Part shown: one piece after another, positions 1-64,000 of the stretch
Layout: each line of letters opens with the position of its first letter
Numbering within the stretch: the stretch's first letter is position 1
DNA from: Heterodera schachtii
Lineage: Eukaryota; Nematoda; Chromadorea; Rhabditida; Heteroderidae
NCBI GenBank assembly: GCA_023374025.1
Contig: SIJG01000099.1
Span: 164,906-228,905, forward strand
Direction of reading: 5' to 3'
Length of the DNA stretch: 64,000 nucleotides
Made by a program: the position numbers and the translations under genes
Notes under the pieces: model-generated
Databases searched by the model: none
Seen by the model: the letters and a program-made list of their open reading frames with translations, nothing else
What the model was told of the DNA's origin: nothing

Positions 1-1082
1 ATTTCGATGGCAAAAGGGAATTGACAATTTGGAGACCAATCAAAATTTGCAAAGACTCTGTTGCTGCAGTGCCGAACTTATCTGTGCTTATCGACAAAGA
101 CAATTCTGTGCTATTTCCGTTGTCCGACCGTTCGTTGCCCAACAAAATTCGCTTTGAGGACCTTTGGATTACGTAATGCAAACATAAATTAAATTTCATT
201 TATCACCACTCACTTTCAGGTACATCGATCACTTCGTCATGGCTTTTCTCCGTTCCAATCAGCAAATTTGGGACAAAGGCACGGATTTTAGTCTGTGGAT
301 TTCTTCTTCACATGACACTGATGCCCAGCCAATTTGGGATGTTTTGGTCCGACAAATTTGGCCCATTTTTGCGCAAAACATTCGCAAATTGCAATTTTAC
401 GATGGCGATCATTTGGACAATTTGCGTCGTCTCATTTCATCAACAATTCTTACCGATCTCAACATTAATGCAATTTATTCTTATGCCCTGTTGCCCGATA
501 CAATTTGTGATGATGGACCAAAAGCAACTGCTGGCCAAGCGTTGTCCAAATGGTTGCACACGCCGAGAAAAGATGGTCAATCGAAGCTATTCAGTTTCAT
601 ATTTGATGATGATCATGCACCAAAAGCAAAAGAATTTGTCAACAATTTCAAGGAGGTATGGCCAATATTTCCGGCAAATGGCTGATTTATTGATTACCTT
701 TTAATTTTGGTTTCCCATTGTTTAGGCATTTCTCCGTGCCACCGCCACTTCTTCCGCCAACTACAAAATTCAGCTTTCTGTTTATCCGCCCTCAACGTCA
801 ATGGTGCCATTTGAATTGGTGAATGATCGAACTCAACAAAAGCTCATATTGATCAAACCAAGCGAAGATGAATGGAACGACCGATGGATAATGAAACGAT
901 GCCAAATTGGGGAGACGGCGGCGGTTCAATGGGAAGGCATAAATTTGCACCATTTGAACACTGTCTACTTTTGGCTTTTCAAACAATGTCTTGGGTGAGC
1001 AACAAAAAGCATTTAATTTGTTTCAAAAAATTCAAATTTTGTTTAATTTAGGCCATTTTCTCCGCCAGAACAACAGCAGTGA
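1..1082 (+). CDS. F-box-like family gene A, 5' end cut by window
   Basis: Member of the cyst-nematode F-box-like family; such proteins are expected to link substrates to an SCF ubiquitin ligase, but the role of this family is not established. I read exons 1..172 (tail of the F-box exon), 220..655, 726..994 and 1052..1082, all joined in phase with GT..AG introns of 47, 70 and 57 bp. Family landmarks are visible: NKIRFEDLW at the end of the first exon, YIDHFV opening the next, PIWDVLVRQIWPIFAQNIR, ALSKWLHTPRKDGQ, then VPFELVND, DRWIMKRC and ETAAVQWEG, and a short last exon ending PFSPPEQQQ-stop. No internal stops or frameshifts. The F-box core and start codon lie upstream of the window. Exon structure matches gene B at 7.9-9.2 kb almost base for base in phase. 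Confidence 0.8.
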
Positions 1083-1825
1083 TCACTACTGATCAATTAG
1101 CAGAGGAAATGAATGAATTAATTGAGAAATGATCGATCATAATTCATCAGTGATAATTATGTATTTATGAAGAAATCTCGCAAATATGTGTACATGTTAA
1201 TAAATTGGAGGTGTTAATAATGGCAAAACATGCAAAAAATGGGATCGACTCATTTCCTTACCACCGTTTCCTTACCCACGTATTTGGTTCATTTCCATAC
1301 CAAAAAATTTTCGGAAAAATTTCGACAATAGAAAAGAGGTTTTCAACAGTTGGATGCTTATCATTATCATGAATAAAAAGTCAGTTGATTTTATGTTGTT
1401 ACAGATAGTAAAATGGAATTTTTTGAAATTTTAAACAATTTTCTTAAAAAATTTGCATTAAAATACTCAAAAATTTTCCGGCGGCACCTATCAGCACCTC
1501 CGGACCCCCATTTTAAACATATTTTTGAAAAATGGAGGCTAAAATGGCAAAAATAATAATTTTTTGGCGAAAAAACGGCGAAAAACTTTGTATATACACC
1601 CCATAATTCGGGATTTCAAAAAGCAAAAATACATTCCTAAAAATGGACTGAAAAAAGAAAATACACCCTTAAATTTTAGGATTTTTAGTGCCTATTTTCC
1701 ATTTTTTAGTGCCTATTTTGGGGGTTTTTTTAGAGCCTAAGGCCTACCTATTTTGGCGGTTTTTAGTGCCTATAAATGTAATCCCTACCCATAAATATCG
1801 AATTTTTGACTTCAGCCCTCCCCAC
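1083..1825. other. AT-rich intergenic stretch
   Basis: No gene recognised. It holds a GC-rich imperfect hairpin at 1478-1503 (CCGGCGGC..CCTCCGG) and about four loose copies of a TTTTTAGTGCCTATTTT motif at 1683-1775. Confidence 0.5.
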
Positions 1826-1915
1826 CAGGGATGGCACGGAATTCCGAGTTCCGACATTTTTGGGGTCGGAATTCCGACTTCCGAAAATTTTTTGGGCCTC
1901 GGAATTCCATCCCTG
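1826..1915. mobile_element. 90-bp hAT-like MITE with exact 8-bp target duplication
   Basis: The element starts CAGGGATGG and ends CCATCCCTG, a perfect 9-bp terminal inverted repeat. It is bracketed by an exact direct repeat CTCCCCAC at 1818-1825 and 1916-1923. An 8-bp duplication together with a CAGGGATG end is the established signature of hAT-superfamily elements. The interior is built of repeated GGAATTCCGA-type words. No coding capacity, so it is non-autonomous. Confidence 0.8.
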
Positions 1916-2081
1916 CTCCCCACCCCCCGAAGTCAAGGGTCTATTGCTCCACAAAGACAGAAGAAGAATCCGTTAAAATGGTCCAAATAATTAATAAAAT
2001 AATGTGTTTTTAAATTTATTTAATCTGTTTTTGAAAACTGAAAAAACATCGGTCACTTGAAAAAATAAATTCAAAAATTTT

Positions 2082-2229
2082 GTCCAGGAAAATCCAGGTT
2101 TTTTTCTGGTTTGCCTGGACCTGGATTTTTTCCACATTTGACCTGGACCTTGATTTCCTGGACAAAAATCCAGGAAAATCCAGGTCCAGGAAAAATCCAG
2201 GCCTGCATCAAGATCCAGGTCGATCTCTA
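2082..2229. repeat. Short-motif island of CCAGG/CCTGGA words
   Basis: About 150 bp made of repeated CCAGGTCCAGG, CCTGGACCTGG and CCAGGAAAATCC words in both orientations. It ends in GATCTCTA, the reverse complement of a TAGAGATC start, like the ends of the hAT-like elements in this window. No matching left end was found, so it may be a truncated element. Confidence 0.5.
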
Positions 2230-2287
2230 GTTTTATGTTGCCAAACTAAAACTTAAAAAAATCACGAACATTTCCCGGCATTTTTAG

Positions 2288-2347
2288 CTGATGACGAATG
2301 CCAAAGATGAGCTTCTTGGTCACCCCGGAAGCAACAGCATGGCACAG
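2288..2347 (+). other. Possible isolated 60-nt internal exon
   Basis: A stretch with a good acceptor (TTTTTAG) and donor (CAG/GTAATT) encloses 20 open codons reading LMTNAKDELLGHPGSNSMAQ. The protein is not recognised and no partner exon was found nearby, so this is only a candidate exon. Confidence 0.2.
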
Positions 2348-2767
2348 GTAATTTGGATCCTCTTAAATCTTCAAGGGTTTATTAAACATCATTAACTGCT
2401 TTCACATTCGAAAATATTTCTCAATATATATTTACCCAATGCCAAAAAAAAAGTTTCAGATTATAAGGGAAAAATAATGCGAAGTCGATCGGTTTAGAAC
2501 TGTTCGAACTACATTCGAAAGACTGGCCCAAAAACGGACTTTTTTTGGATGTCTCATTTTTGAAGGCTTTTTGCATGTCTTAAAATGGGTCAAATCAAAA
2601 AATGAAACAATTTCCTCCAATCTACAAACTCTTGGCTTTCGAATGATACCAGGGTTGTTTGGGTCCGAGTCCGGGAAGTGCCCTAAAAAGGGATTACAAG
2701 CACTTTTGGTCGGGAATTTTGCCAAAAAAAGAAAGAAAGCGAAAAGGGAATTAAATGGAGTGTAGGT
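2348..2767. other. Stretch without recognised gene
   Basis: Open frames exist on both strands at 2456-2785 but neither resembles a known protein nor shows a splice pattern. I see nothing else here. Confidence 0.4.
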
Positions 2768-2848
2768 AAGCGACTCGGTGGTCAAGTGGTTAGTGTGCCT
2801 GCCTTTTGTTGTGTTGTGTCTGGGGTTCGAGTCCCATTAATTCTTATG
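2768..2848 (+). repeat. tRNA-derived SINE-like element, copy 1
   Basis: Contains a box-A-like TGGTCAAGTGG and a perfect box B GGTTCGAGTCC at tRNA spacing, with a foldable T arm. The two acceptor-stem strands do not pair, so it is not a working tRNA. It is followed by AT-rich sequence. Copy 3 at 3238-3312 matches it over nearly its whole length, including the trailing ATTAATTCT. Confidence 0.55.
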
Positions 2849-2965
2849 ATTTTCTATCCATTGTTTAGTGACAATAATTCATTCTTTTATTAAATTTATT
2901 TTTTTTTTGTTTTTTTTAATTAAAATAATTAAATAAAAATTTTTTCTGATAAAAGAAAATCTAAA

Positions 2966-3020
2966 TATTTTTAGTGTACCAGCCTTTTGTAGTGGGTTAG
3001 AGTCCCACTGCTTCAGAGTA
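2966..3020 (+). repeat. tRNA-derived SINE-like fragment, copy 2
   Basis: Shares TTTTAGTGTACCAGCCTTTT and a degraded box B (GGTTAGAGTCCCACT) with copy 1 but lacks the box A half. A partial copy or decayed remnant. Confidence 0.35.
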
Positions 3021-3237
3021 ATTTGAAAAAATATTCTATACAAAATTCTATTTTTTGTTTTTTTATTTAATTAACTTTATGGAAAAAATATTAATTATTT
3101 TAAATTTAATAAATTAGATTTATTTAAAATAAAATTTTATATTATCATATAAAATATGTAAATAACAATAAAGCAAAGAATATATTATATAAATCAAATA
3201 ATATATAAGACAAAAGTATTTACAAATACAAAACAAG

Positions 3238-3312
3238 AAATCCGGTGGACAAATGGTTAGTATGCTTTCTTTATTGGGGTACTGTCTAGGGTTCGATTCC
3301 TATTAATTCTGC
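3238..3312 (+). repeat. tRNA-derived SINE-like element, copy 3
   Basis: CCGGTGGACAAATGGTTAGT followed by a perfect box B GGTTCGATTCC and ATTAATTCT, aligned with copy 1. The acceptor stem does not pair. Confidence 0.5.
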
Positions 3313-3500
3313 TTATCAAACTTTTTAGTTTTTTTTTTGATAATTAATTACCTTTATGAAATTCGGCCCCAGCATGCTTTTCCACTATTTAGCCTTAAAG
3401 CCTCAAAAATTATTAAGAAAAACTTCAAAATTTAAACTTTTTCGCAATTTTCATGTATAACTTTTTTTTTTTTTTTGCAATTGTCTAATCGCAAAGCAAT

Positions 3501-4051
3501 AGAGACCGGACAACCGGGGTCGGAGTGGTCCCGAGTCTGGATCCCGAAGAATCCCGATCAATCCCGAACATTTTGGAAAAATGATCGGGACGGATCCAGA
3601 GTCAGGATCCCGACCGAATCCCGACCAATCCCGAAGAATTTTTTTCGTGATCCCGCGGGATTATCGGAATTTTAGGATCAAAAATTAGAACATTTAACAA
3701 CATAGCTTTAAATAGTTTTTTTTTCATTTAATCAATTAATACCATTTTTTTGTATTTTCGCTTCAATTGATCATTTTTAACAATTTTGAGAAAGGATTAA
3801 AAAATCAGATTTTTAAGATTAATTTAAAATTCAAGATCTTAAATTAAAAAATGAGATTTTTCGAAAAATTATCGTGAACTTCAATCCCGCGAGATCCCGC
3901 GTGATTGGTAAAATGGTCGGGAAGGATACCGGTTCGGGATCCCGAATGAAATCCCGATCAATCCCGATGAATATAAAAAACCGCTCGAAACGGATCCCGA
4001 GATCGGGATCTCGAAGAAATCCCGCGGGGTCCCGATCCCGTCCGGTCTCAC
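3501..4051. mobile_element. 551-bp hAT-like element with ATCCCGA-motif ends
   Basis: The left end AGAGACCGGAC and right end GTCCGGTCTCAC are inverted, sharing GAGACCGGAC. The flanks AAAGCAAT (3493-3500) and AAAGGAAT (4052-4059) match 7 of 8 bases, fitting an old 8-bp target duplication. Both terminal thirds are filled with ATCCCGA / TCGGGAT words and the middle is AT-rich without these words. Non-coding and non-autonomous. Superfamily assignment rests on duplication length and the end sequence. Confidence 0.6.
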
Positions 4052-4059
4052 AAAGGAAT

Positions 4060-4397
4060 AGCTTAGAAAAAGCTTTTAAACAAATGTTGGATTTGGATGA
4101 CCAAGAAGTTATAGAAAAAACATGCTGGGGCTGAACCGTGGAAACTGAACTGAGGTAAACCGGGCCAGACCCCTCTGCGATCTAAAAATTTTTTATTGAA
4201 GGAATCGCATAAAAATGGTACTATATATTAAGATTAATGATCCTGTCTCAGAATTTCAGGTGATCCCAAAAATGTCCAATTAACAGCTTAAAAATTGACA
4301 AAAAAAATTTCTGATCAAATTTAAAAGAATAATTTTGATTCATGGCTTACGGAAATTGATAAAAATTTAAATAAAAAAACAAAATTTGAAACTAAAA
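4060..4397. other. Stretch without recognised gene
   Basis: AT-rich sequence between the hAT-like element and the purine tract; nothing recognised. Confidence 0.4.
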
Positions 4398-5828
4398 ATA
4401 GGAAAGAAAAACAGAAAGGGGAAGAGAAAGGGGAAGAGAAAGGGAAAAAGGAATGGGAAGAGGAAAAGGAGTGGAAGAGGAAAAAGAGGAAACGAAAGGG
4501 GAAGTGAAAGCTGAAGAGAAAGTGGAAGAGAAATAAAAGAGAAAGAGGAATAGAAAGATTAAGAGAAATAGGAAGAGAAAGAGAAACAAAAAGGGGAAGA
4601 GAAAGCAGAAGAGAAGGAGGAAAAGAAAGAGGGAAACGGAAGAGAAATAGAACAGAAAGGGGAAGAGAAAGAGGAACAAAAGCGGAAAGAGAAAAGGGAG
4701 AGAAAGGAGAAAGGGGATGAGAAAAGAAAGGGGAAGAGGAGGAGAAAGGGGAAGAGAACAAGGGAAAGAGGAAGGAGCAGAGGAACAGGAGTGGAAGAGA
4801 AGGGGAAAAGAAAGAGGAAGATAAATAGGAAGAGAAAGTGGAACAAAAGGGGAAAGAGAAAAGGGAGAGAAAGGGGAAAAGAGAAGGGGAAGAGGAGTGG
4901 AAGAGGAAAAGAAAGGGAAGAGGAAAAAAAAGGGGATGAGAAAAAGGGAGGGAAGAGGAAGAGAAAGGGTGAGAAAAAGGAAAAAAGAAAGAGGAACAAA
5001 AAGGAAAGAGAAAGCAGAAGAGAAAGGGGAAACGGAAGAGAAAGCGGAAGAGAATGGGGAACAGAAAGAGGCAAAAAGGAAGGGGAAGAGAAACCGAAAG
5101 AGAAAACGGAAGAGAATAGGGAAAAGAAAGAGGGAAAAAGGAAGGGGAAGTGAACGCGGAAGAGAAAATGGAACAGAAAGGGGAAAAGGGAAGGGGAAGA
5201 GGAGTGGAAGAGGAAAAGAAAGGGGAAGAAGAAGAAAAAGGAAGACAAATAGGAAGAGAAAGTGGAACAAAAGGGGAAGAGAAAAGGAGAGAAAGGGGAA
5301 AAGGGAAGGGGAAGAGGAGTAGAAGAGGAAAAGAAAGGGGAAGAGGAAGAGAAAGGGGATGAGAAAAAGGGAGGGAAGGGGAAGAAAAAGGGAGAGAAAA
5401 AGGAAAAGAGAAAGAGGAACAAAAAGGGGAAGAGAAAGCAGAAGAGAAAGGGGAAACGGAAGAGAAAGCGGAAGAGAATGGGGAACAGAAAGAGGCAAAA
5501 GGAAGGGGAAGTGAACGCGAAAGAGAAAATGGAACAGAAAGGGGAAAAGGGAAGGGGAAGAGGAGTGGAAGAGGAAAAGAAAGGGGAAGAAGAAGAAAAA
5601 GTAAGACAAATAGGAAGAGAAAGTGGAACAAAAGGGGAAACAGAAAAGGAGAGAAAAGGGAAACGGGAAGGGGAAGAGGAGTAGAAGAGGAAAAGAAAGG
5701 GGAAGAGGAAGAGGAAGGGGATGAGAAAAAGGGAGGGAAGGGGAAGAAAAAGGGAGAGAAAAAGGAAAAGAGAAAGCAGAAGAGAAAGTGGAAAAGAAAG
5801 AGGGAAAGCTGAAGGGGAAGATGAATAG
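4398..5828 (+). repeat. 1.4 kb polypurine minisatellite (GGAAGAG-type)
   Basis: The plus strand is almost entirely A and G, built of GGAAGAGAAAGGGGAA-like words. Higher-order copies are visible: the block from 5145 recurs from about 5504 (period near 360 bp) and the block from 4970 recurs from about 5390. The minus strand therefore gives long Phe/Ser/Leu/Pro-only reading frames and the plus strand Lys/Glu/Arg/Gly-only frames, which I regard as non-genic. Long purine mirror tracts are known to favour triplex DNA. Confidence 0.9.
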
Positions 5829-6156
5829 ATTTAAAGTTTGTCTTTTCAAAAATTATTTGTTTTAGAATTATAACATTTAACAAAAAATCTTATAAAAAAT
5901 CACAAGCATATAAATAAAAATATCGCATTTAAATTAAATATAAAACAATATCGTTTTTAAATTAATTATTTGTTCATTTTCAAATTCTCATATTCCTAAA
6001 CTATGAGGACGCTTAGCGGCCAATAGATGCTTTTTGCACGCCCCAAATTATATCTCCCACTAGAGCCAGCGTTGAAAGCGCCCCCGGCGCTTTCACAGGG
6101 CCCGCAGGGCCCTGGTTTTCTAATTCAATTTGTGCTAGATTGTTTCATAAAATCCG
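5829..6156. other. Stretch without recognised gene
   Basis: AT-rich sequence with a short GC patch (CCCGCAGGGCCCTGG) near 6100. Nothing recognised. Confidence 0.4.
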
Positions 6157-6306
6157 CCATTTTAGCGATTTTTTCGACAAAACATGGCATAACTTTGCTT
6201 AAAAGCAAACAAATAAAGCTTGGCTATCGATTTATACCAAGAATATAAAAATTTTTGCCTTTAAGCAAAGTTATACCATATTTTGTCGAAAAAATTGCTA
6301 AAATGG
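6157..6306. repeat. Long inverted repeat, about 46-bp arms
   Basis: Left arm 6157-6202 (CCATTTTAGCGATTTTTTCG and on) and right arm 6260-6306 are near-perfect reverse complements around a 57-bp loop. It looks like a foldback or MITE-type element; flanking duplications were not found. It sits immediately upstream of a candidate terminal exon. Confidence 0.7.
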
Positions 6307-6319
6307 TTTTACTGCACAG

Positions 6320-6490
6320 GAGGAGGACAACGGCCAGCACATGGACATGGACATTGTCAAGTTCGCCCCGTTCAGCGAAGTTCTCAAAACGCACAAATGT
6401 GTTGAGCTTGTCGAAGTGCTGAGATCGTTTCCGAAAAATGCTGCAGAGAGTGCCGCGCATGGGCCACTGGGACAGAGTGAGGAGGGCTAA
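6320..6490 (+). CDS. Candidate 3'-terminal exon, unknown protein
   Basis: A clear acceptor (TTTTACTGCACAG) is followed by 56 open codons and a TAA. The peptide EEDNGQHMDMDIVKFAPFSE continues with a charged, non-repetitive sequence (VLKTHKCVELVEVLRSFPKN) that looks coding. I do not recognise the family. No upstream exons were found; the foldback repeat immediately upstream may have separated it from the rest of its gene, so it may be a gene fragment. Confidence 0.35.
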   Translation, partial: EEDNGQHMDMDIVKFAPFSEVLKTHKCVELVEVLRSFPKNAAESAAHGPLGQSEEG

Positions 6491-6563
6491 AACCAACATT
6501 TAGAAACAATTAAATAAATTTAAAAAATATGTATGCTTATGACCTATATTTTTACTTTTAAAT

Positions 6564-6718
6564 AGGGTTGGGCCCGACCCCTCGGGGGCAAAAAGTCGAG
6601 GAACGCCGGAGGCAGATGTCGGGTTGGGGGAATGGTCTCAAAAAATAGAACGACGGGATCGGGAGTTTGTCTGTGATCGGTCCCGAGACACGACTTTTTT
6701 TAAATCCGGGCTCTAATC
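6564..6718. repeat. GC-rich short-motif island starting TAGGGTTG
   Basis: Begins TAGGGTTGGGCCCGACCC and ends TCCGGGCTCTA, made of CCCGA/TCGGG words. It resembles the hAT-like elements here, but the flanks show no clear duplication. Confidence 0.4.
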
Positions 6719-6758
6719 AAAAACCTAAAAATATTTATTTATCCATAAATATACGAAG

Positions 6759-6850
6759 TATACCATATTTTCTCTTTTTATCCCCCGGGGGATAATTGGA
6801 GACGGCGGGATTAATGGGGACGGGGGGGATAAAAAGAGAAAATACGATAT
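6759..6850. repeat. 92-bp element with 27-bp inverted ends
   Basis: Arms 6759-6785 and 6824-6850 share TATTTTCTCTTTTTATCCCC in inverted orientation around a GC-rich core. Probably a small MITE; superfamily unknown. Confidence 0.6.
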
Positions 6851-6885
6851 ATTATTACACATTGAAATATTAAGGCGACTTTTCT

Positions 6886-6957
6886 TTGTTGAACTACGCG
6901 TTTAAAATTGCTGATGAGAATTATGCGCTGGGTCACATGATGTTGGCCTACAAAAAG
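6886..6957 (+). other. Candidate exon pair of an unknown gene
   Basis: Open codons LLNYAFKIADENYALGHMML end at AAAAAG/GTACAG. A second open block from 7070 follows an acceptor (TTTTTATTAAG) and reads ALESHFVCKKCKKQMHLDGI in phase 0. The second block runs into sequence antisense to F-box fragment C, so the gene is at best a fragment. Family not recognised. Confidence 0.2.
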
Positions 6958-7156
6958 GTACAGTAAGTGCACTTTTTACCGTACTTTCTCTAAAATTATC
7001 GTGTTCACTCTGCCATTGATACCGTAACAATATTGATTTACAAATTTGTTCAATTTAATTTTTATTAAGGCATTGGAGTCGCATTTCGTCTGCAAAAAGT
7101 GTAAGAAGCAAATGCATTTGGACGGCATTTCACCACTGTCGAAAACTAACAGCACC

Positions 7157-7495
7157 TCCACCAAAACATCGAAACGTGGCGAAAGAAGTGCCAATTTGAG
7201 GCCGAGTTGAGCATGGTCAAAAAAGGGGAAAATGTCCATCCAAACGTCAAAGCAGACCCAGCTAAAATACGGGGATAAAAATTGACAAAATTTTTAATTT
7301 AAACTATAAAAATTCTCACATTTTCCTCAAAATTCGTTTCATTTTCTTTGCCACCCGAAGACTTCGCCTTTTTCCAAGTAATGTCACAAATGAACCCATC
7401 AATTGTTGTTCGTGATGTTCACCAATTGCAGTAGAAGAAATCAGTCGGCGATTGTCGGAGGAAAACTTTTTCTTTTTTGTGACGGGCGGTGCCAT
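7157..7495 (-). pseudogene. F-box-like gene C, first two exons only
   Basis: Exon 1 (7495..7320, 176 nt) starts MAPPVTKKKKFSSDNRRLIS, has a Lys/Arg-rich tail and a donor AT/GTGAGA identical in phase to genes E and I. Exon 2 (7261..7157) reads the F-box core DVWMDIFPFFDHAQLGLKLA and ends abruptly inside codons for FDVLV, where family similarity stops at GGTGG. The acceptor context is intact, but the conserved WIC is replaced by WVC. The rest of exon 2 and exons 3-5 are absent, so this is a truncated relic. Confidence 0.7.
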
Positions 7496-7931
7496 TGAAA
7501 AATGATTTCGACTAAATGGAAATTTTTTTACCAAATTTTAGGCTTTAAATGAGCACTATTATACGTAATGGTGTCATGTGAAACACGTTATGGCTAAAAA
7601 TAAAAGTCATATTCGTCTTCAATTTCCTTTTTTTACCCAAAAAATATTATTTATTTTTTTTAAATTTGGGTCTCAAAACAGAAAAGTAAACAGAAAAGTA
7701 CCTGCATCACATATTATATATTCTACCTATATTTGATAAAGAAGAGCCATAGCAATGAAGAGTTTAGGGAATTTTGTCCTCTTTTTCAATCCATTTTCGG
7801 GACTATAAAAATGTTTATTTTTTCAATTTGCCTCTCATTATTTATAAAAAATTCCAACACAAATTACCTACATATTCTCTGTTCTTTAATCATTCGGAAA
7901 ACAGCAGCAAATTGTGCCAATTGCCACAAAA

Positions 7932-9177
7932 ATGAACCGCCGGTAATACATAAAATTACAAATTTTTCATTATTCAAATTCATTTTCCTCGCATTTTCAG
8001 TTGGTTGTGCAACGACGTTTGGATGGACATTCTCCCATCTTTTGACCGTCCCCAACTCGGACTCAAAATGGCACTTCTTTCGCCACGTTTTGATGTTTTG
8101 GTGGACAAACATTTCGATGGCCAATCCGAATTTCCAATTTTGAGAACAATCAAAATTTGCAAAGACCCTGTTGTAGCAGTGCCAAAATTAGCTGTGGTTA
8201 TTGACGAAGACAATTCAGTGGCATTTCCATTGCCCGACCATTCGTTGCACAACAAAATCCGCTTTAAATCCCTTCAGATTCAGTAATTAAAACTTAAAAT
8301 GCAATTTATTTGTCACTCACTTTTCAGTTACATCGATCACTTCGTCATCGCTTTTCTTCGTGCAAATCAACAAATTTTTCACAAATGGAACGACACCAAT
8401 TTGACTTTGGTGTTTTATTTTGCACATAGTTTTGATGTCCAACCAATTTGGGATGTTTTCGTCCGTGAACTTTGGCCCATTTTTGCGTCAAACATTCGCC
8501 ATTTTCACTTTCCTAATGCCTATGCTTTGGACAATTTGCGTCGTCGCATTTCGCCAACAATTCTCGCCGATCTCAACATTAATTCCATCTTTTCTCGTGC
8601 TCTGTTCCCCGATTCAATTCCTGATGATGGGCCAAATGCAACTGCTGGCCAAGCGTTGTCCAAATGGTTGCACACGCCGAGAAAAGATGGCCAACCGAAG
8701 CGATTGTATTGCATGTTAGCTACTGCTGGTGATGTCAACAAATTCAAGGAGGTGTGTGGCCATACACTTTCGTTAAGCAACTGATTTTGTTTTTTGTTTC
8801 CTATGGTTTAGAAATTTCTCAATGACACCACTTCTGCTCACTACAAAATTCAGTTTTCTGTTTATCCAAAGCCAATTGAGCCATTTGAGCTGGTGAATGG
8901 ACGAACCAACGAAAAGCTGACATTGATCAAACCAAGCGAAGATGAATGGGACGGGCGATGGATAATGAAACGGTGCCAAAATGGGGAGACGACGGCGGCG
9001 GTTCAATGGGAATACGACGAACAAAATTCGAGGAATTTGAACAATGTACACATTGGGCTTTACGATGTCAATACTTGCATTGGGTGAGCAACAAAAAAGC
9101 ACTTTTATTTTGTTAAAAAAAATTTAAATTTTGTTTAATTTAGGCCTTTTTCTCCGCCAGCAGAACAACAACAGTGA
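7932..9177 (+). CDS. F-box-like family gene B (340 aa), intact
   Basis: Five exons: 7932..7942, 8001..8282, 8328..8751, 8812..9083 and 9144..9177, total 1,023 nt, in frame throughout. Exon 1 codes only MNRR; the same minute exon occurs in D and F, which supports the start. Exon 2 carries the F-box-like core WLCNDVWMDILPSFDRPQLG (residues about 5-25) and SPRFDVLVD. Exon 3 starts YIDHFVIAFL and includes VRELWPIFASNIRHF and ALSKWLHTPRKDGQ. Exon 4 has EPFELVNGRTNEKLTL and GRWIMKRCQNGE. The last exon ends PFSPPAEQQQ. In the wider family such proteins are proposed substrate adaptors of SCF ubiquitin ligases in the cytosol or nucleus; that role is inferred. No signal peptide. Introns are 45-60 bp. 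Confidence 0.85.
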
Positions 9178-9747
9178 TCACTGATCAATCAGCAGAGGAA
9201 ATGAATTAATGAGAAATGATCGATCATAATTCAGCAGTGATCATTATGTATTTTATGGAGAAATCGCGTAAATTGATGTAAATGTTAATAAATTTGAGAT
9301 GTTAAAAACGGCAAAATATGCGAAAAAAGTAATTTTTTCTTCAAAAACTAAAACCATATACAAACAACTGGAAAACTCAGATTTTGAAAATTTTCAAAAT
9401 AAGCGTTCAAATATTTTCAGGTTAAATTAATCCTTTACCGGGGACGAAGCTTATAAAATTTGTTGCGATTTATTGATAGAGTTCGAAAAAACTTTTTGAA
9501 ATATAAGCCTAAAAAGGCATAATTAAAAATTTCATACAAATTTTTAAAATAGAATTCAATAAAATATTCATATATTTATATATTCGAACAAAAGAATTAA
9601 TCAATAAAAATGATTCCGACGAGAGAAAATGATAGCATTAAATCAAATTCGAATTGGTGAGATCGTCGATCATTCTCAAAAATTTGACATCGACCAAATT
9701 GCGTAATTTGAATATTTAAATAAAATAAATGCTTTTTTGTTTCTCAC
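9178..9747. other. Intergenic stretch between convergent B and D
   Basis: AT-rich, no gene seen. The first ~120 bp still resemble the 3' flank of gene A (TGATCACTGATCAAT, AGCAGAGGAAATGAAT), so A and B share duplicated downstream sequence. Confidence 0.5.
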
Positions 9748-10868
9748 CCAATTGAATGATGACTTTGTTCAAATGGTCCCAATTTTGTTCCTCCCACTGA
9801 ACCGACTTTGTCTCCCCATTTTGGCACCGTTTCATTATCCATCGGTCGTCCCATTTATCTTCACTTGCGTTGATCAGTGTCAGCTTTCCCTTGGTCCGTT
9901 CATTCGTTAATTCAAATGGCACAATTGGCGTTAACGGATGAACAGCAAATTGCATTTTATAGCGGACGGAAGAAGTGGCAACAATGAAAAACGGAAATTA
10001 AAGGCAATCAACAAAATCAGAAATTTAAAGAAAATATGGCCATACCTTTTTCAAAGTGTTGACCCATTTGACTTTTGATGGATTCGAATAATTATTGCAA
10101 GTCAATCGCTTCGGTTGGCCATCTTTTCTCGGCGTGTGCAACCATTTTGACAACGCTTGGCCAGAGCAGTTGCATTTGGTCCATCATCAGCAATTGCGTT
10201 GGGGAACAGCCAACCAGATTGGATTGAATTCAACTGATTGCAATCGGTGAGAATTGTCGGTGAGATGAAACGACGCAAATGGTCCCAATATCCGCCAAAT
10301 GGAAAGTCAAAGTGGCGAATGTTTTGCGCAAAAATTGGCCAAATTTCACGGACAAAAACACCCCAAATTGGCTGATCATCTTCTTCATAAGGAACACTCA
10401 AGCTCAAATTGGTTCCTTTGTCCCAAATTTGTTGATTGGCACGGAGAAAAGCGATCACAGAATGGTCAATGTACCTGAAAAGTGAGTGACAAAACAAATA
10501 AATTGCATTTTATTTTTGAATTACTGAATCTGAAGGGATTTAAAGCGGATTTTGTTGTGCAGCGGACGGTCGTGCAATGGAAAATCCTTTGAATGGGTAC
10601 GATCGAGAGACACAGCAAATTTTGGCACTGCCGCGACACGGTCCTTGCAAATTGTGATTGGTCTCCAAAGTGGCAATTCGCTTTTGCCATCGAAATGTGC
10701 GTCCACCAGCGCATCAAAACGTGGCGAAATCATTGCAAATTTGCGGCCAAGTTCAACACGTTCAAAGAATGGGAGAGTGTCCATCCAAACATCATCGCAA
10801 ATCCAGCTGAAATTAATAATTTAGGGTAAATGATGAATTTAATGTTTAATTGCTTACCGTCGGTTCAT
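9748..10868 (-). pseudogene. F-box-like gene D, pseudogene with frameshift and lost acceptor
   Basis: Exon 1 (10868..10858, MNRR) and exon 2 (10806..10525, 282 nt, WICDDVWMDTLPFFERVELG) are intact and match gene B in length and phase. Exon 3 starts at 10474 (QYIDHSVIAFLRANQQ) but carries two extra bases after the codons for GPNATA, so the following SKWLHTPRKDG segment is out of frame and the frame stops shortly after. The expected AG before exon 4 is missing (TTTAATTTCCG where relatives have TTTAG), although the exon body (VPFELTNERTKGKLTL, DRWIMKRC) stays readable down to the donor at 9748. No last exon was found. Three separate defects make this a pseudogene. Confidence 0.8.
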
Positions 10869-11039
10869 TTTGAGGCAATTTGCACAATTTTACGTATTTC
10901 GAATGATGACACAAAGGACAGAATAATTATGTTAGAAATATTTTTGTACAATGAGAAACCAATCGAACAACAAACCAACAAACATTTCTATAGTCAAATT
11001 GAATTGCTGAATGTTTGTTTCTGTTTTTGCATTTGTCAG

Positions 11040-11162
11040 TACCGTACTTCCTCGAATAGAGCCCCAGGGGCTCTGTTGTTCAAGCCCTTCACCAAAAAGG
11101 GAGCCATATTTGAGGGTGGGGTTCTATTCGAGGGGGGAGGCTATATTCGAGGAAGTACGGTA
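11040..11162. mobile_element. 123-bp MITE with 19-bp perfect inverted ends
   Basis: Starts TACCGTACTTCCTCGAATA and ends with its exact reverse complement. The interior repeats TTCGAGG and GGGGCTCT words. The outermost TA on both sides would fit a Tc1/mariner-type TA target duplication. Non-coding. It lies between pseudogene D and gene E. Confidence 0.75.
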
Positions 11163-11546
11163 TTTTAATTCATTTTACTAAGGTCAGATTGGACCTACTG
11201 TCTGCTGGTGACTAAGTCTACGATTTTAGTTGCTAAAATTGCTAAAATAAATAGTCTTTAGTTTAGTTTCTAAAAAAACTCAAATACTTAATTTAGTGCA
11301 AAAAAGGGAAAATTTTAAGCCAAATGAATATTGAGATAAATAACTTATAAAATCACAAATTTATCAACAAAATAAATAATTTGTAGATGAATTTTTGAAG
11401 TGATTTGATGTTCAGTAAAACATTTAATAAAACAATTTAGTGTTGGAGAATCAACAAATTTGAGTGGAAACGGACATGAAAAATGATCAGATAATTTTAT
11501 ATTAAATAATAATCTCAAATAACCGATCATTACACAATATAATAAT
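11163..11546. other. AT-rich stretch downstream of gene E
   Basis: No gene recognised. Confidence 0.4.
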
Positions 11547-13401
11547 TCATTTTCGCACAGTTCGATTCCCTTTTCCTTTGCTTTGATCCGCTTCTTCTCC
11601 TTCTTCTGCTTCTGGTGGAGTCAATGGCCTAAAATTTAATAAACAATTTGAATAGGATAAACACTTTGGTCAAAAAGCAAATGATACTTAAAAGGTGTAA
11701 AGCTTTATTAGCTCGAAAAAGTTTTGATCTTTCATTATTAGCTAATTAATAAGAGATTAGCAAAATAAATCTAAAGCCGGTAGCAAAATCGGACAGGAAA
11801 TTGCGTAAAAAGGCGGGTCCGAGACTTTCACAAAATTCCCGAGGGAGTCCCATTCATACCATAGAGCTTTAGTAGTCAAATTTAGGTTGCCAGATTTTCA
11901 ATTGGAATAAAAATATATTTAAAATTGCCGTAAAAATAAAAATTTTCAAAAAAATTTACTCACCCAATACAATTGATGTTGCCGTTTAAATAAAAGGAAA
12001 TCCTGTTCAATTTGCGGTCCAAACCTCCCCACCGAACCGCCGCCGTCCCCTCAGAAATTGAGCATCGATTCATTATCCATGAGCTAATAAAAATCTTCTT
12101 ATTTCCTCCCCATTTTTTCTCCAATGTCAGCTTTTCGTTGGTCCGTCCGTTCACCAATTCAAATGGCTCAATTGTCGTTGGGCTTATCAGTCTAAGAAAA
12201 ATATGGTAACTGACAGAAGAATCGGTGGCACGAAGAAATGCCTAAAAACAATGCCAAATCAGAAAAAAAGCAAATGCGACGGACCAATTGGCTTGGAAAT
12301 TTCGAAAATTTAACCGAAAACACACGAAAATTTATTATTTGAGCAAATTTGAAAAAATTGCTTTGACTTTGTGCTAAAGTTTCCTTTTACGAAATGTTCA
12401 TTTACGACCTCCTTGAAGTTGTTGACCCATTCGTTCGTTTCATTATAAGTTTTGAAAGCCAATTGCTTTGGCCGTCCATCGGTTGTCGGAGTGTGCAACC
12501 AATCGAACAACACTTGGCCAATATAATCTTGCCCATTAATACTACCAAGTATCCCTTCGGGAAACAGATCAACGGAATGGATTAAATTTGTGTTGAGATC
12601 GGAGAGAATTGTCGGCGAAAAGTGGTGAAGAAAACCATACAGATGACCGTCATTGCGAAAGTTCAAATGGCGAATGTTTGGCGCCAAAATTGGCCAAATT
12701 TCACGGATAAAAACATTCCAAATGGGCTCGAGATCCTCGCCTGTGGATGACCACACAGACAAACTGAATTTAATGCCTCTTTTGTCCAAAATTTGCTGAT
12801 TGGAGCGAAGAAATTCGATGACGGAATGATCAATGTAGCTGAAAATGGGATATATTTACCAGTTAATAAGCGTTTAAATTACTCAATTCGAAGGTCGTTA
12901 AAACGAATTTTGCTAGGCAGCGGACGGTCGGGCATTGGAAATTCCACAGAATTGGCATAATCGGTAAGCACAGATAGTTTTGGGTTTGGTCCAAAGTCCT
13001 TGATAATCATGATTTGTCTCCAAATTGTCAATTCTCTTTTGCCATCGAAATATGTGTCCACTAAAATATCGAAACGTGGCGAAAGAAGTGCCAATTTGAC
13101 GCCGAGTTGAGGACGGTCAAAGAAGGGGAATATGTCCACCCAAACATCATTACAAATCCAGCTGAATTGCAAAATTAAGACAATTTTGCTATATAAATGC
13201 CATGGATTTGCCAAATTAGGCTCACATTTTCCGCAAAACTCGATTGTTCATTTTCTTTGCCACGCGAACACTTCGCCGTTCTCCAAATGCTGTCACAAAT
13301 GAGCCCATCAATTGTTGCTGATTTTCTCCAATTGTGGCAGATGAAATTAAGCAATGGTCGGCGGAGGAAAGTTTTTTCTTTTTTTCTTCGGGCGGTGCCA
13401 T
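11547..13401 (-). CDS. F-box-like family gene E (414 aa), intact, long N-terminus
   Basis: Five exons on the minus strand: 13401..13226, 13161..12883, 12838..12409, 12241..11964 and 11628..11547, total 1,245 nt, all phases consistent. Exon 1 codes a 58-residue basic N-terminus (MAPPEEKKKK.. VAKKMNNRVLRK) not present in MNRR-type relatives. The F-box-like core WICNDVWVDIFPFFDRPQLG is at residues about 60-80. Later landmarks are YIDHSVIEFLRSNQQ, FIREIWPILAPNIRHL, FDWLHTPTTDG, then EPFELVNGRTNEKLTL and IMNRC. The final exon is acidic then basic (PLTPPEAEEGEEADQ, ending NRTVRK). Introns are 64, 44, 167 and 335 bp. The exon 3 donor is a weak GTCGTA. Most complete member here; substrate-adaptor role inferred from the F-box family only. 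Confidence 0.8.
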
Positions 13402-14395
13402 CAAAAAATCAATTTGGCTTAAAAATGTATGAATTATGCTAAATATAAATCTTATCAAAGTATATACATTTAAATAAAAGCAGAAAATTAATGTTAAACC
13501 AGAAAAAAAAATATATATATATATAAATTATTATTTAATTTTATAATGAATTTCAAATGCAAAGGAAATCGACAGTGAAATTAATAAACATTTAAAAAGA
13601 GATCTAATTAATTGCATCAAATCAATTCCCATACATTAGCAGTAGTGATTTAAAATGATCTGTCATTCTTAAATATTCACTTCTTTTCCGCTGAGCAATG
13701 GGCCCGTAAAAATTTTTGAAAAAGAATGTGTTTATTTTTTTGTGAAATTGATTAAAAAACATAGACAAAACGATGGCTTTTGCAAAATCTGAGTTCATAT
13801 TAATGAACGGTGCATTTTTTCACCTCAAATTCTTATAAATAAAATTTTGAAAAAAATTCAAAAAAATTGATGAAAATCAAAGACAAAATTATTAGTTCAT
13901 ATACGTAATCAGCACATTTTTTACCCCAGGGAAAACAAAATTACAAATTTTAAACTAATTTTTCGTCGGGACCGCAATTGTACCACCAATGCCGAAAATA
14001 CAGCATAAAATTCATACATGAAAAAAAGGGGGGGGGGGCGGGGTCAACCAAAATTTTGCGAAATGGTCCAACCATGTAAATTGACTGCATTTTTTTTTGC
14101 TTTCTAAAACCATTTTTTTGCGGCACAGTTTTTTCAAAAAAAAAAAACAAAAAAAATTCGCAATCAAGGGGGCCGTCGGTGCCGGGAGGCGCCGCCGGTG
14201 GGAAAATTTTCAGAATTTTTAATGAATTTTGTTAAGAAAATCGCCAATTTTTTCAGAAATTTTCCTCTTTTTCCCCTTCGCCGGCGACCCCTCCCCCCAC
14301 CTCTTTTACACCGGCCCCCCCTCTCGATGCGAAATGGTCAGACATTTTGGGCACTTTGCGGGCGAAATGGGGGGGGGGTCGATCAAATAATTCAT
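13402..14395. other. Intergenic stretch with poly-G runs
   Basis: AT-rich sequence with G runs near 14028 and 14370 and a GC hairpin-like patch near 14171-14200 (GTCGGTGCCGGGAGGCGCCG), related to the GC palindrome inside the 960-bp satellite. No gene recognised. Confidence 0.5.
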
Positions 14396-14802
14396 TCACT
14401 TTTTCTTCCGCCGTTTACCGCTTCGCTTGGCACTTTTCTTTTTACTTTTCTTTTTTGGACGACTTTTTGTGTTCATTTTGTCCGCCGCCTTTGGTGGAGA
14501 CAATCGCCTAAATTAAGGGCAATTTAAATTTGAATATTAAAGCAAAAACAACAATTGCTACTCACTCACCCAATGCAATCTCCATCATCATCATCAAGAT
14601 TAAATCTGACAGTGTTCAAATTGTTCGTCTTTTCGTCCCCCCAATTAATTGTCGCCGCCTTCTTTCTCCAATGTCAGCTTTTCGCTGGTCCGTTCGTTTA
14701 TCAATTCAAATGGATCAATCGTTGACTCATAAAGTTCAAGACAAATTTTGTAGCTGGCAGAAGAATTGGTGGCACCAAGAAATGCCTAAACCAACATCCA
14801 GC

Positions 14803-14883
14803 TTTATTGTCCAAAATCGATTCAAATGCATGAAATGGCCATGGATCCAATTTCAGTGCATTTGAATCAATTTGGACAATAAA
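14803..14883. repeat. 81-bp near-perfect hairpin inside gene F
   Basis: Arms of about 34 bp (TTTATTGTCCAAAATCGATT and on, inverted at 14850-14883) surround a short GGCCATGGATCC centre. It interrupts the region between exons 3 and 4 of gene F. Likely a small foldback/MITE; no flanking duplication identified. Confidence 0.65.
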
Positions 14884-15559
14884 GGAGGAGTTTGGTGAAA
14901 ATTTTTTTTTGTTCGAATTCGGGATTCGAAATATGCCCGCAATATAATAATTTTTGGCGCGCGTACTTTTTGCAATTCTGCGCGTCCTTTGATGGTTTTA
15001 TTTGTTGATATCCATCATCAGTACAGGATAATTGCCACAAAACAATCGGTTCAGTTGGCCATCTGTTCGCGGAGTGTGCAACCATTTGGACAACACTTGG
15101 CCACGAGTTGCATTTGGCCCATCATCAGCAATTGCATCGGGCAACACATTCCCAGAAAGTATTGAATTCAGTGGGCTTAGATCGGTGAGAATTGTTGGTG
15201 AGATGAGACGACGCAATTTGTACAACAACCAATTAGCATTGGAAAAGTTGCAAATGTTCGGCGCAAAAATGGGCCAAATTTCATTGGCCAAACCTTTCCA
15301 ACACCGCTTGCCATAAATGCGGTATGCAAAAGGCATGCACAAATCCAAATTGGTGCCTTTGTCCCAAATTTGTTGATTGGAACGGAGAAAAGTGATGACG
15401 GAGTGATCAATGAAACTAAAAATGGTGGAAAATAAATTGCTTTTGATTTTTTTTTAATTTAATTGTTTTAATTTTAAATAATTAATTAATTATTTAAAAT
15501 TAACTAATTTTTTTAATTTTAGTCAAAAACAATTAAGGATTATTACCCAATATAAAGGT

Positions 15560-15567
15560 GCTCAAAG
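15560..15567. repeat. Left 8-bp target duplication GCTCAAAG
   Basis: Direct repeat of 34,693-34,700. Both copies flank the inverted TAGAGATG ends of the 19.1 kb insertion, and the sequence belongs to gene F exon 2. Confidence 0.85.
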
Positions 15568-18500
15568 TAGAGATGCGCCGTGAATCACGGTCACGGTCAC
15601 GGTTACCGTGAATTTCACGGGTTTTTTTCACTCACGGTCACGGTCACGATTCACGGTACCAATTCACGGTTATTCCGTGAAAAATTTACACTGGATAAAA
15701 TCGAAAATTTACGAATTACATATTGTTTTCAAAGAGATATTTGGTCATTTTTTGGGAAATTTTTGGTAAGAAACAGAGCAAAATTTTTAAAAATTTCCCC
15801 GGCGGCGCCTATCGGCACCGCCGGCCCAATCTCTATTCCTGAAACTTTTTGAACAAAGTCAACAACCAATATTGTGCGAAAACTAGAGATGCGCCGTGAC
15901 TGAAAAAACCCGTGAACCGTGAAACGTGACCGTGAATTGACCCCGTGAAACGTGACCGTGACCGTGAATTGGTACCGTGAATCGTGACCGTGACCATGAT
16001 CCAAAAAACCCGGGAAATTCCCGGTTTTCGTGACCGTGACCGTGAATTTTTTTTAGTTAAATTTTTCCTCGGCGGCGAATTTTTTGTTTTACACTGTCTT
16101 TTTTTTGGTAAAATTTCCAAAAAATGTTGGAAACAGGGTATCCAGCAGGGACGGCGAATTTTTAAAAATTTGATTGAAATTTGTTACCAGATTTTTTCGT
16201 CAAATGAGTCAAAAATCAGAACCATAAAAAATTGGTCTTGAGTATAGGGGTAAAGTCTCGGTCTCGAGCCTCGAAAAATTTTCGGTCTCAAACAGCACTA
16301 ACATTGGCACGCGCGGAGCGCCCATAATTTGCATATTTCTCATAATTTTGCGTTCAAAATCGATTCCAATCTTTTTTACATGGTTTTTTGTTTTTCATCT
16401 AGAAGATATTTTGCCCAATTTAGTAAGAAAATAAGGGTTATAGTGGACAATATTTGAAAATTTTTTGGGATTTGTTAATTGCTTTTGCCCAAAATAACCT
16501 AATTTCGAGCGAGTTTTTAATGAATTTAATGAGTTTTTATTAAATGGGGTTATCCTTGAAACTTGACTTTTATTTGTTTTCGCTAGAGATGCGCCGTGAA
16601 TCACGGTCACGGTACCAATTCACGGTTATTCCGTGAAAAATTTACACTGGATAAAATCGAAAATTTACGAATTACATATTGTTTTCAAAGAGATATTTGG
16701 TCATTTTTTGGGAAATTTTTGGTAAGAAACAGAGCAAAATTTTTAAAAATTTCCCCGGCGGCGCCTATCGGCACCGCCGGCCCAATCTCTATTCCTGAAA
16801 CTTTTTGAACAAAGTCAACAACCAATATTGTGCGAAAACTAGAGATGCGCCGTGACTGAAAAAACCCGTGAACCGTGACCGTGACCGTGAATTGACCCCG
16901 TGAAACGTGACCGTGACCGTGAATTGGTACCGTGAATCGTGACCGTGACCGTGATCCAAAAAACCCGTGAAATTCCCGGTTTTCGTGACCGTGACCGTGA
17001 ATTTTTTTTAGTTAAATTTTTCCCCGTCGGCGAATTTTTTGTTTTTACACTGTCTTTTTTGTGGTAAAATTTCCAAAAAATGTTGGAAACAGGGTATCCA
17101 GCAGGGACGGCGAATTTTTAAAAATTTGATTGCAATTTGTTAACAGATTTTTTCGTAAAAAGAGCCAAAAATGAGAACCATAAAAAATTGGTCTCGAGTC
17201 TCGGGGTCAAGTCTCGGTCTCGAGCCTCGAAAAATTTTCGGTCTCAAACAGCACTACCATTGGCACGCGCGGAGCGCCCATAATTTGCATATTTCTCATA
17301 ATTTTGCGTTCAAAATCGATTCCAATCTTTTTTACATGGTTTTTTGTTTTTCATCTAGAAGATATTTTGCCCAATTTAGTAAGAAAATAAGGGTTATAGT
17401 GGACAATATTTGAAAATTTTTTGGGATTTGTTAATTGCTTTTGCCCAAAATAACCTAATTTCGAGCGAGTTTTTAATGAATTTAATGAGTTTTTATTTAA
17501 ATGGGGTTATCCTTGAAACTTGACTTTTTATTTGTTTTCGCTAGAGATGCGCCGTGAATCACGGTCACGGTACCAATTCACGGTTATTCCGTGAAAAATT
17601 TACACTGGATAAAATCGAAAATTTACGAATTACATATTGTTTTCAAAGAGATATTTGGTCATTTTTTGGGAAATTTTTGGTAAGAAACAGAGCAAAATTT
17701 TTAAAAATTTCCCCGGCGGCGCCTATCGGCACCGCCGGCCCAATCTCTATTCCTGAAACTTTTTGAACAAAGTCAACAACCAATATTGTGCGAAAACTAG
17801 AGATGCGCCGTGACTGAAAAAACCCGTGAACCGTGAAACGTGACCGTGAATTGACCCCGTGAAACGTGACCGTGACCGTGAATTGGTACCGTGAATCGTG
17901 ACCGTGACCGTGATCCAAAAAACCCGTGAAATTCCCGGTTTTCGTGACCGTGACCGTGAATTTTTTTTAGTTAAATTTTTCCCCGTCGGCGAATTTTTTG
18001 TTTTTACACTGTCTTTTTTGTGGTAAAATTTCCAAAAAATGTTGGAAACAGGGTATCCAGCAGGGACGGCGAATTTTTAAAAATTTGATTGAAATTTGTT
18101 AACAGATTTTTTCGTAAAAAGAGCCAAAAATGAGAACCATAAAAAATTGGTCTCGAGTCTCGGGGTCAAGTCTCGGTCTCGAGCCTCGAAAAATTTTCGG
18201 TCTCAAACAGCACTAACATTGGCACGCGCGGAGCGCCCATAATTTGCATATTTCTCATAATTTTGCGTTCAAAATCGATTCCAATCTTTTTTACATGGTT
18301 TTTTGTTTTTCATCTAGAAGATATTTTGCCCAATTTAGTAAGAAAATAAGGGTTATAGTGGACAATATTTGAAAATTTTTTGGGATTTGTTAATTGCTTT
18401 TGCCCAAAATAACCTAATTTCGAGCGAGTTTTTAATGAATTTAATGAGTTTTTATTTAAATGGGGTTATCCTTGAAACTTGACTTTTTATTTGTTTTCGC

Positions 18501-20621
18501 TAGAGATGCGCCGTGAATCACGGTCACGGTACCAATTCACGGTTATTCCGTGAAAAATTTACACTGGATAAAATCGAAAATTTACGAATTACATATTGTT
18601 TTCAAAGAGATATTTGGTCATTTTTTGGGAAATTTTTGGTAAGAAACAGAGCAAAATTTTTAAAAATTTCCCCGGCGGCGCCTATCGGCACCGCCGGCCC
18701 AATCTCTATTCCTGAAACTTTTTGAACAAAGTCAACAACCAATATTGTGCGAAAACTAGAGATGCGCCGTGACTGAAAAAACCCGTGAACCGTGACCGTG
18801 ACCGTGAATTGACCCCGTGAAACGTGACCGTGACCGTGAATTGGTACCGTGAATCGTGACCGTGACCGTGATCCAAAAAACCCGTGAAATTCCCGGTTTT
18901 CGTGACCGTGACCGTGAATTTTTTTTAGTTAAATTTTTCCCCGTCGGCGAATTTTTTGTTTTTACACTGTCTTTTTTGTGGTAAAATTTCCAAAAAATGT
19001 TGGAAACAGGGTATCCAGCAGGGACGGCGAATTTTTTAAAAATTTGATTGCAATTTGTTAACAGATTTTTTCGTAAAAAGAGCCAAAAATGAGAACCATA
19101 AAAAATTGGTCTCGAGTCTCGGGGTCAAGTCTCGGTCTCGAGCCTCGAAAAATTTTCGGTCTCAAACAGCACTACCATTGGCACGCGCGGAGCGCCCATA
19201 ATTTGCATATTTCTCATAATTTTGCGTTCAAAATCGATTCCAATCTTTTTTACATGGTTTTTTGTTTTTCATCTAGAAGATATTTTGCCCAATTTAGTAA
19301 GAAAATAAGGGTTATAGTGGACAATATTTGAAAATTTTTTGGGATTTGTTAATTGCTTTTGCCCAAAATAACCTAATTTCGAGCGAGTTTTTAATGAATT
19401 TAATGAGTTTTTATTTAAATGGGGTTATCCTTGAAACTTGACTTTTTATTTGTTTTCGCTAGAGATGCGCCGTGAATCACGGTCACGGTACCAATTCACG
19501 GTTATTCCGTGAAAAATTTACACTGGATAAAATCGAAAATTTACGAATTACATATTGTTTTCAAAGAGATATTTGGTCATTTTTTGGGAAATTTTTGGTA
19601 AGAAACAGAGCAAAATTTTTAAAAATTTCCCCGGCGGCGCCTATCGGCACCGCCGGCCCAATCTCTATTCCTGAAACTTTTTGAACAAAGTCAACAACCA
19701 ATATTGTGCGAAAACTAGAGATGCGCCGTGACTGAAAAAACCCGTGAACCGTGAAACGTGACCGTGACCGTGAATTGACCCCGTGAAACGTGACCGTGAC
19801 CGTGAATTGGTACCGTGAATCGTGACCGTGACCGTGATCCAAAAAACCCGTGAAATTCCCGGTTTTCGTGACCGTGACCGTGAATTTTTTTTAGTTAAAT
19901 TTTTCCCCGTCGGCGAATTTTTTGTTTTTACACTGTCTTTTTTGTGGTAAAATTTCCAAAAAATGTTGGAAACAGGGTATCCAGCAGGGACGGCGAATTT
20001 TTAAAAATTTGATTGCAATTTGTTAACAGATTTTTTCGTAAAAAGAGCCAAAAATGAGAACCATAAAAAATTGGTCTCGAGTCTCGGGGTCAAGTCTCGG
20101 TCTCGAGCCTCGAAAAATTTTCGGTCTCAAACAGCACTACCATTGGCACGCGCGGAGCGCCCATAATTTGCATATTTCTCATAATTTTGCGTTCAAAATC
20201 GATTCCAATCTTTTTTACATGGTTTTTTGTTTTTCATCTAGAAGATATTTTGCCCAATTTAGTAAGAAAATAAGGGTTATAGTGGACAATATTTGAAAAT
20301 TTTTTGGGATTTGTTAATTGCTTTTGCCCAAAATAACCTAATTTCGAGCGAGTTTTTAATGAATTTAATGAGTTTTTATTTAAATGGGGTTATCCTTGAA
20401 ACTTGACTTTTTATTTGTTTTCGCTAGAGATGCGCCGTGAATCACGGTCACGGTACCAATTCACGGTTATTCCGTGAAAAATTTACACTGGATAAAATCG
20501 AAAATTTACGAATTACATATTGTTTTCAAAGAGATATTTGGTCATTTTTTGGGAAATTTTTGGTAAGAAACAGAGCAAAATTTTTAAAAATTTCCCCGGC
20601 GGCGCCTATCGGCACCGCCGG
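15568..20621 (+). repeat. Tandem array of ~960-bp units (five full plus one partial)
   Basis: Unit starts (TAGAGATGCGCCGTGAATCA) lie at 15568, 16584, 17542, 18501, 19460 and 20425, giving spacings of 1016, 958, 959, 959 and 965 bp. Each unit also holds a second TAGAGATGCGCCGTGACTGA about 317 bp in, CCGTGA hexamer runs, a GC palindrome (GGCGGCGCC..GGCACCGCC) and a GAGACC/CTCGAG block. Units are nearly identical, so amplification is recent. The first unit has an extra ~58 bp of hexamers. Every unit carries identical 70-aa open frames that I do not regard as genes. Confidence 0.9.
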
Positions 20622-21498
20622 GTTTGAGACCGAAAATTTTTCGAGGCTCGAGACCGAGACTTGACCCCGAGACTCGAGACCAATTTTTTATGGTTCTCAT
20701 TTTTGGCTCTTTTTACGAAAAAATCTGTTAACAAATTGCAATCAAATTTTTAAAAATTCGCCGTCCCTGCTGGATACCCTGTTTCCAACATTTTTTGGAA
20801 ATTTTACCACAAAAAAGACAGTGTAAAAACAAAAAATTCGCCGACGGGGAAAAATTTAACTAAAAAAAATTCACGGTCACGGTCACGATTCACGGTACCA
20901 ATTCACGGTCACGGTCACGTTTCACGGGGTCAATTCACGGTCACGGTCACGTTTCACGGTTCACGGGTTTTTTCAGTCACGGCGCATCTCTAGTTTTCGC
21001 ACAATATTGGTTGTTGACTTTGTTCAAAAAGTTTCAGGAATAGAGATTGGGCCGGCGGTGCCGATAGGCGCCGCCGGGGAAATTTTTAAAAATTTTGCTC
21101 TGTTTCTTACCAAAAATTTCCCAAAAAATGACCAAATATCTCTTTGAAAACAATATGTAATTCGTAAATTTTCGATTTTATCCAGTGTAAATTTTTCACG
21201 GAATAACCGTGAATTGGTACCGTGACCGTGATTCACGGCGCATCTCTAGCGAAAACAAATAAAAAGTCAAGTTTCAAGGATAACCCCATTTAAATAAAAA
21301 CTCATTAAATTCATTAAAAACTCGCTCGAAATTAGGTTATTTTGGGCAAAAGCAATTAACAAATCCCAAAAAATTTTCAAATATTGTCCACTATAACCCT
21401 TATTTTCTTACTAAATTGGGCAAAATATCTTCTAGATGAAAAACAAAAAACCATGTAAAAAAGATTGGAATCGATTTTGAACGCAAAATTATGAGAAA
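20622..21498 (-). repeat. Inverted satellite unit, part 1
   Basis: From 20622 the sequence is the reverse complement of the array unit, starting at the GTTTGAGACC block and running past two GGCGCATCTCTA motifs (20985 and 21235 regions) to the retrotransposon insertion point. The switch occurs at the end of the GC palindrome of the sixth forward unit. Confidence 0.85.
21494..21498. repeat. Left 5-bp target duplication AGAAA
   Basis: Repeated at 34235-34239 on the other side of the LTR element. The uninterrupted satellite reads ..TATGAGAAATATGC.., which contains a single AGAAA. Confidence 0.85.
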
Positions 21499-22330
21499 CT
21501 GTCCGAACTCCTGTTGTGTGCGGGTGTGGGCGCGGTGGAGTCCGACAATGCCTGCACTTGGGTGCAGGACTTTCGACAAGTTGGGGGGAGAGCACAAAGG
21601 GGCTGGGGCGATCGAGACGGGACTACGGTCGGATTGGGCCGCAAAAAGCACAGAAAATTACCACCAAATTTTATCTCAAACTTGGGTAATTAAACCATTG
21701 AAATTGTGAGCAATGGGGGAGGACAATTGAGGGGGGCAAAATCGGCCAAATGGGCCACAAAGTGGAAAATGTGAACAATTTGGCCCTATTAGCCCATCAC
21801 AAAAAGATCGCATTGAAATTGGTCAAAATGGGGGAAATTGGGAGAGCAAGGAGTTGGAGCAGTACAACAACGGAAATGTGTGAGGGGGCTTAATCAATGC
21901 ATGGAATGGCTTGGGGGGCGCCGTGTTGGTGATTGATTGGGGAGCGGGGCGCCTGTGAGACAATTGTGGGGGGCGAGAGGAAGAGAGAGAGAGAGAGAGA
22001 GAGAGAGGGGGCTGAAGCAGCACTTTGGTGTGCTGCTGATGATTGGTGTGTTGATGAAGTGCTGGTGTTGAGCACTTATTTATATTGGCCAAAAAGTGGG
22101 GAGAGAATGGGCGAGTTGAAGCTGATAAGGCGGGAGGAACGGAAAATTGCTGGGGGGAGTGACAGCCGATGATAAGGATTGGGGGAGGAATGTCACTCAA
22201 TCGAACATTGGCCCCAAATTTGAAAATTGTTTAATTTGGTTTTTGGTTTTTGGGGCCAATTCAATTTTGCACAATTTGTGCACAATTGCAAAATCAAATT
22301 ATTTGATTTTCGCGAAGGGCAATCGCGACA
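21499..22330 (-). repeat. 3' LTR (832 bp)
   Basis: Near-identical to 33401-34234. In sense it runs TGTCGCGATTGCC..GTTCGGACAG. It includes a (GA)n run near 21982-22010. The sequence before it in sense (CCTCGGGAG) is only a weak polypurine tract. Confidence 0.9.
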
Positions 22331-22406
22331 CTCCCGAGGCGACAAGGAAAGGCTCGTCCGTTCTTCTTTCTTTCTTCTCTCTTCCTTCTTGTTTCTTTTG
22401 GGCCCT

Positions 22407-25400
22407 TCAGTCGTCCGCCAGTTTCATCGGTCGCAAGCGTCCGAAGGGCGTGTCTTCCGTTGCGCTGTGGGCTCTTGCTCTCGTTCGGAATGAGGCCATT
22501 GCTGTCGTCGTGTCCTGTCGGATTGGTGGATTCGATTGCTCGGGCAATTGACGTCGTTTCCGCCGGATCGGTGTGCTTGGCATTTCCCTCAATGGCATGT
22601 CCTCGTATTGTGGTTGGATTTGAGGCGTTGGCTGATTCTTTGGTCGAAATCCAATCAGGGTCATGAGTGTGATGCGAATGGGGTTCAGGAAGTAGGCGAT
22701 TAAGCAGGGTAGGATGACGTCGCGGCAAAGTAGGAATGTGGAATATGCCGAGGCGAGACGTATCCACCATTGGATTGCTTCCTGTAGCCGTTCTTGGAGC
22801 CATCGGATGGTCCATCCTTCGATTCCGCCGGGTAAAGCTCCAAGTGCTTCCGCTCGTTGTGTCGTTTGTTGTTCCAGTTTGGTTTTGAAGTCTTCCGAGT
22901 CTTCGAATTCGTCGATGTGTGGAAAGTTGGCAAAGTCGGTGTCGTTGTCGAGCTGCCACTGATGGAAGATCAGTGGGTGGAGATCCAAATCGTTGTCCGT
23001 TTTGTTGAGGATCGTCTCGTAGAGCTCGTGGATGGCTGTTTGTGCCAATCGTTGGACGTTTCCATTTTTTGAGTCGATTCGCACCCACAAGTTGGGTTTT
23101 TGTTGCACTTGCAGATGATGGTAGCGAAATTGTGAGCAACTTGCGATTTTTGAGATGAGTGAGAGGATGCGCATCTCCGGGTCGAGGAATGCGTCCTGTG
23201 TTGTGTTTGGCAGATGGATTGTGACCGGGATGAACTTGTAGCAGTCCTTCGTTGTCCGGTAGCTGATGTTGGACAGGGAGATTGGAACGCAGGGAAACAC
23301 TTCGATTGTTGTTTCGCTGATCCATCGGGCTTGCAGATTTTCGCGCTTGAGGAGTTTTCGTGCCTGAAGAGTTGGGTTGCTGACGCGCACGTTGCGCTGG
23401 CATTCCTTCAAGTAGAGTTGCGAGAGTGCCATTGTTGTGGCAAGTTGAGCAGCTGAAAGCTGCGATGCGAGTTGCTCGGGTTGCACGTTGCGTCTCGCTC
23501 TTGTGTGGTCGCTCATGATGATGTCGTATTGCTCTTTCGGAATGCCGAAGTTCTGCTCCGACAGGACGATTTGTCTCCCGTCGCATGCTTGCACTGCATG
23601 AGTCTCAGTGAAGGTCAGTGCCTTTTGTCGGTCGTCCGAGATCCAAAATGCTGTTGTTTGACCGTTGAGCTTGGTGAATTCTCCTTGGATTTCTTCGGCT
23701 TCTTGGAAGTCGCACATGAAGCAATTGTCGTTTGGGCATGCTGAAGTCCAGATGAGTGAACTGTTGTCCTGCAGCTGGCAATACTCGGAGGCATAATTGC
23801 AGTGGTCTGCGCGATGAATTGGCGACAGTAGTTGGAGACTGTGCCATTTGACGAACAAGGTTGCTGGTTGCGCAAAGCAATTTGTTGCCGAGCTGGTTTG
23901 TTTCCCTTTGAAGAGTCCGGTGATTGGTCCAGGGAAATCCACATGGAGTTGGTCGTTTGTTGCCCAAATGTGATTGTTGTTGTCGTGGTGCATTTCCGTT
24001 TTGGCGAGTGGGCATTCTTGCTGATGTGCCATTCGTTGGCAGAGTCGTTTGGAGACCAACGGAAATTCTTTGTTGATTTCGACGAACTTATCGCCGACGA
24101 TGTTTGTGTAATAAGTTTCCGTCGTCGTTTTGATGAAGCAGTGCCATGCCGTTGCGATTGGTTCTGGTCGATGGATCTTGGTGTACAGTGTGATGGTCAG
24201 TGGTGTCCATTGCGCGGTGAGTGCGGGTGGTGGTCGGCAGAATGGTGAGTTTTCTGGGCCCTTCAGTTCCCAGAGTGTGCTGCCGTGGCTTGAACACCAA
24301 AAGACGTCGCGTCCTTCTTCTGTGGTGATTGGGCTTTTGGGCCAGCGGATCAACTTGATTCCTGGGCGTGGCCGTTGTTGTGGACGTGATCTGTACGCTG
24401 TAGTTGTTCGGTAGTCCATGGTCCGTGGCATTGGCGTCGTCGTGGTTGTCCAGGCGTTGGGCCGTGTGGTCGCTTTGGTCGACCAAGTTGTTGAACGTGT
24501 TTTGGTTGTGGTCGCCGTTGTGCGTGGTGGACTTGTAGTCGTTGTCATTTGTGTCGTTGTTGTGGTCCATGGCGGATTTGTTGGTGCCGGTGGAGTCGTT
24601 GTTTGGCTCAGACTCCGATTAAGGGCGAGGACTTTGTCGATGTATCGCTGGACGTATGGACTGTGTTTTGTTGCCGTCCTTTTTTCACGTTCCGTGAAGA
24701 TGTTGAGGAAGTTGAAAAGGTGGCCGCCGTGCCATGCTTTGATTTCCGCAATTCGTTTTTGTCGGATTGGTTGTCCTTGTGCCGAACCGATGAAGAGAAG
24801 GCAAAGGAGGCTGATCAGCATTAGCGAGCTGATCACTTGTTGACTTGTTGACGGTCCGGGCCGGGCTGAACTTGTTGATGTTGACGTCCCGGGTTCTTGA
24901 TCCAACTCCATTGGTTCCGGCATCGTTTGTTTGATCCGGTTGGCGATTCGTCGTGCTTCTCCGATTTCTCGGTTGAAAACAAAGAAGCCGGCCTTCAGTT
25001 CACGGGTGACGTCGATCAGATATTTTTTGTTGCTGATCCATTGGTTGCTGTCGTCCTTGGCGAGGATCAATGTTGTTTCGATCTCCGATCGCATGAATCG
25101 ATGAAGCATTGGTGCGATCTGCGCGGCCATGTTGTCGGCTGTCGCTTGGTACGCGAAGATCAAGTGTTTGACCTTCGGTCCGGGGATGAGTCGGAATTCG
25201 TCCGCCGGGAAATGTGTGAACCATTTGGCGTCGTAAAAGAGTGGCTTGAACACTTCGGCAACGTTGTCTCCGATCAAGATTGTTGTGCAGTTGTAGTTCA
25301 GGTATGTTGGATGTTGTGCCTTGGTCCGAGCTTTGGAGAAGATTTCCGCCGTGCGATTGTTGAGCCGTTCGATCCATTCTCCGTAGCCGCTTTGTTGTTC

Positions 25401-28400
25401 GCTTTCTGTTGTGATTGGCCGAAACTTCACTTGCTTGTGTGCCGGTTGATTGTAAAGTTCGCCAAATCGGTCGCAGGAGTTGCGCCAGACATTGATGACC
25501 TCGGCCAAATGCTGGTCTCGTGCGATTTGTCGTCCGCTGTCCGCAACTTGTTGTTGGTAGAACATTTGCGCGACTTCTTCCACTGTTGTGTCGGCTTGAA
25601 TGTAGCCTTCGTGCGCCGCCCAAATCTCTTCCGCTGGCAAGTTCATGTTGCGTGTCAGCCAGTTGAAGAGCAGTGCCTCGAAGAAATTGTTGGCACGGAA
25701 GTTTTGGAATTCTTCCATTTGAAATCGGTTGCCTGCGGTGGAACCGTAAGTCGCTGTTTTGGCACAAGTTGTGTGCGTGTTGTCACATGGCTCGAACAGG
25801 TTGAATTGGCTGTGCGTGTTTGGTTTGGAGTCGGCCATGCGGTATTCCTCGAGTTTTGGTGATTGTGGTCGTTGCGGTTTTGGTGGGCGCTTCGTTTGTT
25901 CCGTATTTGTTGCCGGTGCCGTTGTGTCGTCGATTGTTATGATTTCCGGTTGTTCTTCAGTTGGCACGGCTTGGAGGAAGATCACATCTTCAGGCACCAT
26001 GTGTGAGTAGTATCCGCCTTCCACGAAGCGGAACTCGGCGAATGGTCGTTTTCCTCCGTACATTCGTGAAACGCTGAGTTGAAGGCCATCGGATTTGTGA
26101 TGGATCATCCATCGTCCTTGGTCCTCCAGTTCGTGGAGTTCTCGGAGAACACGTCCGCGTTGCCATGCTGACGTCCAATTCTCTGATCCGTAAATGCGTT
26201 GAACGTAGTTGAGCAGCGTTTCTTTTTCCTCTGGCCATTCGTCCCTTGGCCGCTGTCGCTTCTCTTGCATGTCGATTGTCTTTTTTCTGCCGATGCGATG
26301 TCGTTCAAGCCCTTTGTCCTTTGCTGCTTGTTGCTTTGATTTCGTTGGCTGATCCGTTTCTTCCGGTTGCTTCTCTGTCGGATCCGGCTGATCCATCAGA
26401 TCGTAGTCAAATTGTCGTGCCAATTCTTGCCATGCCTTGCTGCGTGTTTGTTGATTGTTGGCACGTTGTTCGTCGTTTTGTTGCCTTTCGATTTGTTGAC
26501 GTTCGGCTTCTCGTTGCTGCTCTTCTGTCGTTGATTGTGGCACTTCTTGAATTTCTTTTCGCTGCTGTTTTTCGGGTTGAAGATGTCGATTTGCTTCTTG
26601 TTGACTCTTCTTCACCATTCGTTGCTCGTGCTCAATTTGCTCATGACGTGGTGCCTTCTGCACTTCTCGACTTTCCTCGATGGCCTGCGTGGTGGCCTTG
26701 CTGCTTCCTTGTTGGTCCGCGATGGCTTGGAATAACTTGCGCAAGCCTGAGTCTTGTAGTTGCTTGCGGCGTTTGTGTTGTCCTTGCAATGGACTTTGTT
26801 GCTGACCGATGGGTCGTAACAATGCCGAGCGTCGTTTCGGAATTTTGAACTTTTTCTTTGGTCGTGGTTGTTGGCTTTCGTCGTCGCTGCCGGCAAGTGA
26901 AACTGAGTCGTCCATGACTGATGCGATGAAGCTGTGGACTGCTTGAATTGGTTGCTCTGGAATCTCAGGGTCCAATTCCAAATTGTACAATTGGTTTATT
27001 GCCCTATCCCTTAATTTCCCATTGATTTTAAGCAAAGCACTGCGCGCTCTTCCGTCTTTTCCTATTAGGACTTTCTCGATCCTTGCCAAACTCCACAAGG
27101 ATCTTGGCACTTGATCGTCTTCAACGATCACAATGTCGCCGTCGTTGGGGATTTGTAGTCCTGTTGTTCCCTTTTGTTGATTGTCGCGTTCGCGCAGCGA
27201 AAGAAGGTAGTCTTGTCTCCACACTTCCCAGAATTTGTTCAGCCGAGCATTGACGTGGCGCAGTGTTGCCACCATTTTGTCTCGATTTGTCGGATTTGGT
27301 TCGTACGTTGGGTCGTTTGTGTCGTCATCGATGATTGGGAAGTTGTTCACTGCCTTGTTGTATGGTATCAGGAAGTTGATTGGGCGCAGCACTTTGATTG
27401 GTGCTTGATCCGATTCGAATGTGAGCGGCCGGTTGTTGATGATTGATTCGATCTCGCAGAGCATTGTGCCGAACTCGTCCAATGTGAGGAGGTGTCTGCC
27501 AATTGTTCGTCGTAATGCGTTTTTGGTGATGCCGACCAATCTTTCCCAAATGCCGCCTCTCCAAGGGGCATAGGCTGTGTTGAAGACCCAACTGATTCCG
27601 CTGTGGGCCATTTGTTGCTGTAGTTCCTCCGGCATTAATGTATCAGTCCATTTTTCTTTGATGACTTTTGCTCCTGCCACGAAGTTGGTGCCTTGGTCGG
27701 ACATGATGAGTGATGGTATGCCTCTCCTGGCAGTGAATCTCCGAAAGGCTCGGAGGAATGCTTCCGCTGAGTAGTCTTCGGCAACTTCCAAATGAATTGC
27801 GCGAATGGATAAGCAGGTGAAGAGAGCGACGTAGATTTTCACCACTTCATTGCCTTGTTTGACTTTAAGTGGACCAAAATAGTCCACTCCCGTTTTGTCG
27901 AATGGTCGTGCTTCGCTGACTCTGTCCTTCGGCAGATCTGGTGCCTCGGGATATTCGTATGGCTTGACCCGTTCACGTCGGCATTCGAGACATCCGTGCT
28001 GAGGTGATGTCAGCAATTGCATGATCACTCTGCGTCCGCGTGGTATCCAGAACTTCTCTCGCAACGTTGAAAGGAGTATTCTTGGACCACAGTGTTTGAG
28101 CTGTTTGTCGTAATGCCGGATGATGAGCTTGGTGATCCATGCTTGCGGTGGCAGAAAGATTGGGTGTTTGCTGTTGTATGGCAGATCCGGTGCTTCCTCG
28201 AGTCGTCCGCCGCATCTCCAAATTCTTTCTTGTTGGAAAAGTTGCAATTCTCGGATTTGATCGTTGGATGGTGGATGAAGCCGCTGCGCTTCTCTCAAAA
28301 TCCATTTTTCTGCCTGTTGCAGTTGTGCCACCGTCAATGTTCCATTGTTGTGGTGTTCGCCTTTGATTGTGCCATTTTTGAGTGCGCGAAGCTTTGCGAT

Positions 28401-31400
28401 GAAGCGCATGGCGTATGCTGCGGTGGCCTTCAGCCTGTTCCAGTTCGAGAGTCGCTCGAAGCAGATTGATGGTTTGAATTGTTCCTCAACTTGAACATTT
28501 GTTGTCATTTCGACGATTGGTGGCTCTTCCACTTCTTGGATTTCATCTCCGGGTCGGTAGATGACGTTTGATTCCGGCCACTTGTCGGCTTTCGAAAGCC
28601 AAAGTGGGCCAAAGCGCCAAAGCAGTGATGTCCGAAGGCATTGAGGATCCGTTCCTCTGGATGCCATATCCGCTGGGTTTGAGTCGGTTCTGACGTGTCG
28701 GACTTGGAAGTTGGCTTCCCGTATTTTTTGTAACCGATTTGCGACAAATCGATCTTGGCGTTTGTTGTCTCGAAGTCGTTCGACTGAGCATTGACTGTCG
28801 GTCCACATGATGACTTGATGGTCTGCGAACTTGATTTGCGCTTGGATGAATTTGACTGCCTTGACTCCGAGAGTCAGTGCTTGAAGTTCCAACTTTGGAA
28901 TGGTGCCGTCGTGCGCGGCCACTTTGATTGGTTTGACAAGGCTCTTTGCGTAGATGAGGTTGCATTCATCCTTCATGATCGTTGTTTTGGCTTTTTGGTA
29001 CACGGCAATTCCCATGCCGTATTTGCTGGCGTCGCAGAAGCAGTGGAATTCCACTGAGTCGATGGCTTGGATGTGCCGTGGAAATTCGATTGTGATGGCT
29101 TCTCCTCTGTCGAGCCATTGTGCCATCAATTTGAGCCAGTCCTTGCTGATGTTTGCTGGCAACTCGTCGTCCCATTTTGGATTCAAGTTTTGCACTTCTT
29201 GAAGAATGAGCTTGGCTGGCAGTAGGACGGGTGACATGAGTCCGAGCGGGTCGTAGACTTTGGCAATTTGCGACAGAATTGTCCGCTTTGTGATGTTGCC
29301 TTCGAAGATCGGCAGCTTGAAGATGAGCCGATTGTGCTTTGGTTTCCAACGAATGCCGAGCACTTTGTTGTCTTCGAGGTCCTTTGCCAAGTCGTCCGGT
29401 TGCAGCTTTCTCAGTTCTTCGATGTTGCTTCCGTAGAATTCTCGGAGTTTCATGCCCGCTGCTTCGAAGATTGTTTTGGCTTGCGTCACCAAATCTTGAA
29501 GCTTTTCTGTTGGCTTGGCGTCGAACATGATGTTGTCGACGTACAGATTCTCTTCGATCCGCCTCGCTAGGTCGGAGTCGAATAGCGCGAGGTGCTCCCG
29601 TATGGTGGCATTGAGCAGGAATGGAGACACCGTCAGGCCGAAACTGACACGGCAGAATCGGTAGATGCGCAATTCGGAGTGGTCGATTGGATTGAGCTCT
29701 GCTGTCTCGGGGTTGTTGAGCCAAATGAATCTGCAGGCATCTCTGTCCGCGTGTCGGATGCCAAGTTGCAGAAATGCCTTTTCGATGTCTGCCAGGATCA
29801 CATGTTCCATTTGTCGGAAGCGCAGGAGGATTCCAGTGAGATCCTTTAGCAGTTGTGGTCCGGTGTATAAGCAGTCGTTCAAGGATGGTGCTGATGGACA
29901 ATTTTTTGGCTTTGCTGACGCATCCATGACGATTCGGATTTTGGTTGTTGCTTTATCCGCTCTGATGACTGCTCTGTGTGGCAGAAAGTGCACAGGCCAT
30001 GCACTTGATGGAGACTCGGGTGGGCCGATGTATTCGATGACTGAGTTTTGAACTTGCTCGTCCAAAATTGCCTGATATTTGTCAATCAGGTTGAGGCTGC
30101 GCAGTCTTTTGATCAATGAGATGAGCCTAGCTTTGGCTTGATGGATGTTGCTTGGAAGAGCATCGACTCTGTCGTTCCAGGGTAAGGCGACTTGGTATCG
30201 GTTGTTGACGAACGTGAGGTTCTTTTTGAAGTGGATCATTACATGATCCTGATCGATTGGTGTTGATGTGTCGTCCATGCCGATCAGATTTAATCCGAAG
30301 AAATTGTTGAGTTGCTCATCCTTTTTGAAATCATCTTCGGATGTGAAGACTTCCGTTACTTCTTTGGTTGATTCGAACGTGACGGATTGATTGGCTTCTT
30401 CTTGTTCAGTGCCGTGGACTGACAGGACAAATGTGACGTTTGATGCTTGGTGCATTTCGATGCGTCCTGATCCGCTGAGGATTTTGCCGATTTTGGATCG
30501 GCAAAGTGTGAAGCCGCTTGGTAGCTTCTCGATTGGTTGAACCTGCAGTTCGTGCCAGACATCAATTCCGAGCATGATGTCAGGTTGGCGTTGCTCATGC
30601 GGAGGATTGAGCTTTTGTTGCCTCAACTCTGTCTTGTCCAGCTCTGACAGTTGAATCATTGGCATGTCGTTGACCAAGAATTTCATGGCGTTGAGGTTGA
30701 AGATGAGTTTTTCCCCGCTCGTGCAGAGAAATCCGAGCTTGACCAGGTCGCTGATGTATCTCTTCGGTTCGCGCTCTCCGAAGCTGGTCAAGTGGCATTC
30801 TTCGGTGTGGACCACCGGGAGATCCAGTAGCTGTGCTGCCTTTGCCGAAATGAATGATCGATGGCTGCCTGGATCGATGAAAATTGCCGCAGTCATGCTG
30901 AGATGCGGCTGTGCTGGATTGAAGACCGTTGAAGTTGCGGTCATGAGGAGTGCGCGAGTGTCGCTTCCTTTTACGGCATTGCACATTTGCGATGTCGATG
31001 CCGTTGGTTCGTTGCTTTCGGCTTGAGTTGTGATTGGCACATTTTGTTGTGTTTGCCCAAACATTGCTGCTGTGATTTGGTTCGGTGGCTTTTCGTCCGC
31101 ATAACATAATGCCGTTGGATGAGGTTGTTTGCATTTGAAGCATCTTTTCGGTTGTGGGCAATTACTTGCTTGATGATTGCTTTTGAGGCATTTGAAGCAT
31201 AATGCCTTTGTGCGCAGCACTTCTCTTCGCTGTTGAATTGTGCTGTATTTCCGGCATTCTTCATTCCAGTGATCGTTGTCACAGAAGATGCATGGACTTG
31301 GAGGCTTGCGTTGATTGAATGTCGCATTGGCATGTTGAGTTGGAAATTGCCTTTGATTGTTGGTCGCATTGGCACGTTGAGTTGGAAATTGCCGTTGATT

Positions 31401-32696
31401 GTTGCTCGCATTGGCATATTGAGTTGGAAATTGCCTTTGATTGTTGAAAGTGCGCAGGTTTCTTTGTTGCGGTTGTGGTGCGCGAGGCCTTTGTTGCTGT
31501 GGCCTGTGTTGAGGCTGTCTGTTGATCAGCCTTTTGTGATTGTCATCCACTGCTGAGGTGATGAATGTGCGTTCCCTTTGCTGCGCGATTGGTGCGCGGT
31601 CTCGGAATTTCGATGCCGAGAAATTGGGCCTTTGTGGTTGCGGCCGTTGTTGCTGCGAGTGTCCGTACTCGCCCATGACTTCTTGGATTTGGGTTTCTTT
31701 TCGAACCGCTTCGTTGAGTACGTCTCGGAACTTTGTCGTGTTCCAGCGTGCCGGGTCTTCTCCCTTTTTTGTGAGGATTGTGCGCAGAAATCCGGGAGTG
31801 AGCTTCTTTTCAAGCATGAGGAAGGTTGGCGGACCTTCGATGTCTTCTCCTGAGTTGTTGAGTTCGCGTGTGAGTCGTTCGAGTTGCAGGAGGAATTCTT
31901 TGGTGTCGCGCAGGTTCTTGCAGGGCTTGAGGTTTGCCAATTCGAAGTGAAGTGCCCTGATGTGTTCGTCCGGTGCGCCGTATGTGTCCTTCAGCAATTG
32001 GAGGGCCGTGTCGTAATTGTTGTCTTCCAATCGAAAGCCGGCCACGAGTTCACGGGCCTCTCCTCCGAGCAGGTTGCGCAGGAGATTGAACTTCTCCGCT
32101 TTGCTGAGTGCGTGTGTGCCGATTGCTGATTTGAACGATTCGTAGAACTCCGGCCATTTGCGTTTGTTGCCAAAGAACTTGTCCAGCTGGATTGGCTGGA
32201 ATTGGTAGAACGGAGGAGTGAAGGACGGCGTCTTGTTTGGTTGTTGCTGCGCGGTGTGTTGCATTGCGTTTGCATGAGCTGCTTGAGCGTCCCGCTCTTC
32301 TTTGTCCGCCTTGCTGCGGTAGAGTCGGGATTGAACTGTGAGTGTGCTGATCAGGTCGCGCAAGTCGCGCAGCTTCAGTGCTGCTTCGTCGACTTTGTCG
32401 GTTGTTCGCTCCTTTTTCTCGAACTTGTTGAAGTCTGCTTCTGCTGGATCGCGTTCCGTTGCAGGCAGTTTGCGCAGTAAATCCGCCCATGCTGTGAGCG
32501 ATTCTCGTACGTCGTCGAGGAAGATGTCCATTGTTTTTGCTTCCTTTTGGACCTTCTCCAGTTGAGCCTCGAAATTGAATGCGTTTTCGAGGTTTGATGC
32601 CGCTTGATCGGCTTGGATGTGCAGTTCCGCCGCAGTTCGGCTGCGGGAGAGAACTTTGAGAGCAGCGCTGAGTTTCTGTTGAATTGGTGCGGCCAT
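22407..32696 (-). CDS. BEL/Pao gag-pol-env-like polyprotein, 3429 codons
   Basis: Single open frame; ATG at 32696 in good context (AACAATGGCC). Visible in order: gag (DUF1759-like) around 170-260; zinc knuckles about 465-535 ([40 protein letters not shown]); aspartic protease [12 protein letters not shown] near 606 (DPG instead of the usual DS/TG); reverse transcriptase with AFLQLG and YVDN near 1052 (YVDD is usual); RNase [11 protein letters not shown] near 1219 and WTDSQCSV near 1297; integrase HHCC zinc finger about 1530-1565 and catalytic Asp-Asp-Glu near 1603, 1664 and 1716; DUF5641-like domain about 1850-1920. Then a Gln-rich basic region (about 1940-2200), an unassigned globular region (about 2230-2580), and an env-like part with a signal-anchor stretch ([17 protein letters not shown], about 2625), RQKR and RARR basic sites and a C-terminal membrane segment near 3315-3350. 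Env origin not assigned. Confidence 0.9.
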
Positions 32697-32699
32697 TGT

Positions 32700-32850
32700 T
32701 TGCTCTGTTGCTGTTGCTGTACTTGTTGTTTGCTGAACTGCTTGCTGTGCTTGTTGCTATTGACTGCTTGCTGTGCTTGTGCTTGTGCTTGCTGTGCTTG
32801 CTTGGCTTGTTGCTTGCTTTGTTGCTTTGCTTGTTGATTGGCTGCTCTTG
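32700..32850 (-). promoter_or_regulatory. CAA/AGCA-rich unstructured leader before gag
   Basis: In sense this stretch is a run of AAGCA, CAGCAA and CAACAAG words with very few U, directly before the polyprotein ATG. It is predicted to be unstructured, in contrast to the hairpin array upstream of it. CAA-rich leaders are known to favour ribosome scanning; the role here is inferred. Confidence 0.45.
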
Positions 32851-32851
32851 T

Positions 32852-33291
32852 TGTACTGCTGACACGGAGATCAAGCAGTACACTTGTGTTGTTCCGACCG
32901 TTTGACTTGTCCGCGTCGGGTTGGAGTAACTGCTGCCACGGAGAGCGAGCAGTTCACACCAACTGTCCTTCCTTTGCTTGGCAAGGACCGGTACTGCTGC
33001 CACGGAGAGCGAGCAGTACTTTGCTTGATTACTGGCGGCACGGAGACCGACCAGTAATTGCCCCTATTACTGATGGCACGGAGACCGATCAGTAATATTA
33101 CCGATTACTGGCGGCACGGAGACCGACCAGTAATTTGACCAATTACTGCTGGCACGGAGACCGAGCAGTAATTTGACCTAGGAAATACTGATGGCACGGA
33201 GACCGATCAGTATTTCCCCGAACTCCCACTTTTGCTTCCCCCCTCCTTGTTGTGTCCAAGTTTTGCCACGGAGAGCGAAAACTTGGAACAC
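32852..33291 (-). repeat. Array of nine covarying hairpins in the retrotransposon leader
   Basis: Nine palindromic units at 32852-32882, 32928-32954, 32991-33019, 33028-33058, 33065-33097, 33104-33134, 33141-33173, 33181-33217 and 33252-33291. Each has a 7-12 bp outer stem of differing sequence, an inner 2-bp stem, the invariant loop CACGGAGA (sense strand TCTCCGTG) and, on the 3' side of the plus strand, one bulged base that is G in eight units and A in the first. Stem bases change in compensating pairs between units: ACTGCT/AGCAGT, ACTGGC/ACCAGT, CTGAT/ATCAG, AGTTTT/AAAACT; inner pair A-T, C-G or G-C. This pattern indicates selection on RNA or DNA structure. Not part of any open frame. Confidence 0.85.
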
Positions 33292-33382
33292 TTGTGAATT
33301 TTTCCAAATTCACCACACCTTTTCCGTTGAGTGCACCGCCGCGGCTTGTCGCGCACTGTTGCTGTTTGTCGTTGCAGGGTCG

Positions 33383-33400
33383 TCCCTGCCAGGGTCGCCA
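33383..33400 (-). promoter_or_regulatory. Primer-binding site
   Basis: In sense TGGCGACCCTGGCAGGGA starts immediately after the 5' LTR. TGG is the complement of a tRNA 3' CCA. The first eight bases, TGGCGACC, fit the 3' end of arginine tRNAs that finish GGTCGCCA; the tRNA identity is inferred. Confidence 0.65.
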
Positions 33401-33880
33401 CTGTCCGAACTCCTGTTGTGTGCGGGTGTGGGCGCGGTGGAGTCCGACAATGCCTGCACTTGGGTGCAGGACTTTCGACAAGTTGGGGGGAGAGCACAAA
33501 GGGGCTGGGGCGATCGAGACGGGACTACGGTCGGATTGGGCCGCAAAAAGCACAGAAAATTACCACCAAATTTTATCTCAAACTTGGGTAATTAAACCAT
33601 TGAAATTGTGAGCAATGGGGGAGGACAATTGAGGGGGGAAAAATCGGCCAAATGGGCCACAAAGTGGAAAATGTGAACAATTTGGCCCTATTAGCCCATC
33701 ACAAAAAGATCGCATTGAAATTGGTCAAAATGGGGGAAATTGGGAGAGCAAGGAGTTGGAGCAGTACAACAACGGAAATGTGTGAGGGGGCTCAATCAAT
33801 GCATGGAATGGCTTGGGGGGCGCCGTGATGGTGATTGATTGGGGAGCGGGGCGCTTGTGGGACAATTGTGGGGGGCGAGA

Positions 33881-33914
<34 letters not shown>

Positions 33915-34234
33915 GCTGAAGCAGCACTTTGGTGTGCTGCTGATGATTGGTGTGTTGATGAAGTGCTGGTGTTGAGCACTTATTTATATTGGCCAAAAAG
34001 TGGGGAGAGAATGGACGAGTTGAAGCTGATAAGGCGGGAGGAACGGAAAATTGCTGGGGGGAGTGACAGCCGCTGATAAGGATTGGGGGAGAAATGTCAC
34101 TCAATCGAACATTGGCCCCAAATTTGAAAATTGTTTAATTTGGTTTTTGGTTTTTGGGGCCAATTCAATTTTGCACAATTTGTGCACAATTGCAAAATCA
34201 AATTATTTGATTTTCGCGAAGGGCAATCGCGACA
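33401..34234 (-). repeat. 5' LTR (834 bp)
   Basis: Near-identical to 21499-22330; the right flank is the AGAAA duplication at 34235-34239. The promoter is presumed to lie here; TTATTTATATTGGCC at about 33978 is AT-rich but I cannot assign a TATA box. Confidence 0.85.
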
Positions 34235-34692
34235 AGAAATATGCAAATTATGGGCGCTCCGCGCGTGCCAATGGTAGTGCTGTTTGAGACCGAAAATTTT
34301 TCGAGGCTCGAGACCGAGACTTGACCCCGAGACTCGAGACCAATTTTTTATGGTTCTCATTTTTGGCTCTTTTTACGAAAAAATCTGTTAACAAATTGCA
34401 ATCAAATTTTTAAAAATTCGCCGTCCCTGCTGGATACCCTGTTTCCAACATTTTTTGGAAATTTTACCACAAAAAAGACAGTGTAAAAACAAAAAATTCG
34501 CCGACGGGGAAAAATTTAACTAAAAAAAATTCACGGTCACGGTCACGAAAACCGGGAATTTCACGGGTTTTTTGGATCACGGTCACGGTCACGATTCACG
34601 GTACCAATTCACGGTCACGGTCACGTTTCACGGGGTCAATTCACGGTCACGTTTCACGGTTCACGGGTTTTTTCAGTCACGGCGCATCTCTA
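34235..34692 (-). repeat. Inverted satellite unit, part 2, with right terminal repeat
   Basis: Continues the reverse-complement unit exactly where the retrotransposon interrupted it and ends TCACGGCGCATCTCTA, followed by GCTCAAAG of gene F exon 2. Confidence 0.85.
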
Positions 34693-35040
34693 GCTCAAAG
34701 CGAATTTTGTTGGGCAGCGAATGGTCGGGCAATGGAAATGGCACGAAATTGTCTGAATTGCCTTGGTCGATAAGCACAGCTAAGTTCGGCACTAATGCAA
34801 CAGAGTCTTTGCAAATTGTGATTGGTCTCCAAATTGGCAATTCGCTTTTGCCATTGAAATGTTTGTCCACCAAGGCATCAAAACGTGGCGAAAGCAGTGC
34901 CATTTTGAGTCCAAGTTGAGCATGGTCAAAAGATGGGAGAATATCCATCCAAACATCATTGCAAATCCAACTGAAATGCGCGGAAAATGAATTTAGGGTA
35001 AATGAAAAATTTGTAATTTTTATTACCATCGGCGATTCAT
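34693..35040 (-). pseudogene. F-box-like gene F, 5' half (exons 1-2)
   Basis: Exon 1 (35040..35027) codes MNRR plus two bases at a GTAATA donor. Exon 2 (34970..34693) reads WICNDVWMDILPSFDHAQLG, ALLSPRFDALVD and LPNKIRFE, then breaks at the hAT-like element. The missing 13 nt of exon 2 lie at 15547-15559. Without the insertion exon 2 would be 291 nt, the same length as in gene G, and would join exon 3 in phase. Confidence 0.8.
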
Positions 35041-35672
35041 TTTGTGGGGCAATTGGCACAATTTGTCGATGATCCGAATAATGTCACAAAGAGCAGAATA
35101 ATTACGTTAGAAACTTTTTTAACTGCGAGAAAATCGAAAAATCAAAGTCAATTAGGATTTTACCTGCTTAATTAGGGCTGATACAAAATAATATATTTTT
35201 TTTTGCGCGCTGACAAACCAAAAAAGGTACTTGTCAATTATCTGCGTCCACTTCAAAAAATATTGTTTCTAAGAATAAACTTCTTTTAGGCATTCTTTGG
35301 GGTCGGGAAAATCCGATTTAGGCATTTGTTTTGATCCAATTCGAAGCCCGAACCCTAATTTTCTTATGATCGCCATAATTTGTTAATATTATACGAAATA
35401 AAATGGAAAATCGAATTTTTAAGAGGAAAATGTCAGTGAAATGATAATAAAATGAATTTTAGGATTGGCGCGTAAATTTTGTACTTCGGAATTCCGATTT
35501 CTAAAATTTTTTGTAAAAAGTAGGAACCTCGTGCTTCAGGGCACTTAAAATAGAGTAAGGGTCGAAAATCATTTACAAATTTTTGTCCCCTTAAAGCCGA
35601 ATTCAGATTTTGATGACCACCAGAAGAAGCTGCTTCCCTGTGGCCAATTAATTTTTTTTCTCCGCATTTCAG
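35041..35672. other. Stretch without recognised gene
   Basis: AT-rich; contains a TAGGGCTGATAC start near 35175 but no matching end. No gene seen. Confidence 0.4.
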
Positions 35673-35963
35673 TTGGATTTGTAGCGATGTTTTGATGGAC
35701 ATTCTCCCCTTTTTTGGCCATGCCCAACTCGGCCTCAAATTGGCACTGATTTCGCCACGTTTCGATGCTTTAGTGGACACACATTTCAATGGCGGCACAA
35801 CAAAATTTATAATTCGAAGGATAGTCAAAATCCAAAAAGACATTGGCGCGGAAGAACCAAATATTTGTGTGTTTGCCAGCGCCAATTATGCCAATTCTGA
35901 GCAATTTCCATTGCCGGACCGTCCGCTGCCCAAGAGCATTCACTTTAACGACTTTCGCATTAC
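35673..35963 (+). pseudogene. F-box-like gene G, isolated F-box exon
   Basis: A single complete 291-nt exon with acceptor (TTTCAG) and donor (AC/GTAATT). It codes WICSDVLMDILPFFGHAQLG, ALISPRFDALVDTHF and PLPKSIHFNDFRI with no stop in frame. No MNRR or MAPP exon precedes it and no YIDH exon follows before an unrelated GC-rich repeat near 36,000. Probably a fragment left by rearrangement. Confidence 0.65.
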
Positions 35964-36188
35964 GTAATTCATCTAAATTGGTTCTTTGTGCAGAATACGC
36001 GCCCTGCGGTTTACCTCAGTTGGGCCCCGGCACGTTTGGGCCCCAGCGGGATTTTGGCTATAACTTATTTCTTAGTCAACCAAATCCAACAATCTTGGCA
36101 TCATTCAACCGCCCTAACTGTTCTCTATTTGACTTGCAAAATTGTGAAAAATTTGGTTAAGTTTCAAAAAAGTAATGACCAAAAAACT

Positions 36189-36719
36189 TTAAAAAGGCGG
36201 CGCCCGTGATTCATCATCAATGCCATTTTCGTTGCTTTGGCACGTTTCTGTCGGTGGAGACAATGGCCTAAATTACTGAGTTCAGATGCTTGAAAACCGG
36301 GTTTGCGGGATAGCCCGGCCCGGACGAGATTTCCCGGGTTAAATCCCGGTCTCCGCAATGCGCGATCCGCGGGATTTTTCTGCCCGCACATATTTTCAAT
36401 TCGACGAACACGAAAAATAGCAAATGCCGCTGCTCAGTGCTTCTTACCCTATGCAATTAGCGCCATAAATGCCGTGCAAAGCAATGATGACAGTGTTCAA
36501 ATCGTATGTCGAATTTTTGGCTTTTCGTTGGACCGCCGCCGTCCGCCCAATAATTGGGCGTCGCTTTATTCTCCATTGAAAATAAACTACGTTCTCGGAC
36601 ACTTGCTTTAATGTCAGCTTCTCCTTGGTTTGTTCGTTCACCAATTCAAATGGCTCAATTGGCGCCGACGTGTCCAATGTAATTGTGTAGCGAGCACAAT
36701 TTGTGGCACAGAGAAATGC
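36189..36719 (-). pseudogene. F-box-like gene H, last two exons
   Basis: Exon 4 (36719..36448, 272 nt) reads AFLCATNCARYTITLD, EPFELVNEQTKEKLTL and ends NCIG at a GTAAGA donor, in frame. Exon 5 (36267..36189) codes PLSPPTETCQSNENG to a TAA. The intron between them carries a CCCGGGT-type motif island. Exons 1-3 are missing upstream, so it is a 3' fragment. Confidence 0.65.
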
Positions 36720-37706
36720 CTAAATACAAACAAATCTATGCCCAACTCATATCCATGCAGAATTATTCTATATAAAATCAGATGTTTAGGACCATTTGCA
36801 GAGTTTTAGGTATGACCATAACTTTTTTCGATTGGATAGTTTTTTTTTAACCCATTTCCAACTTTGTGCTCCAAAATTTCGGTCATTCCGTCGATATTCT
36901 TGGCATAAGGGGTGGGGGGGGGGTACATTGAATCACAAAATGATGAATTTTCCAACTTTTATCATCCCGTTAAATATTTATTCCCAACAAATTTTCCTGA
37001 ACACTGTCAAATCACTTTTTGTTCGGAATTTATAATGATCAGATGTGCATGGTGTGACAAATTCCTTTGCTTCACTCATTTCTACCAAAACTATCACGTG
37101 TCAAAATTAATGTAGAATAAAAATGAAAAAAATATTATGAGCAAATTATTAATGCAAAAACGAAAAGCTTCATATCTCGGCCAGAAGCTTCATTTAGCAA
37201 AATAAAAAAAATTTTATAATACAAAAGGCGGATAATCTACATACCCTGTAAGTGTCCCACCGTCACTTGGGTACCTCTCCTTTGTGAGGTTATTTGAATG
37301 TAAATTTAACGTAAGCACAAAATTTGAATAGAACAGAGATGAAAATGTAAATATAATTAATTGAATATTGAAACTGCTAAAGGTTCGAATGCATTTTATA
37401 AATCCAATTGAAGTTAATGAAACAAACAAATTCTCATTGTTTAGGCAATAGACAAAAAAATGTGAATAATAAATTGATGATCATTTTATTTTCAATTTTC
37501 TTAAACGTTAGCATTTTCCAAGGCTGAGGCCTAAGCTAGCCTAAGTAAACGAACCTAAGCCTAGGCTTAGGCTTGACCTCATCTTAGAAGGCTTTAAAAA
37601 TTCTGAGGAAAGTCCCTTTAGGTTAATGAAAGCTCTTCAAAACAAAAATCGCATCAAATCAATTAGCAAAAATTAATGATACTTCTTGAAACATTTCAAT
37701 TTTAAT
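36720..37706. other. Stretch without recognised gene
   Basis: AT-rich, a poly-G run near 36911 and a CCTAAGCCTAGGCTTAGGC repeat near 37550. No gene recognised. Confidence 0.45.
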
Positions 37707-38188
37707 TCACTTTTTCATTGATTGCTTGGCTCCGGACTCAATCGGCCCTCCCTCTGCGTTGCTTTGATCCGCTTCTTCCACTGGCGGAGTCAATGGCCTG
37801 TTTTATATGCAAAATTTGAATACAATGAGCATCTAACAATGACAAATTTGCCATTGGCAAAATGCCATTCACTGCTCACCCAATGCAATCTTTGTCATAA
37901 TCATCATTCAAATCAATGAAGACATTTTTTATATGGTACACATTTGTATAGCTCTGCTGCTGTTGAACCGTCGCCGTCTCGCCAATTGGGCACCGTTTCA
38001 TTTCTATCCATTGGTTGCTCCCGGCATATTCTTTTGGTTCTATCACCAATGTCAGCTTTTCATTGGTTCGTTCGTTCACCAATTCAAATGGCACAATTGG
38101 AGTTGTTGATTCTTGCACAAATTGAAATCGCATTGTGTAGCTAGCAGAAGAAGAAGAAATGGTGGCACTGAGAAATGCCTAAACCAGT

Positions 38189-38256
38189 AGTGCTGTTCGA
38201 GACCGAAAAACCCGAGACTTTTCTCGAGTCAAGACCGAGACTCTCGAACAGCAGCA
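38189..38256. repeat. GAGACCGA motif island with inverted ends in an intron
   Basis: Left GTGCTGTTCGAGA and right TCTCGAACAGCAGC are inverted; the interior is CGAGAC/GAGACC words, related to the CTCGAG block of the 960-bp unit. It begins TAGTGCTG, like a hAT end. No clean duplication. Confidence 0.45.
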
Positions 38257-39174
38257 TAAATCAGAGGGCTCTCCCAACTCTGTGAGATTTCTCAGTGTTT
38301 TGCTGATTTCAAGAGGTCAAAGCTGATTTTTTTTTTTTTTGAGATGCTGATTTGGGTATCAGCAGTACAGTTTACCTGACTGATTTTACATACATTTTAA
38401 TAAAAAAAAAAATTATGTTTTAAAAACTAATGAAAATAAGCTTTAAGGGGGTTTCGAGATCGCTGATCAGTCAGTGATCACAAATAAGGCGGCATCCGTT
38501 TTTAAACAAATTCCGTTCCTTGAAACTTATTTTTAAAACACAATCATGTAAAATGGAGTACATTTATGAGCATCTAAAATTGTGTGCAATCTGTTAGGTA
38601 AACTGTATAAGTGTTCCTTGATTTGCAAAACACCTCCCCTGCCGAAATCAAAAAAAAACTATCGCTAGAAAATTTTTCTCATATTTTTTTTGAGAAATTG
38701 AATTTGTAATTTTTTTGATGGGGGGATACCGCTCCAAAAAGACAAAGGACCGACCTTCTTGTAATTGATGATCCATTCATGTATTGTTGAACCATTATGA
38801 GCAAAGCAATGCAATCGCTTGGGTTTTGGCCATCTTTGCTCGGCGTGTGCAACCATTGGGAAAAAGCTTGGCCAGCCGAACAAGTTGCATTTGGCCCATT
38901 CAAATCGCCAAGCACTTCGGGCAAAAAATTGCTGGCGCTTTAACACCATTTCGAAAAGCCAAGCAGTGGATGTTTGGCGCAAAAATGGGCCAAATTTAGT
39001 GGACAAAAACATCCCAAATTGGGTTGGCACAATTTTTGGGTAAATCCGGAAACAAATATAAAGAGAGGAAATTGGTGGCCCTTTTGTCCCAAATTTGCTT
39101 GTTGGAGCGGAGAAATTCGATAACATAAATGGTCAATGTACCTGAAAAGCGGATGATGCTTTATCAGTTAATAA

Positions 39175-39296
39175 TAGAGAGCGGATTTGCTAAATCTGCC
39201 GGGCCGGGCTGATATTTTCAGAAGTAACCGGGTTCCAGGCCCGGCCTCTCAAAACCCGGGTTTTCCCAAAAATCGCCGGGCCCGGTCCGTTCTCTA
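39175..39296. mobile_element. 122-bp hAT-like element in the gene I intron
   Basis: Starts TAGAGAGCGGA and ends (T)CCGTTCTCTA. Flanks GTTAATAA and ATTAATAT share the central six of eight bases (TTAATA). The interior consists of CCGGGCCCGG-type words. Lies between exons 2 and 3 of pseudogene I. Confidence 0.5.
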
Positions 39297-40182
39297 ATTA
39301 ATATGCCTTGAATTACTGAATTTGAAGTACACAAAGCGAAATTTGTTGGGCAGCGGACGGTCGGGCAACGGAAATTTCAAAACGTCGCTATCAATTCGTA
39401 TAAATATTATAGGTTTTTGAGCATTTTCGTCTTTTTGAATTTCAATTGGTCTCCAACTTTTCAATTCGCTTTTGCCATCGAAATGCGCGTCCACTAAAAC
39501 ATCGAAACGTGGCGAAATCAGTGCCAATTTGAGGCCGAGTTCGGCATGGTCAAAAAAGGGCAGAGTGTCCATGCAAACATCGCTACAAATCCAACTGAAA
39601 TGCGCGAAAATATAATTAATCCAGCAGGGCCTCTCATCAGATGTGAGAGGCTTTAGCAAGGTCAAAATTCACTTTATTAATTTTTAAACTATCTTAAAAG
39701 GGGTCATTGGCAAAACGTATAGGAGGAGGCGAGGGAGCCCTCAGGCCTGCGTAGAGATCGGGACTTAAATTGCGGTATTGTAACTCACAATTTTTTTAGG
39801 GATGTGATCACGCGGGATTAATCCCCGTAAATCCCACAATTTCTAAAAAGACGGGATTGCGGGCTGGAATCCCGCAAAATCCGCACGGGTTTTGCCGGTC
39901 TTTATGCCCATAGAAAAGCAATGTTTTTTACTTTTCGACCTTTATGTGTTTACCCGTTATACTATGTAAATTCTTAAAGATTACTCAATGCCATTGTTTG
40001 TCTCACATTTTCCTCAAAATTCGATTTTTCATTTTGTTGGCCAATCGAACAGTTTGCCGTCCTCCAAATGCTGTCTCAAATGAACCCAACGATTGCTGCT
40101 GATTTTCTCCAATTGTTGCAGATGTAATTAAGCAATGATCGGCGGAGGAAAACTTTTTCTTTTTTTCGACGGGCGGTGCCAT

Positions 40183-41149
40183 TGAAAATTCAATTAAATC
40201 CACTTAAAAATTTAAAATACAAAATTTAAATTCGGAATCCGGACCAGTGATGCCATGGAATTTGGTTGACTGTTTAAATTCATGTTTTGAAAATATTATT
40301 TGGCGCCATGAAAACATTTTGCCAAATTAAGTAGTGGAGGGAAAGATTTGGATGAATTATGCCGATGACTAGGGCTGCTAATTTTATGTAAATACATATT
40401 TTTCAAAAATTAATTTTTGAAATACTAAAATGTGATTCTAAGCCTATTTTGGTCATTTTTATGGCATTTTATTCCTCTGTTTCACTTTTTACGAAGAATT
40501 TTTATCAAAAAATAACCATTTAAAAATTTTTATTTACATACATATTTTAGCATTTTTTATATATATTTTATTTAGATATTTCCCGATTTTTCTTACATAA
40601 AAATCCCAGCCCTATTTATTACATATTTCATGGTTTTTAGCACATAAAAATCCGGTTCAACATACAATATGAGCAAAAAATATTTAAATAATAATATTTT
40701 CCTCGCGTTTGTAACCGAAAACATATTAAATTTAAAAATATTTTTATTTTTCCAAAATGGAGCAGATCCAATTCTGTCGAATTTGAAGCTGAATACTTAA
40801 ATACTTAATTTTTTATAATATTTTTTGTTTTTTTCATTGAAATCCCCAAATGTCGTTTTGTCCCCAAAAGTCGGAATCACAAACTGAAGAATCAACATTC
40901 TTCATACATTAGAAAATTTGGGTGTTTTTTGCTTACATTTATACATAAAAATGGCGGTCGGAGTCGTTAGCGCCAGAGTTTTTTTTGGTTCTAACTTTTT
41001 CACTGTCATTTTGCCTTAAAAGGTGAAAAAAAGTCACTAAAAAAAGTCATGAAAATCCCAAAAATATAAAAAAGTCACAAAAAATGCATTTAGAAGCTTC
41101 ATACCATTACAAGGTCATTTATAGTCAGCAAAAAGTCATTTGACTTAAA
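40183..41149. other. AT-rich stretch without recognised gene
   Basis: Upstream of gene I exon 1 and of the LINE copy; nothing recognised apart from TAGGGCTGC near 40371. Confidence 0.4.
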
Positions 41150-41226
41150 TTACTATCCCTATTAATAAGGCAAAGGAATTCAGCAGAGGTTTGCCAAAAG
41201 CAATTTGTTCTGAGTAGGAATATTCT

Positions 41227-43210
41227 GTGCCATATTTTACACTATTTATCATCTCACCTGTAAATTTTTTAGAAACCTTAAACGAGTGTATTCCAATGAA
41301 AAGAATTAACAAAAAAGATATGACCCCTAAATATCCAGCGCATTTATTGGCCTCCATCAAAGAGAAAGCCAAACTATATAGGCAATGTAAGACTGACCGA
41401 ACGAAAAAGCCACTTTATGATAGCATTAGCTTACACATAAAAATACAAACAAATAAATTTCATTCTCAAATTGAAAAAAAGGCTATTTCAAAGGGAAGAA
41501 ATTCCATTTTTAAATACATACAAAAACGATGTTAATCCCTTTGAAATACCTAATTTAGTTTTTGAAAACAAATGCTATCATGATGGTGCAGAAAAATGTG
41601 AATTATTTGCCAATTTATTTGTAAATTCGTTTAATAATTCTGAAGATGACCCAGGCTGTTATAGCCTGGGTAAAACTTGTGCTAATCAATGCTTTATATC
41701 AGATATAGACTTTAACATCATCGAGACACAAAAACTCTTGAAAAAACTCCCGAATAAAAACGGGACCTCCCCGGATAATATTAGCTATAAAATATTGAAA
41801 AACTGCCATTCTTCATTGGTAACTGTTATTACTGACCTATTCAGGATTTCTTTAGATTCTGGTTCTCTTCCAGATATTTGGAAGGAATCAATAGTTTTTC
41901 CTCTTTTCAAAAAAGGGGATAAATTTAATCCTGAAAATTATAGGCCTATTTCTCTAACCTGCTCACTTTGCAGGGTTATGGAAAGAATTCTTAGCCAAAA
42001 TATTTACAATTTTCTACTAAAAAACAAAAAAATTTCGGAATTTCAATTTGGTTTTGTTAGAAATAGGTCTACAACGAGTCAACTAATAACAGTTGTGGAG
42101 GATTGGTACGAGGCAATTATAAATGGAAAAAATGTTGACTGTATTTACATTGATTTTCAAAAAGCATTTGACTCAGTGCCCCATAATTTACTTTTATACA
42201 AATTGGAAAAAATTGGTATAAAGGGCAAACTTTTAATGTGGATAAAGTGCTTTTTGAGTAATAGGACTTTTCGAGTTAAAATTGGGGATTCTTTATCCTC
42301 AAGTAAAAAAGTTACCTCTGGCGTCCCCCAGGGCTCAGTCCTGGGCCCTTTATTATTTTTGATTTATATTAACGATCTTCCTGATGTTTTGCCATCAGGA
42401 GTGAAAATAAAATTATATGCTGATGATGTTAAAATGTATATATGCTATAAAGCAAGATCCGACTTAGAAATTATGCATAAAGCTTTGCATGATTTATTCG
42501 AATGGGCAAATAAATGGCAAATAAAAGTTTCAATTCAAAAAACTTTTATATTATATTTGGGTTCAAAAAACCCAAAAGAAACATATAAATTTGATGGAAA
42601 TACAATTAATGCAGTGGATACAATTAGGGATTTAGGAGTAAACATTGATAATAAATTACATTTTTCTGATCATGTAAACCAAATAACAAGGAATGCGTAT
42701 TTACGTATGCGTTCCTTGTTTAGAATAATTAAATCCAAATCGTCTAAGATTTGGATTACGTTATATAAAACTTATATTAGGCCTTTATTGGAATACGCTC
42801 CGGAGGTTTGGAATCCGTCTCTTCAAAAAAATATTAAAAAAATCGAAAAGTGTCAAAAATATTTCACCAAAAGGGTATTTTTTAAATGCAGCCTTCCACC
42901 AATTCCATACCAAAATCGATTAGAATACCTGCAACTGCCAACACTTGAGAATAGGCGAAAGCTGTTTGATCTGTTCATGGCGCATAAAATTGTTTATGGC
43001 CGAACAGATCTGAAACTATTTTCTATTTTTAATCCATCGACACGCTTTAACATCCCCTTCTACAGATTTAACACAAAATATAAACTAGGCAAAAAATTCA
43101 TTCCCTTTGCTGGGAGGGTAACTAAATTGTGGAATCAACTCGATAAAGAATTAATAAAAACAAACTCTTTAAATCAATTTAAAACAAAACTTAAAACTTC
43201 ACTAGGGTAA
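41227..43210 (+). pseudogene. LINE ORF2 fragment, reverse transcriptase, one frameshift
   Basis: Would copy LINE RNA into DNA at a nicked target. Two overlapping frames (41227-41535 and 41471-43210) form one protein if a single frameshift near 41520-41535 is allowed. The linker before RT is KRINKKDMTPKYPAHLLASI. RT motifs in the long frame are FKKGDKFNPENYRPISLTC, IYIDFQKAFDSVPHN, SGVPQGSVLGPLLFLIYIND and the catalytic LYADDVKM, followed by the thumb (RDLGVNIDNKLHFSDHV) and the C-terminal EVWNPSLQ and ENRRKLFDLF region typical of CR1/Jockey elements. Otherwise clean over 579 codons, so the copy is fairly young. Confidence 0.85.
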
Positions 43211-43370
43211 TAAAACCGGAAAAGCTAGAACAGAAATAAAATCATAAGTGATTTGGCACATTATTATGTTCCGACCCCTTTTGACTTTGACCTCAAATTA
43301 TTTTTTATTTATTTTCACATATTTTTGTCTTTTTAAATTCTTGTGATCATTCATATATTTTATTTTATCA

Positions 43371-43411
43371 CTTACTCTACGACACATTTATCTGATAGTC
43401 GTCAGAGTAAG
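43371..43411 (+). other. 3'-UTR hairpin of the LINE
   Basis: CTTACTCT(A)CGAC is complementary to GTCG(T)CAGAGTAAG around a 14-nt loop. Located about 160 bp after the stop codon, where many LINEs have a structure recognised by their own RT (family knowledge; function inferred). Confidence 0.55.
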
Positions 43412-43637
43412 TGGTTTTTGCCCTTCTGATGACTTTTTTTTGCTTTATGAATAAATTATAAATTATGTAAGAGCACTAATGTGCCTTTGGTTTGCTTGAT
43501 AAATTAAATTAATATAAAAAAAGAATGTCAATGCCATTTGCGCTGCTTCTGTTAGTTGCGCTTTGGTTGATGCCGTAGTCGTGCCAATGCCATCATTTGT
43601 TATGCCATCACTTTTCCATTAATTAATTTATTTTTGG

Positions 43638-43915
43638 AACTAAAAAGTGAATTTAAATTAGCATCTCATTGCGTAATTGAAATTCATTACAAATTATTGT
43701 GAATTAAAAAGTGAATTTAAATTAGCATCTCATTGCGTAATTGAAATTCATTACAATTGAAATTCATTACAAATTATTGTGAATTAAAAAGTGAATTTAA
43801 ATTAACATCTCATTGCGTAATTGAAACTCATTACAAATTATTATGAACTAACTAAAAGGTGAATTTAAAATAACATCTCAATGCGTAATTGAAATTCATT
43901 TACAAATTATTATTA
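43638..43915 (+). repeat. Tandem repeat, four copies of ~66-84 bp
   Basis: Repeated AAAAGTGAATTTAAATTAGC followed by ATCTCATTGCGTAATTGAAA and TTCATTACAAATTATT. The second copy carries an extra internal duplication of ATTGAAATTCATTACA and the fourth is the most diverged. Confidence 0.85.
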
Positions 43916-45082
43916 TTATCTCAATTCGCTTTCTTTTGGTTATCTTCTAAGCTACATCTATAATTAATTACGTAAGCAGCTCAGTTTTTCGTTGCATTTA
44001 ATTTTGTTATTTATTTACTTTACCATATATTCTATATAATTTGCACAGACGAAAAGATTACGACTGACATTTTAATAACCGTAAATTAAAATTGACATTT
44101 TTAAAAGATATCCTTTTCGTCTTTTCACATTAATATCTGAAAAAAAAATTTTACCGTTAAAATTATTAACAAAAATAAAAAATGAGCAATACATCTAAAT
44201 GAAGCCTTCGATAATTTAACGCATTGGGACACGGATTTATAAATTTTCAAAAATCAACAAAAGTTGCATTTAATTGAACAAAAAAAAAACATTTGTTCCA
44301 TTTTATAATTAAAGAATGGGCATTTTTTTAGAAAATTTAACTTAAATGAACATTTTATGCGTGTGACGTGTACTTTTTGCAATTTAACACCCTTTTTTGG
44401 TTTATTAAAAATTAAAATAGTTCACTCAAAATAGAAAAACACCGAAGCTTCTAAGGCACAAATTTTCATCGAGACTTTAATCTGATTTCCGGGTTTTTTG
44501 CTTTATAATTCTATTGCACATGTTCAACTATATCGACTAAAGTTGTTGGTTCTCACTGAAATTAAAATCATTTTAACTAGCCTGGCAATTAATGTTAGCA
44601 CTTTTATTTTAATGTGTTAAGCCTTCGTAATAAGAAAAGATTTAGCCCTCATTAATTTGTACAAATCGGACAAATATGGTAAATATTTTCATTAATTACC
44701 AGCCAAAAGTAAGATAAACAAAATGATGTTGCCATTAGTATATCAAAGTTTGTCAACCTCATTTTCCACTGACGCATAATTTCCGGTAGAATTTAATTTT
44801 TGTGAACTTTTCTTTTCAAGAATTGCACTTTTCCATTATGGGGCCGCACTTTCTTTTTTGTTTAGACAGTAAATGTTCATTTACAGTAGTTTGACCAATA
44901 CACCGTAATATTACCGGGTTCAACCAAAACTCACATTCGAAAAGATAAATTTTTAAAACTTTGATAAGTGTGGCCCCAAAAAGAAAAGTACCAAGGGATT
45001 TCCATTCTCTTACAATTAATGTTCGTCCGAAAATTTAATTTTTTAGGCCAAATTCTGAGTTATCTAAGGTTACAGTTCACTG
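43916..45082. other. Upstream region of the srt-like gene
   Basis: AT-rich with no recognised gene. It may hold the promoter of the receptor gene, but no motif can be assigned. Confidence 0.4.
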
Positions 45083-48000
45083 ATGGAGTTGTTCCTCTTT
45101 CGCCATGCCGAATATGAACGGCTTTACAATTGCACGGCGCTGCGCATTGACTCCGTCCCATTGGAGCGACGGCAATTTGTGGCCGGCGGAATTGTCAAAT
45201 GCGTACTTTGCGCTATTTATTATGTGAGTAATCAACACATTATTTAAACTTTTCAGCAGTAAGGGATGCTCGAGAGCAGAAATTTTCTATGAACCGAGAT
45301 CGAGAATTGACCAAAGAGTTTGTATTGGGATCACAAAAACCCCAGAAAATCTCGACACGAGACAATGTATTTTTTAATTTTCTTATACACTTCTAATCCT
45401 ATTTTCTCTCTTTTTAATAAACAAATAATTGAATTTTAGCCCAAAATCATTAAAATTCACAATTTTTGCCTAAAAAAATTACTAGGCTCTGTATGTGCCG
45501 TGCATGTACTCCATTTGGAAGCATTTTCACGACAACTCTTGCTACAAACTGCTCTTCTACATCGGCATCACCGATTTGAGCATTTTGTGGATTCTCGGCT
45601 TCTACAGCGGTTTGCTTAGTCTGCGTGGCGCAGTTTTTTGCTCGAGTCCGACACTGATGTATTTGGTTGGAGTCGCGGTGACGTGTACTGTAACTGTAGG
45701 ATTGGAACGGGTGGAGGGGGGGAGAGCGGGTGGACGGCTCTTGGGTGGGATTGCCGGGATTTTCATACCCGTCTCTGTTCCCCGTTTTTGCTATTCTCGG
45801 AATGCCGATCCCCACATCCATCCACGCCAGCAGGATGGGCAAAAGAAGAAGAAATATTTATAATTTTGTTGCGAAATGATATAAAAACTCTTATTGTACT
45901 GTAGAGAAACTTCAAATTCCGGCTCCGAAATTTCGGAGCCTTTTTGTCCAAAATTTCGGGTTCCAGAAATTTTTTCCAGACTTTCGGATGAAGTATTCCC
46001 CGATTTTTTTTCCGAACCACTCTTGTTGCGAACCCTCCCCTCTCGCTGTCTCCTTTTCCGAGTGAGATTTAGGCGCTGGGTCGAAAATGTATGGACGGGC
46101 ACAAGCAATTAATTTCTCATTTCGTCTCTCAATTTAAGCTCTTTGGATTGCTGAAACTTCCGCTGATTTGGTAATAATAAAATCAATAATCTCATTAGGG
46201 CAGTAATAGCAGTAATTAGGTGTTGGCACTGAATCGTTGTCTCGAACTCGGCTTCGCCAAACTGTGCCGTCTTTTGTTCTCCGGCCACCGCATTTTCGTC
46301 TGGTTCTTCGCCTGTTCCCTGTACGCCCTTGGCTGGGCCGTGTTCATCAAACCGGCCGTGTACAGCAGCGTTTTCTTCGGATGGTTCTTCGACCCGTTCG
46401 TTGGTTATCACAACGCTGATGATCAACAACAAAAACAGCACGAGGAAGTGGGCATCAAAGAAATTTCAAAATATTGGCTAAAAATATAAAAAGTCTAAAC
46501 TAGGTGTGGTACTTATGTTCGTAAAAATGTCCATATTTAAACCTTGCTAATTGGTGGTATTATTAAGGTTACCTCTCACAGCCCTTATGCTTAATCAAAT
46601 TCAATTCCAAAAAGATAATTTATTTAATATTCGGCCATTTGTAGATGCAAATAAATTCTATTAGGGAATGGGATGCGCAAAAATATCTAAAATTGGCACA
46701 GAAAATTGGACACGGCAAAATTGGGGCACTATTAGAAAGAAAATAAATAATCATAAAAATATAAACAATTCTACCAACGATCAAATAATGGTTAAAAATT
46801 ATCGATGCATTGAGTAAATTTCTAAGCAAGTTTATTCGTTCTGCTCAAATGAATATTTCTATTTGATAGAGATGATTGTTACTTATCGAATTTCACATTT
46901 CGATTCTGATCCCAATCTCGATGATTCAAATACACATTTGTTTTCTGTCTCAATGTTCTGTCGCTATTCTCGAACATTTACTAATGTAATTATTTCCTTC
47001 GTAGAATTATTTTATTTACACCAGCAATGGTCACAGAATTGAATTTGATTTTATTCATTAAACCTTAAGCAAGTTAATTTCTTATATTTTTCAAAAGACA
47101 AAATTTGGTGTCCAATTTTCCGATTTCAAAATTACATTTTCAATTGAGGCCCCCCATTTTTGTTGATACTTATCCAAATAGGAAGAAGCTATTTATGAAT
47201 TAATTTAAGTACGAGCATTGGCTTCACCCCGTGCACAATTTTCTGGTGGCAATTCTGAGTCCGCTAATTTATTTGGTGTTTGCCCTTAAACTTTTCTACA
47301 ATGTTCGGACGAGCCGCAGAGAGTTTGGCGTTTTGGTTTCCGAATTGGATTCCGCCCAAATACGAGTCAATATTCATTTCTCTTTTTAATACTAAAATTT
47401 AAAATACCTATTAAATATTTTAAAATTAATTTTTTGATTAGAAAATTTAAAATTCATTTCAATTTTTAACTTATTTTTTTAGATATTTCTCCAAGTTCTG
47501 CTGATCTCCGCAATGAACACATTGACTGGCTCTCTTTACGTATACGTTCAAAGCCATGAAGTTGGGCAATGGATGATTACTCTTGTCGATTTTTCATGGT
47601 GAAAAATAATGCCAAAAAAGGCAATAGCAAAATTTGAATTTTAGGTTCCATGTGCATGGTACGGTATATTAACTTTTTTTAATAATTTTTTTGTTGATAA
47701 GTACCCCAAAAATCATCTAAAACACAAGTTTGGACAAATTCTGTCATCAATTAATCTCTCCCGCAATTTCAAAAATTTTGAGGCAAAATTTGAATTTTGT
47801 ATTTTTTTACCCTCGAAAACCTGCGGAAGCTGATTTTAAGCCCAAAATAAAAAAAGTTAAATTAGGGCCTACATTCTTTAAGGTTGCCCAAAAATCCATC
47901 AAAATCTTTACGTTGAAGAGTTTTTATGAAAAATTTGTAACACATTTTGGCTAATTTATTTTCATGAGTTCCCTTTACGCCGAAGGCTTTCCGCCCGTCA

Positions 48001-48260
48001 TTTATTTGGCACTAAACAAAACAATCCGCGCGGACTGCCGCATGCTGTACCTGAAACTGTTCAACCGACACCGTAGTCGGCAATATTGGAGGGGTTACTG
48101 TACTTCGACCCATTTTAATCCAATCCAACGGAACAGAAGTCGTTGTTGCTATTCAACCAATGAATGCTTGAAGTTGATTGATCCCCTCTGTGGTGCTTAT
48201 CGGCACCACTGGACCCACTTTCCCAAAAACCTCCAAATTTCAATCCTAAGGCATGGATAA
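45083..48260 (+). CDS. Serpentine receptor class T (srt)-like GPCR
   Basis: Nematode Srt proteins are seven-transmembrane chemoreceptor-type GPCRs. I read exons 45083..45223, 45486..45689, 46220..46447, 47210..47365, 47483..47598 and 47969..48260 (about 378 aa), all in phase. Evidence: N-terminus MELFLFRHAEYERLYNCTAL; PCMYSIWKHFHDNSCYKLLF (TM1/2); RGAVFCSSPTLMYLVG and LALNRCLEL (TM3 and its NR motif); FVWFFACSLYALGWAVF (TM4); FDPFVGY then YEHWLHPVHNFL; LQVLLISAMNTLTGSLYVY (TM6); EGFPPVIYLALNKTIRADC (TM7). The end of exon 2 is uncertain (45677, 45689 and 45695 all fit) and TM3 looks about seven residues short. The C-terminal tail of about 70 residues (after KLFNRHRSR) is longer than usual. No stop in the exons, so possibly functional. 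Confidence 0.75.
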
Positions 48261-48505
48261 AAACTGTTAACAAATTTTGCAACAAATTTCAAGTTTTCGC
48301 CAGTGGCGTTGATCCGCTCCATATCCGTCCATCATTTAAAAGATATCCTTTCAAATAGGCATTAAAAATGTTTACATACGTACAACATTTTTTAATGCTT
48401 TTGCAGGGCAAATTAATAAATAACTAACGTAATTAATTTTGTTAATATTTCGCACAAAAATTAATTATATAGTGTCCGGGCTCTACAGATGAAGGATGAA
48501 ATTAC

Positions 48506-48957
48506 GATGATGAATTTAAGGATTGGGTGTTAAAGCGATTCCCAATTATTGGGGAGACGGCGGCGGTTCAGCAGAAGAAGAAAGACGAAAAGTTGGGCCA
48601 TTTAAACAGAGTCTTTCAGTCTTGGTGATGCCATTGGTTGAGCAGAAAGGAGGCCTTATTTTTGTTATAAAGCACGGACGGACAGGACAGTATCCACTGT
48701 ACAGTACTAGCTCAGAATCTTGGCAGGCCCAGGGGTTCCTATTAAAACAGGAATTAAGTCCTTGTCTTGTCCATCCCGTTCTGGTCCATATCGGAAACCC
48801 TGGTCCTCTAGTTCGAATTTTTTTTTTTTTCAAAACTCCGGGCTTTACTTTTACAAAAGTGTTCTCATCCGACGATTCAAATTTTGCTTAATTTAGGCCG
48901 CTGTCTGAAAAAGTGTTCTCTTTTCCCGGGCCCAGTGATCAGCGGAAGAAAAAGTGA
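48506..48957 (+). pseudogene. F-box-like family remnant (exons 4-5)
   Basis: Exon 4 remnant (about 48506..48624) reads DEFKDWVLKRFPIIGETAAV and GHLNRVFQ, with a GTGATG donor in family phase. A last exon (48897..48957) after TTTAG codes PLSEKVFSFPGPSDQRKKK-stop. The 272 bp between them include unrelated sequence. Earlier exons are absent. It lies ~250 bp after the srt-like gene, far from the main F-box cluster. Confidence 0.55.
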
Positions 48958-49840
48958 TCATTTGAGAAATGTCTGACCAAAAAAGGGCTAATGAATTGTG
49001 TTAATTGATACTGTCAAATTTAACGCTGAGTATTAAAAATAGGAATTTAAGTTGGGCTAATAATTCAAAAATTAATTAAATTCAGCGCTTTTTTTACTTC
49101 AAGTAATTTGCAAATAAGGATTAAAAAATTTATTTGTGTTCAGCAACCCTACCTCGGAAAATGAACAATGTCCTAAATAGTTATTGGAACATAATAATTT
49201 TGTCTTATGGCAAAAATGGCGGGTTTTGGGTAGTTTATTTTTGTGGGTTACTTTTACGGTTTATAATTTTCTGATAAACAAAGAAAGCTCTAAGCATTCT
49301 TCTAGAGATGGTATTTTGAAAAAGCCTGGATTCAAAGTTGGGAGGAAGAAAAGTCGCGGGGGTCGAAGAAAAACATTTTTTTATGAGAGCGTTGTTAATC
49401 TTGGTATAAAATTAATTTTAATCCCGCAGTTTGATTTTCCGGGATCCGTGCGAGATTGTGAGCTTTTTAAAAATCGAAAAGAGAATTGTGATAGAAAAAC
49501 GTACTTTGCCCTAAAAACTCAAATAATAATTTTTTAAAAAATCCTGCCCTCCCTCCCATCCACTAAAGATGCCCAATTTTTTCGTATTCACATTAGCAAA
49601 TTTTTTCAAAAATGAGAGGGACTGATTTCGAAATCCACCCGACTTAATTAGGGTCGTTGACCTATTTTTGCTCATTTATTGTGGGGAAGAGGAAGTTAAA
49701 CGGCGCATTTCTTGATGAATTGATGAGATTTGACAAAATATTGTTGCCTTTAGGCCGCCGCCTGTTTAATTTTTCTTTTTCAAACTTTTATCGAACTTAA
49801 CTCTTTCTATAACTAATAAAATCCCACCAAATAATTATAG
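48958..49840. other. Stretch without recognised gene
   Basis: An open frame of 117 codons at 49184-49537 has no recognisable features. A 5' exon of the UPF0057-like gene may hide near 49,690-49,800 but I cannot place it. Confidence 0.35.
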
Positions 49841-50461
49841 GCATATTTCTCGGTACGTTCCTGGAACATAGAGCAGATTTTGGAGGGCATACTGTGTGTG
49901 TTCATTTCACCGGCTGCTGTACTGATACACGGAGGTATTGTATGTATATTTAAAGTAATGCCATCGCAAAAAAAAAAATAAAAGTTCAAATGTGGCATCT
50001 TGGGTAAATCTTTGATCAAGGGCTTACTCTTGCAAAGTGTGGACATGACTAATAAACACCCCAACACAAGGCAAAGATAATCAAAAAAAAAATTATTTCA
50101 ATTCTCGGAAACTCTAAAAAAGTTAAATATTTCGATGAATCTTTGTAAATAATATTTGGATTAATCATAATTACACATTACTGAAATAATAGGAATTCGA
50201 AAAAAAAGATTTTCTGTAAAAAAAAACTTCCTCCCACGCTGGGGTAAACCTTTACCGCATTTTTCTAAGAGTTATAAGCTCCATTTTTGAGAATTTAATG
50301 ACAAAATCAATTATTTTATTACTTATGTTAATTATTGTTATTAAAAATTGACAGAATCGCAGGACATGTTGCTGAACATAGTCATTAACATTGTTCTGTG
50401 GAAATGCGGATGGATTTCCAGAATGATTCATGCATTTTGGTACTGCTTTTACCGGGATTAA
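49841..50461 (+). CDS. UPF0057 / Pmp3-like small membrane protein, 5' end unresolved
   Basis: Two exons, 49841..49934 and 50355..50461, join in phase 1. The predicted peptide has two membrane segments separated by a short loop: IEQILEGILCVFISPAAVLI, then HGESQDMLLNIVINIVLW and GWISRMIHAFWYCFYRD-stop. This follows the UPF0057 (PF01679) pattern of a Pro-containing first helix, LLINIxL and G.I..IIHA.WY. In yeast Pmp3 such proteins affect plasma-membrane potential and ion tolerance; the role in nematodes is inferred. The Gly-Cys usually found in the loop is replaced by Gly-Glu, and no N-terminal methionine exon was located, so it may be partial or decayed. Confidence 0.55.
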
Positions 50462-51434
50462 ATATAATAATAACGGATCGACCAAAACAATTAATTAAAT
50501 CAATCTTTTTAATGTATTTTAATTTAAATAAATTTATTGGTCAAATTCAAATTTTATTTTTATTTTGCTTTAATAGGATAACATTGATGTACCAGCTTAT
50601 CCGCTACATCTAAAAAAGAATTTTAAGTTTGGTTTTCTCCCAATTATAAAAATAATTAATGTAATAACTTTTTTTTTAATTTGAATAATTTTTTGAATTT
50701 ATGTTTACAAAATGGAATGTTTAATCAAAGAAATGAAAAATATAAATGAAAAAAGCTTCCCGATATTATTCAATATAATCGTAAACAATATTTCGAACGA
50801 AAATTTAATTAAAAATTCTTGTACAGGAAAAATTGCTTAACACCTTTCCGTTGTTGATTTTAAATCTTTGGCCTTTCTTTTCATTTTATTTTAAAAAGTG
50901 CAAACTTTTTCGGTATAAAAGCTACGAAAAATCTTTAATTCAATATAAATTTTATTCAAAAATCAAAAAAAAAACAAAGTTTCATTTCCATCCTTAAAAA
51001 AAAATTCAAAATGAAAAGCATTAGTCAAATTTCCCCAAGTTGCTCCGATTCTCTTCAGATGCAAAAAATTTTTTTTCTTTTTTTACAATGAAAAAATACA
51101 TTTTTTTTTGAAAGAAAATTTTAAGTTTTTTAGGTTTTAAAATTTGAAAACTTATTCCGATTATTTTGAGAAAATGGGTTTTTTGTACGAAACTCCATTG
51201 CACGGACTGCAAATATTGTACGAACTGCTAGTCACTTATTTTCGGGATGTGTCAATATTTTTGAATATAATTAAATTGTTTCAATAAATTTTCATTTAAG
51301 CTGGCAAGTTTTTCGTAAGTGCCAAATTTTTATGAGCCTACAAATGCTCACTTCACGTTATCGAATTCTGCTAAAAAAAAAAACATATTCTAATTGGGAA
51401 CAAGTTTTTGACCATAATTTTTTTTTTAATTAAC
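50462..51434. other. AT-rich stretch without recognised gene
   Basis: Contains only short frames, for example a 36-codon ATG frame at 51174 that I cannot support. Confidence 0.4.
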
Positions 51435-51580
51435 TAGGGTTGTTCACGGTCGTTTCACCGAACCGATGGCTTTTTGGGCCAAAACCCGAAACCGAAACTG
51501 GCTTTTTGTGCCAAATACCGAAACCGAAACTGGCTTTTTGGGCCAAATACCGAAACCGAAAACCGGAGGTCCGAAAAAAA
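51435..51580 (+). repeat. CCGAAACCGAAACTGG tandem island starting TAGGGTTG
   Basis: Three near-copies of a ~33-bp word (CCGAAACTGGCTTTTTGGGC plus CAAATAC) at 51473-51575, preceded by TAGGGTTGTTCACGGTCG. Resembles a hAT-like left end with subterminal repeats; no right end found. Confidence 0.6.
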
Positions 51581-51735
51581 TTTCACCAATATTTTTGTCC
51601 TTATTTTGTCATTTTTGGCTACTGTAATTCATATTAAATCCGTCAAATAAAAATGTATCTAAATATGAATAAGATAATCATCTCTATATTTATATATCAT
51701 ATATGAATGGAATTTATGTTCTCTTTACAATTGTG

Positions 51736-51753
51736 GGGGGGGGGGGGGGGGTA
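51736..51753 (+). repeat. Poly-G run
   Basis: About 18 consecutive G between AT-rich flanks. Similar but shorter runs occur near 14028, 36911 and 55020. Confidence 0.8.
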
Positions 51754-52019
51754 AATTATGAAAACAAATAATTGTACTTATTAAAGAAATTTATTTTTTG
51801 TTTTTTAAGGCATGTGCAAAACTTTTTTTAAAAATTTTTCTCAATGACAAATAATCAGTGAAAAATTGAACAGTGAAGAAATGATCGGCAACCGTATTGG
51901 CTGGGACTTAATAAGTAAGCAACAAAAAAAGACGTATGCCTTAAATCAGGGCTGGACGAAAGTTCATTTCGTTTTCGTTTCGTCCTACATTTTCGGCACT
52001 TTTTGAGTTTCGTTTGGGT

Positions 52020-52322
52020 TTTCGTTTTTCAAAATTTTGATTTTTCTACATTAAAAATGCAATAAATTCTGAGGAAATTTTCTATTTTAATTAATAATTT
52101 TTTTTTTCGAATTATGTTTTACATTTTTATTAGAATTTTAAATTTATTCTTAAGTTTTATTTATAGTTTTACTTCACATTTTATACTAAAAAACGAATAT
52201 TTTTGTTTCAGTAATTTTTTTTTTTGGCCTCTTTGACATTAAAATTTCTGCTTCAGAAAGCCAATTCATTTTGCCATTATGCCAAAAGGGAAGTGAGGCG
52301 GCTTAAAGCGGTGAACCGAGCT
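52020..52322 (+). repeat. Segmental duplication, copy 1
   Basis: Matches 56125-56395 with few changes: shared TTAAAAATGCAATAAATTCT, TTTTGTTTCAGTAATTTT, CTTCAGAAAGCCAATTCATT and CGGTGAACCGAGCT. Copy 1 continues into SH3-like copy L; copy 2 does not. Confidence 0.75.
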
Positions 52323-52323
52323 C

Positions 52324-52882
52324 GCGCAATTTGTCGCTGTCGCCCAATTCGCTACGGCAACAATCCTCAACGGTACTGATTTCGCCGCGCTGTCAACCGC
52401 GCCGACTTCCGTCCGTGCCGCTTCCGCGCCAGCGCTCGGCACAGCCGCGCTGTGCCAAAGTCGACTTCGATTGGAAGCATGGGTTGAAGGTGGAAAATAT
52501 TTAAAATTTTATGATTTTTAATAAACTCGAAAAGACTTTATGAGAAATTTGAAGAAAAATTGTCTCAATTATTTTTCGAATTGATAAAAAATTATAAATT
52601 AAAAAATATCTTATAATGGTTTTGTTCTATTTTTTCAAATTTAAGATTAAATTCGATTAATTTCATTCTTTTTTTTAACTTTTGTTTTTGATATTCTCTA
52701 AAATTAAAAAAATATTTTAGTTACTTTTAAATAATTAAATTAGTATTTTTGAAATAACAAATTTTTATAAGTAAAAAAAAAATTATTTTAGCTGTCTAAT
52801 TATATGGAACGGATGGTCACCTTTCCAAGTTCATGCGTAGCAGCTTATCGGCCTGAAGAACGTCCAATGCGTCTGGTGCGCA
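52324..52882 (+). pseudogene. SH3-like gene copy L, truncated and fused
   Basis: The first part (52324..52489) reads LSLSPNSLRQQSSTVLISPR and PRRLPSVPLPRQRSAQPRCA as in copy M, then jumps straight to DFDWKHGLK, removing the intron and most of the SH3-like exon. A donor follows. The second exon (from 52792) reads LSNYMERMVTFPSSCVAAYR and RPMRLVRK, where similarity to copy M ends at GTGCGCAA and unrelated AT-rich sequence follows. No start and no final exon. A deletion-derived pseudogene. Confidence 0.75.
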
Positions 52883-53536
52883 AGTTTTATTTATTTATTT
52901 ACTTTTGGACAAATATTTTAAAATCAACTAGAGGTCGGCACTTCAAATTTTGCGGATATGGTTGAGGGAATTGAATTAAAATGTTTAGAGGATTATTTGC
53001 GGGATTAACAGTTCAATTCAGTTGAACAAGAATTGTATATGAAAAACGACAAATTTGGCATATGTCTCCTAATTTGTGGTTAAGACTGAAAATTATTGCG
53101 TTGGCCATTTGACTAATTTGTAAGTCACTTTGTCCGTTTATTGTTTGTCTGAGTCTCGGAATTGTGGTCAAAATATAAATGAAAAAAAATTTGTTGTAAA
53201 TTTTCATTAAAAGGCAACACATTTGTATCGTTACTAGTGATGCTCGAAACCGAAAATTTCCCTAGACTTAAACCGAGACAGAAAATGCCTAGATCGAGAC
53301 CCAAAAAAGCCCGGGCTTTTTAAAAAAAAAATTCTTATTCGCTTAGAAATCATTAAAACATTTTTGAGTTATTTGTTAAGAAAATTGTTTTTTTTTAAAT
53401 TTATATCAATCCAAAAAGGTAATAAACAAAAAATTTGTAACTTTTTTTCTAATTCATAAAAAACACAATTTTTACTTTATTTTTTAATTTTTAATGTAAT
53501 TTTTGATTTTCTCCTGTTTGAGAATTGTGCTTTCAG

Positions 53537-53772
53537 TGCCATTCACTTTCCGCGACTGTGCCAACGACACAAATTGCGATGCCGCGGCCAAACTGTGCGC
53601 GCAACACAACGGCAACGGCATTTGCTTTACGTGTTCCGTCAATTTGTGCAATGGCATTGGCAATTTGTTAGTCGCGAAATGTGAAGAAGAAGGGCGAAAA
53701 GCGATCCCTTTGTCGGTTTATGCTTTTCTGCTGATAAATTATCGCAAATATGGCAATAAAATACGGACATAA
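53537..53772 (+). CDS. Cys-rich, Ly6/uPAR-like terminal exon
   Basis: After an acceptor (GTGCTTTCAG) 77 codons run to a TAA. The peptide contains RDCANDTNCDAAAKLCAQ and GICFTCSVNLCNG, a C-x5-C-x7-C-x8-C-x2-C-x4-C-N pattern ending like the CxxCxxxxCN close of Ly6/uPAR domains, which are secreted or GPI-anchored. It is followed by a short tail that includes IPLSVYAFLLINY. The upstream exon with the signal peptide and first cysteines was not found. Family placement is tentative. Confidence 0.4.
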
Positions 53773-54694
53773 ATTTCAAAAAAATAATATTAGTTTTCTA
53801 ATGCCGACTAAATTTTAAAAAAATATGTAAACTTTTTCATTTTTCAGTTGACAAAATAAACAAAGTCGATTATGAACATCTAATCTTTTTGTGCTTGTTC
53901 ATATGCTTTTTGTCCAAAAACAACAAAAAATCTGTTAAAACTATCAATTTTTCTCATTTTTAAATCCATAAATTTTTCTTTTAAAGGCACTGTCAAATCT
54001 TCGCTTTCCGTCCCTTTGGCCAATGAATCATAGCAAAGCCCACTGCCTTCCAATTGCCCCTGCTGCCCTCAAGCCCCAAGAAAATGACAAAAAAAGGCGA
54101 AGCATCATTGAAATTTTTCAATCAAAGAAGAATTCCCAAATTAAAGAATTTAAATTTATAATATTATTAATAAAAAATTTTACTATCCATGTAAACCGGC
54201 AACCATTTTTTTTTTGCTTTACACTTTTTGCGGTGCGCTTTTTCCAAAATACTTTTGGAGAACCCGGGAGGTCTGTCGGGAAAATTTTTTGAAAGTTTAG
54301 TGTAATTTGTGAATATATTTTGACCAAAAATGACCAAATTTTGTGACTTTGCGCCAATTTTTTAAGGTAAATTAGGAGTTTTGGGGTCTGGGATACCGAT
54401 TTGCGAGACGGGAAATTTTTTTTTTAGCATTCTTAATGAATTTGTTAAGAAAATTAGACAAATTTTACAGAAATTACCGAAATTGGGAACCCTGACTTTT
54501 TCTATTGTTTTATTGCGTTTATTAAATGAAATAGTGCAAATATTATTTTATTTTATTTAAGATTGTTTTACTGCATAATTAATTGTTTTGTACAATCAAA
54601 TTACAATTCATTACCAACATTAACTGTTTTAACATTTTTATCTCAGGTCATCAGCTTTCTTGAAATTTTTAATAATTTTATTCTTTTAATTTAG
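53773..54694. other. Stretch without recognised gene
   Basis: AT-rich. An open frame at 54023-54292 has no recognisable features. A possible acceptor (TTTTAAAG) at about 53988 opens on ALSNLRFPSL, resembling the start of the next exon candidate. Confidence 0.3.
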
Positions 54695-54856
54695 TCGTTA
54701 TCCAATCTTGCGGCAAATGCCGTGCAAATTTTGAAAATATTTTCAACAAATGTTTCACTCGCTTCAATGACAATGCAAAACAGCGAAAAATTGGACGAAT
54801 TGACGGAAGAAATTTGCCAAAAAATGAACATTTCAAAAAGGCACCAGCGTTTCTAA
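54695..54856 (+). other. Candidate terminal exon, unknown protein
   Basis: Acceptor TTTTAATTTAG is followed by 53 open codons and TAA: SLSNLAANAVQILKIFSTNV continuing into a charged helix-like segment (NSEKLDELTEEICQKMNISK). Not recognised. Confidence 0.3.
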
Positions 54857-56124
54857 TAGAGAATGAAGCACATGATTGTGAATAAGGTGAAGAAGAAATT
54901 TATGAAGAAAAATGAAAATAGAATAGGCAAACAATTGTGAACGATAAATGGTAGAAACTATGCTTTAGTCCCTATGTTTTCAGGGGATAAAATGTTGGGC
55001 AAAAAATGTCGCGGATTCGGGGGGGGGGGGAATTCTTTGAAGTCCCGAGTTTTGAAAAAGTCAGTATGACCATTTGGGAATGGGGTCGGGATATGATTTC
55101 TGGGATTCAAATCTCGAATTTGTCCCCGTTTGAACTGTCGTAAAGCTTGAAAGACGGATTGATGACTGGCCAAAAAATGGAGAAACGCGTAAAAATGGTT
55201 AAAAATTTACAAAATTTTGCCTAGATTATACAAAAAACGAAAAAGCGTCATATTCGAGATGCATAGGTATTTTAATCGTCTCCGATTCATATACAATGTC
55301 GGGAAACGTAGTCGCGGACCATGTATGGTTGGGACTTAACCCCTAATACATAGAAAGTTGTATTTTGTATATTTAATTGATATTTTATTTAATGTTGACT
55401 TTAGAACGAACATTCAAAATTTCATAAAAATCCGCTAAAATAATAAAATGAATTTTACATTTTTCAAATATTATTTTTATTTTTTGTCTATAAACAAGTT
55501 CAGCCCATTTTCACGCTCAGCAGAGATAATAACAATTTAATGGTGCATACAACCTGAAAAATTTAATTGTCTGTCCTCGAAGGAAATGGAAAATTTGCTT
55601 TTAAAGAAAATATGAACGAACATTTTCAACAAAAATATTTTTTATTACCTTTAATAAAAATTTTATATTTATTAATAAATATTTTTTATGCTTTTGTTTG
55701 TCCATAAAAAGTTGAAAATGGAATTTATTAAAATTTTTCTTTGTTTTGTTTGCTTAAACACATTCATTTCATATAAAATTGTTCTCCTTTCAATGTTTGA
55801 AGAACAATTTTCACATCCGTTGGCAAATAAATTTTAAATTATTATTTTTTTGTTTTCAGAAAGCACTTTCTGTCTTTTCAATATCGGCTTAATTGATTCT
55901 TAAGCCGATTAACGAAGTATCGTTAATCCAGTAAGGAATTAACAAAATAAGTGCTAATTTGTGCGTTAATTCACCAAATAATAAAAAGCCAAAAAAAAAT
56001 AATAGTTTTGGCCACCCGAAAATGAACAAACAACTTGTAATTATAACGGCGCTTATGCATTAATGAGATAGTCCTTGTGAAATTTTGAATTCATTACCTT
56101 TTTTTAAATTTATTTATTTTTTTA
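54857..56124. other. AT-rich stretch without recognised gene
   Basis: Poly-G near 55020 and simple AT sequence; nothing recognised. Confidence 0.4.
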
Positions 56125-56395
56125 AATAAATTTTACATTAAAAATGCAATAAATTCTAAGGAAATTAATCATAGTTATTTTTTCGAATTATGTTTTACAT
56201 TTTAATTAGAATTTTAAATTTATTCTTAAGTTTTATTTATAGTTACTTCACATTTTATACTAAAAAAACGAATATTTTTGTTTCAGTAATTTTCTTTTTT
56301 TGGCCTCTTTGACATTAAAATTTCCGCTTCAGAAAGCCAATTCATTTTGTCATTATGCTAAAAGTGGTGGTGGCGGCTTAAATCGGTGAACCGAG
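56125..56395 (+). repeat. Segmental duplication, copy 2
   Basis: Counterpart of 52020-52322. Similarity ends at CCGAGCT, exactly where copy 1 passes into SH3-like copy L. Confidence 0.75.
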
Positions 56396-57675
56396 CTTGA
56401 AATTAAGAACAATTCACATAATAAAATATTTTTATTTTATTTTATTTTATTTTTGTTACTAATTTGAAAAGTTTTCCTTGGTGTGCTAAAAGATCAGGTG
56501 ATTTAAAATATTTTTTATAGTTCTTTTAAAGTGAATAATTTAAAAAAAACATTTTTTATGAAATGCAGCAAAAAAATTAATCTTGTCAGAATTTTTAAGT
56601 TTTCTCATTCCCCTTTTAACTTTTATGTAAGAATTTTCAAATATTTTTTTATTAGATAAAAAAAAAATATTTTTGCCATTTTTGGGCAAAGACATATATG
56701 GGCTAACGTTAAAAATTCATTCACACAACTAAAAATTTTCTGCTAAAATTTGCCGGGCCATTTTTGTCCATTGCATCAGCAATTCTCTCACCAATGTCCA
56801 AAGACCGAAGAATTTTTGTTAAAAATAATATTGTCTTTTTTTCGAAACATTTTTTCATTATTTTTTTATTTAAATAAAAACTATTTTATTTTAATTTTTA
56901 AACATTAATAATAAAAACAAATTTTCACTAATAAAAACTTTATAATTTTTCGGCAATCTTTTGCCGTGACCCACAATTGCGAAGCGCCAAAAATTATTTA
57001 ATTTCAATAAATTTTCCATGTTAAAGTAATTTATTTTAATTTAATTGCTTCTTTCATTTTTTCTAATTTATCGTAATGAATTTTACAAATTTGTTTAGGT
57101 AGAAAATAAAATAATTTAATTTACATATAATCATTTTAGCACAAAGAAAATCGTAAAAATTTTCTTAAACACGTCGGTTAATTATCACAAATTGCGTCAA
57201 TAATGCAGTGGAGCAACAACATAAATTCACACCAAGGCAAGAGAAGACATTCATTGATTTAAAAATTTAATTATATTGAAGGCTTTCGGATAATGCCAAG
57301 CTGTAAAATTGGCCGATTGAAAAAAAAGTTATGGGCCGAAAAATTTGGCCCAGACGGAGTTTGCCTGACAGAGCATAATCGCTTCTAACAAAGAGCATTC
57401 CTTGTTTTCACGGTTGACCAAATGCAACACTCTTAATGTTACCAAAAGGGTACAAATTACCAAAATTACAAAAAAATCTAAATTTTTTAAATTGTTTCTT
57501 AATAACTTTTTTCCATTTTGCAAAAAATATTATGATTTTTATAGAACTAATAGAGTTCCAGATTTTTGAATTTGGTCAATTAAAAAGAAAGTTTTGGCTT
57601 CTTAAATCTCCTTGGCACGGAAACGTGCGCATGGAACTGAGTCGAATCGCATTAAATTAGAATAATTTCAAAAAA
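56396..57675. other. AT-rich stretch upstream of copy M
   Basis: No gene recognised; it may contain the promoter of copy M. Confidence 0.4.
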
Positions 57676-59143
57676 ATGCTTTCTTTGTTAGCGGTCAAAT
57701 CAGTCCGATCATCGAGCAGTAACGGACACTACCTCGTGAACAATGATGATGATCGGCAGCACTGTTCAATTGACGAAGAGCTGCGCAATTTGTCGTTGTC
57801 ACCCAATTCGCTACGGCAACAATCCGCAGCGGTACTGATTTCGCCGCGCTGTCAACCGCGCCGACTTCCGTCCGTGCCGCTTCCGCGCCAGCGCTCGGCA
57901 CAGCCGCGCTGTGCCAAAACGTCGACTTCGTTGGGTAAATTTTGATTAATTATTTTTTAGTTATTTAAATGAAAAACAGATATTTGTGAACTGTTGCACA
58001 TTGTGACGCATGAATACATCGGCACTGACTGCGCACTGCGCCCTGGCGAACGTTTGGTTGTGGTGGACAACGGAGACCCGGATTGGAAGCACGGGTTCAA
58101 GGTGGGAAAAAAAAATTTAAACGGTTTTTTAATTAAATTCTAAAAGGACTATTATGAGAAATTTGAAGAAAAATTGTCTCAATTATTTTTAGAATTGATA
58201 AAAAATTATAAATTAAAAAAACATGCTATAACGGATTTTATTGTATTTTTTCTTAAATTTTACTTTCAGAATATTTTATTTCCTTGTTCTTTAATTTGTG
58301 TTTTTGTTGTTCTCTGAAATTTAAAATAAAAAACAAAAATTTATTTTAGTTATTTTTCATTAATTAATTAGTAATTTTGAGTAAAGAATTCTATCAATAA
58401 AAATTTTATTATAGCTGTCGGATTATATGGAACGGATGGTCACCTTTCCAAGTTCATGCGTAGCAGCTTATCGGCCTGAAGAACGTCCAATGCGTCTGGT
58501 GCGCAATTGTAATTTGTTGGACCAGAAAATACGCTTGTACCGCGACCAGGTCGAAAAATTAATTGATTAATTAATTAATTAAAATGGGTTTATTAGTTAA
58601 AAGCATTATCTTGGAGAAATTGAAATTTACTAAGTTTCCAGATATTAGGCAAATATGTACTTAATTTTTGGGCTGACAGAAGGCCCCAACGATAGAGAAA
58701 AAACCGCCGAAAAAATTGAAATGTTTAATGAATTCATTAAAAATTTTTCCATAGTATTTGAGGTATATTTTGCTAAATAGACACAAAAAATTTAAAATTA
58801 TCTAAAAAATCACTAACCCTGTAAAAAATAAAGATAAAGCCTCAGATATCGCAGCCCACTGGTTATCTATCTAGTGTTAAAAATTGGATGATTCCATTTT
58901 TCGTTTTCGATTATTGAAGGTTTATTCAAAAAACTTTTCGATCTAAGAAACAGAGGATGGCGATGATTGGAGTCAATAATTTCATTAAAAAGAAATAATA
59001 ATAATTTAAATACAATAATAATTTTATTAAAGATTGTCTTCGTTCAACCAAATTCTTTGGAAACCAATGGACGTGTGGCGATCAGAAATGAGCACAACAA
59101 AATCATGCATTGCCCAATACAATTTTTGACAAATTTATCATGA
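57676..59143 (+). CDS. SH3-like domain protein, copy M (208 aa), intact
   Basis: Four exons: 57676..57934, 57980..58101, 58415..58549 and 59033..59143, total 627 nt, all phases consistent. Residues 1-86 form a Ser/Arg/Pro-rich low-complexity N-terminus (MLSLLAVKSVRSSSSNGHYL, PRRLPSVPLPRQRSAQPRC). Residues about 87-127 read HEYIGTDCALRPGERLVVVD and NGDPDWKHGFK, resembling the ALYDY to W part of an SH3 fold. Then VTFPSSCVAAYRPEERPMRL and CNLLDQKIRLYRDQ, ending IVFVQPNSLETNGRVAIRNE and CPIQFLTNLS. I do not recognise the named family. No signal peptide or membrane segment, so presumably cytoplasmic. The start is the first ATG of the open frame; an upstream exon, as in copy N, cannot be excluded. 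Confidence 0.65.
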
Positions 59144-59911
59144 AAACAATAAAATTAATTAATTTGGCAATTTTTTTTTGTCAAAAACTGTTATCATTTG
59201 CCAATGATTTATTTTTGTATAAGCAAATAAAAAGCAATTGAAATGAGGATTTTATTAAAAAAAACCATTTGGTATAAATCGAACAAAAAAAATACAGTAG
59301 AAAAGACAAAAAATGCCGTATCAACTTAATCAATACCCATAAACTAATTGGCATCATATGTTTGCGTCAAGGTGTACATAAGCTGTTCGAATGCTTCATC
59401 TCCAATGCTTTTAAAATTTCTAAATATATTTAAATATTATATTATTATTATTATTCTTAGATCGATTAAATGTTAAAAACTTAGTCATACAGTCATTAAT
59501 TGAGATTTTAGAAAATTTGGCAAAATTTGCTTCTTCATTTGTTTAATTTTAAATGATTTCACTATGGTAATTTCTGTGTTAGCCGCATTTCCATTCATTT
59601 AAGTAAATCATCGAAAAATTTGTAATTTAGCCCATTTAGAAACAACAGATTTAGAAAAAAGCTAATTTGTGGATTTTTGCTCAAATTTAAAATAATCAAA
59701 GGAAGAATTGTCATAAGTCAAGACAAATGCCGGCTGAAAAATTTTAAAAAAATTAGGAGGACTTTTTTAAAGAGAATTATTGATACTTTCAAAAAAAATT
59801 TAATTTAAAAATATCGCTTTTAACAATCCATATAGTTATAATCTTTTCATATATTTTTTCATATACATATATTGTGCAATTTTTGACGATTTGCCTGTTG
59901 GCGTTTCGTTG
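59144..59911. other. Stretch between convergent copies M and N
   Basis: AT-rich, about 770 bp separating the two stop codons; no gene recognised. Confidence 0.45.
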
Positions 59912-61702
59912 CTATGCCAATGTCAAAAATTGCAGAGGGCACTTCACAAATTTGTCGTGTTCATTCCGCACTGTCACCCGCCCGTCCTCACCCAGTGAAT
60001 TGGGCTGCACAAAAACGACCTTAAATGTTTTTTTTTTGAAATTTTTAATTAAAAAAAAAAACTTTTTTTTTACCTGGTCACGATAAAGACGCATTTTTTG
60101 GTCCATTAAATTGCAAGTTTGGATCAATCGCATCGGTTGTTCCTCTTCAGTTCGGTAGGCGGCAATGCATGTGCTTGGAAAGATGAGCAAACTTTCAGTG
60201 CGGTCATTTAACTTAAAAATTAAAAAGGAATTTTGAAATTTATAAATTTTGAAAAAAAATATGAGGGACGCCAGAATTATATATTTTAATATTAATTGAA
60301 ATTAATGGGTTTATAGAATGAATTTAATTAAGACATATTAATTTTTAATTGGTTTGAATTTTTTTGGTCGATTTATTCGACATAACTGAAAAATCTAAAA
60401 ATAATTTATGCACCTATGTATCAGCTTGACAAAAAATAATAATAAAAAAAAACATAAAATATTTAAATGAATAAATTTCGGTTTGATATTTAATTGTTGA
60501 AAATTTAAAAATTTTATCGAAATTAATTCATAGGCTTGGCAAATTTAAATTGTTTAAGTTTTCTAACAAATTACAACCAATTTAAAAAAGGGCTTCTCAA
60601 AATTTATTAAAAAATCGTAAAATTTTAATTTTTCCACCTTGAACCCGTGCTTCCAATCCGGGTCCCCGTTGTCCACCACCACCAAACGTTCGCCAGGGCG
60701 CAGTGCGCAGTCAGTGCCGATGTATTCATGCGTCACAATGTGCAAAATTGATGGAATAACTGTAAAACAAACAATTAATAAATATTGAAAATAATTTTTT
60801 TTACCAATCGAATTTTCCAATGATTGTTGTACAGTAAGGTTGGTACGGTACTGCTGCTGTTCTGCTGATCCGGTACGGTAGGCAAACGCCGCGGCAAACG
60901 GCCGGCAAAAAATGTGGCGGCGGAAGGCGACGAGCTCCGCTTCATGCACTGGTCAAAACTTTCCGCATGTGTTCGTGGAGAACGCAATTGCTTCATCCCT
61001 AAAGAAAATTTTAAAAAATGAATTTTAAAAAATATTTTCGATTATTTCTAAATCAATTTAAAATATTGATATATTTTTGCACCATGATAATATGATATTA
61101 AATTTTAAAGAAAAAAATGCATTTTTTGGCAACAAAAATTATGCCAAATCGGTAAAGAAGAAAGAATCATGTCAGCGAAATCTTTATCGGTGGATTGAGT
61201 GATTTATTGTTTCGCAAAAGGGCATAGTGCCGAAAAACCCCTTGGGGGTTCCAAAAACTAATCAGGCCAGAGAAAATTTGGTAATTTTTCAGTGATTTTA
61301 TAACTAATTTTGGCTAAAAACGGCATTTGCCAATAAAATTTTTTTTGTGTGGGTCTTTGAACTGAATAAAAAAAATGTAATTTAGAGGCAAGGGAAGGAA
61401 ATTCGAATAAATTTGTGTTCAAAGTCACATTTAAAAACACAATTTTCTGATTTCAATATGTACCTGGGGAATATTCCCCCTCACAAATCAGCCCCTGGCT
61501 AAAGAGGCCTTGCCGGCTATAGTAGCAAATGCTTTCAACTTACTGTAATTGGGGTACACACCGGCAATGCCATGCTTCTGCTGGTGCTGATCAGCTGCGG
61601 ACGGTGGTTCGGCACAGTCCAATGAGAATGATTTCATTTTTTCAGTGAGTTTTATGCGATCGCCTCTGCTGCTGGCGGTATTTGGTGCGCTTGAAAAAAG
61701 AC
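59912..61702 (-). CDS. SH3-like domain protein, copy N, probable frameshift
   Basis: Minus-strand paralogue of copy M. Exons: 61702..61544 (LFSSAPNTASSRGDRIKLTE..GIAGVYPNY), about 60996..60807 (MKQLRSPRTHAESFDQCMKR..PRRLPTVPDQQ), 60759..60638 (IPSILHIVTHEYIGTDCALR..DWKHGFK), 60211..60074 (LLIFPSTCIAAYRTEEEQPM..YRDQ) and 60019..59912 (VVFVQPNSLGEDGRVTVRNE..QFLTLA). The last three have the same phases as in copy M and are intact. The 60.9 kb exon joins the upstream exon in the MKQLRSP frame but joins the next exon only in the neighbouring frame, so one base seems lost or gained within it. The 61.7 kb block could also be read without splicing from MGMKMTKFFLILGLFSS, a signal-peptide-like start. 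Confidence 0.55.
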
Positions 61703-64000
61703 CTAAAATCAAAAAAAATTTCGTCATTTTCATTCCCAATTTTGGACAATTATATAAAGATTCATTAGAAATTAAGGACTAATATCTTTGACTATAAATT
61801 GATAAAACTGCGTCAATTTAATCTTTTTTGGAACCCATTAAAATTAATTTAGGAAACCCAGGCAAATAAAATGATAATTTTAGACAATTTATAGATTTTT
61901 TAATTTGAAATTTCATCAGCCAATTTTGGCTATTTAAAATATCAACTTTATTGATTGGAATTAAATGTATTTGCCAAATCCTATTTTTTATTTGGACAAA
62001 ATAAAAAGATGTGTGCCCATTAGCCGGTGCCACCATTATTTGTCTGCTAAGAAACGGATTAATGTGTGCTCATCGGTGGAAGAAGCGGACTTGAAAAAAC
62101 CCGAGGCATACACTTTCCGGTTATTATTATTATTTGTATTTTTGAAATAAAAGAAATTAAAATTTTCATGACAAAAAACGAAAATGTACATTTTGTTCTT
62201 TTTTGTAAAAAAATTTGACGTCAAACATTTCTTTTATTAGAAAAGTTATTTGAAAAAAAAAAATTAATTCGGTAAATAGCATAAGAAAATATTAACTAAA
62301 AAACGAAATTTCTTATCTTAAAAAATCAAAGTTTTGCTAATGGAATAAAAATTATAAATATTTATTTAAATGATCCCATTTCTTAATACTTAGTAATAAG
62401 TATAATTAAAAGTTATAAAAAACCATTTCAGTAAAACAGAATTTTCAACAATCTTTAAAAATCAAAGTAATAATTTATGTTCCTTTAAAAATTATTTTAA
62501 ATGAAAAAAAACGAATTTCTCACTCTTAAATATTCAAAAAAAAAAAAATTACCTAATCTAAATATATATTAAAGAAAATTTAAAAAGGCAGCAACCATAT
62601 TGGGAGAAAAATTGACGTAAAATTTTTGCCGATGATATCTATAAATGAAATGCCACATTCTTGAAAAATTAGCCAAAATGTGCCATTTTATATTAAATAT
62701 TTATAAAAATGTGTGATCCTTTTTCAGCTGCTTCTCAGTTGATCATTTTATCAAAAAAAAAAAAAGGTTAAAAAGGAAATTACATTTGTGATAAAAATAG
62801 AAAAGGTTGTAATTAAGAAAAGACCCAAAATTATTCGTGATAAAAACATTTCAATTTTCCACAGAGATAAAATTAATTTTTTCGAGTTATGGAAAATATA
62901 ATTATTTGATTTTCAATAATATTTTTTAATAAATATTAGGTTATTAATAAGGATAAAATTGGTTTTTTTTTTATTAAATTTGCTAGTGCTAAATTTAAAA
63001 AAAATGCAATTAAATTACTAATTATCGGGTGAGTGACTTTAATTCAAGGCATTTTGTTTCTCCAAAATTCAATTTTTTGTTAAGTGTCTGAAAATTAAAA
63101 AATTATTGAGAAATTAAATTTTCTCATACCATTAAATTGCAGTACACAACTTGACATTTGTTTCAATTATGAAAAACCGCAACTAAAAGACGAGAAAATG
63201 GAATTTGACATAAACGAAATTTGACGAGACAAAAGTACAAAGATTCAAATTATGTAAAAACTTTCTGAATAATTTTAAATCGTTTTTTTTGTATTTCAAA
63301 AAAAGGGTTTTTTCTTATCTATGTTATTTTATTTTTTTAGAACAAAAATAAAGAAAATATCGCTCCTAAATTAGCAAATATCGAATGGAAAAATAAACAA
63401 ATAAAAGGTTTTCGTGTGTAAATGACAGTTGAGATTGAATTAGGCATATGAAAAACAATGTAAATGTGGGTAAAGTGATTAAACAATTGTGTTATACATT
63501 AAATTGTACTAATTTTCTTATTGTATTTTGGAGTGGCCAAATTTTTATTAATAATTCAACTTCTAATTACTTGTAATGCCGTAAAATAGGTGTTTACAAT
63601 TTTTGAAAAATTAACAAAATAAAAAACAGCCAGTATTTTTTCATGAAGCAACAGTTTATATATTCTTGACTTAATCGCTTTTCTAGGCTAAACTGATGCA
63701 AAGGCAGCGATCAGAATTCCATGAAAATTTATACAAATGAAAATTGCATGTTTGGCTGAAGAAATTGCATAGATTATGGGTAAATTTTTTAATTTAGGGA
63801 AAACTTTATTAAAAAACTTTAAAAAGATGACAAAAGTTTTCTAGCAGTTTTTCATAGAAGCAAATTGACAATATTCAATTCAAATAAAAACAAATTTTTA
63901 AATCGTTTATAAAACTTTTTTTTTGAAAAATTTTATCTTTTTTTTTAAATAATTTCATTTTTTAATTAAATTTTACGCCTGTGCATTAAAAATTTACGAC
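61703..64000. other. AT-rich terminal region without recognised gene
   Basis: Short frames near 61965-62150 (both strands) look borderline coding but have no recognisable features or splice partners. From about 62,200 the sequence is simple AT-rich DNA. Confidence 0.45.

Follow-up and report, generated by a model that had tools for sequence, protein, structure and literature searches.

The window, by which we mean the whole 64-kb stretch of Heterodera schachtii DNA under analysis, contains a 12,736-bp BEL/Pao element that runs on the minus strand from position 34234 to 21499. Its principal features, in sense order, are:

33401..34234, minus strand, 5' LTR (834 bp), with a TTTCT flank at 34235-34239
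33377..33400, minus strand, primer-binding-site region (TGGCGACCCTGGCAGGGAC...), the start of the leader
22407..32696, minus strand, gag-pol open reading frame (3429 aa) with DUF1759, DUF1758, RVT_1, Peptidase_A17 and DUF5641, followed by about 1500 aa
31104..31292, minus strand, three CCHC-type zinc knuckles of Gag (aa 469-481, 500-513 and 519-531; motif search)
21499..22330, minus strand, 3' LTR (832 bp), with a TTTCT flank at 21494-21498

The TTTCT on both sides of the element is a 5-bp target-site duplication, and the two LTRs are identical in 823 of 833 aligned columns, in an alignment that lacks the last LTR base. Assignment to BEL/Pao is based on a Pao peptidase (PF05380, Peptidase_A17; E = 6.5e-41) and a reverse transcriptase within one polyprotein, the latter at 29.1 bits just below the RVT_1 cut-off of 29.6 (E = 9.8e-7), and on LTRs within 0.2-1.2 kb and the target-site duplication. 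The element exceeds the length of 4-10 kb stated in the ICTV profile (PMC8742986), which is a family range and not a defining criterion. The tail of about 1500 aa that follows DUF5641 (window 22407-26981, minus strand) matched no family above cut-off and showed only a weak mucin-like stretch; it is possibly an envelope-like part, and it makes the element longer than the family range. A scan of IMG/VR with the reverse transcriptase piece returned no match. At the LTR edge, in the position of the primer site, which in BEL/Pao elements is complementary to tRNA-Arg or tRNA-Gly, TGGCGACC... was seen, and the leader extends for 704 nt from the start of the primer-binding site (33400) to the gag ATG (32696) without containing an ATG. 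The flanks of the element (window 20000-21498 and 34235-34683) contain long direct and inverted repeats, several of them perfect, together with CCGTGAAC-type minisatellites, and look as if the element inserted into a repeat-rich or folded-back locus. A 42-nt tandem repeat lies within gag directly before the zinc knuckles (window 31295-31446), and a 317-codon open frame (window 32050-33003, minus strand) overlaps the leader and gag in a different frame, probably by chance.

Between the primer-binding site and gag, the leader carries nine sense-strand hairpins (32852-33287, minus strand):

33255..33287, minus strand, hairpin 1 (5'-most on the sense strand): 10-bp outer stem, C bulge, inner pairs GC/GC, loop TCTCCGTG
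33180..33218, minus strand, hairpin 2: 13-bp outer stem, C bulge, GG/CC
33141..33173, minus strand, hairpin 3: 10-bp outer stem, C bulge, GG/CC
33104..33134, minus strand, hairpin 4: 9-bp outer stem (one G-U), C bulge, GG/CC; pairs with hairpin 6 in the whole-leader fold
33065..33097, minus strand, hairpin 5: 10-bp outer stem, C bulge, GG/CC
33028..33058, minus strand, hairpin 6: 9-bp outer stem (one G-U), C bulge, GG/CC; pairs with hairpin 4 in the whole-leader fold
32991..33019, minus strand, hairpin 7: 8-bp outer stem, C bulge, GC/GC
32928..32954, minus strand, hairpin 8: 7-bp outer stem, C bulge, GC/GC
32852..32882, minus strand, hairpin 9: 9-bp outer stem, T bulge, GA/TC

Each hairpin is built from an outer stem of 7-13 bp (G-U allowed), a single bulged base in the 5' arm, an inner stem of two pairs (G-C, then N-N') and the loop TCTCCGTG, which is present in 9/9. 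The bulged base is C in eight hairpins and T in one, and the inner pairs are GG/CC in five, GC/GC in three and GA/TC in one. The string GNTCTCCGTGNC occurs nine times in the 64-kb window against 0.03 expected, a number that none of 100 shuffles reached, and within the window the matches to this string and to the hairpin model fall in the leader only, at all nine sites. These results confirm on the minus strand the nine hairpins that had been described in the initial annotation, with their invariant loop, single bulge and variable second inner pair, and the domains, LTRs and leader place them, as proposed there, in a BEL/Pao element, downstream of the primer-binding site and ahead of gag. The complementarity of the outer stems also held up, with the reported length of 7-12 bp revised to 7-13 bp when G-U pairs are included. 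A coding reading of the array was rejected because the unit spacings include 38, 64 and 74, which are not multiples of three.

We searched the genome of this nematode (178.5 Mb in 356 contigs), which is the source of all arrays described here. The single motif YGNTCTCCGTGNC gave 145 matches compared with 34 for the reversed pattern, and pairs of motifs 22-52 nt apart gave 47 compared with 0. A pattern that fixes part of the stem only, CTGNNNGNYCTNNGTRNCNNCAG, gave at least 98 matches compared with 0 reversed (counts with this pattern are lower bounds), and all 98 fall in 24 arrays at 22 places, two of which have tandem copies. The arrays comprise three families: family A, the type found in the window, with four arrays of nine hairpins; family D, with eight arrays of 8-11 hairpins (weak ones counted) and a Gag 89-94% identical to that of A in the five measured; and family B, with twelve arrays of six hairpins and a Gag 55% identical to that of A in the one measured. 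Three further places were rejected as arrays, namely C6:652276 (L010), which has neither a hairpin array nor a hairpin match, and the singles L026 (C83) and L027 (C31), the latter with one weak partial match to the model. Where tandem copies of leader and gag start were observed, they lay 3.07 kb apart at L025 (100% identical over the 1887 bp compared) and about 5.7 kb apart at L009 (99% identical over 2167 bp), and they reflect either duplication or an effect of assembly.

To reach more distant relatives, we examined 20 stretches upstream of Pao peptidase genes, taken in sets of five, five and ten from 135 peptidase matches; the first ten were selected because their peptidase scored close to that of the window element, and two of these already had YGNTCTCCGTGNC matches, which makes this a non-random sample. 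Arrays were present in seven of the 20, of which three belong to family D (L059, L060 and L063) and four are of other types (L066, L068, L069 and L061). Family E (L066) has six bulged hairpins with the loop CUCCGA or CUUCGA. Family F (L068 and L069) has six hairpins with the loop GUCCGA or GUCCGU, three of them with a one-base bulge, one with a two-base bulge, which in L068 RNAfold closes to a UCCG tetraloop, and two with small internal loops. Family G (L061) has eleven hairpins with an unbroken upper stem and the loops UUUUGU, UUUCGU and UUCCGU, and its Gag showed 32% identity. A loop-agnostic search for hairpins with alike loops recovered nine in the window, seven in D, six each in B and E, three in F and nine in G, compared with at most 2-3 in shuffles. 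In the genome, the E type occurs at six places and the F type at four (62 matches compared with 10 reversed, unrelated minisatellites included), and the G-type pair gave 75 matches compared with 13 reversed, counted by place rather than read letter by letter. The primer site in B and E, TGGCGCTCC, differs from that in A and D while the loops are alike, and a role together with the primer tRNA is therefore disfavoured.

The other 13 stretches upstream of a Pao peptidase showed no such array; a presumed gag start was in reach only in L062, L078, L079 and probably L071, and elsewhere the leader was unreached or unresolved. The leader of the more distant element in L062 (848-1655) contains AT-rich, hairpin-like repeats of the ATCAGTTTTGAT type, and its four hairpin-like units do not exceed shuffles, which gave up to five. 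The minus-strand leader in L078 contains repeated GTCAGCCGCCC...AGGC units, which were not significant in the hairpin search and are perhaps another kind of array. We also observed a second group of TTTTYGTRAYYC pairs on C79, C22, C30, C46:722k, C51:695k, C93, C95:409k, C117:401k and C129, mostly as two overlapping pairs per place and at five places on C79, and minisatellites on C60, C63 and C100 with units around GTCCGAGGCGCAAATG that are unrelated to the arrays.

Within the loops, 81 of 129 copies read TCTCCGTG, and TCTTCGTG, CCTCCGTG, TCTTTGTG, TCTCCGTA, TCTCGGTG, TCTCTGTG, CCTTCGTG and TCTCCGCG occurred as well. Positions 1 and 8 of the 8-nt loop were T-G in 30, C-G in 3 and T-A in 1 of 34 distinct hairpins. 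Because these positions keep a pair, the loop proper is a hexaloop CUYYGU with three pairs above the bulge. The constancy of the 8-nt loop that had initially been noted thus stands in the nine window units, and its size is corrected to a hexaloop CUYYGU closed by U-G, C-G or U-A. Across all families, the loops that were read follow the rule N-U-Y-Y-G-W, with the exceptions of CUCGGU, a variant in B, and CUCCGC, a variant in one copy of A. The bulged base varied among 160 hairpins (C in 78, T in 63 and A in 19), which suggests that the presence of a bulge matters more than its identity. The loops are not of the UNCG tetraloop class, as UUUG, UCGG and UCUG cores also occur, the last in L025 and L064, and the units are unlike microRNA-type precursors in that their arms vary with compensation and their loops are nearly constant.

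The sense strand of the array folds better than shuffled sequence (z = -7.1, with 0/100 shuffles as good). The antisense strand also folds (z = -5.7), and therefore folding energy alone cannot choose the strand. When the whole 704-nt leader of the window element was folded, seven of the nine hairpins formed, and units 4 and 6 (33028-33134), which have identical arms, were predicted to pair together around unit 5. Whole-leader minimum-energy structures contained 7/9 hairpins for A, 6/8 for D, 4/6 for B, 3/6 for E, 5/6 for F and 9/11 for G, counts from which a spurious loop word was omitted in each of B and G; units 3 and 4 of E were likewise absent. The E leader folded only modestly better than its shuffles (z = -2.1, 3/100 as good), and z was -3.9 for F and -3.7 for G (20 shuffles for G). 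Covariation between families supports a hairpin at each unit, but units inside an array may also pair in other ways; the predicted pairing of the 4/6 type may be either a real alternative structure or an artefact of prediction.

Pairing between units also bears on whether the array promotes dimerisation of two genomic RNAs, through kissing of loops or exchange of stems. Retroviral dimer signals are also located between the primer site and gag, which is the position of the array, and its near-palindromic, repeated stems could exchange; inside a single leader, pairing between units 4 and 6 is predicted. However, self-pairing in the eight hexaloops tested amounts to no more than 2-4 of 6 pairs, and to two in the main loop CUCCGU; the loops for this test were collected with a loose hairpin criterion that took in unrelated AT-rich hairpins from B and D and only three hairpins from G, and the loop types given above rest on other readings. 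Because the hexaloops are not self-complementary, the loop-loop version of dimerisation, an option raised by the initial annotation, is disfavoured, and we consider dimerisation of either kind very improbable. Pairing of the loop with another site in the element was also rejected, as ACGGAG occurs twice compared with 3.1 expected.

The pattern of substitution indicates that structure has been conserved. Among 34 distinct hairpins, which were chosen for at least seven outer pairs, standard pairs occupy 93.4% of cells, both sides have changed in 10 of 13 pairs, and 97 cells are doubly changed. The covariation score of 0.643 was reached by 0/500 shuffles, and slid structures scored no higher than 0.101; two of the five measures were weaker, with the number of double-change pairs (10) reached by 35/500 shuffles and that of further pair types (29) by 7/500. 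Because these rows had been chosen for pairing, we repeated the test on places selected by loop alone (the loop plus the inner G and C). This selection yielded 169 places in 22 sources, of which 160 have at least four of six outer pairs, and the unconstrained inner pair is present in 159 of those 160. Eight of the nine places that did not form represent one recurring D hairpin in a shifted register, and the ninth lies outside an array. Between A and D, loops are 78% and arms 75% identical, compared with 57% for spacers, and three of nine bulges are identical. In a set of 43 distinct hairpins kept by Watson-Crick pairs alone, the sense strand showed 17 G-U cells compared with 3 A-C cells, alongside 5 other mismatches and 319 Watson-Crick cells (p = 0.0026 for G-U over A-C, with hairpins that are not independent), the bias that folding of the sense RNA would produce. 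Taken together, the compensatory changes, the better conservation of hairpins than of spacers, the preference for G-U and the arrays in related elements strongly support selection for RNA structure on the sense strand. Such selection had been put forward in the initial annotation, which named copies without the array or a lack of covariation as evidence against it; covariation is present, and the 24 copies found by pattern all carry the array, array-less copies being invisible to that pattern.

These data also bear on two explanations that do not involve a folded RNA with a function. In the first, the array is a functionless by-product of tandem duplication. Duplication did build the array, as the 38-nt spacing and mutual similarity of several units and an internal duplication in L028 indicate, but a by-product would not account for compensatory changes, a constant loop, spacers at 57% identity compared with 75-78% for hairpin parts, or dissimilar arrays that share one loop rule, and we give this explanation hardly any weight. 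In the second, the array is a site for a protein that binds DNA, such as an insulator or enhancer array, for which the tandem protein-binding sites in the gypsy leader of Drosophila provide a precedent. Stems that change yet stay complementary, the excess of G-U over A-C on the sense strand and a bulged base that is free to vary make a DNA-level site extremely improbable as well.

The Gag protein of the window element has three zinc knuckle motifs, spaced C-X2-C-X3-H-X4-C, C-X2-C-X4-H-X4-C and C-X2-C-X3-H-X4-C, of which Pfam zf-CCHC matched only the middle one, weakly and below cut-off (E = 0.049). Three knuckle motifs were found in all five families that were read there (A, B, D and F, and also G, in which the surrounding frame is broken), and thus in five of the six families; L037 and L056, which lie outside the set of leaders read, have knuckle motifs too. 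Relatives of this Gag were found in Heterodera trifolii, H. schachtii and Globodera, with a best identity of 59% in Globodera rostochiensis. A Gag tree placed B, E and F together with Heterodera rows at 100/100 and did not resolve A and D relative to Globodera rows, 14 of its 19 inner branches being open; for this reason, we draw no age from the tree.

Families E and F provide a natural swap of leaders. In the part read, the N-termini of the two Gag proteins are identical at 254 of 255 aa, and the DNA shows 99.0% identity starting 43 bases ahead of the ATG. In contrast, the leaders gave no blastn match at E <= 0.001, with matches only in two short pieces upstream of the primer site, and a forced global alignment reached 82.7% of aligned columns compared with 74.5% for shuffled letters. 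Though dissimilar, both leaders carry arrays of NUYCGW hairpins with a UYCG core. The simplest reading of these sequences is that either array can work with the one Gag, which would need a hairpin with this loop.

We propose, with moderate confidence, that the array is a cis-acting RNA element of the genomic transcript that acts as a multi-site, Gag-binding packaging signal. Each hairpin would offer a six-base loop of the common form N-U-Y-Y-G-W, carried in most families by a 5'-bulged stem; the three nucleocapsid zinc knuckles of Gag would bind the exposed pyrimidine-pyrimidine-G of the loops; and 6-11 consecutive sites would recruit several Gag molecules and so mark the RNA for assembly. More tentatively, we suggest that BEL/Pao elements of this nematode may use a repeat-coded packaging signal of interchangeable hairpins, the only fixed feature of which is a U-Y-Y-G hexaloop read by a triple-knuckle Gag, such that the whole LTR-leader module could be swapped while the same Gag remains compatible. 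Binding and packaging, which we infer from sequence, are favoured by the frequency with which loop-selected places form a hairpin (160/169), by covariation, by the restriction of 98/98 pattern matches to arrays and of the model to the leader in the window, by arrays in E, F and G that follow the same loop rule, with one Gag (E/F) accompanied by two dissimilar arrays, and by the three knuckle motifs in A, B, D, F and G. Two known systems also favour this proposal. According to PMC7599994, the nucleocapsid of murine leukaemia virus (MLV) binds UCUG in linkers, the pyrimidines lying against a hydrophobic face and the G occupying a pocket, and UCUG is among the loop cores here. Packaging signals of hepatitis B virus are stem-loops with a common loop motif, as described in PMC7612645. 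Several observations count against packaging: the motif is found in the leader only, compared with the dispersed hepatitis B model; knuckles are common to retroelements and occur in L037 and L056; 13 of 20 Pao stretches were without a visible array, with a gag start in reach in four of them (probably so for L071); and not every unit forms in whole-leader folds, with E only modestly better than shuffles.

A further point against packaging is that a role in translation also fits the leaders. All 15 measured elements of A, D, E, F and G have leaders (477-888 nt) that are free of ATG, compared with 2.2-8.3 expected from shuffles, although 5.5% of shuffles of the E leader also lacked an ATG. Among B leaders, 8/9 measured are ATG-free (L012 has one), compared with 2.3-3.0 expected, in a count that leaves out L011 and L016, which the start pattern missed, and includes one of the two copies at L009. 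Ribosomes therefore probably cross the leader, and translation control stays the main rival. In that case, a host protein or Gag bound to the hairpins of the gag mRNA would slow or permit scanning, or the array would help ribosomes bypass the leader, perhaps as a switch between translation and packaging. The hairpins of E, F and G, which fold alone at about -12.6 to -20.2 kcal/mol, would hinder scanning. However, the array-less leaders of L062, L078 and L079 are also without ATG, which indicates that the absence of ATG is not tied to the array, and a plain roadblock needs no invariant loop. On balance, we regard translation control as unlikely.

Repeated, alike sites on an unspliced RNA could instead be read by a host RNA-binding protein that exports or protects the intronless genomic RNA, for which the constitutive transport element of some retroviruses is a parallel. 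That A and B keep the loop despite 55% Gag identity favours this reading. However, the pattern used found no hairpin outside arrays (98/98 in arrays, for the one stem type searched), and a host factor leaves the change in loop flanks between families unexplained; we therefore consider a role in nuclear export or stability quite unlikely. The same count led us to reject use of the hairpin by host genes, for the stem type that this partial pattern covers. Compared with these readings, we favour a packaging signal bound by Gag; packaging had been listed in the initial annotation, as had translation control.

We found no described counterpart of this layout, in agreement with the initial annotation. 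Against Rfam 15, nothing in the window reached a gathering score, and neither the leader nor four relatives gave a credible weaker match; two weak matches far under cut-offs were to a lncRNA model (plus strand, window 33231-33372) and to a microRNA model in L068 outside the leader. In a literature search whose coverage excludes most subscription journals, no counterpart of such a leader was recognised by title or abstract. The window element resembles Belpaoviridae in its Gag-pol domains, LTRs and primer site, and the ICTV profile of that family describes replication as poorly understood and names no leader RNA structure (PMC8742986). The text of a second article on BEL/Pao (PMC3118150) is without the words hairpin, leader, untranslated, packaging and secondary structure. 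The array thus provides a concrete candidate for a cis-acting leader RNA in Belpaoviridae, one that comes with a loop rule, with natural variants and with leaders that have been swapped in nature. It may also serve as a simple model for asking what number of weak Gag sites amounts to a packaging signal, and a covariance model built from it lets annotators mark such leaders.

Among known RNA elements, the iron-responsive element is similar in having a 5' bulge, a short upper stem, a six-base loop and a location in the 5' leader, but its loop (CAGUGN) and its 5-bp upper stem are different, and Rfam gave neither a match at gathering score in the window nor a weak match to such an element in the leader or in four relatives. 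The multiple packaging signals known from hepatitis B virus (PMC7612645) and from small RNA viruses are likewise several stem-loops, some bulged, that share one short loop motif. The array has such a shared motif; those signals are dispersed throughout the genome, whereas the nine sites of the window element are clustered in the leader. The retroviral psi signal, as represented by MLV (PMC7599994), is alike in its position in the 5' leader downstream of the primer site, which the arrays occupy between the primer site and gag, in its exposed pyrimidine-pyrimidine-G sites and in a Gag with CCHC knuckles. In MLV, UCUG lies in linkers that become exposed after dimerisation, whereas the nematode array presents the motif in the loops of 6-11 tandem hairpins, to which Gag would bind.
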